Assembly (NCBI GenBank): GCA_023897205.1
Contig: JAHWDD010000003.1
Coordinates: 2,483,665-2,547,664, forward strand
DNA from: Exophiala sp. HKRS030
Taxonomy: Eukaryota > Ascomycota > Eurotiomycetes > Chaetothyriales > Herpotrichiellaceae
Direction: 5' to 3'
DNA length: 64,000 nucleotides
The notes beneath the pieces were generated by a model. The model was not told the origin of the DNA and ran no database searches. It saw only the letters and a program-made list of their open reading frames with translations. Of the stretch, positions 1 to 64,000 are shown one piece after another. Numbering within the stretch: the first letter of the stretch is position 1; the number at the start of each line of letters is the position of its first letter. The translations under genes and the position numbers were made by a program.

Positions 1-1
1 A

Positions 2-112
2 GCCGACAAGAAGGCTGGGGCAGACACCACCAAGGGAAAGACCCAGGAAGAACTCGACGAGGAAAATTACGGGGATGCGCCAGCAGGAGAAGATGACGAC
101 GATATTGGTTGA
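2..112 (+). CDS. 3' end of an unrecognised gene (partial)
   Basis: The window opens inside a reading frame that runs to a TGA at 110-112. The 36 visible residues are Lys-rich and then strongly acidic, ending in a run of four Asp followed by Ile-Gly. A charged, disordered tail of this type is common in RNA- and chromatin-binding proteins, but it is not enough to name the family. The gene converges on the VPS39 gene, whose stop codon lies only 65 bp downstream on the other strand. The coding call rests on the open frame and its biased composition. I cannot see any domain. Confidence 0.5.
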   Translation, partial: ADKKAGADTTKGKTQEELDEENYGDAPAGEDDDDIG

Positions 113-177
113 GATCCTTTAGTAACGCCTTTCTCTATCGCGGATATGGGTATCATGAAATCAAGGTCCTGCGCCGT

Positions 178-3100
178 CTAAGCTCGCGCGGCAATCTCGT
201 TCTGTTTACGAACTGCACAACCAAGATGCACGACCGAGTTGCTATTGCGACAGTTAACTCTCCACGCTTGTCAAAGGCACAGCCGGAAATTGGACTTACT
301 CTGGGAAAACGCTGATGACACTGCTGCCAAGCCTCTTGTAGCAGACACCGCAGACTCGATCCTCATCTACACGGACTTTGCGCTGTCGTCCAGCAGTATT
401 CGTGCCCTCGCCCAGAAGCAGCCCTGCTTGAACTCGCACAGCTTCAACTTTCCTCAAACCTGCACTTATCATTGACTCGTTCATGATACTGTTGGCATTC
501 CTCATTCGACCTCGGAAATAGAATTCAAGTTCTCTGACCAACAGTTCCTCTGGGATCATGTCCAAGGTCGAGCTAGCCGGTAGTCTAGCTCCGTGACGGG
601 CCATCAACTCAATGGCCGGTCCAAATTTGGCCTTTTCACCTTTTGGCGGATTGAGATATAGGTTGAGCAGGATGTGATAGATTGATGGTTGTTCATCCAC
701 AGGATCAACTGTCGACTTTCGGCGGGTGGCTACTCTGGTACCTATGCCACCACTTTGTACCGTCTCCTCCAAATGAGTTTGGTTGCAATACTCTTCCGCC
801 TTGGCTGGGTCATCCAGTTTGAATACGTAGATTTCGAGCGCTTGTCTATGATTGCCCATCTTACTGAATACAATGGCTCGTGCCTCATAGAATGTAGGAT
901 CATCACGTGGCAGGAGGCTAAGCGTTTTGGCTGCTGAGTACTGCTCGGACGTACGCAGCAACGTCAGGAACCTGTCCAATGTCTCGTCGCGATGTGCCGT
1001 GTCGAGCTCTTTCAATCGTTCCAGGTAGATGGTCACCAGTTTCTGGTGCAATTCTGGTGTATGGTCGTCCAACTCATCGACAACGTGCTCGAGATATCTT
1101 TGCGCCAAGCCTCTATCGAGAGACTCCAAGAATGTCAATACTTGCTCCCGAGGAAGCGATTCTGCAATTTCTGTGTCGCCTAGAAATATCTCCATGGCCT
1201 CGTCGGGCTTTGCCCTCAGCGGCCAGCGCGCAAACTCCAGGATCAAGTCAATCAATTCGGGTCCCAAGTTTCGCAGGTATGATATAGTACGCTCTGGACC
1301 GTGCAGTTGCGGCTCGATGTCTTCAGTCTGGTCCGCTTGCCCAAACTTCTGCAGTCTCTCAAGTGCTTGTCGGTGGAGTCTTTTCCCATACAGAAACTCA
1401 ATTAGATCGTTATAACGCTCACTTTCTTCGAGCTTGGTCATAACTACTTCTGGGTCGCAAAAATTCGAGATTCGGAACAGGGACCCAGCGAGGGAGGGGG
1501 TTGCGTACATGTGAGCTCGAAATAGCGTCGTATCCACGAGACGTGCCACAGCTTGGAGCTTTTCTGGAAGGTCAATATCGTCAAGCGATGGGATACCCAA
1601 CAAATGTTCGGTGATCTGTCGTATGTCTTCTGTCTGGGAGTGGATTTCGACATCAGACAGTGGCCTCACCGTCTGGTCTGCATTGAAGAACCGTTGAAGC
1701 CGGCGTCGTACATCAGCCAGGAATGCTTGTAATTCGCGCACTGCCATCTTGAGCTCTTTCTCCGTCAGTGCCTGGGGGCTTGTGTTGTCCGTCGTTGCGA
1801 CGCCCTTAATACTGCCCACTTCCGCGTCTGGGGTTGCGTCTTGGGATTTGTTGATCGAATCTGTGATCGACTCTGATTTCTTGTGACTCCTCGTATTGCC
1901 TACTGACGTTTTAACAGTCTCCGTAGTTTCCGAGCCATCCTTGCGAGACATATCTGCCAAATCGCCCGCAATGACTTCAGGGTAGAGCCTAATGACACGT
2001 TCCGGTGGTGCAGAAACTTCGCCGAATAGATCTAGGGCGTCTCTATATCTCTTGTCGTCAAAAAGTTTCTGGGCCTTTTGCATCTTGATTTCTCTCAAAC
2101 GGGCAGTCTTATTTGTAATGAGCGTGTCTTCGATCATATCTAACAAGCTGATAGCTTCGTCGAGTTGAGCGGAGCTAACCAGAGCGTCAATTTGAGCATC
2201 ATAGTTTAAACCTTGCATCCTCCAAACGCCGCGGTCGCTTGCCACCAAAAACCCTTTTCCTTGGTGTGCAAGACTGATATTCGGATTAGGGACTTGCAAC
2301 AGGGTAGCTCCTGGAATCTCGATCGATTGGAGTAGGGTCAGAGTTTGAGGGTTGCGAACTTCCAATATGCCCTTCGTGGGCTCCTGTAGCGCAAGCAAGA
2401 AAGGATAGGAGTAACCCACTGCCTGCGGAGGGACTCGCCATGTGATTTGACGCCTTGAGATTGGCTCGCCAGATCTGTTAATAAACAAAGTGTTTATGTC
2501 CCTCGCAAGAAGCATCTCGTCCTCTCCAAGTCCAGTCGCTAGAGGGGTTGGTACCATGCCACCCATGCCGATATAACTCATAGTGCCCCCGAGTCTACTG
2601 GCCTCTTGACCTGGGGCACCCCCTATACTGCCTGGGCCAACGATCGTTTTCACGTCCTGAGATTCTATGTCAACTAGGACATAATTTGCGTTCAAGCCGA
2701 CAACAATCGTTGTGCCTGTAGCCCAGGTAAGACATTTGATGCTGTTCGAGAGAGCAATTTCGTTGACATCTCCATCGAGTTCGCCATCGTGCCACGACCA
2801 TAAGAGAAGCCGACGCTTCACCGCCACAGCTAGTCGACTCACTAGAGTGGGCACCCCTGTTGTGGCATCCTTGACAATATTACTTGTGACTGCAAATAAA
2901 CTTGCACCTTTTGTCTTGATCAACTGTTCCTGGAGAGTATAGGTGCCCAGGTCATGGATGGAGACCAGACTATTACTCAGAGAGATGAGGATGTTGGCTT
3001 CACGGAAGACTGCCAGCTGGTCGATTTTGTACCTGGAGAACTTATCGTACTCTCGAAGAAGCTCGGATGGCTTCGAGGTGGGGAGCAAAGCGTCCTCAGC

Positions 3101-3292
3101 TGAGGGCTCTTGGTCGGGATCATGTTGCGGTTCAACAGGTCGAGAAGGAGGGCTGGTGATGCGATAGATTCGCAGTGAGCCGGTGCTCAAGCCTACTAGT
3201 AACTGGTCACTGTGGGAAAGGATGGACTCGATCTTGGATTTGTCTCGCTGTTTGAGCTCGACGATGGGCTGCGCGGTAAAGGCAGACAACAT
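178..3292 (-). CDS. vps39: VPS39/VAM6, HOPS vacuolar tethering subunit
   Basis: About 1018 residues, the usual length for fungal Vam6/Vps39. In the HOPS complex this protein links Rab7/Ypt7 to membrane fusion at the vacuole. The N-terminal 350 residues look like a CNH/beta-propeller domain. A Vps39 domain 1 helical segment lies near residues 560-680, and the C-terminal Vps39 domain 2 ends in a Cys-x2-Cys motif (CGVCYKRLG). The first exon (3292-300) runs into an in-frame TAA that lies inside a GTAAGT donor. Removing a 58-nt intron (242-299) adds a 21-codon last exon with the family's terminal pattern Pro-Asp-Asn-Ser-Val-Val-His-x2-Cys, stopping at 178. This exon is needed to complete the zinc-type Cys/His set. 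The start ATG is the first in frame. Function is known from the family; the splice is read from the sequence. Confidence 0.93.
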
Positions 3293-3660
3293 TTGAAGGA
3301 CTAGATGCTGATATGCTGTATGGACTGATGTACATAATGCGTCGCTAGCTTTACATCGTCACGGAATGTTGTGCAAATTCTTGAACTTCTGGTTCAGGGT
3401 TTTGAGGATGGAGAGAGACACAGCAGCGCATCCAGTGGTCGGTCGACGATGCACGATGATGCCTGAAGTCCGAGGATGATGCATTAGGAAGGAAAGTCAG
3501 GCGCGTTATAACTACTAATTTAGCTAGCTTGCTGGGGGCTGGTGGGGTAAAGCCGCCTCGGCCTACCTACCTACCCACTAGGTACCTAGTACTCCGTAGT
3601 TAGGTGCCACTGGTGCCTACCTCTAACCCCCTCCAGCCTAAGACTCCGAGCCCCAGTCGC

Positions 3661-3966
3661 CTACAGGCTGCTGAACCTGAGCCTGAGCCTGAGCCTGGTG
3701 GGACTAGCCGGTGAGAGTACTGCTGGAAGGCTCGAAAGAGGCCCCGAAGAGCCACCTGGGGAAAGGATATTCAACTCTTCATTAATCCGACCTCTCCTCT
3801 CTAGGAGCCCGAAAGCAACCCATCCCAGCACGATGATAGCCGCTCCACCAAAGACCAGACTCGTTCTGGCGCCCGATTCCACGCGATTGGGTTGAGCATA
3901 TATAGCCCTAGGATATTCACCAGGATGGTAACGAGGCAGTAAACAATTCCTGCCGATGCGACATTC
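3661..3966 (-). CDS. Possible last exon of a small single-membrane-span protein
   Basis: A 102-codon open stretch begins right after a TAG that could serve as a splice acceptor and ends at 3661. It encodes a basic/aromatic segment, one clear hydrophobic helix (SLVFGGAAIIVLGWVAFGLL), a charged turn (ERRGRINEEL) and a low-complexity tail that runs into the GAGCCT repeat. The positive charges after the helix make it look like a membrane anchor. I could not place a convincing first exon or start codon upstream, and I do not recognise the family. A different frame across 3801-3986 also encodes a hydrophobic helix, so this may be chance. Confidence 0.25.
   Translation of the reverse strand, partial: ECRIGRNCLLPRYHPGEYPRAIYAQPNRVESGARTSLVFGGAAIIVLGWVAFGLLERRGRINEELNILSPGGSSGPLSSLPAVLSPASPTRLRLRLRFSSL
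3673..3696. repeat. Hexanucleotide repeat, GAACCT then three GAGCCT
   Basis: Four tandem 6-bp units, read directly. They lie under the tail of the weak minus-strand candidate at 3661-3966. Confidence 0.8.
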
Positions 3967-4843
3967 CTACCACTCAACCGCATCAAATCAGGAAACGTCG
4001 AAACCTCCGCTGCTTCAAATCGCTGGCAAAATCAAGACAGAATTCGTTGAAGACACAACAGCTCTGTAGAGTACGGGTTCTCCAACGTGGGAGGAGCTAA
4101 GGAATCGGTGGGTTGCGCCCTGTTTCTTGCGTAAGAACCGTGGCGGCAATGGATCGATAGGGTTTGGTTGAAACGTAGTCACGCTATGGCATGGAAATCT
4201 ACTGAAGAAGAAAAGGAGTGTATGGACAAGCAGATCTATAGATGTTAGAGTATTGTGGCATAGCCTCTGTAGGCAGGCAACCCCTGAGATCTTGAGCAAG
4301 TTATACCAGACAGACCGTGACCAAGAACATAGAGCCCAGAAAATGGATAAAAAGTCCAGCCAAAATTGGTATAAATTGAAGTTTGTTTCATATCTTCAGT
4401 CTTTCGATGTCTCATTTAATCGAATGCGAGAATTTGACTGCAAGTTCTTTCTCCGACGCGGCCACGAAGTCCACGACCTCTCAGGCGACATCCAATATCG
4501 AACAATGAAACCCGCTAAATGACGACCAAAGCCCAACTATTTCGGAAGGACTCCTTAAAACAATGAAACAAATCTTCATGTCCTTTGGAAAGACCAAGCA
4601 TCAGGATCACGTACGGAATCTTCCTTTCACCTCTGGCTAAGTCAAAGCAGAAAATTCTCCAGGTAGAAAGCAACAACAGATCATCACTTCATGAGTGGAC
4701 ATAAGGATACCAGATCGGCTCTTGGTAGCCCAGTACGCCAGGAAAGACTCGCTCGTCCTGGATCGTCGTACCTGCTTTTCTTGAGCCTATAGCGCTCAAA
4801 ATCGGATCGTCAAATTTGACATGTCCCATGATCACCTGTAGTC

Positions 4844-5383
4844 TCAGGTGCTTGGAGGCGATCTTGCAGTCTTTGGAAGTTCAAGTTCGGGTTCTGAATT
4901 CAAAGATCCTTGCTTTGAGTGGTGAGGCTCGGCGGGATCTTCAGCTTCGTCGATCCCAGCCGGTCTTTCTGCTTCTTCTTCATCGTCATCCTCATCCTCG
5001 CCATCGGCTAGTCGTAGAGTCTCCTCGATCAGATCATAATCACCCTCGAGATCAGCCATCAGCGCATCCAAGTCACCTAGGTCCTGCAACTCCTTCCTCG
5101 TCTTCTCGATCATTTTCTGCAGTGCGTCGTTCTCCTTAGCAAAGGCTGCTGTTTCCTTGCGAAGGGTCTCTTCCTGTTTCGTTAGTGCTTTGGAATTGGC
5201 ATGGATGTTTTCGGCGCGAGAATACAGTTCGGCAGTTATACTGGCGCCAGTGGATTTCAGCGAGGCTTCAAAGGCTGCTTTGGCCTCGGCGGTACGACGT
5301 TCGGGGTCCGCGGCACGATGTGGTGCGGAGACAGTCGAGTGTGGTGGAGGAGACGGAGTAGCGAAATTCATGTTGGATGACAT
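4844..5383 (-). CDS. BLOC1S1/GCN5L1-like BLOC-1 subunit
   Basis: A 179-residue single-exon gene. The central part is a continuous coiled coil (about residues 40-125). Its second half, with the pattern Leu-Gly-Asp-Leu-Asp-x-Leu followed by Leu-x2-Asp-x5-Glu-Thr-Leu, resembles the conserved end of BLOC1S1 (GCN5L1), where an Ile-Gly-Asp-Val-Glu-Asn-Trp motif sits in the same place. BLOC-1 is an endosomal sorting complex; in fungi it acts in Rab GTPase maturation on endosomes. The N-terminus is Pro/Ser-rich. The C-terminal third is a very acidic Asp/Glu tail, longer than in animals and probably disordered. The family assignment is by motif and length only; another small coiled-coil BLOC subunit is the main alternative. 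Confidence 0.6.
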   Translation of the reverse strand: MSSNMNFATPSPPPHSTVSAPHRAADPERRTAEAKAAFEASLKSTGASITAELYSRAENIHANSKALTKQEETLRKETAAFAKENDALQKMIEKTRKELQDLGDLDALMADLEGDYDLIEETLRLADGEDEDDDEEEAERPAGIDEAEDPAEPHHSKQGSLNSEPELELPKTARSPPST

Positions 5384-5918
5384 CCTTTACCAGTGTTAAA
5401 TGTATAGGGACCTGTATCTGAGTAGGTAATATTGCAAACGTTGGTCTCTGCGAATGCAACTCGATTGATCATTGACGGCTGGTCGAAGGTCTGGAGAGAG
5501 TGTTGTTAATGAAGCGGAAGATGAAGTAGCCAGACGATGGCGGGTTTTCAAGAATCAAGGATTATATTCATCCTTGGCACGCCGCATGTGCAGATGCCAT
5601 CACTCGGAATTATGTACCACTCCAGAGTATCTGTCTATCGCGTCTCGACGAGCTTGAATTCAAGTATGTTTGAACATCCGTGATTATATGTCTAAAAAGG
5701 TTCTAAGGAGAGCCAGAAAATAAGTCTAAGTTTTTTGTATCAACGTTGTGATATAAATTTGTAGGTCGACGTGACTGCTCTATCATTTCTGCAACTGCCA
5801 GCGTTGTGACGAAAGTCATGGATCATTCCATGTCTTCGACCCAACCCCAACAGACCTTGCCAGCCGTACCAGCACCTTCAGACCCAATGGTGGAGTCGCC
5901 TGAATTTCACCAATTGAT
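5384..5918. other. Intergenic, 0.53 kb
   Basis: Promoter side of the BLOC1S1-like gene and 3' flank of the mde1 gene. A short plus-strand frame starting at 5818 has no features of a gene. Nothing else seen. Confidence 0.6.
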
Positions 5919-6726
5919 TCAAGTCCAAGGTAAGCCCACTTTATGCATTTCCACAGCTAGCTGGAACAGGTAGTCCAAACTTTCACACTGTGTCTTTGCC
6001 TTTGCCGGAGTGTCTCCCCAAACATATCTGAACAAGTCAGCGAGCTTTGTGCTCCCAGGGAAGGTATGACTTACATTCCATGCCTTCGCACAAGCACGGC
6101 ATACGTGTCTGGGTACTGGTCCATGGCCTTCTCTAGCCACTCGGTGAGATCCTCCTCAAACGGTGTGTTTTCAATGATTGGAATCCGTAGCGTGTCATGG
6201 AAGCCGAGCATTCCCTTGCCAGGACCTTTGGGAATACCCTTGATTTGCTCAATATTGCTAATCTCGAAAGGCGCGTCCTTGCCGTGCAGTTTTTCAACCA
6301 GCAGAGTGACAAGGACAGCCCACTGCGAATGAGTGTGAATTGAACACAGAGCCCCGCGCTCAAACGCAGCCAGAAATAATGGCGTGCAAGCCGAAGGTTT
6401 CAGGTCGAATGGCTTCCGGACATACTTTCGATCTGAGGGAGGATACTTGGGTGTGGGCCAGGAGAGAACAAACATATTGCTCGGTTGTATCAATTCCTTC
6501 TGCACCCCGGACGGGGCGATGTAGACATGTTCATCCTTGCGAATGCTGGTGCCTCCACCAGTACCAGTTACCCAACCTTGATGGGAATCAGTCTTGCAGA
6601 GCTTGGTTTTGAGCCCAGCTCGATCTTACCTAAGGTGTAGAATTGCCTGCATAACCTTGGAATTAGATTTGCCGGATGGTCTGGATCTTCGGACTGCACC
6701 AGATGATCATTGGTGGTGTCAGCCAT
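5919..6726 (-). CDS. mde1: Methylthioribulose-1-phosphate dehydratase (methionine salvage)
   Basis: Class II aldolase/adducin-fold zinc enzyme that dehydrates methylthioribulose-1-phosphate in the methionine salvage pathway in the cytosol. Three exons (6726-6630, 6576-6075, 6027-5919) give 235 residues, the normal size. Introns are 6577-6629 (GTAAGA donor) and 6028-6074 (GTAAGT donor); both restore conserved blocks. Joined exons show the glycine-rich block Thr-Gly-Thr-Gly-Gly-Gly, a Ser-Gly-Val-Gln-Lys-Glu block, the zinc pair His-Thr-His and the third zinc ligand in Arg-Arg-His-Gly. A Glu in the [12 protein letters not shown] stretch is the likely general acid/base. The C-terminal block [11 protein letters not shown] is typical. 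The start is the ATG that leaves a short non-conserved leader before the first conserved helix. No breaks. Confidence 0.93.
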
Positions 6727-7798
6727 GCCACAATCTATTCCAGTGAATGGATTTGAAGATGCCTCAGTGATTGCTATGCAAACAATGCTCCAAGCAAAAA
6801 TGCCGATCGAGGAACAAGGTCGATGGGTTCTTTGTTCGAAATTTGGGAACTGGTGCCCAAAGGAGGTCCAACGCACATGCAAGCAACCCACGTGGTGCCG
6901 TAAAAGAAGACAAATTTTATGTAGCAGTTTAACCGCAAAAGCGACAGGATTGCGTGACCTTTGCAGAGTGGCTGAAGTGGCTTGTGTGCGAGTCACTGGC
7001 AAGACGGGAAACTACGAGGCGCGTACGAGGACATGAGGGCCAAGGGGCTTACGAGCTTAGGCCGAGGGCTTTCCAGGGGCGATGGGCACGGGGGAGGCTC
7101 TGTGGTACAGAAAAAGCTTCCTGACACGGTGGTCTTTTTAGGCTTTACCGTACGATGAAACCTCGACTAACCTCCACTTCCATGACGGTGATGTTGGCGT
7201 CGATCGTGAAGAATTACTGCATCGAGAACGGGAATATTGCTCGACCACATGTACCAAACAAGCCCATTGTGCTGTTATTCCAGCCAGGCATGATTGCTTC
7301 AAGCACAAGAGGGAACCACTGGGCAGGATGCCCAGTTGTGCCAGTATGCACAATGATGCCAAGTCCCAAGGACCCCTCAGGCCCGTCGTGGCTATCCCAC
7401 TAAAGCATGCTCCAATATCCTCAATGGGGTTAGCCCCAATCACGTCTGGAGAGCTAGTACGTGACTAGAACCACTAAACGCGTGCTAAAGGTGACCCTGT
7501 GGCTTGACCCCTTCACTGGACTTCCACTGCCTTCCTGCGCCCGCATTTTCCAAAGTAAAGGACACCTTGCAGTGCCAAAAGGCCAGCCTACCACCTGCAA
7601 GCACCCTGACGCTTTGGGCCCTCCTCCGCGAACTTTCCCAATGCTCAAATAAATCATCACCTCACACGTTCCTATTCTCGAGGATTCTGTCTTTCATCAT
7701 TCCTCACTTGACCTCTTCCTTTCGCTGAGTGTCTTGCCTACTCTCTTTCTTGCTGCTCAGTTCTTCTCATTTCATTGCTCATTTTCCCCTTGCCCACA
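6727..7798. other. Intergenic, 1.07 kb, divergent promoter region
   Basis: Lies between the divergently transcribed mde1 and calnexin genes. The last 150 bp before the calnexin ATG are pyrimidine-rich (CTCTTTCTTG, TTCTTCTCATTTC type), as usual for fungal 5' leaders. Short overlapping open frames at 7138-7443 carry no recognisable motif. Confidence 0.55.
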
Positions 7799-9659
7799 AT
7801 GAGGTTTAATTCTGCCCTCGCACCCGCCTTGTGTGCTACGGCTCTGCTCGCCGGGTCCGCATTTGCTCAGGATGAGGCAGAGCCTTCCTCAAGTATCGTA
7901 GAGAGACCGACCTTCACAGTGAGTTTCATGCCTCTACTGTTCTCCCTGTGCCTGCTAACCCATTTGCACAGCCCACATCCCTCAAAGCACCCTTCTTAGA
8001 GCAGTTCACCGACGATTGGGATTCTCGATGGACCCCCTCGCACGCCAAAAAGCAGGACTCTAAGAGCGATGAGGACTGGGCCTATGTTGGAGAGTGGTCT
8101 GTCGAAGAACCCAAAGTCCTCCCCGGAATCGCTGGCGACAAGGGATTGGTTCTGAAGAATGCTGCTGCTCATCATGCCATCTCCGCCAAGTTCCCCAAAG
8201 CCGTCGACAACAAGGGCAAAACTCTCGTCGTCCAATACGAGGTCAAACTACAAAATGGTCTTGAATGCGGCGGTGCATATCTCAAGCTACTCCGCGACAA
8301 TAAGGCGCTACACGCCGAAGAATTCTCAAATAGCTCCCCATATGTCATCATGTTTGGTCCCGACAAGTGTGGTGCCACCAACAAGGTATGCCACCCGCTA
8401 TGAGAGCTTTTGTTCAAACCTAACTTTTATAGGTCCATTTCATTTTCCAACACAAAAACCCAAAGACCGGTGAATACGAAGAGAAACACCTCAAGAGCCC
8501 ACCTCAAGCCAAGACTCACAAACTCACCACTCTCTACACTCTCGTCGTGAAGCCGGACAACACCTTCGAAATCCTCATCGATAATAAATCTGCAAAGAAC
8601 GGTAGCCTTCTCGAGGACTTCTCACCTGCAGTAAACCCGGACAAAGAGATTGACGATCCCACGGACGTGAAACCTGAAGATTGGGTAGAGCTTGCCCGTA
8701 TTCCAGATCCCGAGGCCACCAAGCCAGAAGATTGGGATGAGGATCAACCATATGAAATCGTTGATGAATCTGCCGAAAAGCCAGCCGATTGGTTGGAGGA
8801 TGAGCCATTGACTGTTCCTGATCCAGAGGCTGAAAAGCCCGAGGACTGGGATGACGAGGAAGACGGTGACTGGATTCCCCTCAGGTTCCTAATCCCAAGG
8901 GTGATGAAGTATCCGGTCTCGGCCCATGGACTCGACCATTGATCAAGAACCCTCTTTACAAGGGTAAATGGACTGCGCCATATATCGATAACCCTGAGTA
9001 CAAGGGAGTCTGGGCTCCTCGCAAGATCCCGAACCCCAACTACTTTGAGGACAAGACTCCCTCCAACTTGGAGCCTATCGGAGCTGTAAGTCGGGTCACG
9101 TTTTAGGAATTTGCAAATGCTAACGTTTTTCAAGATCGGATTTGAAATCTGGACTATGCAGTCGGATATTACTTTCGACAACATTTACATCGGTCATTCT
9201 CTTGAAGATGCCAACGCATTCCGTTCCGAAACCTATGATATCAAGCGACCCATTGAAGATGCTGAAGATGCAAAGAACAAGCCCAAGACACCTGAAGCCA
9301 AGACTGCCACATCTGGTCTAACTTTCGCTGAAGATCCTATCACCTTCGTCAAGGAGAAGCTCGAGTTGTTTGTCGCTCTTGCTCAGCGGGATCCTCTTGG
9401 AGCCATCCAAGAATTGCCAGAGGTTGCTGGAGGCATTGGTGGCGCTGTCGCGCTCCTCATTGCTCTCATTGTTGGCTTGAGCAGCCTGGGAGGCTCCGCT
9501 GCGCCAAGCAAAGAAGACATCAAGAAGACTGCTCAGAAGGCTAAGGAAGCTGCCACTGACGCAAAGGACAAAGTAGCCGATGCGGCTGCAAGTGGAGCTG
9601 AGACGGTTAAGTCTGAGGTAAACAAGCGAACAACTCGTTCCAGTGGAAGCGCCGAGTAA
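7799..9659 (+). CDS. cne1: Calnexin, ER lectin chaperone (one-base break at 8877-8880)
   Basis: Four exons: 7799-7918, 7972-8385, 8433-9085, 9135-9659; introns of 53, 47 and 49 nt. The protein binds monoglucosylated glycoproteins in the ER lumen. A signal peptide (about residues 1-21) is followed by the lectin domain, then the proline-rich P-domain with repeated KPEDW/KPADW motifs, a return to the lectin domain ([19 protein letters not shown]) and one membrane helix (about [19 protein letters not shown]) near the C-terminus. The cytosolic tail is Lys/Ala-rich. Within the P-domain, after DWIP, the frame breaks. One extra C in the run at 8877-8880 restores Val-Pro-Asn-Pro-Lys, Gly-Pro-Trp and [12 protein letters not shown] in the correct order. 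No splice donor can explain the jump (the nearest would give a 19-nt intron). I read it as an assembly error rather than a dead gene. Confidence 0.93.
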
Positions 9660-10437
9660 ACGTCATCACAAGCGCAGACCTAGCCAAAGTTCTCCGGGAT
9701 ACGCGAGATTCGACGAACACGTATCGGGCGATGGAAATTTGAATGTCTGCAGTTGTTTTCTGTGACAAGTAGAATGTGCTTTTTTTTCATGGCTTGGGAC
9801 AAATCAAAAGTGGCACAGGCGTTTGAGAGCGATGAATTCAGTCAGTTCATGTATATCAGACGAAACCGTTGAATTTGACCAGACCGTGGTGCGTGGCCGT
9901 GCGTACGACGATGTGTTTCTGAAGCACACAAAGTATAGCATAATATACCGCACACCGTGTGTAGAATGAGAGACACGAGGCATGGTATTCATCAGTTATG
10001 TCGTGCACGTTTGATCATTGAGTCGTCCAGCCAATGGGAGCAGTAGAAGTGAAAAGACCTTCGACGCTGCCAGCACGCTCGACCCCATCACTATGCTTTT
10101 CGCCTTCGCGTAGTAGGAAGTTTAACAACACATTGAGAGTTGCACGATATCACACAATCAATTGGTGGGAATAGATTGAACCACAATACAATGGATTATC
10201 GCAACTAAATCGTCCTTTTGCCCAATTTTTCATGTACATAAATATATCCAGCTCACTGCTCAATGCTTATTGACCCACAAGGTAATGTTCACATCAATGA
10301 CTATGCAAACTGGTCAAGATTTCCAACGCTCTCCCACAAGACCCGAGTCCAGGTTCGAGATTCCCTGCTGGATTTGGACGCCGAGGAGGACATTCTTTGT
10401 TTCTCACACGCACACCGACCCAAACTCCAGAACAGAC
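9660..10437. other. Intergenic, 0.78 kb, between two 3' ends
   Basis: Calnexin and the dehydrogenase gene converge here. A T-run (9780-9787) may contribute to 3' end formation. No gene or RNA seen. Confidence 0.55.
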
Positions 10438-12228
10438 CTAAGAGTGAGTGGGCATGGCGACCTGCTTCTCGGTGGCGATGGCATCCTCGGCCTTCCACAG
10501 ACTGGTGACAGTCTTCCACTGCGTATAGAAGCGAATGCCATCTTTGCCGTAGAAGTTGCTCATACCCGTTCCGGCGACCGATTTCTTGTTGCCGGTAAAG
10601 CTAAACATGGGCAATGGGACTGGGATGGGAACGTTGATACCGATCTGACCAGCTTCGAGCTCCTTCTGGAATAGCGAGGCGGTGGCGCCACTGCGGGTGA
10701 AGACGGCGGCGCCGTTGCCGTATTGGTTGGCGTTAATCAAGTCGAGGGCTTCCTGAGTCGTGTCGACGTTCAGACATACGAGCACGGGACCGAAAATCTC
10801 TTCGGTGTAGCACTTCATATGAGGCTTGACATTGGCGATGATGGTGGGTCCGATCTAAAAAGCGAGGGCACTAGTTAGCCGGTGCTCTTGAAAGGGAGGG
10901 TTAAGTGCGAGGAGTGGTTAGTATGGGAGAACTTACCCAGTTTCCATTAGGATATTTTTCTGGCTTCTGGCCTCGTCCATCAAGTAAAATAGTGGCGCCT
11001 TCGTCCTCGGCGCTCTGGATCAAGTCTTCGACTCGCTTCTTGCTCTGAGGGCTGATCAGCGGACCGAGGTCGGCGCCTTCCTCGAAGCCACCGTTCATGT
11101 TAAGTGCTTTTGCTCGCTCGGCGATTTCAGGAACCCAGTCTTTAGTTTCGCCAATCATGACCAATGTGCTGAGGGCCATGCATCGTTGGCCGGCAGCACC
11201 AAACGCGGCACCGGTAATGGCATTGAGTGCGTGGTTCTTGTTGCAGTCAGGAAGGACGGCAGCGTGGTTCTTGGCTCCCAGATTGGCCTGGACTCGCTTG
11301 CCGTTGGCTGAACCGCGGGTATAGATATATTCTCCTGCGCGGTTGGATCCGACGAAGGAAATGGCTTTGATTGCGGGTTCGTCAAGGATATAGTCAACAG
11401 TTCGGGCAGCGCCGTGGACGATGTTTACAACACCGTCGGGGAACCCGGCCTTTTGGCACAATTCGGCAATAATCATGGAGGCCCCGGATCGCGCTCGCTG
11501 GGCTTAAGGATGAGGGTGTTACCAGTGACGGTGGCAAGCGGGACACTCCAGAGAGGGATCATGGCGGGGAAATTGAAGGGGCAGATGGCAGCAACGACAC
11601 CGAGGGGCTCGCGGTATGAACGGGTTTCCATATCTTTTGCGACCTCGATAACTTCACCGGTCAGTTGTGTGGTGATGCCGCAAGCGGTCTCGCAGACCTG
11701 AAGCCCTCGAAGCACATCGCCTTTGGCATCAGCGAATGTCTTGCCTTGTTCGAGTGTGATGCTGGCAGCGAGACGGTCCATGTTCTCGCGAATCAGGTGG
11801 GTAAGTTTAAAGAGGATTTGTTGACGGGTTATGATGGAGGTGTTTCGCCATGTGAGGAAGGCCTTTTCCGCAGATGCTGTGGCCGCTCTGAGCTCAGCAT
11901 CGGTGGATTGGGGCACTCGAGTGACGAGGTTATTGGTAGCAGGATCGTGGAGATCGATCCACGTCGAGGCTTGCGAGGGGACAAACTGGTTGTCGATGAA
12001 GTTGGGTGTGTCAACGATATTGGCGATCTTTTCGTGATTGGTGGGGTAATCGAGTGCTGCTGGGCTGGCGGCTGCCAGATGGCGGGTGGTGGCATGAAGT
12101 CGCCGTTTGGCCACTTGTTGTGAAGGAGACATTCTGAGGCCGGAGATTGAGGAAGTGAGTTGAGGTGATGCTCTTCTGGTAGTCAATGCGGGGACTGCTC
12201 GGAGGAGAGACCTTCTGGCGGCGGCCAT
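10438..12228 (-). CDS. Methylmalonate-semialdehyde dehydrogenase (acylating), mitochondrial (one-base break at 11482-11485)
   Basis: Converts methylmalonate or malonate semialdehyde to propionyl- or acetyl-CoA in valine and pyrimidine catabolism. Two exons, 12228-10937 and 10854-10438, around an 82-nt intron (10855-10936), about 569 residues. The chosen ATG has a good context and starts an Arg/Ser/Ala-rich presequence ([10 protein letters not shown]) fit for mitochondrial import. Family blocks follow: [31 protein letters not shown] and the catalytic Cys in [11 protein letters not shown]; the C-terminus has EEIFGPVL and a long [11 protein letters not shown] block. The frame breaks directly after KPSERDPG. 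One extra base in the C4 run at 11482-11485 joins it to [15 protein letters not shown] without loss. No intron fits there. Valine/propionate role is from the family; the break is probably a sequencing error. Confidence 0.93.
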
Positions 12229-13400
12229 GGTTTGGAGGGAGCGGGCTTGAGATACCAGGTACGGATGGCAGGAGAAGAGAGAAAGAAAAAAGGCAGTCAA
12301 ACAACAGCGACTTGAAAGGAATGCTGCCGACTGAGAAGGTGATAAAGAAGGTGAGGTGTAGATTGTTGCAAGTCCAAGTCGATGAATTTCTTTAAGGAAA
12401 TGCCCGCAGATTGCGGAGATGGAGAAAGTGGCTGCCCGAGGTTGGAACTGGAGGTGTACGAGGGCAGGAGCGACCCTCTGCTGGGTGTGTACGATGCAAC
12501 ATCCTTCAGACCGACATGTGATTGGCGGGTTCAGCTCCGGGCCGAAAGGGCATAAAAGGTCGGAGGGGAGAAGACCGCAAGACCGCAGAAATGATATGAG
12601 AGGTGTGGACGTCGACGATGGACGGGTGGACGGGCACTGGCTGGTCAGGAACTTCTATCGCCCTCACGCCCTCAGGTGGCCCTCTAGGCATGCTCGGGTA
12701 GCCTCGGGCTTCTACCGGTTGGTTTCTTGGGCCACGACGGGCGACCAACTGTGATCCCCTCGGGTAACATCCTTGGTGCTGCTAACACCTTCCGGGGAAG
12801 CTTCCTTTGGTACAAAGTCCCAACATGACTGGCCACGCTTCTGTACTTGGGCGCTCCCGGAGATCATCGGACATTTCTGCGACTATGAAGCAGACAACTG
12901 TGGCACCTAAGGAATTCTGTCACTTAGATCCCGTCGAGGAAGGTTCTTCACATCCATGAGGTGCATGATTGTTGATCGTGTACGATGGTGATCAAAGAGG
13001 TGTAGGTGTGCTAGGGAACTAACTAGCAGACGACAACAGACTGCCCGACCCTCAGTACTGATGATAACAGCGGGCTTCATTGAACCCTTGTTCATCCCGG
13101 CTTCCAAATCACCTGCGAGTGGTAATTAGTGAGATGTAAATGGATTATTCTTCGTCGTGACCTGCCCTGGCTGCCCATCAGTGCACATTTCCATCGCTTG
13201 GCAGATTGGCAGCCAACTCTATCACTTCGTACATGGCTATTGGCACCCAATAAGTCTACGGAGTAGGTTAAGGGTCTCCGTCGTCCTCAAGCCATTCCCG
13301 TCTGCGCGGTACAGAGTCCTGCTTTATCTGGGTTCCCAAAAAATACTGCAAGTGCTCTCCGGCTTCGTTGCCTGTTCCCTCCGCCTTCAATCCCTCATTA
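12229..13400. other. Intergenic, 1.17 kb
   Basis: Promoter side of the dehydrogenase gene and 3' flank of the next minus-strand gene. A TACGGAGTA motif lies at 13257-13265. Several short open frames on both strands show no motif. No gene supported. Confidence 0.55.
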
Positions 13401-14185
13401 TCATTCGCCATACGCGAGACCTTCATCGTCGTCTTCAGCCTTGCCATCGGCTTTTCCTGTATAGTCATACACGAGCCGGGCTAACTCATGCTTGTCTCCT
13501 TTTGCATTCTGTACCAAGACGCGCCTGGTGTAGTATCTCTTCCCATTGATCTCCTCAAACCCCCAGTTTTGTTCCGCCGTCCATCCATATCCACTGTCAA
13601 CATTCTTCACATAGCTCTGAACGTGTTGGTCGTCTAAGAAACGGGAGTCGGTCTTGCCATCTTTGAGTTTGTCCCCACGCAGGAATGCGGAAAAATCTTC
13701 GGGGCCCGGTGTCACTCTTTCAAATTCCCCCGTTTTCCACAGACGAGACCGGCCTTTGACGTTTCCGAAGATGCGGTCATTGTGATCTCTATCATTCCAG
13801 TCCAGAGTTCGATTCTCTTGTGTGGTCGACAACCCGGACGCTACAGAAGTGATGTCGATATGAATATCGGATTCTTTGGTATATTCTTTGATGGTAAGCT
13901 AATCTCAATCAGTCTGGCACCAGGCGGGTATCAGAATGAGCAGAGCAGAGCAGAGCATTGCATCGCATCGCAGTGCACACTTACAACCACCGTGGCTAGA
14001 CCAATAGCCTTGCGCGTGAACCAACTTAGGCCTTGCAGCACCAGTAATGGATCGACATCGTCCGAAAGAGACTTGTTCTATCCCAATGTCAGTGCAGCTC
14101 TAAGCTCTAGGTGCTTTGGAGATGTGATTACGAGGACGTATTTGCCGGATAAGTTGGTGATGGTGACTTCAGGTGGGGCAGCCAT
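13401..14185 (-). CDS. Conserved fungal small protein, lipocalin-like barrel suspected
   Basis: Three exons (14185-14132, 14077-13985, 13898-13401) give 214 residues; introns of 54 and 86 nt have GTAATC and GTAAGT donors. The order of blocks is Leu-Ser-Gly-Lys-Tyr near the start, an LLVLQGLSWFTRKAIGLA block, a Thr-Gln-Glu-Asn-Arg-Thr-Leu-Asp-Trp strand, GYGWTAEQNWGF and RYYTRRV-type strands, then a Tyr-Asp-Tyr ending. Alternating strands with aromatic residues and an N-terminal Gly-x-Trp/Tyr-like motif suggest a small beta-barrel that could bind a hydrophobic ligand. I recall this architecture as a widespread uncharacterised fungal family but cannot give it a firm name. No signal peptide or membrane helix. 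The second intron holds a GAGCA repeat. Confidence 0.75.
13938..13957. repeat. GAGCA pentanucleotide repeat, four copies, in an intron
   Basis: Four perfect tandem units, followed by two GCATC-like units. It lies inside the second intron of the small conserved fungal gene and should not affect its protein. Confidence 0.75.
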
Positions 14186-15536
14186 GATGCGGTCGGTGAT
14201 TGTGAGGAGGACAAGGGAGAGTGATCAAGCAAGAATGGTCAAGGTGGTTCTGGTTGCACTGAGCAGTACTTGTAGTCGTGAGGAATTGATGACATGTGGA
14301 GTGAACAAGCTGAGTCGACCGTTGTTGGCATCGTTCAGACAAATCCGTCCTGTTGGTGGTTTCCAAAGTCCTCCTCACCTGGGCGCAGGTGCGCCGAAAG
14401 AGCGATATTTTGTAACCCCACTAACCAACCACGTACCCTAAAAATTCTTGACCAAATCAACTACCAATCGTCAAGGCTCGCTGCTCAATGTCTTCAAGTG
14501 ACCCAGTAGTGCCAGTCCAGGTGCCAGTAGATCCAACACCAGACACGCACCGGCAGCCGAGGCACCTCCACCGTGGGATTACCTCACATTGGTTCCTGAT
14601 GTGCTGGGCGTAGCTTTGGCTTCGGCCTCATGGAGTAACAACTCCGGGGTTTGGCCCTGATTTCGTGATTTCGACACAACGATCTGGACACTGAGGTGCG
14701 AGTCTTGACTCTTGAGAGTGACCATCCTGGATTTTCGATGACCCCGTCCCTCGGCCTCTCAGGGGCCATTGTGATGTACCTAGGTACTCTAACGAATTCG
14801 ATTTTAAACTGTGTGGGGAGCACATGTCATACATGTTTCAACTTACGATCTAATCTGTCAAAACATGTCCGACTGATCAAGCAGAGAACTCGAGTTCGCA
14901 AATAGAGGCTGAGGTGATCATCGTATTTCGCAGCTTCTGGTGTCATACTTCCAGACTCGATCCAGATACCTACCTACCTAATGTACCGAGGTGTCTAAGG
15001 TTATGTTACAGCGCGCCTGCCAATACTGATGACAACTCGGAAGATGGCCAGATCATTACATACAGTAAGAGCAGGCGCGACCCGCGTTGGCAATCCATGA
15101 TTACCAAACCGATGGGCCAGGCTGCCGTCCATTTGCGGAAGGAGTCGAGAATCGATATGTCGATATCAAAATTTCGCTCACGAGAAACCATAGTTCCATT
15201 CGGTTTTCTCATCCTCTCGTCATGCATCTTGTGTTCCACGTTCAGTCTGATCCCTGCTCACGCCATCAAGAGCGTCCAGAAACGCTCCGAAGCTGTTCGA
15301 TCATGATACCAAAAAGGCAGTTTCGCCATGGTATTGCATTACTTCTGATTACAGTAAGTAAGAGTCTTCCTCGAGCATATCGTTATGCTGCAGAATGGCC
15401 AGTCCCCAAGGTACGTTTGCGAGAAGTACAAAAGACCTCTGGTTTCACTATCTCCAGCTTTGGTAGTCCTTCAACATAGCAAAGCCACCCACCCATTAGT
15501 AGCCTGACCAAACACTACCATCGCAAATTCCCAATC
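14186..15536. other. Intergenic, 1.35 kb, divergent promoter region
   Basis: Separates the small conserved gene (minus) from the alpha/beta hydrolase (plus). Scattered open frames up to 130 codons on the plus strand (14914-15479) lack motifs and any splice logic. No RNA gene seen. Confidence 0.5.
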
Positions 15537-16531
15537 ATGCCTTCGTTCGAGTCTACAAGCGACGGAGCTCGACTTTACTACGTCGATTACGCTCCTGCAA
15601 AGTCGCCACCATCCTTCCAACCAGACAATCAGCACCGCCTCAACTTCGCCAGCCAGAATATTACACTGATCTTTATACATGGATGGCCAATGTCTCACCG
15701 CATGTACGAACATCTCCTTCTTCGTTTGAGTGAGACTCATGGTGTACGTTGTATTGCTTCTGATCGTCGCGGGTTTGGGAAGAGCGAATGGAGCGGGAAC
15801 CGAAGCCACGGCGCAGATATCACTTACCAGACTTTTGCAAAAGACACTGTGGATCTTCTTGAAACTTGTCGAAAGAATGGAGTGGGCAATTTCTACTTTG
15901 TGGCATCCAGTATGGGATGTGGCGAGTCGTTGTTGGCATATCTCTCATCCACTCCAGATCTCCAAAGCGCTTGTCTCGGCTTTATCTGGCTTGGGAGTAG
16001 TCTTCCATTTCCTGTCGCGACCCCGGCCAACCCAACCGCACCAAGTCGAGAGTTGTGGGATATGATCTTGACCGGCTTCAGGACTGACAGGACTGGATTC
16101 ACCCACGCCAGCATTGGCGGCGTTTTTGGCATTCCTTTCAATATCGGGATCGAATTACCGGATAGCGTTCTGAGCAAGTATGAGGCCATTGTTGCTCAAG
16201 CTGATGGACTTGCCCTTGAGAGGTGTGTGCAGATCATCACCCACACCGACCTGGCTGAGGAAATAAAAAAGCTGGACCATACTGACGTGAAGATCCTGGT
16301 TATCCATGGCGATAACGATCAGAGTAAGTCGTGTCATTCCATTCCTAGTATCGTGCATGGTCTGACTATCTGGCATCTTCAGGCATGCCTGCATCTGCAA
16401 GCGCAGACATCATCAAGACATTGGCGAAACAAACTGAGGTCAAGATATATGAGAAAGCCGCACATGGACTGTACCTCACCCATGCAGACCAGGTGTTGCA
16501 GGATATCTTTGCGTTCGTATTCGGGAATTGA
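15537..16531 (+). CDS. Alpha/beta hydrolase, non-heme chloroperoxidase/esterase type
   Basis: Two exons (15537-16323 and 16383-16531) around a 59-nt intron give 311 residues. The fold is clear: the oxyanion-hole block FIHGWPMS, the DRRGFGKS strand-turn, and a nucleophile elbow with Ser125 in Ala-Ser-Ser-Met-Gly (the first Gly of the usual Gly-x-Ser-x-Gly is Ala). The likely catalytic Asp is in HGDND just before the intron, and the catalytic His in AAHGLYLTH in the last exon. The HGWP and DRRG pair is typical of the arylesterase/non-heme chloroperoxidase group, so an ester or lactone substrate is plausible. The substrate is not evident. No signal peptide, so it is probably cytosolic. Confidence 0.88.
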
Positions 16532-16953
16532 GTCTACGGTGGTACAACCAAGTTCTCACTAGTCTTGGCCTTTCAAGCTATTGGACAAATGATAGGTGAC
16601 TGATGACACATCTGGCGCTTTAGCTTTTCCCCTCTTCTGCTCTGTAACCTCAGCATAACGTTATGGTCCTCCCTGTACTGGTGCAGCCTTTCCTGGAGCC
16701 TTCCTCGAACCTTGCTCAGAATCCCTTTGAAGATGGTTTGGGTTTCCATATATATACGGTAATCGGTCAAGGTTAAAGCAATCGATATATCTGTATATGC
16801 ACATGCCTACTTTGAGCGCACCGCCGACGTCACGTTAGGTGCAGAGACCACGCAACAATGACCAATTGACGTTCAGCCGTCTCTGATCTAAACGTTTTGA
16901 TATTGTCAGATTTGCCCATATTGCACTATTTCGCTGTCTAAAGTTTCCTCGCC
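16532..16953. other. Intergenic, 0.42 kb
   Basis: Short spacer between two plus-strand genes; it should contain the promoter of the bZIP gene. No feature identified. Confidence 0.5.
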
Positions 16954-18153
16954 ATGGCCGACACCAGAGCGAAGAGGAAGGCACAGGAAGTTGACTTACC
17001 GGAGCTGGGGCAAGATCCTGCCGAGCGGAAAAGGCTGCTCAATGTCCTTGCGCAAAGGAGATATCGCCAACGGAAAAAGGACCACGTTAAGGATCTCGAA
17101 GCTCAAGTTCATGCAGTGGCCAAAGACGAAATCCATCCAAATCCAGAAAACCTCTCAACCGATGACATTAGCCTTTGGCCTGTTGCTCCCCAGTCGTCCA
17201 GCCTGGATCCTATCAGCCACGCCCGGACTTTCGCAGCATCTAATCAACACAATCAAGCTGCCTCACCTAGACTGAAATATCCAGCTACTAAGCCAGTTGC
17301 AGGCCCAGATTTTCTGCCGCTTTCAGCAGAATCAGGTCAGTCGATATTCTTGCAAAGTGATATCTTCGGCGGTTTCGATGCTGAGGATCTGCTGGCCTTC
17401 CCAGTAAATGATCAGTCGTTTTGGGATGCGGATGTGGCTTCACCATCAGTACCAACTACCCCGTCTTCCTCGACCACCAGCCACGCTTCGAAAAAGAGCA
17501 TATCGCAGTCTCTGACCATGTTTTCGGCAACAGGAAGCCCCAGAAATCAGCCACGGGATGACGTCCCTCCCAGATCCTCGACAGGCGCATCATTCCAACA
17601 AACTCCAAGGTATTCGTTTCCAGACGAAGCTCACCTCGAAATTCTAGAATTAGATTTACTTCGAGGTTGCATGGCCATTGCAAGCCGGCTTGAAGTGCAT
17701 GACCAGATTTGGTCCCTCGACGCACAGTCTCCATTCACCGATCCCAACATATCACTGTCACGCTATAGTCAGATTCCAGACAATTTACAGCCCACGCTTG
17801 TCCAGATGACAGTACCTCATCATCCTATGCTGGACCTCTTACCATGGGCCGCAGTGCGCGACAGGATGATAACTGTCATGTCCCAACCTGTCGAGGTACG
17901 CCCTCCACAGGCGGCTTCTCCATTAGCATTGTTAGACTTTGTCTATGACATTGAAGATTCTTCTGAGGGCATCAGAATATCGGGTAGTGACCCGTACGCG
18001 AGTGACAACTGGGAAGTTGGTGAGAAAGTCTTCAAATCATGGTGGTGGATATTTGATCGGGATGTCATCCGACGAAGTAATGAATTGCGAGAACAAAGAG
18101 GCGCCCCTGCATTGGGGGCCAGTCTCGGGAGTGTCCTAGGCGAAGTGCTATAG
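16954..18153 (+). CDS. bZIP transcription factor with DUF3425 domain
   Basis: Single exon, 399 residues. A basic region plus short leucine zipper lies at about residues 24-60 (block NVLAQRRYRQRKK, followed by DLEAQV). The middle is Ser/Pro/Gln-rich and probably disordered. The C-terminal 150 residues match the DUF3425 pattern found with fungal bZIPs: an LPWAAVRDRM-type helix, a Leu-Leu-Asp-Phe-Val-Tyr block, and a final Lys-Ser-Trp-Trp-Trp-Ile-Phe-Asp stretch followed by Asn-Glu-Leu-Arg-x2-Arg-Gly. Such factors are nuclear and often regulate stress responses or secondary metabolism, but no target can be read here. A second member of the same family lies at 38815-39530. Confidence 0.88.
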   Translation: MADTRAKRKAQEVDLPELGQDPAERKRLLNVLAQRRYRQRKKDHVKDLEAQVHAVAKDEIHPNPENLSTDDISLWPVAPQSSSLDPISHARTFAASNQHNQAASPRLKYPATKPVAGPDFLPLSAESGQSIFLQSDIFGGFDAEDLLAFPVNDQSFWDADVASPSVPTTPSSSTTSHASKKSISQSLTMFSATGSPRNQPRDDVPPRSSTGASFQQTPRYSFPDEAHLEILELDLLRGCMAIASRLEVHDQIWSLDAQSPFTDPNISLSRYSQIPDNLQPTLVQMTVPHHPMLDLLPWAAVRDRMITVMSQPVEVRPPQAASPLALLDFVYDIEDSSEGIRISGSDPYASDNWEVGEKVFKSWWWIFDRDVIRRSNELREQRGAPALGASLGSVLGEVL

Positions 18154-19601
18154 CGGACTTCGGAGCTCACTTTTCCCATCTTCTCACTTTTAAGGCTTTT
18201 TATTTGAGGCCGGTCTTGGGTCCCTGGTATCTGGGTGCAGGACAGCCAGAGCACCAAGACGCAAAATCTGGACGATTTGCCATCGTAGGTGTCGCGTTTA
18301 CAAGGAGTATTATTACCATACTGTTGATCGAGAAATCTGTCCCTTGGTCAATAATGCCAGTACTGGCAAGGCTCCCTTAATAAAAACCCTAAACCCCTTG
18401 TCCGACTTCGCTGACCACTGTCCAAAGTATTCCCTTCTTTCTAGAACCTATCTAACCCATTCCAACAATGACATGGCTACTTATTCTCGGCACAATCATA
18501 ACTAGAAGGAGTTCTCGAAATGAACCAGCCAAAAAAGGCCCCATGGCCCCCATAGCGCCCCAATTCCTGCCTGCAGATGCCAATCTCCAAGCAGATTAAG
18601 ATTTCAGACTATCTCCAGCAAAAGCCAGCATCATTAGTCGTATTGAAGACAAGCCTCTTAAGACTCAAACTATATTTTCATCGACGTCGGTGCCCCGGGC
18701 GCCCGGGCTCGTCGAATCCTTCCTCTGAACTTTCGAAGATTGTCCTTCTCAAATCCACGCTTTTCATCGCGACGCCTGTCCACATCCAGTTGGTGCTTCT
18801 AGCCCTGAAAGTCTTTCTGAGTTCCGACAAGTCAATGGTGGTTTTTGAGCCCGGTCTCCGTATCCCACGCTGCGCCAGGGATTCTCCCTCCTCTGATTCA
18901 TCATGGGTCTGCTCGGTTAAGCTTGAGGGCTGGGAGATCATACGGTAACTGGGCAAAACGCCAACCCGCCAACCAGGTGTTGTTGATGGTGCCAAAGCCA
19001 CAAATGCCCATTTCTCGTATTCATACAACCTGACATCCCGACTTTGATCAGCTTCACTCACCAAGGTTCCAGGCTAGGTCCATCACGGCTTTGTTTGTGG
19101 TATTTGTGGCGATTTCGCTCCAGAGTACTGGCTTCTAACAGCCGAAGACCATGAATTCGGAAGTCGTTGTGTACCGGCTCGAGTACTCCGTACTGGATCG
19201 CTAGTCGTATAGGGACTAGCATGGCACACTGATCACTTCCCGTGAGACATGGGCTGGATTCGAGGTCTACCAGAATTACGAGCTTCTGGCTCTCTCCAGC
19301 AGATTTGTTGGCTCCAGGCACTGTGGCCTCGATGCCACTCTCGGAATATCTGCAGTCAGCAACGCCCGCATGCCTTCTCCGTTGTGGAATACGACGCCCT
19401 GAAAGGCTGGTGTTGGGTTTTGTACTTGGTTGCCTGAGGTCTTGGAGCTCTCGTTGGGCTCGAAGTTCAGCTGAAGACCAAATCTTTTCATTTATTCCTT
19501 GAGCTACGTTTTTCTGCACTCTTTTGACAGCCGCCTTGGTCCTCGTCGTCGCTTTACTCTGCTGGTACCACCTTCTCTCCTCTGAAGTGCAAAGCGGCAA
19601 T
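18154..19601. other. Intergenic, 1.45 kb
   Basis: Between two plus-strand genes. Minus-strand open frames cover 18678-19064 and 19058-19711 but need unexplained frame changes and show no domain (see rejected items). A TACTCCGTA motif lies at 19184-19192. Confidence 0.5.
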
Positions 19602-21114
19602 ATGCGACATTTCTTCGTTGCACTCACGACAGTGTTCGCGCTGGTGGCTGCACAAGAGACTTCGACCGCTGGAACGGGGTCGGTAACGACAGTGCAACCG
19701 GCGTCAACCACTGATTACCTTCCCGGTGCCAACTCAACCTCTGCCTCCTCGACATCCAGGACACCCATCACCCATACCATTGGTGTGGCAAAGGTATGAC
19801 TGGAGATCAAGGCCAGAGGAGATCATACTGATGACCTTGGCAGGGCGGTCACACGTTCGAGCCTGATGTTACGTTAGCAAAGGAGGGTGATACCATCAAG
19901 TTCGAGTTCTATCCGACCAACCATTCAGTGGTTCGAGCAGAATATGGATATCCCTGCATTCCGTATGAGTACACTGGGGTCGACAAGATTGGTTTCTTCA
20001 CTGGCTTCCGACCCGTAGACGCCATCTTGGACAATCCTCCAAGTTACAATCTTCTCATCAACGACACAAATCCCATCTTTTTCTACTGTGGTGCCCCTGG
20101 ATCATGTATCAACTGGCAAATGGTAGGAGTCATCAACCCGAATGCCTCGACATCGCTACAGCAGCAAAAACAATTGGCCAAGGACTCGTCGTTTATGTTA
20201 TTACCCGGTCAGCCTTGGCCGAGCGAGTCAGAAGACCCGTTCACCACAACGACGACGACTTCATCCACGGTGCCTCCAACAACAACACCCACTACGGCAA
20301 CCAGTACCTCCGCCACAGCGGCCGGTGCCACCACGACCGCAAGCGAGCCTTCATCTTCCCACCACTCTGGTCTATCTGGCGGTGCGATTGCCGGAATCGC
20401 CATTGGCGCTGCCGCCGTAGCTCTAGCCGCAGCAGTTCTGATTTACATCTGTGGCCGGCAGTCGCAGCGACGAACCGCGATCCCGCAACACGATGATCGC
20501 CCTGGCACAGGTCATACGAACGCTCAGCCGATGGTGTATAATCCTCATGGCCACATCACAGGACAGTACATGGACGCGTCCAAGACCATGCCCATGCACA
20601 GCAGTACCATGCCCGTCAGCCCGGCCCTCCCAGGCTACGTCCCTCGACACGATCCCACACGATCTCCGCCAATGCACCCGTCGTACGCGGCGAGCGACGC
20701 TCTCAGCCCTGGTCCAGGCAGCGATGTTGCTTCTTACCACAGTGCCTCGCCCACTCCAATGTATGCAGTCCCAGTGTATCCCTCGATGTGAGTCTTGTGA
20801 CAGACGATCACCTCAAGACCTTGCCAAACAAAAGCCCCCCCCCCCTTATGCATCCTCTCCCTTGCATGTTCTTGCATAGTATAGCAGCTAACATTTGAAC
20901 CCTGAAAACACACAGACCTTCCCCACCGCCCCAACCACATCAATATCAACCGTTCCCCTACACGGCTACGCCGCCGCCGGCCGCACATGTGCACGAGATG
21001 GCCGGCTCCGACGGCGCAAACGGCCACCCGCCATCTGCAGGTATGGGATTCCCAGGGTACATCAATCGCCGTTCGAGCACGTCCAAGTCGGATGGTGTCG
21101 AGAGATATGGTTGA
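19602..21114 (+). CDS. Cupredoxin-like, Ser/Thr-rich, single-pass surface protein
   Basis: Three exons (19602-19793, 19844-20787, 20916-21114; introns 50 and 128 nt), 444 residues. Order: signal peptide (about 1-18), Ser/Thr stretch, plastocyanin/phytocyanin-like domain starting at Gly-Gly-His-Thr-Phe-Glu-Pro, Thr/Ser/Pro-rich stalk, one membrane helix (about GAIAGIAIGAAAVALAAAVLIYI), then a Pro/His/Met-rich cytosolic tail of about 200 residues. In the cupredoxin domain the first ligand His (NHSV), the Cys (FFYCG) and the Met (QMVGVINP) are present. The position that is normally the second His, next to the Cys, reads Gly-Ser-Cys-Ile-Asn, so a complete type 1 copper site looks unlikely. Similar fungal proteins are cell-surface components. 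The second intron contains an 11-base C run. Confidence 0.88.
20835..20845. repeat. C11 homopolymer inside an intron
   Basis: Eleven C in a row within the second intron of the cupredoxin-like gene. Its length is suspect, given the short-run errors elsewhere. Confidence 0.8.
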
Positions 21115-21403
21115 TCGTCTGCGACACCTGGGTCATAAAATTGTATAGTAATCAAATTACGAGGTGTTAGAGGATTGGACTATTTTTTTAATTCAAACAC
21201 TTAGTTGGGTACGTCTTGCTTTGAACACATATGAATGACCAGTTCAGGTGATGACACCATGGATGTGCCCTTTCTATTTGTTCGCGTTTCTTCTTATCTA
21301 GCTTCTCGGTACTGGTTGCATGACTCGCATAATCTTTGCCACCGAACAGATGATGTGCTCGCGCAATTTGACTCTCTGGGTGAAATCAACCTTGATATAT
21401 GGT

Positions 21404-22933
21404 CTATTCTGCCAAGATCAGATTCTCCCGACTCGTCATCGGTTCCGCCCTCCAGAGCACGGTCTGGGTCTTGGATCCTCGTTTATCTTGCGTGGTCCCG
21501 GACATATTGGCATCTTCTCCCTCGACTATTTCAGTCCCATTGACCTCCGTTCTGACTGCCTTTATTCTGTCCAAGATATCTGTGTCCATCGACCTAACGA
21601 TTCCTTCGTACTTGTCCCTGACACAATCCGTGTACTCGTGCAGATCAGGGATGGTCCATTGATCATACAGTCTACCGTGGGTATTGGAAGGGAAATACCG
21701 GCCATGCGAGGTGAGGAAGAGATGGCAAAGAAAACAGAGGTATTTACTGGTACCAATGGCTCGCGGAGGCAAGATAGGACGTGCGGCCGATGAAGGCGAC
21801 TCACCAAGAGGCCGAGTTTGCAACAGGTCGTAGTAGACAGCTAATTGCACCTCGGCATGCACGTGGGTTGATTTGGCCCATGGCTCATAGCTTATCGTGG
21901 TAGGGACGCTTGCGTACGGTTGGAGAGTGAGGATGCGAATTGGTGCCGTGAAAAGTGTTGGGTACTGCTCAACAAGGTCGACTAGAGAGCAGGCGATGCG
22001 GTAATACGCGGCAATTTTCTCAATCTGATGAAGGGTTTTGAGAGCCGAGGAGATCTGTGGCTTAACACGTTTGCCTGTGGATGCAAGTGGACAAGCGGCT
22101 ACAAGACGCTGAGTATACTGCTTGATGACAGAGGATTTGCAGAAGGTATGGCTTCTGCGAACCAAGAACTTCAAGTCGTCGAGTTCGGTTGCCGAATCTA
22201 GAGTTTCGAAATTCTCATACACAGTGGCCAAGAAGGCAACCTCGGTTTCGGTCTGCTGGCGAGCATCGATTTCCTTCTTGGTGAATAGAAATTGAACCCG
22301 ATGAAGGAGATTTGAGAAGTCTTGCCACAGGGGCTTCTTATGTGTTCGGGAAAGAAATCGAGGCTTCTGCCATTTGCAAGAGCGAAGACGTGCAAGAATG
22401 CGACGAGAGTGAAGATTGATAATATTGTCAAACACATTGGGAATGGCCGAATTGATCGCTTCCTGCATAGAAAGATGCTCGCCTTGTAGGCGTATCGCAA
22501 GTTCAGACAAGATATGACATATTCGTCGAAGACTTATTTCAACCGTATCATCCAGTGCCACATCAACTGCAGCAAGTCGGATGGTAAACTCTCGAGCGCC
22601 CTCTGCGTTGGTCTCCTCTTCAACACAGGCAGCCGAGACACTTTGGGCTCCTTGATCAACAGCTACGAGAGCAGCAAAGTCATCTGCAAGTTGCTGTTCA
22701 TCTCGCAATGTAAGAGAATACTTCGGCGTTTCCACTAAGGTTGAGATACCATGACGCTCATGCCATTGGGAATTGGAAAACACTTGCGGATCAACAGGGA
22801 CTGCGTTGGTCACATTCTCAAGTTCAACGAGATGCTGACGAAAGGTATCTTCTGATAGACCTCGCCATATTGATCGCTCAGGAGAAGCAGTGGAAACCTG
22901 GCCAGTTCGATGTTTAGTCAAATCTGTGCTCAT
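21404..22933 (-). CDS. OTT_1508-type nucleic acid/nucleotide deaminase domain protein
   Basis: Single exon, 509 residues. The C-terminal third carries the zinc-dependent deaminase signature: His-Ala-Glu in HVHAEVQLAVYYD (about residue 358) and Cys-x2-Cys in KYLCFLCHLFL (about residue 398), followed by the Gly-Arg-x-Tyr-Pro-x3-Thr-His-Gly-Arg-Leu-Tyr block with a downstream Trp. This spacing and these flanking residues fit the OTT_1508-like deaminase family, which is expanded in filamentous fungi. The N-terminal 300 residues are helical and have no domain I recognise. The family is predicted by others to act on nucleic acids or nucleotides, in defence or conflict roles; nothing in this window shows its substrate. 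No secretion signal. Confidence 0.8.
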   Translation of the reverse strand: MSTDLTKHRTGQVSTASPERSIWRGLSEDTFRQHLVELENVTNAVPVDPQVFSNSQWHERHGISTLVETPKYSLTLRDEQQLADDFAALVAVDQGAQSVSAACVEEETNAEGAREFTIRLAAVDVALDDTVEISLRRICHILSELAIRLQGEHLSMQEAINSAIPNVFDNIINLHSRRILARLRSCKWQKPRFLSRTHKKPLWQDFSNLLHRVQFLFTKKEIDARQQTETEVAFLATVYENFETLDSATELDDLKFLVRRSHTFCKSSVIKQYTQRLVAACPLASTGKRVKPQISSALKTLHQIEKIAAYYRIACSLVDLVEQYPTLFTAPIRILTLQPYASVPTTISYEPWAKSTHVHAEVQLAVYYDLLQTRPLGESPSSAARPILPPRAIGTSKYLCFLCHLFLTSHGRYFPSNTHGRLYDQWTIPDLHEYTDCVRDKYEGIVRSMDTDILDRIKAVRTEVNGTEIVEGEDANMSGTTQDKRGSKTQTVLWRAEPMTSRENLILAE

Positions 22934-23702
22934 GGAAAATACCGGTTGTTGCTCTGGTCAGGTTTCTAGACCAGCAAGATACATGCCTTGCCAGGAGTAA
23001 AGTCAAGTAAGTTCGCCCAAATCGTGTCGCTAAATCACTAACCACAGTAGGAGGCAAGAATACTGTGTAAGATCATGATGAAGACGACGTCTGATGGATG
23101 GGCAGTGATAAAGAGATCAGGCTCGGAGTGAGCAAAAAGGATATCACGTGGTACCTGGATTGTGCCTCAGAGGTGTCTATAGTACTCCGTAGTTCGTCAG
23201 ATCTTGGCGCGAACGGGCTGTCATCGACGCAGGGCTGGTTTAAAGCAATGGCTCCCCAGCCAAGTGTGAAGACGTGTCGTTGAGAATTGCGAAAAGCGCC
23301 ATGAGCATCCCCGCGATCGAACCGATTTCATGGGCTGCCACCCACAGTTCCTACCTAGATCATTGACATTGTCATCCCCTTGACGCCTATTCAAAACGTT
23401 GAAAGTTGGCCTAAGTGTCCTCCTACACGTTTTGCATTCGCGATATTCTGGGCTTTCAAATCCTATTTCACTAAATGTCCTACAATTCCTCTCTGGCTGC
23501 AAATCTGAGATTATCGATGTGGAACAACGAGTAAGTCGATGTGCTCCTGCCGAGGACCAAAGGTGACATTAACGTAGAATTCTTGAGGTGCGATAGCTCT
23601 CGGCCGTGGACCAAATGCCTTCAAGTAAGTAACAATTGTGTCCCTTCAGACTTACCGCCACCTCAAAAGTAGGTCGATTTCATTCAGGACGGTCGGAAAT
23701 GA

Positions 23703-24047
23703 GTACCTGTCTCTCAAATACTCAGGCTTCACCTTCCAACTCGACAGCTATGTGATTCATTGATCAATGCATATTTCTATACTGTTCACTGGTTTTCGCT
23801 CGTCGTGTACCAAAAGACGTTCCGCTCCAGATATACCAGCATCATGGACACCGGTCTTGCACAAACTTCCGATCGCCATTTTCTATTGTTGCTACTCATG
23901 ATCATAGTCATGGGATGCTGGTACGGATCAGGTCTAGCACACGGCGAGATAGCTCCAACCGCTGACCTCTCTAATATGCGAAGTTCTTACCTCGAAGTCA
24001 TCCGCGCTAGCTTCATGGACATGAGTGGTGAAGATGGTGAAACATTG
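23703..24047 (+). pseudogene. Remnant of a Zn2Cys6-type transcription factor (middle homology region)
   Basis: The frame open from 23703 encodes the typical start of the Fungal_trans middle domain: a Leu-Cys-Asp-x-Leu-Ile block, Ala-Tyr-Phe-x3-Val-His-Trp-Phe, Thr-Phe-Arg-x-Arg-Tyr and a leucine-rich FLLLLLMIIVMGCWYGS helix, then a SSYLEVIRASFMDMSGED-like stretch. In intact proteins the region should continue for another 200-300 residues and be preceded by a zinc cluster. Here similarity ends at about 24047, no zinc cluster is visible upstream, and an in-frame TGA sits at 23700-23702. I call it a truncated relic. The frame itself stays open to 24278, but the last part does not look like the family. 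Confidence 0.5.
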
Positions 24048-24592
24048 CGGAACGTTTTCCGAATTTATAGGTTCGTAACCCAAACCGCTCGCCTCGTAAG
24101 CTACACCATGCTGCATGAAGTTGAATGTCGAACCGTAACCGTAATCCAACCCGTCCGTATCGGTCACTTGGCGGGCTGGTGTAAAGTTGAATGTCGTACG
24201 GTTCGGGACAATGCTTTGGTTCGGTCCATACCACAAAGATACGTGGCAATTGATTTGACGGTTTATAGTGTCCCTTAAGAAGTCCACCCAGCCTAAAGTG
24301 GTGGGCCTTTGATTGAAAGGAAACCCGACTGGATTTAAAGGCATTGGAACAAGTATCCTGATCGGAATTGTGTGCGCATTCACTGAAACTGATATGGGCA
24401 CTTCTGTCCGGGTTAATGGCCAATATGCTTTTATTATGCTGTACAATTTAATATATGGGTTCATGTGGTGTCACACTCTCCTAAGGGGAGTTAATACGAG
24501 AAAGGTGACAGGCATATCAGATTTGGCGTTGAAGCTTAGAGGGCTAAATAGGATTGTGTGAAGGATGCACCTATCTAAGCCCAATGGCCTGA

Positions 24593-24871
24593 TTATTACC
24601 AGCAGAGATCTTCCCATTCCGAACTCGTAGCAAAGGAATGGCTCTGGCAACGACCAGCAACCGGATCTTCAACTTTATAATCGGTATAGTTTCGCCCGAC
24701 GCTTTCGCAGAAATTCGTGGCTTTTTCTACATCGTGATTACCAGATTCTGCCTTTTCTCTATCGTTCTTGCTTACTTCTACTACGTTGAGACTGCTGGAG
24801 TTACCTTGTAAGCGATTGCCGTGGCATTTGGTCACAAGGCATTCGCCGACGGCGACGACGAGATAATGCAC
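24593..24871 (-). CDS. Weak candidate: small Cys-containing open frame
   Basis: About 91 codons (GTG at 24871, no ATG) with five Cys and a Cys-Trp end; the stop codon is at 24593-24595. A TAG just upstream of the open part could be a splice acceptor, but no first exon with a signal peptide could be placed. Spaced cysteines in a short fungal protein can indicate a secreted protein. The evidence is thin and I do not recognise the family. Confidence 0.15.
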
Positions 24872-25729
24872 GTGGTTGGAGCTGAAGGACCCCGTCGGAG
24901 GAGTCTATTGCTTAATTGTCGCATGAGAGGCATAAGAAGGCTTCAGCCGAAGCTTAAGGCATGAGATTTGGAAGGAACGTGTTGCGGTGGTGAATAGAAT
25001 GTTTAGAGTCCAACTCGTTTCCGCAAGGCTGAGGTGAAGTCAGGGGTGCTAACAATAGGCTTAGCGGGAAATGTAAGGTGAGAATCGTGACCAATTGCTC
25101 TGCGATGCGGAGCATTCAGCAAACGAAGGACATGACATCAACAGGATGACTGTTGCCTCTTACAAATTATGGCAGCCTTAAGCTACTTCTTCAATACTCG
25201 CATTTATGGATTGTACATGAGAATGGGGTTTGCAAGATATTAGCAGGGGAGCAAATGTAATCTGCTGGCAGTCAAAAGCAGCCCGAGATCTCAAAGCTGA
25301 TGATTGGCCGACTCTAGATTCATTTCCCTCACATCTCTCCCAGGCGTACTGGAAACTTGCGATGTTCGGCTTGCTGTATCGAGCTCATTATATTCCTGGT
25401 CATCACCAAGCCCTATATCCACGGACAATAACTAGTTCTAGCCGTGATACTTTCGAGAATGGCTTTTCCAAGCGGATATGATCACCCAGGAAGCATGGAT
25501 CAAGCCCCCTGCTTTTCAAGTGTGCTCAAAAGACACTGTCACCGATGACGAGTTGAGCTGTTCATTTTGCAGGCTTGGCAATTGGATAGACTGAATATTT
25601 CGTGTCGACTCCATCTTTACGGTAAAACTATTCCAGGTCAATAATGGTCCAGGGATATCTCCAGTGCTTTTGAGCCTGTCACGTATGGGGATTTTCCTGG
25701 ATCAAGAACTTGTTGCTTGAGAGTTCTGA

Positions 25730-27684
25730 TTATTGTCCACGTGTTCCTTTTTTTTGGCCGAGCCCTGTTTTGGTTTCGGTATGCGTCCTATGCAGCTCCT
25801 TTTTAGGAATGAAGGCCCCTGCAACTAGACCACTTACAGCCACACATGTACATAGTATCCACAGATTCCTCAAACTCAAGGCAAATGCCTGCTTGACTGC
25901 AAACTTCTGAGTCTGATTGGTGATGGCTGGAATGAGATTGATATTGATGGCAGCGTCCGGTCCAGCGAGTTTCGAGATTAAGTCTTTGGGAAGCCCATGG
26001 CTGGCAAGACTCGATTTCTGGAGATGCATACCATTTTGAAAGACAACTCCACCGACAACTATAGAGACGGAAACCCCAATGCTGCGCACAAATCCAAGAG
26101 TCGCCGTCGCTGTAGCCGTGTCATCCTGAGGGACGAGAGCTTGAAGTGCAATAAGGGGCGGGTCGAAGAGAAGGCCAACTCCGACTCCAGCAACAATTTG
26201 AATGACTATGATCGAACCTAAACTTGAAGTTGCATCGAAGTTGACATAAAGACCATTGCCGAGGGTGAGAAGCGTGGCACCCAGCCAGATGAGCTCGACG
26301 TATCGACCAGTCTGATGTATGAAGATTCCCGTGGCGATGGCGACGAGTGCTTCGGTAATGATTAGAGGGAGTAGAAGGACACCAGAATGTAAAGGAGACG
26401 CCTCGTTGACAGATTGAAAGTAAAGGGGCAAGTAGTATTCTGCCGCATTGAGGACCTGTTTCATTGCTGATCAGCATTATCACTGTTGGCAGCTGGATAA
26501 GGTGGAGAACACGCACAAAATGCTGGGTAAACCCAATAGCTAGACACGCAGCTTCAGATTTCTGGCGAAAAAGACGGACCGGCATGATAGGATACTTCGC
26601 AATACGGCTCTCATTGAAGATGAACAAAAATACCAGAGAGCCGACCACAAGGAGGCAGATGACCTTGGGAGAGTCCCAAGGAAATGATGCTCCACCAAAA
26701 TTCAATCCAAGCAGCACCATAACCATGATCCCAATGATGCAAAGACTCCCAGTCCAGTCGATGGCTTTGATGCCTTTGGCAAGCGCAGTCTTGGGGTCAT
26801 GGACATCGAGGAAAAAGAGTAAGAGTGCGAATGCAGGGCCGCAGATAGGAAGATTAATCCAAAAGATCCATCTCCAGGACAGAAGTTCTGTAAAGGCACC
26901 ACCAAGAACTGGGCCAACCCCACCAGCAACGGCCCATATAACATGGAGAAGGCCCAGAAAGAGAGATCGTCGCCTGAAAAGCCAATCAGTTACAATCTTT
27001 AAGAGGGAAGGCAATGGTCGTTAGAAGTACCTCAAACTGAAGATGTCTGAGATGACGATTGTGACAAGAGAGCCCAAGCCACCTCCAGAAACACCTTGCA
27101 GAGCACGACCCACAATGAGCATTCCCATACTGTTGGAAACTGCACATATGATGGAGCTAAAAAAGTAGAGTGCCACAGCTATCAGTAAAAATGGCTTGCG
27201 ACCCCAGATGTCTGATAATTTAGCCCAGATGGATACCACGGCAGTGGCTGCAATGACATATGAAGCACCGATCCATGAATATCCGGCGGCTGATTGAAGG
27301 TCAGAGCATATGGTTGGTATTGCAGTGGCAACAATTGTAGTATTCAAGGCGGAGATGAAGAGAGTAGACTGATAAATGGTCAGTCTTCCGTTATGATCAT
27401 CAACTTTGGTATTTTCACAATTCCACCAGGGAAGCAATAACCATAACGATGACTGACTTGTGATCGACCCAAGAACTTACAAAGAGAGCAAACATGACCA
27501 TCCCAGTTCGAAATGGGCTTCGTTGTTGGACTGGTCCGGGCAGGTCTGGAGATGACTCCGTATCGCACATTCGTTCATGATTGCCATCTGAAGTGGGAAG
27601 CGAGGTTGCTCTTTGAATCGTGGACAGTTCCACTTCGCCAATTGTGTCGTCAGTATGTGGTGAACGACTAGTGGTTCCTGCCAT
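25730..27684 (-). CDS. MFS transporter, DHA2 (14-helix drug:H+ antiporter) type
   Basis: Four exons (27684-27481, 27368-27031, 26973-26517, 26455-25730) give 574 residues; introns of 112, 57, 61 nt with GTAAGT, GTACTT and GTGCGT donors. After a hydrophilic N-terminus of about 60 residues come 14 predicted membrane helices. Family signatures are visible: Trp-Ile-Gly-Ala-Ser-Tyr in helix 2, SDIWGRKP between helices 2 and 3, GRALQGVSGGG, and the antiporter motif C as GGVGPVLGGAF in helix 5, followed by WRWIFWINLP. Fungal DHA2 proteins export drugs, toxins, siderophores or basic amino acids across plasma or vacuolar membrane. No biosynthetic genes lie next to it, so the substrate cannot be inferred. 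The frame is intact. Confidence 0.92.
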
Positions 27685-28178
27685 GCTATGTTAATATGTG
27701 CGATTGATTGGGGCTGAACAATAATGTGTTTCTTTACTTCAAAGGTCGGACAACAGTGGCATAGGGAACAATAAATAGGCGACTGAAAAGCACCCTGATG
27801 GTTCAACCGCAGTCATGGCAGAATCATCGACCGAAGGGCGTTACACTTGATACTGACGCCTTACTGCAACCGCTGCATCATGAAGGGATTGATCACGTGA
27901 CTTAGATCGCCTGTTGTGTGATCCAGCCCAGGGTTAGACTACCCTCCAGCAGACCGTTGCAAGTTGTGGTAGCAAGGATCTCTGACCTTGCGAACTTCTA
28001 CGGCGTATCGTATTTGTTTCTTAACGGCCTCAAGCTTTGTCTCCGTTTCGGAAATTCTTATATGGCGAGTCAACTGCATGGAAGACTTGGCATGGGCCAG
28101 AAAGATCGAGCACACCTCCTATGAAAGCGTTGACAATGGCAGCAGACTTGGATTATTTGAGCGGCGAATCTGTTAAAT
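27685..28178. other. Intergenic, 0.49 kb
   Basis: Promoter side of the DHA2 gene and 3' flank of LEO1. Nothing identified. Confidence 0.5.
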
Positions 28179-29710
28179 TCACTCGTCATCGTCATCGTCG
28201 ATGATTCTCCTCTTCTTCTGTCGCGGTACACCGACCCCTGCGTCGTCATCATCTTCACTGGCGGCTCTCTTAGGTGTGCTACCTCTGTCTTTATCCCTTC
28301 GCCCTTGCTGACCCCTAGTCCTCGAATCCACAACTGTTTCCCGACCATCAATCTCCAAATCATCCACATCTGGGTCATCTTCCTCTTCAGCTTCTACTTC
28401 CTCTTCCTCATCGTCGAAGATTTCGGGCTCTTCGTCGGAAGCAGCAAGGAAATCGTCTTCACGGTCATACTCGTCTGCGCCTCTTCCGCGATGATTGTCT
28501 TCATCTTCGTCATCTGAGTAGATATCACCCGTACGGTTCGTCTTCCGTCTCTTTGGTTTGGCTCCTGGCCGTCTACCCTTGGGCCTAGCAAAGCCGTCAT
28601 CGTCTTCCAAGCCAGCCACACTGAGTCCAGCACCTCCTGAGCGGCCACCCAGACCGACTCTTCCAAGAGCTCCCGTTCTACGGGCAAAGGCCCTTTCCTC
28701 TGCGGCTTCACGTTTTCGAGCTGTCCTAATTCGGTCTTTCTCGAATAGCTCTGCTGCTTTGCGAGCGAGTTCGGGGTCTTCGCGGACTTGTTTGAGGGCA
28801 GCAAGAGGATCATGTTGTTGTGTTGCTGCGGCGAGTGACTGCTGTAATTTGAGAACAGATTCGTCGACATAGTCACCGGTAGGCTGGACTTTGAGGGTAG
28901 CATCGAACGCAGCCATAATTTGTAGATCAATACCCCCGCAAGCATGTGGGGCGGCTAGATAGTTATGAGTATCTCTGCTGGGGTCGTAATCCTCTTTCTG
29001 ACCAGAGGGCTTCTGTGACTTGGGCCAACCTTGTCGCAACGCATTTGCACTGATGCGATATTGTTCTTTGGGTTGAGAAGCGATTTGAAGAGTCAGGCTT
29101 CCATCAGACCAACGCACGATACGGGTATTGGATTGAAGCAATTGTGGGTTTTTGGGATCCCGACGCCAGAACATGGTGGTAGAAGCGGTAGAAAAGGGAG
29201 AAAATTTGGAGTCCGGTATGACTTTAGTATCTTCGGAATGGTGAGGAGCAGTTGGTGGAACATAAGTAGTTGGGTCAAAAGCCTTGTGCTTCACACCAAG
29301 AAAGGGAGGCACAATGAGGCTGTAGAGCTCTTGTGGCTTGATGGCATTGATACGAGCCATGTCAACATTCATGAGGCGTAGCTGTTTCTGCTCTTCATAG
29401 AGGTCCTGATCATCATTGGCATCTTCGACAGTGGGTTCCAAGCGGTCACGACGACCGTCGTCATCGCCGGAATCGAGTTCTGAGTCGTCGAGCTTACGAT
29501 TCAGCCTGGGCCCGAGTTAGTTAGTGATTCAGCAGGGCTGGCGATGCGAAGCGACATGACGTACCCAAGCCCTTGGTCGTTTCCCGTGTCCTCTTCATCG
29601 TCTCCAAAGAGATCCCCATCGTCGTCTGAGCCTGCGCCATTCAGTGCTTCCGGTGTTTGATCATCATCAGCATCTCGAGCAATGGAACGTGTGTCCACGT
29701 CTGCCGACAT
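28179..29710 (-). CDS. leo1: LEO1, Paf1 transcription elongation complex subunit
   Basis: Two exons (29710-29565 and 29505-28179) around a 59-nt intron with a GTACGT donor, 490 residues. The Paf1 complex travels with RNA polymerase II and promotes histone H2B ubiquitination and H3K4/K36 methylation. The N-terminus is acidic (GSDDDGDLFGDDEED). The conserved LEO1 core (about residues 85-240) includes Leu-Tyr-Ser-Leu-Ile-Val-Pro-Pro-Phe-Leu-Gly, a Thr-Met-Phe-Trp-Arg-Arg stretch, SNTRIVRWSDGSLTLQI and a Gln-Tyr-Arg-Ile block. The C-terminal 200 residues are charged, with Asp/Glu tracts and Arg/Lys patches ending in a run of Asp, as is usual. Frame intact. It shares a divergent promoter region with the MOB2 gene. 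Confidence 0.93.
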
Positions 29711-30318
29711 TGTTTGTCAATCTACGGCTCGAAATTATAGAAATGCGCCTCCACGAGCCGCAAGGAGCGAAATCTCGTTGGAGTTGTGAGGTGTTGATAT
29801 GGTGCCAGGGCGAAAGAAGGGACCGAGTATGTATGTATGGTGAGAAGACGGAGAGAGTGACGTGAATGCTAGGTTCGAAAGGGACTGTAGGTGAGTGATG
29901 AGTGTACCTTGTTAGGTTACTTCTGATGGTGACGAAGTGGAAGCTGGCGACTTTTGGGTTTTCTGCTCACCCGTTCGCGACGTGAAGCAACTCAAATGCG
30001 AATTATAGAAATGTCCGATTGTGGTTAGAAGATGTGTAGTTCCCGATCTCACCTGGAGCTAGCGCATGCTTTTTCCTCGGCAGAGTTGCCATTTATCACG
30101 GTCTGGATACACGAGGGCAGGAGCAACCAGGAGTTGGGGAGTAGCGAGGTGGAGAACGTACGGAGGGAAGCCACGACTCGGTGGTGTTTCACAACTGCCA
30201 CCAACCCAGAGTCGACATTTCACCTCCTCGTCGCCCATTGTGCTCATTTCTGAACAGAACTTCACTTTCAAGGCTGTTCTAAACTGCCTACGACTCGACC
30301 ATACTCACCATCGTAAAG
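29711..30318. other. Divergent promoter region, LEO1/MOB2, 0.61 kb
   Basis: Start codons of both genes face outward from this stretch, so it should hold both promoters. No sites identified with confidence. Confidence 0.55.
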
Positions 30319-31574
30319 ATGGCCACATTCTTTCAGGGCATGTATGTAATAACACCCTCCTATAACCCCTCTCTCCAGTCCAACTCCCAGCCTATCATGT
30401 TATGTGTCTTTCCTGCGTCAAGCAACGACACGGTGGACTCCACGTGGGACATCTCGTGTTATTGTTGTCTCCCAGATTCATCGCAAAGTGCTAATTACCG
30501 TTCTCCCTCCAATAGCCGCAGTTTTACCCGGGAAACACCAAGAGCAACCAGAACCTCAAAGGCCAATACAGCGGTCAGAACTCTCCTGTATCTCAAAATG
30601 CTCCACCACTACCATCCTTCAGCAACTCTCCTTCTCTGCAGTCTTCCTTCGGCCAAGAAAGTGGATATTACAATGAGCAGGAACCAAAGAGATTTTTGAA
30701 CGAGAAATATGCGAAGTGCTCCGTCAAGGGAAATTTCCTGACCTTAGCTGCTCAACCAAAGAATGTCGAACTAGGCGAATGGCTCGCTCATCAACGTATG
30801 TCACTGCGCACCTGAATACTCTTGACAATCCAGAGGTCTGACTTTGCACAGTGGTAGAGATGAACCGCCTACTCACCGGCCTCATTCAAGTTATTCAAGA
30901 AGTTGATACCAATACGGGGTTTCCACTCTGCAATGAACACTCATGTCCGACCATGTCAGCTGGCCGGTAAGTACACACATCGTGCAAGTCTTTCAAATTC
31001 AACCGCCTGACCACGCGATAGCCTGACATATACTTGGCTGGAAGGTGGACGGCCTGCAAAAATCCCGGCCCCATCATACATTGTGCGCGTTCAGAGATGG
31101 ATAGTCGGCAAAATCCACGACGAGAACGTCTTTCCCACCACACCTCCGCCTGCTATCTCATCATCTACCTATCTTTCCAACGAGATTGGATCCAATCCAT
31201 CCTCTGCGACCACTCCAATTGCACAACCGCATACCAATCTTACTCAATCCCTTGGTGCTTTGTCCGGCACACAAGATGATACATGGATCGGCAAATCTAG
31301 TGGTTTCCCATCCCACTTCCACACAGACGTCAAATCGATTGTCAAACAAATGTTCCGGTGTTATGCCCACTTGTATCATAACCATTGGGACAACCCGTTC
31401 TGGCACATTAACCGCCATTTGGAGCTAAACTCTTGTTTTGTTCACTTCATCACCGTCGCAATGTACTATGATCTCCTACCCAAGAAAGACATGGAGCCAT
31501 TGCAAGGCTTGGTTGATATCTTTATCTCCCAAGGCGTGGTACCAAAGGAGGCTGTTAATCAACACGTTTCGTGA
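30319..31574 (+). CDS. mob2: MOB2-type kinase activator
   Basis: MOB proteins bind and activate NDR/LATS kinases (Cbk1/Orb6 type) in polarity and morphogenesis. Well-supported exons are 30516-30795, 30852-30966 and 31022-31574, with introns of 56 and 55 nt. Family blocks: KCSVKGNF, ELGEWLAHQ, a zinc motif in CNEHSCPTMSAG, LTYTWLEGG, PAPSYI, and the second zinc part in YAHLYHNHW, then LELNSCFVHF and a PLQGLVDIF helix. A Ser/Thr/Pro-rich insertion (about 60 residues) sits before the second zinc motif. The first exon is uncertain. The best model is ATG at 30319, a 27-nt exon, then a 170-nt intron (30346-30515, GTAATA donor), which gives 324 residues; the stronger GTATGT donor at 30342 leaves the wrong phase for the next exon. 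Confidence 0.85.
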
Positions 31575-32584
31575 TGTGACAGGAAGTAAAATGGGAATCA
31601 GTCAGCATCAAGAGACCATTTGCTCATGTGTCCGGCGCATTAGAAGAGAAGGGAATGCTAGGTTCATGATGAATCAGTCTCATTGCATTTAGCGATTATG
31701 GTCATTTGGCGTTCTGGGATGACGAATGAGATCATGAGATCGAATGGAAGGACAACGTACGGCCCACCAACGCACAAATCATAGGATAGCATACAATCAA
31801 TGATTGGGAGACGGCCATCCCCTCAAGTGTTTCCTGAGCCTCTTGCCCGACGTACGAGATTAGAGCTTGTGACTCTCGGGCATGGAATCCGTGAACTAAT
31901 CCCTCTCCTCGAATTCAGCACATGCATTGCGACCCAGGATCAACGATCACGCTGCGTTGCAGGGAATCCAGAGAAATCACGGCATTCTATGCAGAGTCTC
32001 AAAGGAGATCATCGCCATTGGAAAGAGCTAGATCTACACAGCTCTAGTTCAAGATTTGTGTCTCAAGATCACTAGTTGGAACGTCTCCACACGATGTTGA
32101 CATATCGTGTAGTCATCTGAGATGCCTTACTAGTAGAAATGTTCCACCACGCCGTTGCGACCAAACGGGCCCATAGCCTATCCCCAAAGATCTCGGGCTC
32201 GACTTATTGAGGAATGGGTATGGAATCTTCCCAGTGAGAGGATCATACGTTGACGACAGAAGGATGGGTTAACCTTACGTAGCACTTGAGTCGCATACCG
32301 AGCCAATATGCCCGTCATCGTGCTTTTTGATCCTATATTTCTACACTGGTGAAGATCTGTACTGGAGCGTGGTATTGTCATTAAACCATCCCACGAACGG
32401 CGGTGATTCTCCATTCTACTCAGAGGCAAGGCTGGAACACTGAAGCTACTGAATTATTTCGGCCGATGGCGATCAATGCGTCCAGCGCCTCGTGCTGCAG
32501 GTCATCTGTATGACGTGCCGAGCATTAAGGACACTAATGCGACATCCTGGGATAATCTCTGCTGGACCAGTTTCTCGCTGAACA
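31575..32584. other. Intergenic, 1.0 kb, between two 3' ends
   Basis: MOB2 and multicopper oxidase 1 converge here. Only short open frames without motifs are present. Confidence 0.55.
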
Positions 32585-34443
32585 TCACACCCCAGAGTCA
32601 ATCAATTCAATCTGGCCTGTGGCCACTATGGCCTTCCAGTCCTTGCACACCTGATAGGTGTTATCTGGGATAGGCAGGTTCTTGATCTTGTCCGGCTGTT
32701 CGAGGACGTCCACAGTCAATCCAGTAGCTGCATGCCAAACTAGGTGACAGTGAAAGGCCCACGAACCAGGATTATCACCATCGGCTTGCCACACCAGATA
32801 TCCATTGGCTGGCACGTTCTGCACGTCTCTTCGTTGCGGATTCTCTGGTCGCACAATGGTTTTGCCGTCCCAGGTTCCCGTTCCGACCGCCAAGATATAC
32901 ATATTGTGACCGTGGAAGTGCATTGGATGAGGTGAAGGAGACTGGTTGTTCACGATGAATCGGTATGAAGCGGCTGAACCAGTGTTGATGACATTTCTCT
33001 CAGATGGAAATGTATTGTTCCCGGATTTGGCTTGGAGCAAAGACGGTTGGCCAAGATCCGCGCGGAAGGACGAGTCATTCATCTGCCAAAGCCAAACGGC
33101 TGATGCATTTTGGCGAACGGTCATATTTAAAGTGTAAGTCGTCTCCGGGGCTCCCGGCGCTATAGGATATAGCGGTATGGTCCTTCCAAGCGGATCATTG
33201 TCACATCCTGCACTATAACTCAAGGCCAACGATTTTGGCGCAGTCCTCAAATCTGCCTCTTCGTAGTATAGGCCAGCCAAAGCAAATGGTTGCCTACTGG
33301 TTGTGCATGTCGCATTGCTCCGAATCCAATATATCCCTCGTGGATCAGTGAGTCCTTGAACGACAACGTCTGTTCTTTGACCAACGCCAAGAGTGACTAC
33401 GTCGGTTGTATAAGGCTGTTGTTCTGTGAGCGACGTGCAAAATTATTCTAGGTCACTTGTCCTTACCTTGACCGCCACAAAATCATTCTCAATCACGGTC
33501 ATGGTGTGACCATCAATAGAAAACTGTTGGGTTGCATCAGCGCCGCTATTGATTAGTCGTAGGCGGTGACGCCTCCCTGCCTGAAATTTAAACTTTGATA
33601 GACCAGCATTATTAAAACATCTGACAGTCTTGTTGAGGGCAGTAGAGCAATCAAAGTTCATCTTGCCATTGATCAGATTATTATCACTGGTCGGCTTTGG
33701 TGGTGGAAGACCGGGACGAGCAGCTACTACATCCTTGACCATGGTGCGGGAGCTGACATGATAATAGTCAGAGAGCATAATTGGCCCTAGATCAATATCG
33801 TAGTCTTTCTCGTTTGGTCCATAAACGACGATGGGGCCCACAACACCATCAGCGTATTGAGAGGAATAATGAGCGTGATACCAAGTTGTACCGAAAAGTT
33901 CAGCTCGAAATTTGTATGTGAAGGATTTCTGCGGTGCGATAGGACATTGTGTAAATCCTCGAAAAGTCAGCATCCGAGATATCGAAGATTATGTTCGACA
34001 TTACCAGGCGTTCCGTCCATCCATTGGTTTTGATGTTGGAGAAAGCCATGCCAATGTATCGATGTACCTTCAAGTGGAGAAGATATGTTGTTGGTTACTT
34101 TAACGACGATTGTGTCACCCCAATTAGCTTCTATGGTTGGACCCGGATATTGTCCGTTGACCAGAACTAGGTTTCGTTCATATCCGTCCGGATACAATAT
34201 TCCTCGAGAAATAACAAAGTCGTAGTTTCGAACAACCCCAGTCTCTGGAGCCTGGTTGTATGGGTTAGTATTTGTGCAGTTGCGTGTGCTCCAGGGAAAA
34301 CCGTCAGGAAGAGGATTGTTAAGTAGGAATCTGGGTAGAATAGGGGCCGAAACGGTGCCGAGGAGGCTTGGTCCGTTGGTGACAATTTGATCAAGAGTGT
34401 TTGCGAGGGACAAGCCTGCAGCAACGAGAGAAAAGACACCCAT
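32585..34443 (-). CDS. Multicopper oxidase 1 (ascomycete laccase-like), secreted
   Basis: Three exons (34443-34005, 33957-33467, 33415-32585; introns 47 and 51 nt), 586 residues. The second acceptor is placed at CAACAG so that Val-Lys is followed by Pro-Tyr-Thr-Thr-Asp-Val, the family order. A hydrophobic N-terminus suggests secretion. All four copper-binding blocks are present: HWHGF with a downstream Asp-Gly, WYHAHYSSQYADG, HPMHFHGHNMY and WAFHCHLVWHAATGL. The residue ten positions after the type 1 Cys is Leu, which in laccases is the axial position and favours a moderate to high redox potential. Substrates of ascomycete enzymes include phenols, melanin precursors and metals; none can be chosen here. 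A second, divergent multicopper oxidase lies at 55037-57061. Confidence 0.93.
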
Positions 34444-35257
34444 GGTGAATACTTATGTAAACTTCCGATACATTGGTTGAGAAATCAAAGGCGCAACTGA
34501 TTAAGATCTGATATAGCTTTCAAATTGGAAGCATATTGTAGAAAGCATGGCAAAACAACAGCGTCAGGAATGCTCTCCATTTCTTTCTCATTTGTGTTTT
34601 GCCGGAATTTTCGTCGTCGATCACTCACCTTGCTTCATTTTTGATGGCGGAGATTATGAGGGAGGTCGAGAGATCTGAGACATTTTCATGGGGAACTCCG
34701 GCAAGGAGGAATTCAACCCCTGTGCCCAAAATTGGACTGCATATCCAGACGGATGATCCTAAGCGCTCTGCTGGAAAAGTGTTGTGATGCTACAGAGTCA
34801 ACATGGTTGCAACAAGATGACGGTCCTCGCCCAAGGGAACAAAGAGCAAACCCCACGATATCCGCTCTGTCGCTTCATGCTAAGTAAATTTTGTTTCACA
34901 AGACGTGGCTAGAGTCGATATCGATCAAGGTCGCTCGACTATGATCCTCAAGATATTCTCTATCTTGTGGTTGCTTGTAAGAACGGTGGGTAGGTTTTGG
35001 TGATGTACCCTTGACCGTCGAGGTTCGATAGGGGTCGTTCGAATTGACTACAGAGCAGGGACTGCTGACGTCATTCCTAGTCCTGGGCTTCCGCAAGAAC
35101 TTGGGTCGGTCTCCCGTAAAATCATGAACTTGCCGTCTCCTAGAAACGACGACTCTGCACAGCATTCGAATCCCTCCCAAGACGAAAATCAGGACGATCC
35201 TCGTCCATAGCGTTGTACGCAATGCTTCAATAACATCAAGTTCGCGACAAATAGACA
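34444..35257. other. Divergent promoter region, 0.81 kb
   Basis: Between the starts of multicopper oxidase 1 (minus) and the PTEN homologue (plus). A minus-strand open frame at 34896-35351 overlaps the PTEN start and has no motif. Confidence 0.5.
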
Positions 35258-36971
35258 ATGGTAGGCATCGTATCGTGGTAACCCTTAAGAAACCATGCTC
35301 ACAATGTCCAGGCTTCAATCCTGCGCCAAATTGTCGCAGGCCCACGGGCAAGACATCCAGAGGCCGGCTTGGATCTCTGCTATATGACCGATTTCAGTAT
35401 GAGATTGTCTTGGACTCTGTTCGCTTGCATCACTCTAACACGATTCAGTTATTGTTACCTCTGGACCAAGTTCGGTATGGCCAAAGAAGGCATATCGCAA
35501 TCCCCTCGATCAGCTCGTCGCCTTTCTAGATCGGAAGCACGGGCAAGACTGGTCAATATTCGAGTTTAGAGCCGAGGGCACTGGTTATCCCGACTCAGAA
35601 GTTTACAATAGAATCCATCATTTTCCCTGGCCCGATCATCATCCCCCTCCTTTTGCGATAATTCCCAACCTCATGGCTGCAATGCGGAACTGGATACAAA
35701 GACTAGACGAAGGTCAGAGTCAAAAAGCTGAAAAGAAGCCTCCAAGAGTTGCCGTTGTACATTGTAAAGCGGGTAAAGGTCGAAGCGGCACTGTCGCCTG
35801 CTCATATTTGATCAGTGAAGAAGGCTGGAAGAAACAAGATGCACTAGATCGCTTCACGTCTCGAAGGATGCGATCCGGCTTCGGCAATGGGGTAAGCATA
35901 CCAAGTCAATTGAGATGGGTCAATTATGTCGATCGGTGGACCAACAATATGGGCAAGAAATATATTGAGAGACCAGTCGAAGTGGTTGAAATTCATGTAT
36001 GGGGCTTGAGAGACGGAGTCAAAGTCTCTGTTGAAGGTTACGTTGATAGCGGCCGCCGGATTCGCCATTTCCACACCTTCACTAGAGAGGAGAAGACGGT
36101 AGTGGAAGACGGCAGAGTAGAATCTTCACAGCCACCAATTGACCGCAATCAGGTGAGGGATGATTCACAGATCTTGGTCAAGCCAGCAGAAGGAACCCCT
36201 CAATCCTCGACCAGTAATCTCTCAGGGAAGTACCCTGCAACTGCTCAGTCCGTCATTCTCAAGCCCTCAACGTCCCTGATTCTACCTACGAGCGACGTCA
36301 ATGTTGATTTCGAGCGGCGGAACAAGGCTTCCTACACTGGCTGGACTATGGTCACCTCTCTCGCACATGTCTGGTTCAATACCTATTTCGAAGGCGGCTA
36401 CGAAGGTCATGATTCTGGAGTCTTCGAAATCGAATGGGACGCAATGGACGGGATAAAAGGCAGTGCTCGAAAGGGCACAAGAGCTTTGGACCGATTAAAG
36501 GTTGTATGGAAATACGCCGAGACTGGACTGGATGGTATCGCAACCACAAGAGAGATCAAGGAACCCGAAAAGGGTGAACCTGTACCTGAGAATCCACCGG
36601 CTGATTGGCGAGGGGAAGAAAGTCAAGAGAATCAACCATCTGATGGAGTTGATAGTGGTCGGCCTGGAGGGACTGCCCTCACAATCGGCGCCACCATCAG
36701 CCAAGGAGCGGCAACATTAGGAAAAGAGCTTGGGTTGAGAAAGAGTGAACCAGACAGTGCGAATCTTAGTCGAGCTTCCAGTATCAAGGAGACGGGGCCA
36801 ACAGGAAACCCACCGATCCAAAATGGCGTTCAAGACGTTGATTCTGATGACGAAGGTGTCAAGCCCAGTGGCCCATCAGGCGAGGACTATGTCGCCTACG
36901 ATTCTGAGAATGAGGGAGAGGGCCAAGGGGGACTGGTTTGGGCAAAACTGCCCATATGTTGTCCACCATGA
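35258..36971 (+). CDS. tep1: PTEN-type phosphatidylinositol 3-phosphatase homologue
   Basis: Three exons. The first is just the ATG (35258-35260), followed by a 51-nt intron (GTAGGC donor), then 35312-35396, a 52-nt intron, and 35449-36971; 536 residues. The N-terminus reads Met-Ala-Ser-Ile-Leu-Arg-Gln-Ile-Val-Ala-Gly-Pro, then GLDLCYMTDFIIVTSGP and YRNPLDQLVAFLD, matching the PTEN N-terminal segment. The catalytic P-loop is HCKAGKGRSG with Cys at about residue 135; both Lys residues of the PTEN P-loop are kept, which fits 3-phosphoinositide rather than protein substrates. A C2-like region follows (about 200-390), then a disordered acidic tail. PTEN opposes PI3-kinase signalling; fungal homologues affect growth and virulence. 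The start model relies on homology because exon 1 is a single codon. Confidence 0.88.
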
Positions 36972-37225
36972 AACCTTCATAGAGAAAGGGGAAAGCCAAC
37001 GAACAACAGCGGTCACGATTTGAGAAACAATGAAGTTATGATACCCTAAGATGAACCCCTTTCCGCAAGATCGAAACAGTTTCTTAGTGAATCGGACATT
37101 CTATTGGCCTCATCTCACTTACATATGAGCAAACGCTTTTCTTCCGTGCTAAACAGCCATCGTTGACGATAGGCACGCAAACGGCATATTGACCTTGAAC
37201 CATTTTATGTCCAAAAGAGCCTGGC

Positions 37226-38086
37226 CTATGACTTTTGAGCACTTGCCCCAACAATCTTTTCAACGATGATCTGTGGAATCAATCCGGGAAACTGTGCTTG
37301 AGGAACATGCCCTGCCTTGAGACGATGCACATCTACCTTCTGACCAGACTCTCTCTCGATCAGGTCAATCCCTCCCTGCTGTCCCTCAGGCGGGATAATC
37401 AGATCGTTTTCACAAAAGAAGTACGATACCGCGACGTCCTTCCATGCAGGGTAGGTCAAGGGGCCGGCATAGCTAACTACTGAATGAACATCCATCTCGG
37501 AAGCCCACTTGATGCCTTCGGCTTCAGGGAGGTCGCCGAAGACGATTTTGGCGTTGATGTCGTGAGGAGGTTGGATGATGTAGTCGTCCTACATGACCAA
37601 AAATTAGAATGGTTTTTCGTGGGTGAAGCCTTCGAAGAACGACAATGTCTAATGGGTTGCAAGAGCACTTACTTCGACAGACAAGAATTCAGGCATAGTT
37701 CCGTTAAAAGCGTCTGTCAATTTCCCACCGACTGGAACGACAACTGAAGTGACATAAATGATACGGACGACACCGGTTGTCAATCCATGAGCCTCGCGTG
37801 TCTTCTTTGCGATTCCTCGGACGGCTTCTGTCCCTGGAATGCCACCGTATGAATGTGTGATGATGATGACATCCTTTCCTTGGCCCAAATATTTCAAGGC
37901 GACCTGGCGAACAGCGACTGCGTCCTCGTCCATGGTCGCCGCTGGCAGGGGATCGCGACGACCAACAGACGGAAGCTGGACGGTTTCAGCCTCATAGCCC
38001 AGTTCGTTGAATTTGGCTATTTCTTGCCGATAGATAGGCGCGGGGCCGGATGTGCCGGGGACGAGGACAAAGACTGGTTTTGCCAT
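37226..38086 (-). CDS. Alpha/beta hydrolase (Abhydrolase_6-like)
   Basis: Two exons (38086-37673 and 37588-37226) around an 84-nt intron with a GTAAGT donor, 258 residues. The N-terminal strand and oxyanion loop read FVLVPGTSG, the nucleophile elbow is Thr-His-Ser-Tyr-Gly-Gly, and the catalytic His is likely in KAGHVPQA near the C-terminus, with an Asp/Glu in a CENDLIIPPEGQ stretch. This compact form without a large lid is frequent in fungal esterases of the plant SABP2/methyl-esterase-like type, so small ester substrates are plausible. I chose the ATG at 38086, just before the first strand; an upstream in-frame ATG at 38152 would add 22 residues of unlikely sequence. Cytosolic. Confidence 0.85.
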
Positions 38087-38814
38087 TTGAATCACTAAGC
38101 GGCGTGGGTGAGAGTTTTGTTCAAGGTTACAGCTGAGAGAAATCCAAGTCAAATCCGAGAAGTCGGAGTTTTATATAAGTGTTCATCGAACCTCTGTCAG
38201 CGCATGTGACTGGGGACGGTCTCACTATTCCATGTCCTACTTTGATGAACTTACTTCGTCCGAGGTATGGCAGTCTGCACATTCATGAAGGCTGTGAGGC
38301 AAAACAAAGAGCAGAAAGACGAGGTTGGGGTCGAATGAGCCGTGTAAGGGTCAGAAACTGGGGCGGGGTCATAAATTAGCGTGTCTGGTCACGTGTTCGT
38401 ACTCGGGTGCTCGACGAAGTTCTGGAACTCGGACGACTTCACGGAGGGATGGGCACGGGAGCTTCAATCAGACCGAACGACCAGACATGGCGAGGGGACC
38501 TGATGGTCTCGGCGGAAGCCCTACCCCTCTTGTCGATACCTGTGTCAAGAGCACTGGGCGCCTCATTCTAACGGTTTTGCCAAAGAACATTTTCGTCCCT
38601 GATCACCATCACGACCTAGGCTTCGAGGCCATTTGGTGATGAAATCAAGTTGAATAGCCCTCCTCCGAGCTTTTGTCCGTGAAGTCTTCTCTCACAACCA
38701 AATTTCTTGACGCGCCAACCCGTCTTCCTACGGATGATTTTGAGCTTCTTGACCCGCGGTGCCTATATGACATTGATGAGCTAATTCCTGACCATCGACA
38801 GCAATTCGGTCAGA
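38087..38814. other. Divergent promoter region, 0.73 kb
   Basis: Between the alpha/beta hydrolase (minus) and the small bZIP gene (plus). No site identified. Confidence 0.5.
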
Positions 38815-39530
38815 ATGGAGAACAAAAAATCGAGTAACAATGATTCCTGGTACGGTGTCACCGATCCGCGGAAACGGAAACAGATACAAGACCGACTCGC
38901 CCAGAGAGCACGCAGTATGTAGGCTGTTGTTTGTGGTTTCATTGACCTCTGACTTACTGAATCCTAGGGAAGCGAGTGGCAGAAGCTCATGCGAATGGGA
39001 ATGCTTGCTTGTCGCTAAGCCGCGGAAGGACAAAAGCCGTCTCCAGTAAAGACTCGGGCATATCCCCTGAGTCGTCGTCTGTTGTCGCTAGTGGCGGTCA
39101 AATCGACTTGGATCCCACGTTGATTCCGATTGAGCTTGTAGCACCCCTCGCAGTCGACCATCGCTATCTTCCCAATGCTAAAATGACTGCCATCATGGCC
39201 TTGTGGGTCAATGGCAATCTACTTGGTCTCACATGCGATGTTTCAGCTGTGATCGTCTCTCAACCCCAGCCGGATCATGTTCCAAAGTCTTTACATCCTA
39301 CGGCTTTGCAGTTGTCGACCCCTCATGTTGATTGGATCGATCGATGGCCCTTTCCTCGAATGCGTGACAACATGATTCTCATGAAGGACGTGCTTGATTT
39401 CGGTCAAATTTTCCAGGACTTCTTCCTCATGCGATCATTCAGTGTCGAGGAAGGAAGCAATGCGTGGGATGCCGCCGGCTGGCAGATTTATCCCGAGTTC
39501 AATGTTAAATGGGGTTATTTGTGGTGTTGA
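38815..39530 (+). CDS. Small bZIP/DUF3425 protein, short C-terminus
   Basis: Two exons (38815-38914, 38968-39530; intron 53 nt with GTATGT donor), 220 residues. The N-terminus has the WYGVTDPRKRKQIQDRLAQRARRKR-like basic region (motif begins at residue 13) typical of fungal bZIP proteins with a DUF3425 domain. The zipper part is weak, since few heptad leucines follow. The C-terminal half shows DUF3425 features: Pro-His-Val-Asp-Trp-Ile-Asp-Arg-Trp-Pro-Phe and a Trp-Asp-x2-Gly-Trp block. The protein stops shortly after a Val-Lys-Trp-Gly-Tyr stretch, where relatives usually continue with a further helix. It may be naturally short or slightly truncated. Regulatory target unknown. Confidence 0.75.
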
Positions 39531-41982
39531 ATCTGGGTGTCTCCCGCGCTGACGATGCTACTCTCCCGAATGAATGCCTCATACATGAGCGTGTCATGAT
39601 CATAAGCTGAGTCGACCAGGCACCGACACCATCTGGACCTCAATTTGCGCGATTCTTCACATCCCTTTTCATCGGCTCGGATTACTCCGCAGCTAAACAG
39701 GCTCAGGGTCGAGTTTGAGATAGTGGACACCGAAGTACCTAGATGTCAGTTTCTGTCCCGACTTTGTGCATATTGGGAAGCATCGTTCACTTGCATGTGG
39801 TCTCGAACAATATTGACATGGGTGGAGCAGACCACAGTCTCTTCCATAAAGGCTCGACTGTCAGCCTGTCATAGCGAAATAAACACAGCCCAGTTGGTTG
39901 AATCGGCACCTACAGCGGTCCTCCGCCTGGCGCTGGCGCTTTCGTGGGAGACTTATCAGTCCGACCCAGATGTCCTCACACCTCTGTCTTGCCAACACAC
40001 TGTGGGATCTTTGGTGCAGAAACTGCGGGGATATGGATGATGAAGTCGCAGTAAGGCCTCGTAGATGGGAGCTTTTGAAGAGGATAAGTGATATTAGATC
40101 AAGTATTCAGTGGTGACGCCTTACTTGGAAGATCTTATCTGTTCAGGCTTCGATGTGTTAAGAGTTATGGACTTTACGAGTCCTATGCCTCATCTGTAGC
40201 GTCCAATGGAGTTGAGTTATAATTGTAATGGCACAATTGCGTGCGCTCGACTGGTCCCAGGCACGATTCAAATGAATAACAACAGATCAGGAGGAATGAT
40301 CGTGGACGGAGCAAAATTCATGGTTTTTCTACTTCTGTTTTCCTAGTCATGTGACCTTATCTACCCTCGAAGATTCCAAAGCATATGCTTCGTGTTAGGG
40401 CCGATACAGAGAGGGGAATCCTTAGCCACCACTTTCGAACCGGCTAATCGTGTAGTAATGGCATGAATATGGAGACTGTTTCAATATTCGGGATAGTCCC
40501 AGCGTCGATATCCAGCCTGCACAATATCCAAAGGGGTCACATAACTTCGCACAAATCAAGCCCACTTGGGGCGTCGCTTTCGTTGTTCAATATGATAACG
40601 CTTTGTCGGTCTTGATTTCACAGGAGTACTGTGGTGCGGGAGCCGATGTTTTCCGACCATGCCCATCTGTTCTAGTCAGGCGATGGCAGAACCATGGTAC
40701 CAGGCATAGGCCGAGCAGTTAGGGGTTCATTGTTAGAGGCTCGGTCGCTTTTACCATTTTCGATGCTTCCAGAGGTGAATCAGCCGCTTGATCGTACGTA
40801 AAGGTGCATAATAAGTAAATTATTTTACGGGTGTTCATCATTATTGCCAAAAGTGCTGCATTTGAGAAGCTTATGGTTCTATACTTCCCCCAGATATAGA
40901 ACTTAAGAATGTGACCCAAATTTCGGATTTCATGTTTTTATCCTTCCATTCTATTTCTTATGTCCTTCGCTTTCACGACGAGAAGGCCAGCAAGCAGATG
41001 ACTCATCTTTTGAGGAACGAACGAAGTTGGAGCGGACCGTGAGTCGACGTAGAGACACCATCTGGACGGGTAGCGATCAGGAAGCCAACAAAGGTCCACT
41101 GCAATGTGCCGGTGCATTTCTTTATGACATATCAATTATACTTCACATGCGTGTTCATTCGATACCATGCTGCCCCACCACGACAAAGGGACAGTAAAAT
41201 GTGTCAAGCGAGATCAGGCCTGCAGCCGGAGACGACCCAAAGCGTTCCTTGATTGAGCCAGTGTCCACATGGAGTGAAAATATGGTCAATGGTATCTTGG
41301 TTTATATCACGTACTTCAGGTTTACCGGCCGTATGGAAAAGACCAAATATCAGGACTGCTGTGACAGCCCTAACGAAAGTAAATCTGCTGGCTTGAAGAT
41401 TCTCGTCAAGAACAAGGCTTGAGCGTGGAGCAATAAAATCAGCATCTTTTGGAAATTTGGACGTGCGTATGCTATCTTCCAACGCAACAGTATCGACGTT
41501 GTTGATGTAGATACAAGTCTCAAGTCATATTCCAGGAGCAAATTCTTCGTTCAAGGACAAGTATAGAATGACATGGATCGGAAGCATTATCCAACTCATG
41601 GTCGTTCTCTTGCCATGTGAACCCTTCGATCTTTCTCAGCCCTATTCACAAGTTTTGCTTGTGACAGACTTCGAGTGCGGTTTCCATGACAGTTACACAA
41701 CGGAAAGTGGAATAGATTGATGTGTCGATAGCGGAGTTTGGCGAGAAGCTCAAAATGGTCGGATTTGGCCGCGCACTATCGCCTGTCAAACCCACAAAAC
41801 ACTGGGAATCTGACTGACGTGTGCACCAATTTAGCGATATTCTTCAGGCCAGGCCACGAGTTCCGCCCCGCTCCTCCCGGGCCCATGAAGCAAATCCCTG
41901 TCGGTAGACGACACTGTGCAATGATAGTAAGATTTCTTTCCTCATTGTCAGAACTTGATCTCGACGCAAGGCTGTCGGATCT
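39531..41982. other. Intergenic, 2.45 kb, no supported gene
   Basis: Lies between two 3' ends. Open frames up to 131 codons (39645-40040 plus) have no motif, start context or splice pattern of a gene. Several stretches are visibly AT-richer than the flanking genes, especially 40780-40920. No repeat or transposon ends recognised. Confidence 0.5.
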
Positions 41983-44206
41983 TCAAGAATTCATTGTCTG
42001 TTCGTAATAGGTATCATCTGCTGAAGGGTAGAAAGTGTCCATAGTCGTATCCTCATCTTCCTCCGCATGATGTTGCAACATTGGAAAAGATAGTCCTTTG
42101 CTATCAATTGAATCTGCTGCTTTCAAGAGCGCACCTACAGCCGACTCTAAGATACCACTGGCGATCTCTAAGAATTCCGCACTTTTGTTCGAAACTCGTA
42201 ATGTCCACCGATATTCTTGTAACCTTCGTTGATAGAATTCGGCCTCTTCTTGTGTGACTGAGGTCACAAAACACAACCCCGCAAATGTACCGATGAGGGC
42301 GAAGTTGAACTTTGAGGCAAAATACCAGAAGGATTGAAGATGTTCTGGTTTGAGTCTGTTGAAGAAGTCCATGGCACTGATCAACCGTGCTTTTGCGGCT
42401 GATCGACAGATCTGAATCATGTACGGGTCTGTGTTGTGGTTCAATGAACGTATCACCCGTCTGTGAAGAGTGATTTCCGTCGCAAAGTATGCTAGGTGTA
42501 GATAGCCCACCGAACTCAACTTGCCAACTCTGGTTGCATCCATGCGTAATGATTCAGGCATATCAGCGTACCATGAACGGAGTTTTAATTGTATGGGTTT
42601 TGCTCTCTCTAGGATTGCTTTGGTTGTGTCGTAAGAGTTCTTGACCTCACTTTCCGCCTTGAGGGAATACAATGCCTCCAAAACTTCCGAAAGCATTTTA
42701 GTGAGTGTGATCATGGCGCTAAACAATGTTCGACCTTTTTCGACTTCAGTGCTTCCTTCCTCACCGTCCTCGTCCGCGGCACTTTCTGGGAAATCACTAC
42801 TGATCACAGGTTGAACGGCCCAATTGGTCATAGATATGTGAGGAGGTCGTCCATAGATGAGAGCAGACCACGTGTCTTGCATAAACAACGCCCAGGCCAG
42901 TCTTTTGCGTAGACCTCTTTCCCAAGCCGGGACTCGCCAATTGGAACAATCAAGATGTAAACCTAGATCCTGACCAATGGCAACGAGCTGGGAAGTCAAT
43001 TGCCATCCTTGATTGCTATTGGGTCTTTGGAGGAGTAGAAGGCCAGCTTGCACCGTCGATAGCTTGGCACGGTATGAAACGTCCTGTAGGGTTCGATAAG
43101 CAATATCCTCGAGCTCGGCGACATCGGGTTTATTCAGTTTGGCAAGTTCGCTGCTGTACGACCACCAATTTAAGGCTAAGATGTATACCGCAGCAAGCAA
43201 TGGCGGTGAAAATTCTCGATGAATCCTTGCATATTTCTCGAGGTAGACTTTCTTGTGAAGGATTGGGAAACTGGGATGAACAATCCTGAAATATAGACGA
43301 ATGAGAGCCTCGCCGTGAGGTGCGACTATCCTCTCGATGTTATCGAGCTCCTCTACTTCACGGAAGTGATTCGGGGAATCGGCGTCCGCGTATTGATGGA
43401 AGAACTCGTTGGGTCCTACCTTGCGAAATGATCCTTGGTCCGCAGGACTTTCACCCTTAATGTCGTCGTACAGTCGGAGGTCTAGAAGAGCAAAGTCGTG
43501 TTCATCGGTAGGGCCGATATATTTTGCGTATCGATGATTTTGTAAGCTGGCCATGGTCAGACCATGAGGAAAATTGAGGTAAGGCATGATAAGGAATAAG
43601 ATGAGTCCAACATACCCAAGAGTCTTCTTCAACAAAGATTCACCCTGCAGGTTAGCATAATCATCGATAACAGGACCAGTACGAAGAGAATCAGCGGATT
43701 GCCTTCGCGGGGCATGCCCATTCCCATCGGAGCCTCTGTTATCTAGTTAGCTTGGTGCTTGATGATAGGGAATGGGGCGGACAGGTGTGGGCGGGAAAGG
43801 CTCACGATCTCCTCTGCCGAGCTAACGAAGTAGCCGACCCCATAGTGGTATCAGTGGTGGAATTCTGGTTCGTTGGTTTGCGTCGCCTCGGAGCTGCATC
43901 TTCAACAAAGGTACAAGATTGTTTGTGAAATTGACACATTACACATGAAGCGGCATCTAGCTCCATGACGCAGCGACTCTTTCGACGTCGACACTGTCAT
44001 TCCATGATCAGCAAATGTTCCACCGCCTGGTCATTTAGCGGGAAAAGCTGGAGGGGCAGGATTTACCGCATCGCAAGGCCTGTCGGGGCGTTGACTTGGG
44101 TTGGGGGTACCCGAGAGTTTGATAGGGACATGTCGCCCAGACTCCCAGACCTGGAACCTGGGTGAAGAGCTTCTGGAGTAGGATCGGCTTGAAAAGCACG
44201 CGACAT
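41983..44206 (-). CDS. Zn2Cys6 regulator, TamA/Dal81-like (probable one-base break near 44085-44107)
   Basis: Four exons (44206-44067, 43993-43806, 43735-43616, 43546-41983; introns 73, 70, 69 nt), about 670 residues. The zinc cluster spans the first intron: Pro-Cys-Asp-Ala, then Cys-Arg-Arg-Arg-Lys-Ser-Arg-Cys, Cys-Val-Met-Cys and a final Cys, with C-x2-C-x6-C-x8-C-x2-C-x6-C spacing. After a linker come the blocks KYIGPTDEHD, IVAPHGEALIRLYFRIVHPSFPI and SPPLLAAVYILALNWW, which I associate with the TamA/Dal81 family of nitrogen co-regulators; the Fungal_trans domain follows. In yeast, Dal81 is needed for allophanate-induced genes. The first exon reads MSRAFQADPTPEAL in frame from 44206 but reaches the zinc cluster in a different frame. 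One added base in the G4 at 44085-44088 or G5 at 44103-44107 fixes this. Same strand as the enzyme gene upstream. Confidence 0.85.
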
Positions 44207-44892
44207 GGTCAAGGTCATTGTTTATTACGGGGTAATCAGCAAGAGGCGTGCTTTATTGGCAATGAAAATTGCAGCATTATCAGTCAACGTCTTGTTGCTT
44301 TTGTGCCTGAAGATTGTGTAAAAAGGAAGGCGTCTGGATAAGCTCGTAGGCCTTGGTAGGCTGTTATGGAGCCCTGAGTGATTGTCGGAGGTCAGGTATC
44401 AGTGGTTATCGGGATGATGGGCCTGGACGGGCATGCAGATTGACAGATCTCGCCCTGGGCCAGTGTGCTGATTCAAAAAATGGATCTCGGGTTCGTAATA
44501 GGGCCAAAGTCGTGGGCACCCCAGGCGCCAGTAGCAATTGATTGAGTAACAAATAGCACCCTTGGCTTGATGAGAGGTTAGTGTTTCTTGGGCAGAGATA
44601 AGAAATCAGACGTTGTCATTGGTGGTGGGGGATGGGGTGGGATTGGGCTGAAGATTCCACCAACCACACCGACCAAATGCCAACGATATCACCAATTGCT
44701 GAAACCTTTCGATTGATAAAAGCCACAGATGTGTGAAACTGGCATTGCAAATGCCAAATACCTTTCATGAGGTCTCTATCGCCTCGAACGCTATGCATAC
44801 TCAAATTACAATGCACCGCCAGATACCGTTGGGATGTTGACTCACTGATCCACTGTCCAGGTGTGGTAATCCTGGACTACCAGGACCCACGA
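44207..44892. other. Spacer between enzyme and regulator genes, 0.69 kb
   Basis: 3' flank of the two-domain hydrolase and promoter of the TamA/Dal81-like gene. No gene seen. Confidence 0.5.
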
Positions 44893-47248
44893 TCAGTTCT
44901 TTTGCGTCATTGCATCTTGGAACGCCCCGGCGATCTTCAGAACCTCCGCGTCAGTGCATCTCGCACCCAAGAACGTGATACTAAACGGCAATTGCGGTCC
45001 GTCTACCTCATCTTCATAAGAGTACATCCCAGCTGGCGTCGCAACTGCACATAGGTCAAGCACATTTCCAAAGTGTGTAAAGGTGCCCAACTTGGCGTTC
45101 AATTTGATCGGGTCGGCCTGCATGGCTTCAATTGTCGGGTGTTCCGGTGCTGTGGGCACTACCAGCACATCGATCCCCGTTTCAGCCGCCGCGGCAAATT
45201 GTGATGTAGCTTGTCGCGTGTACAATGCACGAGCCTGAAGGTCGCGGAATACATGCACTGCAGAGCTATCGCGTGATACGACTTGTTGGAAGAGCTCCAA
45301 AATGACTGGATGCAGATGTGGCGTGTTCTTCTCCAGGAAATCATCGGGCAGGCTGGCAAGACGTTCCGACACGAATGTTCCTGCATAGAGAAGATCTCCT
45401 CCTTTCTGAAATGGGTTCCAATCGATCGTCGTCAATACACCTCCCATGTCTTGTAGATTTTGCACGGCCTCATTGAAGAGTTGTCGGTATTTCGGAGAAC
45501 AGATCTCCAGCATTTCTGGAGGAGGAATCCCGAATCGAAAGGCATCTCGTTGTGTTCCTAGTGAATTTACGTGCCGTTCAGGTGGGAATGTGTCCCTTGC
45601 ATATCGATCATTTGCGTCGAATTTCTCGGCTACTTGCCACAGAGTTCTCGCATCGGGGACTGTTCGTGCAGAGAAAGCTATGCAGTCCAGTGACAAGCAT
45701 GCTATTGAGGAACAAGTGGTAGTACGTTAGCAAATCTTCATGACAGAGAGAAGTCCAATGCGTCTTGGGTCTGGGGAACCAGCCTGATCAATTGAAGAAA
45801 TTGACTTACCTGGTGTAACACCTTCGAAAGAGATCAAACCTCTGGTCGGCTTATAACCAACAATTCCGTTGAATCCTGCAGGAACCCGTCCTGATCCCGC
45901 AGTGTCTGTTGCTAAAGAGAAGGTTGCCTAGAAAAAGTAGGCGGGCAAAGTCAGCCACGCTCTTGCCACTGCAACAAATTCGTGGGTCGCTCTTACCAAT
46001 TCAGCACCAACACTGACACAACTTCCACTGCTGCTTCCTCCAGAAATATGCTTGTCGCTAAAAACAGAATGTGTCACCCCATATGGCGATCGACAACCAT
46101 TCAGTCCAGTGGCTAGTTGGTCTAGGTTGACTTTGCCCAAATACACTGCTCCATTCTTGATCACCCGCTCGAACACCGCCGCTGACTTGGTTGCCACAAA
46201 AGCCAAAGGCGGACATGCCGTGGTTGTTTCGACTCCTTTGACATCAATTGAATCTTTGACAGTGAAGGGAACACCAAAGAGAGGAGGCAGCGAGTTTCTA
46301 TCAGGATAGAGCGCCATCAGATCACGCACCGATTCCAACACAGACTCTCTCGACTCTCGTTTAATCCAAACAGCTGGGTCCACCGACTCGTACTTCTCAA
46401 TGCGGTCAAAGAGAGCATTGACGACTTCCAATGGCGACAAGCCCGATCGATAAGAAGCTTGAAGATCGGAAATGCCAAGTTTGCCATCCCAAGTAGGGGT
46501 GTCTGAGGAGGAGTGCTTTCACCACCGGTTGCCTTTTTCCATGGAGACAGCACATCCAACACAGGCTGTAGATCCGCAACAAATCCGAACAGACCTTGCG
46601 ACCAATATATCATGTCCAAAGAAGCTGTTTTGAATTCTGCATTGTAGCCAGCGGTGCTTTGAGTGATACCACAGCATTCAAACCCGCGGTCATTGGCTTC
46701 TCTGATAGTAGTAGAAAAGCAGCATTCTGTAGTAACTCCAGCCACAAGTATATGTGTGATTCCTCGCGCTTTCAGTTTGTGCATGATATCTGTGTTCCAG
46801 AACGAGCCTTTGCCTGGTTTGTCGATAACCACTTCTGACGCCAGGGGTTTTAGCTCATCGACAATGTCATGGCCATATTCCCCCTCACCAGTAAGCGGCC
46901 CATCTCTCCTTTGTCGCCAATGACCTTGAGATGTTGTGTGTTCTCTGGTGCATCAGCTTGCCGGATCAGCTTTGATGACGGACAGTCAGCCAGAGACGGT
47001 ACTTGACCCTCCCTCGTGTGGAAGATTGCCAACCCGGCATCTCGACATGCGTCAAGTAAGTCCTTGGTTGGTTTGATCGAAGCCTGTACGGCCTCAAGAT
47101 TCCCGCCCTGAATCTCACCAAATCCTCCTGCGAGTAAAAAGTCACGTTGCATGTCAATGACCAGGAGCGCCGTTCCCGCGATAGGAAACGAAAAAGGATA
47201 AGGCTTTGCCTCGATGGTGAGGAAGCCTCGTCTTGATTCAACGCCCAT
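44893..47248 (-). CDS. Isochorismatase-fold cysteine hydrolase fused to allophanate-hydrolase-type amidase (two one-base breaks)
   Basis: Exons 47248-45997, 45927-45810, 45701-44893 (introns 69 and 108 nt) give about 726 residues once two breaks are bridged. Residues ~10-215 are a cysteine hydrolase: Asp in [10 protein letters not shown], Lys in [11 protein letters not shown], Cys in [11 protein letters not shown], the family's catalytic triad. Residues ~250-726 are an amidase-signature domain: Lys in PFTVKDSID (about 332), the cis-Ser in GGSSSGS, the nucleophile Ser in [12 protein letters not shown]. Its RSPYG block and SLDCIAF block are typical of allophanate hydrolase (AtzF, Dur1,2). The separate C-terminal domain of AtzF is absent. 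Breaks lie at C5 46880-46884 (inside the first domain) and G4 46496-46499 (in the linker); one added base at each gives one frame. I infer ureide/biuret breakdown. Two separate genes are the alternative, but the first break falls inside a conserved domain and no second start ATG fits. Confidence 0.82.
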
Positions 47249-48148
47249 GTTTGCTAGAGTTTGATGTCTCTGGTGACGCGGATTTGACAAGCTTTCACAG
47301 CAATAAAGGAGGCGTGGTTTTAAAAAGGCCGGCTACGGACCTGGGGTGCTTTTATGCGTTGAGCTTGGTTTGTGTCAAGAACGATGTCACCTGGAGATGT
47401 CCACATATGTAGAGCTCAAGTACGTAAACTCCGGCAATCTCGAATACGAAAGCTCGCCGATGCACTCGCGGCAGCGTTGCTCAAGCGCGAAGTGTTCTCC
47501 ATGCGGGACGTGGTGTTTTGTCGTGTTCAGAGAGCAGTCTACCGATAATTGATAAGGGCGAGGCCAACCAGCCCCAGCCGCTGACCAATGAACCTGTGGT
47601 TTTCTGTATTATCTTACCGTAACATTTCACTCGCCGGCGGCCGCAAGCCCAGGCTTTGCTTGTGGCCGCCGGCGGTACCGTAAAATGCTGTACACCTACT
47701 CCACCTTATCAGCACCTCGCGCCGGCGGCCGAACCTCACCGCCGTCGCCCATATCTCCACCTGCGGCTCTATCAGGGCGAATACGAGAAATCTGACTTTG
47801 ATCAGCCTCTAGGATACCCCAGATTATCAGATCCGGGCCATCAACTGCACATATCAACGAGCCGCCGTCGGTATTGGCGCCAGGCCTAAGTGCCTATCTC
47901 CCTGCATCCTCGTGGCATCCCTGACTATCTCGAATATCTTGCATACCGGCTCGTCTATCTCACCAGCAACCTTCAGCAAGCTCCAGCATCCCAAGTTCAA
48001 TTTACCTATGCCTCGAAACGTATTACTCTCAGCATTCAATATGTCTATATAGATCTGCATTTGCCTCTCTCCTCTTGTTGCATCCATGACTTGTCAACCG
48101 ACTCCATTTGCATTCCGTAATCGGTGAACCCCAGAATATTCATCCAAA
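47249..48148. promoter_or_regulatory. Shared divergent control region, enzyme/permease, with GATA sites and CGG/CCG words
   Basis: The hydrolase and the NCS1 permease start on either side of this 0.9 kb. HGATAR sites (binding pattern of AreA/GATA nitrogen factors) occur at 47543, 47550, 47609, 47706 and 47824, five within 290 bp, with further GATAG-type sites downstream (for example near 47769, 47894, 47925, 47955). The 10-mer GCCGGCGGCC or its complement occurs at 47633-47642, 47664-47673 and 47721-47730; it contains CGG/CCG triplets of the kind contacted by Zn2Cys6 factors. The sites are read directly. Use by GATA and TamA/Dal81-type regulators is inference. Confidence 0.55.
47633..47673. 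repeat. GC-rich inverted repeat (hairpin)
   Basis: Left arm GCCGGCGGCCGCAAGC (47633-47648) and right arm GCTTGTGGCCGCCGGC (47658-47673) are complementary at 15 of 16 positions, with a 9-nt loop. One more C-G pair extends the stem outward. ACCGTAA appears as a direct repeat just outside both arms. It may be a regulatory palindrome; a terminator is less likely because both flanking genes start away from it. Confidence 0.8.
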
Positions 48149-50053
48149 ATGGTCAATCTCTCCGCCGAGCGCTTTTCCCCAAAGCGTCTCTCTCCTTCCA
48201 GGATCAAGGCTAGACTTGAACCACATCTCCACTGGCAGGTGCCTATGGAGAAGGGAGTCTATCAAGATCCAAGATGGTCCAACCCCGATCTCGATCCCAT
48301 CAAACCTGAAGACCGCACCTGGGGCGCTGTGGTAAGTGGATATCCTTTCCAATGGTACTTCGTACTTGTTGCTGATACATTCTAACTAGGACTACTGGGT
48401 ATGTTCCATGCTTTCAACCAACAATGCCTCCTCCTAACGGTGACCTCAGGCGTACTGGGCTAGTGATATGCTTGCACCTCCCCTCACATCAACAGTTTCC
48501 TCAGTCATGAGTTTGGGTTTCACTGCTCGCGAGACTATTCCCATTGTCTTTTGCGGATTCGCAATCTGCTCAGGCGCATTGACATTGACCGGAAAGATGG
48601 GTGCTCGATACTCCATCCCCTTCCCAGTGCTGGTCCGCTCCATGTTCGGAATGTACGGCAGTTACCCAGTCATCGTCCTTCGAGGTAAGCATGATATTGA
48701 ATTACCGGTGGAAATGACCATGCTCACGGAAAAACAGCTTTCGTGGCTGCTATGTGGACTGCTATTCTGTGCGTTCAAGCTGGTGATTTCCTCAACAACT
48801 GTATCACCGCAATCTGGCCCTCATTTGCCAACTTTCCCAATCATCTGCCAGAGAGTGCTGGTATCACTTCAGCAGGATTGCTTTGCTTTGTGAGTGTTCA
48901 AGCATCATTTGGATCGGCTCCAACTAATCACCCTCTTTAGTTCCTCTACTGGATTGGACAGACCATTCTAGCACTCATGCCCATTAAGAAGCTTCGCATC
49001 CTTTTCCTCGTCAAGGGCATTGTCGTACCTCCAACATTCCTAGCTTTGTTCTTGTGGGGTGCCATTGTCACCCACGGTGGTGGCCCACTGGTCACAGGCC
49101 ACGCGGTCATGACCTCGAACTATATGAACACGGCATACTCTGCCCTTACAGCTCTGAACGTCATCATCGGCCTTTTCAGCAGCATGGCCGTCAATTTCCC
49201 CGATTTCGCTCGCTTCTCAAAGAACAACCTCGGCGGATACAATCAGTTCTTCGCCCTTCCCATCATTGGAACTTTTGGTGCTTTGTGCCCCATCTTCGTC
49301 ACCTCTGCGCACAGTTACCTTCATGGAGGAGAATTCCTGTGGTACATGCCAGCCATTTTCGCCCAATTCGACTCACGGGCGGCGAAATTCTTTGCTTCCG
49401 CCAGCTTCATGCTCGCCATCATCGGCAACCAGATTGCTGCTGGAACATATCCCTTCTCCAACGATATCTCCGGACTGTCTCCTAAATACTTGAACATTTT
49501 CCGATCGACAGTCATCATCTCTGTATTCTGTGTCGTCTCAAATCCATGGCAAATCATCAGAAACGCCAGTGGCCTCTTGGCTTTCCTCTCAGGCTACAGC
49601 ATGTTCATGGGAGCCGTGTGTGGCGTCATGTGCACTCAATACTACATCATCCTCAAGAAGAAGCTCAACATCCACGAGCTGTACAACGGACATGGCATCT
49701 ACGTCTACTGGCACGGGATTAACTGGAGAGCCTTCGCAGCATTCCTAGTCGCCGTGGGTCCATTGCTGCCCGGTTTCTCCAAGAGTATCGACCACAACTT
49801 GAACGTCGGAGGAGCGTGGAAGATTTACACCTTCTCGTGCATCTACGGATTCGCCACTAGTAGCTTCACATACTTCATCATCTGCAAGTACATCTCGGAT
49901 GTCGGCGTGGCCAAGATCGACGAGGCCGTGTACCCGCCATCGAAGCCGCAGACCGCCGATGTCGAGGTTGGAATCCCCGAGTCCGAGGAAGGCTCGTTCG
50001 AGGAGAAGACCGGCCAAGTCGAGGTCAAAGTCGGACCCAAGAATTTGGAATAA
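48149..50053 (+). CDS. NCS1 nucleobase/allantoin-type permease
   Basis: Five exons: 48149-48331, 48390-48398, 48450-48684, 48738-48889, 48941-50053, 563 residues. The second exon is only nine bases (Asp-Tyr-Trp) and completes the family block Trp-Gly-x-Val-Asp-Tyr-Trp-Ala-Tyr-Trp. Twelve membrane helices are expected. Other blocks are GKMGARYSIPFPVLVRSMFGMYG, an FAR-type PDFARF (after NFPDFARF) and SNPWQI. Plant and fungal relatives carry uracil, allantoin, uridine, cytosine/purines or thiamine (Fur4, Dal4, Fui1, Fcy2, Thi7). The sequence flavour is Fur/Dal4-like. It is divergent from the ureide-type hydrolase and shares its control region, so it probably imports that enzyme's substrate or a precursor. 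Frame intact. Confidence 0.93.
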
Positions 50054-50443
50054 CTGTTGCCGGAATCAAGCGTAGATGCACTGTCAAGTCGCGATGTCTG
50101 GGGTCTGCGAGGATCCATTGATAGGTGTCACAGTACCAGAAGCCACAAGATAGTTCTAGGGTCAAGTCGTAACTAGTAGTTATCGTGAACGGGAAGGACG
50201 GATCCTATCCAGTTTCAGTCATCGCAATATAATATGTTTTTATGAGCCCTAGATTCAAGCCTGATTGAGCGTCTTTCTGCAACTAAACGAGATGTATTCT
50301 CCAAGTGGTAAACCGAAGCGTTCATCCATGATAAGGGGTGGTGGGAAGGGTAGGAACGCCCCCCCTAAAGCTAGCTCCTTCAATGCAAAGTCATCCGTCA
50401 TCAGCGCTGGTAGACCGTCATAAAGTCCTTTTCATTGTCTATA
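50054..50443. other. Intergenic, 0.39 kb, between two 3' ends
   Basis: The permease and the Arg/Asp-rich gene converge here. Nothing seen. Confidence 0.5.
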
Positions 50444-51595
50444 TCAATAATAATCCTTGGTCTTTCTCGTAACCGCCTCATACTCGGAATAAGTAGACCG
50501 ATCATCGTCGCGCCCATCGGAACGATGACTGTGATGGTGATGATGACGTCTCTTTCGTTCCTGCTGCTCCGGATACAGCGGCCTGGCCTCTTCATAGTCG
50601 TATTGCCGCATTGTCTGCTCGGTGTATTCGTGGCGTTCGTCGTCGTAGTCGTCACCAGCGAGCCGCGGGTCGCTGCGGCGCTGTCCATGGCCACCGGTGC
50701 CGCCTCGGGATCTCGATCGCTCGCCGTGCGTTCGTTTCCTGCGCTCGTAATACGTCGTGTCTTCATAAATGTCATCGTCGTCATTGTCCCGTCCATCTCT
50801 GTGCTTGTGCAAATATCGCCCTGAGAGATGTGCCTCGGCGCCAGGCCGTTCGTGCCGGCTCTCACTGGCATCGTGTCGTTCGATCTGGTCCTGGTAAAAG
50901 CCGACGCTCTGGCCGCGCCGCCGAGTCCATTCTTCCGGTGGCGAGTCGTTACGTCCTCTCATTGAACTGCGGATTCGTGTCGGCGCTATCAGTGGCTCTT
51001 CTGGCACGATCTCCGGTTGTCGGTCGCGCCGTGCGTAGCGGGAATCACTGACGATGTCTTCCATGACTTGCACGTCGCGGTAGTCGGCGTTGCTGACGCC
51101 TCGAGTCCGCCCAGCTGCTCGAGGGCTGTCGTACATGATGATCTCGTTGCGTGTGGACTGGGACGGTCCCTCGTCGTAGTACCGCTGCTTTGGTTCGTAG
51201 CGTCGATCTCGATCGTCGTAGCCTCGTGTCATGCCAGTATCGACGACATAGCTTCCATCAGGTCGCCGCTCGGGCCTGAGGACCTCGAATTCCGAGCGTG
51301 GATTGTTAGGACCAATCACCAATGCATTTGACCGCTTGACGTATGCGTCCGAGTTCCTGTCTCGGCCGATTTCGTACTGTATTTTGGTCAAAGTACGAGT
51401 ATCACGTTCTCGGTCTTGAATTTGATATCCTCTGCGTTCGTCGCGAGGGTCTCGTGAGTATGATCTGTCATAGCCATAGTCCCGTTCATAGTCCGGTTGT
51501 CGGCGGGCTGGTCGGGAAGATCCATAGTCTTCGGCCCCGCGTTCGCGATCCTCATAGACGACTTTGTAGTTGCGATCATCCACACGAGAGGACAT
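50444..51595 (-). CDS. Arg/Asp/Tyr-rich low-complexity protein, function unknown
   Basis: Single exon, 383 residues, intact frame. More than a third of the residues are Arg, Asp or Glu, with regularly spaced Tyr (Asp-Tyr, Arg-Tyr pairs), several Arg-Ser-Arg stretches and a run of five His near the C-terminus. No folded domain, signal peptide or membrane helix is seen. A more ordered block around residues 65-125 (TRTLTKIQYEIGRD, ALVIGPNNP, FEVLRPERRPDGSYVVDTG) looks conserved and includes short beta-like segments. Such composition is typical of RNA-binding or condensate-forming nuclear proteins, but that is only an analogy. The long open frames on the opposite strand are a by-product of the biased codons. 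Confidence 0.75.
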   Translation of the reverse strand: MSSRVDDRNYKVVYEDRERGAEDYGSSRPARRQPDYERDYGYDRSYSRDPRDERRGYQIQDRERDTRTLTKIQYEIGRDRNSDAYVKRSNALVIGPNNPRSEFEVLRPERRPDGSYVVDTGMTRGYDDRDRRYEPKQRYYDEGPSQSTRNEIIMYDSPRAAGRTRGVSNADYRDVQVMEDIVSDSRYARRDRQPEIVPEEPLIAPTRIRSSMRGRNDSPPEEWTRRRGQSVGFYQDQIERHDASESRHERPGAEAHLSGRYLHKHRDGRDNDDDDIYEDTTYYERRKRTHGERSRSRGGTGGHGQRRSDPRLAGDDYDDERHEYTEQTMRQYDYEEARPLYPEQQERKRRHHHHHSHRSDGRDDDRSTYSEYEAVTRKTKDYY

Positions 51596-52337
51596 GATAG
51601 TAGAATCTGCGTGGTATATTCATCTATGGAGTGGCTCACGCGGGTAGGTGCCAGCCCGATCATCGGTCAACAGAGTTTTTTGCAGAACGTCGTACCACCT
51701 TTTCGCACGGTGAGGCTGGCGGTTCGTTCTCGTTGCCCAGCCTTTTTCCTTTTTCTCACATGTTAGACATGGGGGCCGCGGAACGGAAGAATGATATCCC
51801 ATGAATACAAACCGATTTGCTTATTGCAACTGATTGACATCACACTACACGAGAGGCTATCACTGTATGAATGTATGAATATAAAAATAGTTTATTGGGA
51901 CAACTTTGAATGGATGTATGCGAAATTATGGTGCACTGATATAAGGACATGGAGAGTGCGTAATCTCGTATCTCGGGCTCAGCCGTAGCTGCCCGCTCTG
52001 TGCCGATAGTAATTCTACCCTAGGGCCAGAGGCCATTGATATCAAACAGCCTTCCAAGTATAGTCCCAAGCTGTGCTCTGAAAAATTTGCCACCCACATA
52101 TGTGATACGATAGCATTCTGGGTATTCTCGCTTCCTGAAAGCTTCAATACCTCCTCACAGGACCACTATTCGACCATAAAACCGACCGGGCGGGGTCGCG
52201 ATGCTTTCTCATTCTACCCAGCACAACAGCATGTTCTATGTCCAAGATTTCAGTATCATGGCCCCTCTGTGCATAGACATGGGAGCATCGTCGTCCCTTA
52301 GACTCCAAGTAAGGCAGGCTAAGAGGTCAGCCACTTT
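51596..52337. other. Intergenic, 0.74 kb
   Basis: Promoter of the Arg/Asp-rich gene and 3' flank of the arrestin-like gene. No feature supported. Confidence 0.5.
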
Positions 52338-53827
52338 TCAGTGTACAATCTTCAAGTAGCGACCGATGAATTGCACTTTATCCATACTATTACCCTGACC
52401 GTCAAGATCGCTTTCCGACAGACCAACCATATCTGGCCCACTGAATTTCAACGCTTCTTGCTCTTCGCTAGTTGCAAGGACTGTGACCGGCGTCTCGGTT
52501 GCTACCGAATGAGCCTCCCCAGCACATGTAAGATTGATCTTCCAGTGCAGTCGGTATTCCAAAAAGATGTTGTACGTGGAAAAGGACGGGTACATCTGCC
52601 GTTTGAAAGACACAGGTTCATTTTCCAAAGTCGCATGGGCCGAGCTGCCGAGATAGATGGAGAACAGTCGGCCAAGGTGCAGAGCATCTGGAGAACCTAA
52701 AGGTGTCACAGGCGTATTCAGACGACCGTATTGGTCTCGGACTTGTGGGGTGATCGCGCCCTCACCGACACCGTAATCGACAGGAATCACTGTGGGCTCG
52801 ATCTTGCCATTGAAATTGAAGGTGTAACTGTGGCTTTTGGAGGCTGATGCATCCCAGACCATTCCTGGACAACGAATGTTGGTATCACCCTCAAGTTTCA
52901 ATTCCATCGAGAGCACCTTGACAGGGGCAGGTCACCAATGTTCCCGTCGCGACAGATGGTCGTGTTTTGCCGGTCGAGGTCAGGAACGAGGTATATTTTC
53001 ATGGGGAATGGCTCCGGGTGCTCCAATTGTACGACGAGAGGGTATTCAACTTTGACATAGTACAGGTATCGAGGTCTTCTGGATAAGGCTGACAGAGCCG
53101 ACGATTTTTGTTCTTGGTTCATGGATTGAGGGAGGAGGTTCGATGTCTTGATGACTTGCATGAATGACCGGGTGTGCATCTTGAAGTCCAGGATAGGGGT
53201 AAAGATTGATGGCTGACGAAGACGTAAGCGAACCTCGGACCTACTGTCGTCCATCTCGGCAACAAGAAGGTATTCGACCAATGCCTCAACTGTAGTCCAC
53301 GTCAACGGAGATTCCTGGTAAAAGTACATGCTGGACGGTAAAGTGTGTTGCGTTACATCGACCTCAGATCCTCCAGGGCCGTCAAGCGTAGCAAGATAGC
53401 CGACTCCCGGAGGGAACACATCACCTCTGGCACCGAATCCAGGTTTTGCAGTCTTTGGAATTGCAATTGAGAAAGGCCAATGCGCAGTGGCGTTGACTGT
53501 CTTCATCTCCAGGATCTGCTCTTCCTCGAAGAAGACTGCGTTTCCACGAGATACAATCTTGCTACTTTTCCTTTGCACAACTCGTTCAGACTTTGCACGA
53601 CCCACAATCTTGAGCTTGACTTTTGCATCGTATGGAATAAGTCCACTGGACAAGTCGGTGACGCCCACATGACCAGACAATTTGTCGCCTGGGAAGTAGG
53701 TTGAATGTCGATTGTAGATCTTGATGAAGATGGCTCCAGTATCCTCCTTGGAACTTGTCCGCCGCAAGTCATCGATCCCATGTGTCTTTGAGGGAAGATG
53801 CGCTGTCTCATAAGCCGGCGCAGCCAT
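52338..53827 (-). CDS. Arrestin-like (ARRDC-type) protein (one-base break at 52924-52927)
   Basis: About 496 residues in one exon after bridging one break. The N-terminal half shows arrestin N-domain features: an Ile-Lys-Ile-Tyr strand, YFPGDKLSGHVGV (the classic Pro-Gly-Asp turn), KLKIVGRAKSE, a Pro-Phe-Ser-Ile strand and a WTTVEALVEYLLVAE strand pair. The C-terminal half continues the beta-sandwich. Fungal arrestin-related proteins recruit Rsp5-type ubiquitin ligases to membrane transporters; I see no clear Pro-Pro-x-Tyr motif, so this role is uncertain. At GNIGDLP the frame ends within 10 codons. One extra base in the run at 52924-52927 (coding C4) continues it into Val-Lys-Val-Leu-Ser-Met-Glu-Leu-Lys-Leu-Glu-Gly, a normal strand for the family. 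No intron fits at the break. Confidence 0.82.
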
Positions 53828-55036
53828 CTATACACGTCAATGCTCTGTGCTGCTCACTGAGGCTCAAACATTCGCGACTGAGCGGAATGTTCCCATCATG
53901 TACTATCATCATTTGACTGTGCTCTCATTTCGCGATTGGCGGCGCGTGACATGTCTTGGACAAGTTTTGATCCAAGGCTGGGCAATTCTTCTAGGTAGGC
54001 GGTGCACAGGCGGTGCTCTCGGTTTTATGGAGAAAATGCGTTTCGCCAACTCCCCTTGAGGTGCCCACTCATGCTTGTCAGGCGTGTCAGGCTAGCTGAC
54101 GAGAAACAACGGACGACCCGGGGTTCAACCTGAAAGCCTCGACGAGAGTTACGTGGGCCAAGCTAAGAGCCTTCAGCACGTTTCCACAGCCAGTAGTGCC
54201 GTGGTTACCGTCTCTACGAATCCAGAAGGCCTGGGCAAGGAATGAGGTTTGCTGATAAACGTGATACGTACTTCCAACTTCTGAGTACCGAATATTCATG
54301 TTACGAATACGGGAGGCGCCAGGCATGAGGTCTGCCTGGTGACATCGGCTAAGGAAGGCCACAGTATTGATAATGATTAGTTAGGATGTGGCTCAATGTC
54401 CGGCATCGTACCAGGGATTAAGTTTTCTCCACTCACTTGAGGTATATACACAACATCAACTGGGCCACCGCCGACGTGTGGTCCGTACAGCATCCCGCCC
54501 ATATACAGCGGTGGCTCGAAACTGACTTCGTTCTGTTGGTTGCATCGAATCACAGGTGGTGGCTGAGCTCGCTAGGAGTTGTTTCGAACAAGTCTACGGC
54601 AGTCTCATTTCGGCCCAACTCATCTCGCTAGGGACTCTAATGCCTCTGAACCTCTGCCCCTGCTTAAGAACAGCAAGCACTGGCTGATAATAATATTGAT
54701 GCGTTGAGAGCATAACCTAGGCAGGCTGCGAAGACATCAACAAGATCACCAAAGGCATCCAAAAACCCGCCTAGTGGCTGAGTTCGTATCCACACATTTG
54801 ATTACTCTACAATATATGGCTAGTATAGAACTTGCGAAATGATAGTATCCAAAACATTGCCTCCATTATCAAACACTTGGTGTTTGAGGCACTCCTATGG
54901 TTGCGCTCATGCTGCTTGCCGCCTTTTCCTCTAAAGAATTTCATCAACAAGACCCTCCGAATAATAAAACAGCATGTTGGACATCCCATCAGTTTTTTCC
55001 CTTTTAGAGAAACTCGTCATGTCGCCAACCAGGAAA
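53828..55036. other. Intergenic, 1.2 kb
   Basis: Promoter of the arrestin-like gene and 3' flank of multicopper oxidase 2. A 91-codon minus-strand frame (54087-54362) looks protein-like in places but lacks a partner exon or known motif. Confidence 0.5.
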
Positions 55037-57061
55037 TCAGACCTCGTCCCGCTTTCTTCGTTCGTCCGCCCTTGTCGAAGCTTGATGACGATCCTCGTGC
55101 CAGAAACCGTGATATCCCCGCTTTTGATGGCGGTCGCTATGCGATGTATGACCCTTCATATACTCGACCATCCGCTTAGCGAGATCTCTCTTCCTGAGAC
55201 CGTCATCAATTTCAACGTGAGGATTGGCCAATTCCCAAGCCTTGTAAGCGTCACATGTGCCCAGGATGTTGTCAGGGATCTTGATCTGGGCGAGCTCTGC
55301 AGGTCTTTCAAGCAGCATAATGCTCATTCCGGCCGACAAGTGCCATGCAATATGACAGTGGAAAGGCCAGAGCCCAGGATTATCCTGTGTATATTGAAGG
55401 ACAATGTAGTTTGTCGTGCCGGTCGTTTGATTGGCGCCTCCGTGCGCCATTTGAACATCACGGCGTTGAGGGTTGGCTGGATTCACCACTACACCATCCC
55501 AAAGTCCAGTACCTTCGGCTAGAACTTGAAAGTCATGACCGTGAATGTGGAGTGGGTGAGGCGCAGGAAGGGTATTGATAATGACAAGGCGGACAGTATG
55601 GTTGGTTCCGGTTAGATAAACGTTACGCTGGGGCGGCAGCCAGCGACCTGCAACAGCTTCGAATAAGTTGGGCACATCTAGATCTCCAAGATAGGTAATG
55701 TCGTTGAATCGCCAGTGAAATATGCCTTGCTCATCCGGACCGCCACCGATGGTGAGAGTTATGGTAGTATCGGGTTCTGCCGCAGGAATGGCATATTGTG
55801 GGACAGTTAGTGAAAGGGATCATTTTGGCAGGTTGGATTCGCGGGAGATTGCTTTCCCTGACTTGTTGGTGGGATAGATGGGTCAGTGCCTTTGTAGTAG
55901 ATGATACCTCGACCATCGGGGCCATTTGAATCTCCACACGGGCTGTTGAATGCACGAAGCCAGAAGGAACCACCTCCAGCGTTTGTGGTAAAGACAACGT
56001 CGGTTCTCTGTCCCACTCCCAGGGTGACAAAGTCAGTTTGATAGGGTTGGACAGGAACCATATCGTTGGCAATGACCGTGAAGGTATGACCATCAAGAGA
56101 AATGGTTTCGAAACTAGCGGCTCCAGTGTTGATAAAACGTGCGCGATATGTCTTACCCGGTTCAACTTCCCAAGAAGCATAGGGATTCACGGTACATAAT
56201 GCGCCTGTTGTAACATTTGCACATGGGTATTGTCCCTTGCCATTCACAAGATTCGAGTCGGAGAGTGGGCGGAAGGGAGGACCGACAGTCGGCTGCAATA
56301 CCAAGTCAACAATGTGCTCGTAGCTATCATGATACCAATCTGTGAAGAGAATTGGACCCAGGTCCTCATCGTATGGGACTTCATTAGGGCCATGAATAAT
56401 CATGGGACCGTGTGCCCCATCGGCATACTGGGCCGAGTAATGAGCATGATACCAGCTGGAGCCATGTTCATCGGCACGAAACCTATATGTGAGGTTCCCG
56501 CCGGGTACGATCGGGCATTGTGAGACGCTAGCAACACCATCCATATAAGGTGTTCCAGGTTGATTGAGCCCGTGCCAGTGTAACATGGTGAGGTCGTCTG
56601 GCCCGGTGATTCCATTATGTACATTGACCTCGATCCTGCATTGTTTATTAGGAAGAAGCCGGGGAGTTCGGACACAAGACTCACCAATCACCCCAATTGG
56701 CTTCGATGAGTGGGCCCGGAAATTGGCCATTTATGACGATTAGCGATTGTTGAACACCATCAGGCGCAAAGGTTGCACGAGAGACAGTGAAGTCGTAATA
56801 TCTAGTGACACCTGGGAGCCATTAAGATCCACGCACATTGCTTATCTATAAGAACCCTCACCAGTATCAGGATAGTCGGCGGGATGTGTGTTCGAGGCTT
56901 TTTTGTCACCCCATGGACAGTCGCCACCCTACAGCAAATCTTAGTATAAGAAAGCAGGCATTTCACAATGGATGACATACCCCGACCCATTTTCCAAGAC
57001 CGGCAGCAGCACTGTGAACAAAAACAGTGCCCAGTAGGGCAGAAACCAGAGCTGCCCTCAT
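55037..57061 (-). CDS. Multicopper oxidase 2 (laccase-like), secreted (one-base break at 55816-55818)
   Basis: Four exons (57061-56981, 56928-56862, 56811-56685, 56635-55037; introns 52, 50, 49 nt), about 624 residues after one repair. Signal peptide at residues 1-21. Copper blocks: LHWHGLNQ with Tyr-Met-Asp-Gly, WYHAHYSAQYADG, HPLHIHGHDF and WPFHCHIAWHLSAGM. The residue ten after the type 1 Cys is Met, unlike Leu in the first enzyme, which suggests a lower redox potential. The tail after the last copper block has many His, Arg and Lys residues. Between QNDP and the next strand the frame shifts; one added base in the G3 run at 55816-55818 (coding CCC) gives Leu-Ser-Leu-Thr-Val-Pro-Gln-Tyr and joins the halves. 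This is the shortest run involved, so a true mutation is slightly more possible here. Confidence 0.88.
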
Positions 57062-59192
57062 TTTGATTTGAGATATGTTGAGAAAGAGAAATATTGGTGA
57101 CAGGTGTAGACAAATGTGCGGTTTTGGTCACGTTCTCTTTATATCATTCACTCTTGACCATTTAGAATGTGTAGCTGACGGGTTGGCACACCTACAAAGT
57201 TTGCAACGCTGTTGCTCATCCGCGGATGATCAATAATAGTTAGGTAAGTAAGCAGAACTAAAAAAGGTACAGCGAACAGACGGCCTCTGGCTTGCAAGCA
57301 GGGCCAAGTTGAAGGTTGAGAGAGGCTGGCGCAGGTAGTTGAGATCCTATGAGTGGCGGATGAGGGCACTCTTACCGACAATGTCCTTGCCGTCAATGTA
57401 TTTTAGGTGGCAGATCTGAGGCCCTAACCAATCAGCAGTCTCGCATGTCAAGGCCCAGCAGTTATTTGTGCTGGCTTGTTTGGGGGATGAGGTAGAGTAT
57501 TTTGGAAGAGTCAGGCTCTGCTGACGGGAGACCATGGACTGGGCGAATGCATCGGCGAGTGCATCGGCGTTACGCTGCCGGACCTGGAGACTGGGAGATG
57601 TAGATAAGCGACCAGACAGAGCGGGCCATGGAGCACAGGTAAGCGGGATGCCTAGAGACTAGAAGCTGGACGTCAAGCGGTAAAGAATTGTACAGAGGAT
57701 GATTTGAGAGGCGAGGTCGTGTGAGTAGGCCGAGAGAGCAAAATGGACCCAGAACGCACCGGACACTTACCGCCTGCAGTATTTCTAGCAGTCTGCAGAG
57801 ATATTCGGACTGGAAAGCCAATCTGGAGGTCCGAGCAGCAAAGATACATTGCGGCTGAAGACGACGCAAAGCGGCTGTTGGTTTGCGCTGGTTTTAGCGG
57901 CAAGGCGACTCAGCTCGTCGACTAAACCCTGCTGGTGACCAGCAGATGCAGGAGACAGGAGCTACGTGCGAAAACTCAAGAAAGCCACGCAGCCACCATG
58001 TTGTCGATTAGAGAGTAAGAACATATTCTGGGGATGTCAGAGAGGCTGACCAGAGAGGATGAGGGGGATGAGATGGAGCGACGAATTTGGAAAACGTTTG
58101 GTCAAGGATTGATTGCTCTGACGGCTCGGGAATAGAAGGGAAAGAGCGACCGTGGGTACAAAAATAATCCCAGTTAAGTCCTTAGCGTGACTGCCAGGTG
58201 ACTGCCACCTGGTAATAGCCACTTGGTAGGCTTTTAGTATATACTCCGTACTCCGCCCCTACATCGGACCACTTGACTCGTTAGTTAATCGTCTCCAATA
58301 CTTGGTTTGACCAGCAGAAATGATCAGAGGAGGGCTCTCAGCCTCATCCTCCTAAGCTTTAGCTGGAGTCGGTCTCTAACTGCAGGGAGGATGTACGGTA
58401 TAACGTGGGGTGAGGCCCGAGGGGCTGTCACAACAAACCAACACAGAGACCCTTAGTTAGGCTTCAGCCGTACCTGCCCCTTCCTCCAGTGGCACTGTTG
58501 GTCGTTGCAGCAAAACTCGCACAATTGGACCCTTCGCACCTTCGCACCTTCCATTTTTCCAATCAGCACAGCTTCATTCTGCTGGTCTGGTACATGTATG
58601 ATTGTTTAGTTCCATCATGACACAGGTCACTTCGTAACACTTGGTAGGTGCCCACCTAGATACATGCCAGATACAGACCTTCCTTCAGCTCCCGGTACTC
58701 AACATATTGCTTGGGTGTATACAATCAAGTACTACAAGAGGAAAGCAAATACAATACCGGCGTTACGGCGATATGTATTACTGCGGCCCAAGAACCAGGT
58801 CAGACTGACCTAGGTAGCTAGCTGACCCGCCTCCTAAGAATAGGATATTGCTTTTCGCACTTTTCACGATATTGCCTTGGTGCATGGTTTTCTGCTTAGA
58901 TTCGACAAAGATCACGGATGCATTACCGGACATTGTGATTCGCCCTCGATGGAGGACGCAGGACAGAGAACGGGGCGAGCTGCCCGCCGTGTCTTTGTCG
59001 AACCAAGAACCATGCTTCCAAACAACCAAGCACATGGCACACCAGAAAGCATAGGGTGTTAACAGGATACCAGTTGTGCGGCTCTAAGATGCCGTTCTGG
59101 GACTCCAACCAATCCGTTCCGACTGTTACCGCTCCATCAAGCGTGGTGGCGGAACTCGTCACTGTTGATACATCTGACTCCAACACACATGA
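57062..59192. other. Intergenic, 2.1 kb, no supported gene
   Basis: Promoter side of multicopper oxidase 2 and 3' flank of HEM13. It contains a TACTCCGTA motif at 58242-58250 beside CCACCTGG/GGTAG words. Short open frames (57570-57925, 58778-59186) carry no motif. Confidence 0.5.
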
Positions 59193-60554
59193 TTAGACCC
59201 AATCTCTAGGATTCCTGAGAACCTCCATAAGCTCCCTCTCCTTCTCATATTGGTCATCCGCCTCTATTTTTTCTGGCGCTCCCGTGCCACAAACAGGATG
59301 CATATACTCCCAGCGTGCAGTCAGAGGAAGGCTCATCAGGATGCTCTCTACACGCGCGGCAGGTGTCCGGAGACCGAAGCTTGTACCTCGATCATTGATG
59401 AGATTGAATTCCACGTACCGTCCACGACGGATTTGCTGCCATTCTTTCTGGTGCGGCAGAAATGGCATATCCTTCCGAGCTTTGATAATGGGCAGATAAG
59501 CCGGTAGGAAAGATTCTAGTCCGCTGGCGGCAAACTGGAAGAGGTCCTCCTGAGCATTCTTGGCATTCGGTTGGGTGGTCGCGTCCAGGTCATCGAAGAA
59601 GATGCCTCCAATTCCCCGCGACTCATTTCGATGAGGGATGCGGAAATATTTATCGCACCAGTCCTTGAACCGAGGGTAATAATCTTTGTCGTGCTTGTCG
59701 CAGGCAGCTTTGAGGGTCTTGTGGAAATGCTTGGCATCTTCTTCGAACAAGTAGGAGGGTGTCAGGTCTGTGCCGCCTCCAAACCACCAGTTCTGCGGCG
59801 CTGTACCCGTGGCATTGACAGGATCTCGAGGATCCGAGGTTTCAAAATAACGATAGTTGAGGTGGACAGTTGGTGCCATGGGATTGTGAGGGTGAAGGAC
59901 CAAGGAGATGCCAGCTGCGAAAAAGTTGAGTTTCTCAACATCCGCCGCAACGAAGGATTTATGATCGGCTCTCATTTTCTCGATTGCTGAACGCGGCAGC
60001 TCTCCATAGACCACGCTAACATTGACACCAGCCTTTTCGAACACATTGCCATCTTGCAAGACACATGAGATGCCACCACCTCCTGCGGGCCTGTCCCATT
60101 GGTCGCGCTTAAACTTCTTTCCGTCAATGTTCTCGAGAGCAAACACGATTCTGTTCTGGTGTTCCAGAATCAGTGCTTCCATCCTCAGACGCATTGGGGA
60201 TTTCCGGGTTATGCTTGTCTTCCTCTTGGTCACTTCGTCCACCTCGGCCAGCGAAGTTGGCTGGATAGGAGGAGAGTCATTCGCCACGGGCGAACCAGTA
60301 GCCATGTTATATGCGAGCGTGCCAACGAACAATATGCCAAATGCTATGCGTAGATAGGGCCTTCGCATACGCACCCTTTGTCGAGGAAGAGGATCTTGAG
60401 GGACCGAACGAGTAGTTGTAGTCGAGAAGTAAGCATGAGGATAAAGGGATTGGAGATTCGGGTGAAAAGCGCGGATTTGAGGATAAAGACATGTTGTGCC
60501 TAAGGAGACTTGTATCGTTCGTGACGAGCCCCTCAAGGATCTGCTGAGCGACAT
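59193..60554 (-). CDS. hem13: Coproporphyrinogen III oxidase, aerobic (heme biosynthesis)
   Basis: Single exon, 453 residues from the ATG at 60554. Oxidatively decarboxylates coproporphyrinogen III to protoporphyrinogen IX using oxygen. Signatures: [47 protein letters not shown] and [20 protein letters not shown], all intact. The first 110 residues form a basic Ser/Thr/Arg-rich leader followed by a short hydrophobic helix ([17 protein letters not shown]), which suggests targeting to the mitochondrial intermembrane space, as in animals; yeast Hem13 lacks such a leader. A reading extended to 60572 would need a TTG start, so I reject it. Confidence 0.96.
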
Positions 60555-62121
60555 TTTTGGAACCGGACCCAACTCCGTGGCTGGTCAATATAAAAGCTCG
60601 AGTCTAAGTTGGAAGGACGATTCACATCACCCGGAACAAAAGGAAAAGTCTCGTGATACTATTCATGACTTGAGATCCGCAATAGGGTAGTCGGGGCAAA
60701 GAAAAGCAATGGCAACAGGCAAAAAGATAGTTTGGCAGCTCGCATCAGCAAAGGTGGTGATGCTGCAGGAACAGAAACGGGAAAAAATGCAGCTGCATGT
60801 CGCAGCCATGCCCGTCATCATCTCCACCCACACGTGATATAATCGCACCTCACACCACAGGCCCAATGTGGGTGGCACGTAGTGGCACTGGGTGACTGAT
60901 CTATTCCGTACAGTATATTTCCTCGGGGATAGCTGTTGGGCTGGCACGAGCCGGATATAATATTTGGAGATTTTGTTTTCAAGGGCTTCACATAGTAGTC
61001 ACCTGGCAATTTGTCATGGAATTGATTTCCCTCGCACCCCTCTATATGTCTGATGGCTGAATGTGTGCTAGTGCACAGTATGTGTAGTACTTCAGGGGTA
61101 CGTAAATACGTGCTCAGTGATGCAATGATGAGCACTGACGAGATCAATAGTCACGTGCCAAAGATGAAAGGATAACGTGACTCATACCGAGGTTCCGCGA
61201 TTTATCCGTGCTTTGTTTGTCTGTTTGTACCTGACGCCTAAGGCTACCGTGGGCTACCTGACTGGTCTGTGCACGTGGTGGGTGTCAGAGACCAGTGATG
61301 GGATCCCGTGACCCTAGCGTAGGTGAGTCACTTGGTGTAATAATGACAATTGTGGCCATTTGCGCCCACAATGCGGGGGTATCAGGTGCAACGCAGCTCC
61401 TGGCGGCCTCTATTGTGCTGCCTGGAAGCCCCCCTCCGTCCCTCAGGCTTGGGTGACTGACTCACCGAATAGTCTCAGGTGCCAGGGAGAAGTGCGGCTC
61501 CCGTGCGTGTTGTGGTGCTGCTTCGAAATCTCCAGGTCACGTGGCATTAGCGCTCGCAGTTGCATTACTAAGGCACTATCATTATTTGCCTTTGCTGCGC
61601 CCTCCTGAGCCCCCAGGCCACAGTCCTGGGCTTCCCTGGCACCTACTTAACTATTGTGCCTCTGTGCCTAGGTAGCCAGCTAGCTAACTGGTAGCTTGCG
61701 TCTGTCACCACCCAAGTCACAAACTCACGACTTACTTCAGTGCCCACCATCGCCTCGCCGCCTAATCACGCTGCCTAATCACGACTTGTCACTCACACAA
61801 CTAACTACCTAGTTAACCGTCTAACTGCCTAACTCGTTGACTACCACTACTTACTAGTCACTTACTAGTGGTCAGGCAGGCTAGCAGGTTACACGTCCTC
61901 CATCTCCATCTTCCATCCTCACATCCTCACCGACCAGCCATCCATCCCCACCATCACCTACCGTTCATCATCTCTCTAAACACAACATTCTCAAGAACCC
62001 CCATCATCAAGAATCCTCGCATTCATCAATCCATCTTCCCTTCTCCATCCATCTGAACAATCGTTGATCCTCAATCACCACCCTCCAAGCAACCCTTCCA
62101 CCCCACCCTCCATCCATCAAC
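60555..62121. other. Divergent promoter region HEM13/ATG8, 1.57 kb
   Basis: Between two start codons. The ATG8 side carries a stretch rich in CTAACT/CCTAG/ACTAGT words (61640-61870) and a pyrimidine-rich leader with many CATCC/CACC words (61890-62120), probably the 5' UTR. No gene supported. Confidence 0.5.
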
Positions 62122-62615
62122 ATGCGTTCCAAGTTCAAGGACGAACATCCCTTCGAGAAGCGCAAGGCAGAAGCCGAACGCATTCGTCAAAAGTACGCCG
62201 ACCGCATTCCCGTAAGTCTCATCCAAGCAACCTCGTCCTTGTCCCTTCCCCTCTTCTCACTCTTCCGTCTATCTGTACTGACCATACTTCAGGTCATCTG
62301 CGAAAAGGTCGAGAAATCCGACATCGCTACCATCGACAAGAAGAAATACCTCGTCCCGGCTGACCTTACCGTTGGCCAATTCGTTTATGTTATTCGCAAG
62401 CGGATAAAGCTCAGCCCTGAAAAGGCCATCTTCATTTTCGTCGATGAGGTCCTGCCTCCCGCTGCCGCCCTTATGAGCAGCATCTATGAAGAGCACAAAG
62501 ACGAGGACGGTTTCTTGTACATTACGTATGTTCATATTTCACCCCACTTCCCTCCCTCTGCGTATATTAACAATTGTGCAGGTACTCCGGAGAGAACACC
62601 TTTGGCCAAGTCTGA
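62122..62615 (+). CDS. atg8: ATG8, autophagy ubiquitin-like protein
   Basis: Three exons (62122-62211, 62293-62525, 62582-62615; introns 81 and 56 nt), 118 residues, exactly the family size. The protein starts with [20 protein letters not shown] and ends in Ser-Gly-Glu-Asn-Thr-Phe-Gly-Gln-Val. Cleavage by Atg4 after Gly116 exposes the Gly that is joined to phosphatidylethanolamine on autophagosome membranes. The ubiquitin-like core with [23 protein letters not shown] (in parts), [10 protein letters not shown] and the hydrophobic pockets are present. Intron positions split Pro30/Val31 and the Thr codon before Tyr-Ser-Gly. Gene is intact. Confidence 0.98.
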
Positions 62616-63855
62616 ACCATAGGACGACGAACATGAGACCGTGCGAGGCACACCCATGTCAACGTTGTCATGTACTTCCCTAACGATTGCGATGGAATCT
62701 TTTTCGGTATTGGTGTTTTGAAACCACAAGCTCTTCTCCTTGCCATGACTTGAAGCAATACATGCACATGGGTCATGAAGCAGAATGCAGGAACATCACG
62801 ACAGTAGGCGCAGAGAAAGAGAGACAACTTGGAGGAGGTTTTCAGGTGCTGGTACCGTTGTATTACAGCTTGATCATCAAACAAATGATATATCCTTTCC
62901 TCCTCGCTTTTCAGATTCTGTTGCTGGGCCACCAAAGAGCTGGACTCTGTATTGACAAAGTACCCGAAATATCATGCACAGTATATGGTGCTTTGTGGTC
63001 GTCAAGGCGGTTTCGCAGAGTACTAGGCTGGAGGCACCAGCCATCCATTGTTTCCTAGTTTGTGTGAGCTTTAGCAAAGTCGTACGGCAATACAGCGTGT
63101 AGTCATCCTGGTTATTCAAGATCGACTAGTCCATCATCTGTCGTCCTAACCACTCTTGTTTGGTTCTTCCGCTTTGGCCCGTCGAAGCCAACTCTGCAAC
63201 AGGATCAAGTACTAGTCAGTGAACAAATGCATGACTTGCAATCTTCCAATAATGAAAGACCGCCCTCGAAATAGCACGCCCAGTGTCGTTCGTCTTTGTT
63301 GATACATAAGCCAACTGAGCGGCTTCGAACCCGATAATTTAGAAACGGCAGATCCCTAGTAGCCAAACACGATATGCGAACGATCAAGCTTGGATATTTG
63401 ATGATTGAACATTCAGTACTTACGAAGTTACGAGATCCATGGCGAGGAACCAATGATCGATATGGCTTTCTACCTCAATACAGTTCCCGTGGCCTCTAGC
63501 GCCGGACGCAACCTCTGATATGCCGTCATAACATCATGGTGGACAGCATCTTAACGACCCAACCTTGACCAAAGTCAAGGCCACGATTATATGATGCCCA
63601 GAGCTGATGTCTCAGTCTCATAGCCATAACACTCACTCCCTCGTTCTGGTCAACAGAGTGCTCACTTTGACAGACTAGGCCACGGAGGCGGGAACATCTT
63701 GAACAAGCCATGAAAAAGGACACTTATGCAACAATCCTTGGACATTATGCAACAACTTCGCTCGATAAGGTTCCCCGGTAGGAGAACGGCCGTGGGATCG
63801 TGTCCTAGCAAAGCCTTGGTATCTTCCAAAACCTCCGGCCCATGAATCATTCATT
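62616..63855. other. Intergenic, 1.24 kb
   Basis: 3' flank of ATG8. Open frames on both strands are short or overlapping and without motifs. A B-box-like word (GGTTCGAAGCC, minus, near 63323-63333) is not accompanied by a tRNA fold. Confidence 0.5.
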
Positions 63856-64000
63856 ATGCGCCAACGAACTCCTCTTTGCCAAGCACAATCATCAAGAAAC
63901 CTACTCCTCCTGGGTGTCTGTGGTGCCTCAGCAGTCACAGTCACTCAGGTCAACGTTCAAGTCATGATTGAAAAAGTGGAAATCCAAGATGGCATGATTG
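63856..64000 (+). CDS. Possible 5' end of a gene cut by the window edge
   Basis: An ATG at 63856 opens 48 codons that run off the end of the window. Residues 17-30 (NLLLLGVCGASAVT) resemble the hydrophobic core of a signal peptide, followed by a Val/Gln/Thr-rich segment. Too little is visible to name the product, and chance is possible. Confidence 0.25.
   Translation, partial: MRQRTPLCQAQSSRNLLLLGVCGASAVTVTQVNVQVMIEKVEIQDGMI

What the first reader, a model, noticed from the sequence alone, without database searches (positions are those of the whole stretch)
41983..50053. Candidate ureide/biuret scavenging cluster: regulator, fused two-step hydrolase, divergent permease
Seen: a TamA/Dal81-like Zn2Cys6 regulator, a protein joining an isochorismatase-fold cysteine hydrolase (Asp/Lys/Cys triad visible) to an amidase with allophanate-hydrolase blocks (RSPYG, Lys/Ser/Ser triad), and a divergent NCS1 permease. 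Known: biuret hydrolase is an isochorismatase-family enzyme that yields allophanate, which allophanate hydrolase then cleaves; yeast Dal81 is needed for allophanate-induced genes. Inference: one fungal protein could carry both steps, fed by the adjacent permease. Ureidoacrylate (RutB-like) or another ureide is an alternative first substrate.
Basis: partly seen in the sequence, partly recalled or inferred. Interest (0 to 1): 0.78.

Follow-up and report, generated by a model that had tools for sequence, protein, structure and literature searches.

The report
Fungal fused ureide–allophanate hydrolase gene
Many filamentous fungi appear to carry one protein that breaks down small urea-like nitrogen compounds in two linked steps, often encoded near a nitrogen-regulator gene; the copy in this stretch of DNA looks broken, while a second copy in the same genome is whole.

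Summary
Two corrections. (1) The window's fusion is read in three frames; it has two frame breaks and the regulator one. The fusion itself is real: 120 of 120 listed relatives carry both domains and a second, unbroken fusion lies beside a second regulator in this genome. (2) Domain 1 is nearer to triuret hydrolase TrtA (49% identity) than to biuret hydrolase BiuH (41-42%), and has Ser in 121 of 121 rows where TrtA and BiuH have a substrate-binding Gln. Domain 2 keeps all five allophanate-hydrolase residues checked. The regulator link is conserved (17 of 120 fusion rows share a contig with a regulator row); the permease link is not seen at the second copy. Best reading: a two-step ureide-to-ammonia enzyme with allophanate as the inner intermediate; biuret the likeliest substrate, triuret or another ureide open. 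Against biuret: two other genes here are closer to BiuH. New variant of a known kind; I found no paper describing the fusion in the open-access library searched.

The parts
41983..44218 (-). Dal81/TamA-like Zn2Cys6 regulator gene; start at 44218 is a candidate; frame change near 44.11 kb; 73-nt intron 44066-43994
44893..47248 (-). Fusion gene: isochorismatase-like domain then allophanate-hydrolase-type amidase; read in three frames in this assembly
46881..47248 (-). First part of the isochorismatase-like domain (frame 1); holds catalytic Asp of DMQRDF; ends at the first frame break
46500..46880 (-). Second part of the isochorismatase-like domain (frame 2); holds catalytic Lys (DKPGKG) and Cys (TTECC) and the SQG motif; runs into the inter-domain linker, where the second frame break lies
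44893..46518 (-). Allophanate-hydrolase-type amidase domain (frame 3), introns 45996-45928 (69 nt) and 45809-45702 (108 nt); no C-terminal AH domain
48149..50053 (+). NCS1 permease, divergent from the fusion; exons 48149-48331, 48390-48398, 48450-48684, 48738-48889, 48941-50053; 563 aa; linkage not conserved at the second copy
50447..51619 (-). Arg/Asp-rich protein with no Pfam match; its 42% paralog also flanks the second fusion copy, so it marks the duplicated block; function unknown

Best explanation
The gene is a two-step, one-protein ureide scavenger. SHOWN by sequence: an N-terminal isochorismatase-like cysteine hydrolase of the triuret/biuret hydrolase class with its Asp-Lys-Cys triad, joined to an allophanate-hydrolase-type amidase with its Lys-Ser-Ser triad, conserved as one protein across many Pezizomycotina, and linked to a Dal81/TamA-like regulator gene. 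INFERRED: domain 1 removes a terminal amide nitrogen from a short linear ureide, leaving allophanate, which domain 2 splits to ammonia and CO2-level products, so that all nitrogen is recovered and unstable allophanate is not lost. Biuret is the substrate that yields allophanate in one step and is my first choice (about 0.45); triuret about 0.2; another ureide about 0.25; a different role about 0.1. The linked regulator probably controls the gene or a wider ureide response. In this genome the work is probably done by the unbroken second copy.
Against: No activity data. Ser replaces the substrate-binding Gln (Q202 of TrtA, Q215 of BiuH) in 121 of 121 rows; a Gln (105) or Glu (16) follows one place later, and Q-to-E at that site costs TrtA over 95% of its triuret activity and raises BiuH's KM over 25-fold. 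The genome's closest BiuH relatives are two other genes (52% and 51%; the fusion scores 84 and 71 bits), although both have Arg where BiuH needs Lys145. Domain 1 scores below NCBIfam's BiuH cut-off (216 of 370) and domain 2 below the allophanate hydrolase cut-off (437 of 511; the C-terminal domain is missing). The window copy is broken. A. nidulans has a TamA but no stand-alone amidase of this kind was found there in 2011 (PMC3073912; TamA recalled), so the regulator's main job is not this gene alone.
Confidence: 0.6

Rival explanations
1. Triuret hydrolase joined to allophanate hydrolase: domain 1 turns triuret into carboxybiuret; this loses CO2 to give biuret, which domain 1 or another enzyme turns to allophanate for domain 2, or domain 2 acts on carboxybiuret itself.
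For: TrtA is the closest solved relative (49% identity); F35, E160 and Y187 are TrtA-type in 121, 121 and 120 of 121 rows; tree places the fungal domain apart from BiuH. The TrtA paper states trtA homologs occur in some fungi (passage).
Against: N41, Q202 and I205, all named as important for TrtA, are replaced in the fungal domain (Gly in 116, Ser in 121, Leu in 121 of 121). TrtA's product carboxybiuret is not the substrate of allophanate hydrolase, and domain 2 resembles AtzF, not the carboxybiuret enzyme AtzE (437 against 132 bits).
Confidence: 0.2
2. A different linear ureide, or guanylurea, is the substrate of domain 1; the exchanged Ser-Gln/Glu loop reads a new far end of the molecule.
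For: Ser at the far-end position in 121 of 121 rows against Gln in 80 of 80 bacterial loci, TrtA and BiuH; long branch (1.43) to the fungal clade; guanylurea hydrolase is another member of the isochorismatase-like family (PMC9800807 passages).
Against: The near-end pocket is kept, including K132 and E72; guanylurea hydrolysis does not give allophanate directly.
Confidence: 0.25
3. Domain 2 serves the stand-alone urea carboxylase: it removes the allophanate that urea carboxylase makes, and domain 1 does something unrelated or regulatory.
For: The genome has two urea-carboxylase-like genes without an amidase domain and no other near AH except the C1 gene; in Dothideomycetes a stand-alone amidase and urea carboxylase often occur together (PMC3073912 section 6).
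Against: In that paper the two genes are never near each other in Dothideomycetes and Mycosphaerella graminicola has the amidase without urea carboxylase; one of the two carboxylases here lies beside a PxpA-like gene, so it may serve 5-oxoproline; a urease match is present; domain 1 keeps its catalytic triad in 121 of 121 rows.
Confidence: 0.1
4. RutB-like ureidoacrylate hydrolase.
For: Same superfamily; RutB is among the hits.
Against: RutB scores 85 bits against 198 for TrtA and 102 of a cut-off of 378; no Rut partner genes were looked for.
Confidence: 0.03
5. The window copy is a dead or dying duplicate, so nothing at these coordinates is made.
For: Three frame breaks in two neighbouring genes while a second pair, whose fusion is unbroken, exists.
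Against: 0 private changes at otherwise invariant columns; all breaks at or beside short G/C runs, as assembly errors often are; no reads or transcripts seen.
Confidence: 0.5

Closest known systems
TrtA triuret hydrolase (Herbaspirillum sp. BH-1; PDB 6xix, 6xje, 6xj4)
   Same: 49% identity to domain 1; triad, F35, E72, K132, E160, Y187 kept
   Different: Stand-alone bacterial enzyme; N41, Q202, I205 exchanged in fungi; fungal form fused to allophanate hydrolase
BiuH biuret hydrolase (Rhizobium leguminosarum 3841; PDB 6azo)
   Same: Same fold family and near-end pocket; 41% identity; makes allophanate, the substrate of domain 2's family
   Different: Tyr47, Tyr53, Asp173, Gln215 of BiuH are Phe, Gly, Glu, Ser in the fungal domain
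AtzF allophanate hydrolase amidase domain (Pseudomonas sp. ADP; PDB 4cp8)
   Different: No C-terminal AH domain; preceded by a ureide hydrolase domain
Dur1,2 urea amidolyase (yeasts; K. lactis 5i8i)
   Same: Allophanate hydrolase as part of a larger fused enzyme
   Different: Partner is urea carboxylase, not an isochorismatase-like hydrolase; 256 bits
Stand-alone fungal amidase 'A' of Strope et al. 2011 (PMC3073912)
   Same: Reported in Dothideomycetes including Stagonospora nodorum and Cochliobolus, groups represented here by fusions P0089 and P0080; probably the same proteins (inference)
   Different: The held main text has no mention of isochorismatase

Membership tests
Isochorismatase-like hydrolases | PF00857 match and Asp-Lys-Cys triad | tested here: met
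   Window pieces 85 and 34 bits, cut-off 27; P0001 118.5 bits; triad 121 of 121
BiuH biuret hydrolase | NCBIfam equivalog NF050097 cut-off 370 bits | tested here: not met
   216, 219 and 224 bits for P0001, P0020, P0115
BiuH biuret hydrolase | Gln215 from the neighbouring subunit | tested here: not met
   Ser in 121 of 121; Gln or Glu one place later; an alignment shift of one cannot be excluded
BiuH biuret hydrolase | Hydrolyses biuret to allophanate | not testable with these tools
   Needs an assay
TrtA triuret hydrolase | TrtA consensus F35, N41, E160, Y187, Q202, I205 | tested here: not met
   F35, E160, Y187 kept; N41, Q202, I205 not
TrtA triuret hydrolase | Groups with TrtA rather than BiuH | tested here: inconclusive
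   BiuH rows are one side of a fully supported branch and the fungal rows lie outside it; branches that join the fungal rows to TrtA-type rows have SH-aLRT 91-94, root set by me on BiuH, quick tree without bootstrap, bacterial rows chosen for similarity to the fungal domain
Allophanate hydrolase | Amidase-signature Lys, cis-Ser, Ser and the Tyr/Arg pair in LLY..G..V.ER | tested here: met
   121 of 121; same in AtzF, GbAH and 26 bacterial AH; that the Tyr/Arg pair binds allophanate is recalled (paper not held)
Allophanate hydrolase | NCBIfam TIGR02713 cut-off 511 bits, which includes the C-terminal domain | tested here: not met
   437 bits over 2-413 of 563 positions; C-terminal domain absent
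RutB | TIGR03614 cut-off 378 bits | tested here: not met
   102 bits
Dal81/TamA regulators | Closest named relatives and domain make-up | tested here: inconclusive
   Names DAL81/OTam and PF04082, but a second Dal81-like pair at 48-49% exists in the genome, so strict orthology is not settled
NCS1 permeases | PF02133 match | tested here: met
   147.6 and 36.7 bits for two exons, cut-off 23.5; TIGR00800 146 bits for the last exon, below 353

The most novel reading that the evidence does not exclude
Fungi have a self-contained allophanate module: a fused enzyme that both makes and destroys allophanate from a ureide not yet known to be a fungal metabolite, read by a new Ser-Gln/Glu specificity loop, next to the Dal81/TamA-type regulator that yeast needs to respond to allophanate. 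The enzyme would set the inducer level that its linked regulator reads, an older arrangement than the yeast urea amidolyase circuit.
Probability: 0.15. Interest if true: 0.75.

Novelty: new variant of a known kind. Interest (0 to 1): 0.55.

Why it matters
It would give many filamentous fungi a route to nitrogen from biuret- or triuret-type compounds (fertiliser impurities and products of uric acid oxidation), in one protein. It would also explain what the stand-alone allophanate-hydrolase-type amidase of Dothideomycetes does, and gives a testable link between Dal81/TamA-type regulators and allophanate outside the yeasts. The fixed exchange of the far-end Gln is a natural experiment on how this enzyme family reads biuret against triuret.

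Tried and rejected
Rejected or weakened: RutB-like function. BiuH as a simple label for domain 1. A shared origin with the actinobacterial AH+IHL gene pair: the fungal AH domain groups with this genome's own stand-alone AH on C1 (99, midpoint root, long branch) and not with the 13 actinobacterial partners, so the pairing looks convergent. The frame-break control is weak: one search scored only 11 of 183 candidates and did not reach the window's own aldehyde dehydrogenase; stops inside matches may be introns.

Led nowhere: papers PMC5961051, PMC6952224 and PMC3568674 are not held. The structure listing covered only the amidase half of the model (residues 255-723), so domain 1 was not tested by fold. 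Searches for fungal growth on biuret gave nothing usable. The search with domain 1 alone returned mostly pieces that look like exons of the same fungal genes, so nearest true stand-alone relatives were taken instead. In one search, 18 contig lengths were shared; I dropped one (2,427 bases, P0093/P0305), too short to hold both genes. Of the 17 kept, 16 pairs carry the same species name and one differs (P0005/P0247). Cladophialophora carrionii and Exophiala xenobiotica are in both lists without a shared contig length; their rows are multi-strain clusters.
Full report
WHAT IS THERE. The window lies in an unnamed 59.8-Mb fungal genome (G000, contig C3). Between 41983 and 50053 there are three genes: a Zn2Cys6 regulator (minus), a two-domain hydrolase (minus), and a divergent permease (plus). 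The permease is open over five exons, 563 aa, with PF02133 matches. The hydrolase has an isochorismatase-like part and an amidase part, in that order. Read strictly, it is in three frames: one change inside the isochorismatase-like part near 46881, one in the linker near 46.50 kb; the regulator has one near 44.11 kb. Each lies at or beside a short run of G or C.

IS THE FUSION REAL. Yes. All 120 listed hits of 7873 have both Pfam domains in one protein of 680-825 aa at 61-79% identity; named ones are ascomycetes of several classes, closest in Chaetothyriales. The same genome has a second copy at C3:1264209-1266619 that reads through the joint, 726 aa, 74% identical to the window copy. Beside it, same strand and about 0.7 kb downstream, lies a second regulator, and upstream a 42% paralog of the protein at 50447-51619. 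So the block is duplicated; the permease is not in the second block.

BROKEN GENE OR BAD ASSEMBLY. Families searched the same way give mostly long open frames (six long genes, one with a stop inside its match; 14 of 18 loci in one long stretch, one with a stop inside; 11 of 183 candidates scored, 10 in one stretch). Three breaks in about 4 kb of coding sequence is therefore an excess. But the window copy has no private change at otherwise invariant columns among 708. I leave this open.

DOMAIN 1. Against solved structures: TrtA (6xix, listed as 'Cysteine hydrolase'; identity as TrtA from PMC7948467 passages) 198 bits, 6xjm 170, BiuH 6azo 167, RutB 85. Pairwise identity of the P0001 domain: 49% to TrtA, 42% and 41% to the two BiuH. 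In 121 rows (120 hits and the conceptual window protein): D24, F29, F35, E72, K129, T158, E160, C162 kept in 121; K132 in 119; Y187 in 120; position N41 is Gly in 116; A134 is Ser in 90, Ala in 26, Thr in 5; position Q202 is Ser in 121, followed by Gln (105) or Glu (16); position I205 is Leu in 121. The papers say F35, E160 and Y187 go with triuret use and that Q202/Q215, reaching in from the other subunit, holds the far end of the substrate (PMC7948467 and PMC5806882, passages and named sections). So the near end of the pocket is that of a biuret/triuret enzyme, the far end is new. In a quick tree the 19 fungal rows form one clade (100) on a long branch (1.43) outside the BiuH clade; their joining to TrtA-type rows has SH-aLRT 91-94.

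WHY THE TWO BELONG TOGETHER. Among 80 bacterial loci with a domain-1 relative, 26 have an AH-type amidase (over 200 bits) in the fetched stretch: 13 directly upstream, 42-165 bases away, all in Actinomycetota and without the C-terminal domain; 3 directly downstream; 10 further off. The fungal AH domain does not group with these partners. So the pairing seems to have arisen more than once.

THE REGULATOR. Relatives of the window regulator are named DAL81 or OTam by some sources. In Capronia coronata the two have consecutive tags; in Chaenotheca the tags are two apart on a 25,848-base contig. In yeast, allophanate induces the allantoin genes and Dal81 with Dal82 is needed (PMC4589623 passages). 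Strict orthology is not settled, since a second Dal81-like pair at 48-49% exists.

RESULTS AGAINST THE BIURET READING. The best BiuH relatives in the genome are two separate genes, 52% and 51% (200 and 161 bits), while the fusion gives 84 and 71 bits. Both have Arg in place of Lys145, a change that made BiuH 'effectively inactive', so they may not be biuret hydrolases either. The far-end Gln is gone from the fusion.

METABOLIC SETTING. The genome has a cyanuric-acid-hydrolase-like gene (205 bits against 146 for barbiturase) close to and divergent from a stand-alone AH-type amidase, two urea-carboxylase-like genes without amidase, and urease. Cyanuric acid hydrolase yields carboxybiuret and then biuret (PMC7948467), so a source of biuret inside the cell is plausible (inference).

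NOVELTY. Searches in the open-access library found no paper that describes this fusion. The TrtA paper says trtA homologs occur in some fungi, citing a 2018 paper and a thesis that I could not see. Strope et al. 2011 (sections 6 and 8 and passages) reported a stand-alone amidase in Dothideomycetes, probably this protein, and the held text does not mention isochorismatase.

VERDICT. A real, widespread fused enzyme; the two-step ureide-to-ammonia reading is well supported by anatomy, the exact substrate is open, the regulator link is good, the permease link is not, and the window copy itself may not be functional.

Noticed in passing
G000 C1:4587598-4588716 (minus) and C1:4589526-4590968 (plus); L022/L023: A cyanuric-acid-hydrolase-like gene lies close to and divergent from a stand-alone allophanate-hydrolase-type amidase, followed by a 2OG-Fe(II) oxygenase gene: a possible fungal cyanuric acid cluster.
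   Followed up: partly
G000, whole genome: Many conserved genes occur in pairs, often on the same contig. The window regulator is 92% identical to that of Exophiala mesophila (P0241), the second one 92% to E. xenobiotica (P0255): a duplicated or hybrid genome.
   Followed up: partly
G000 C3:285889-286416 (L026) and C6:2877197-2877658 (L027): Two BiuH-like stand-alone genes (51-52%) with Arg at the position of BiuH Lys145; substrate unclear.
   Followed up: partly
G000 C2:1614616 (L029) and C2:2460258 (L028): Two urea-carboxylase-like proteins without an amidase domain, one beside a PxpA-like gene; may be 5-oxoproline rather than urea enzymes.
   Followed up: partly
window 32588-34452 and 55040-56730: Multicopper oxidase genes on both sides of the cluster.
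   Followed up: no
L030, L034, L035, L043, L050, L056, L058, L060, L062, L067, L084, L092, L096: Actinobacterial gene pair: short allophanate hydrolase directly followed by a TrtA-type hydrolase, with no second BiuH-type gene seen in the fetched stretch.
   Followed up: partly
window 47.6-47.75 kb: G/C-rich inverted-looking stretch (CGGCGGCCGCAAGC...GCTTGTGGCCGCCGG) in the intergenic region between fusion and permease.
   Followed up: no
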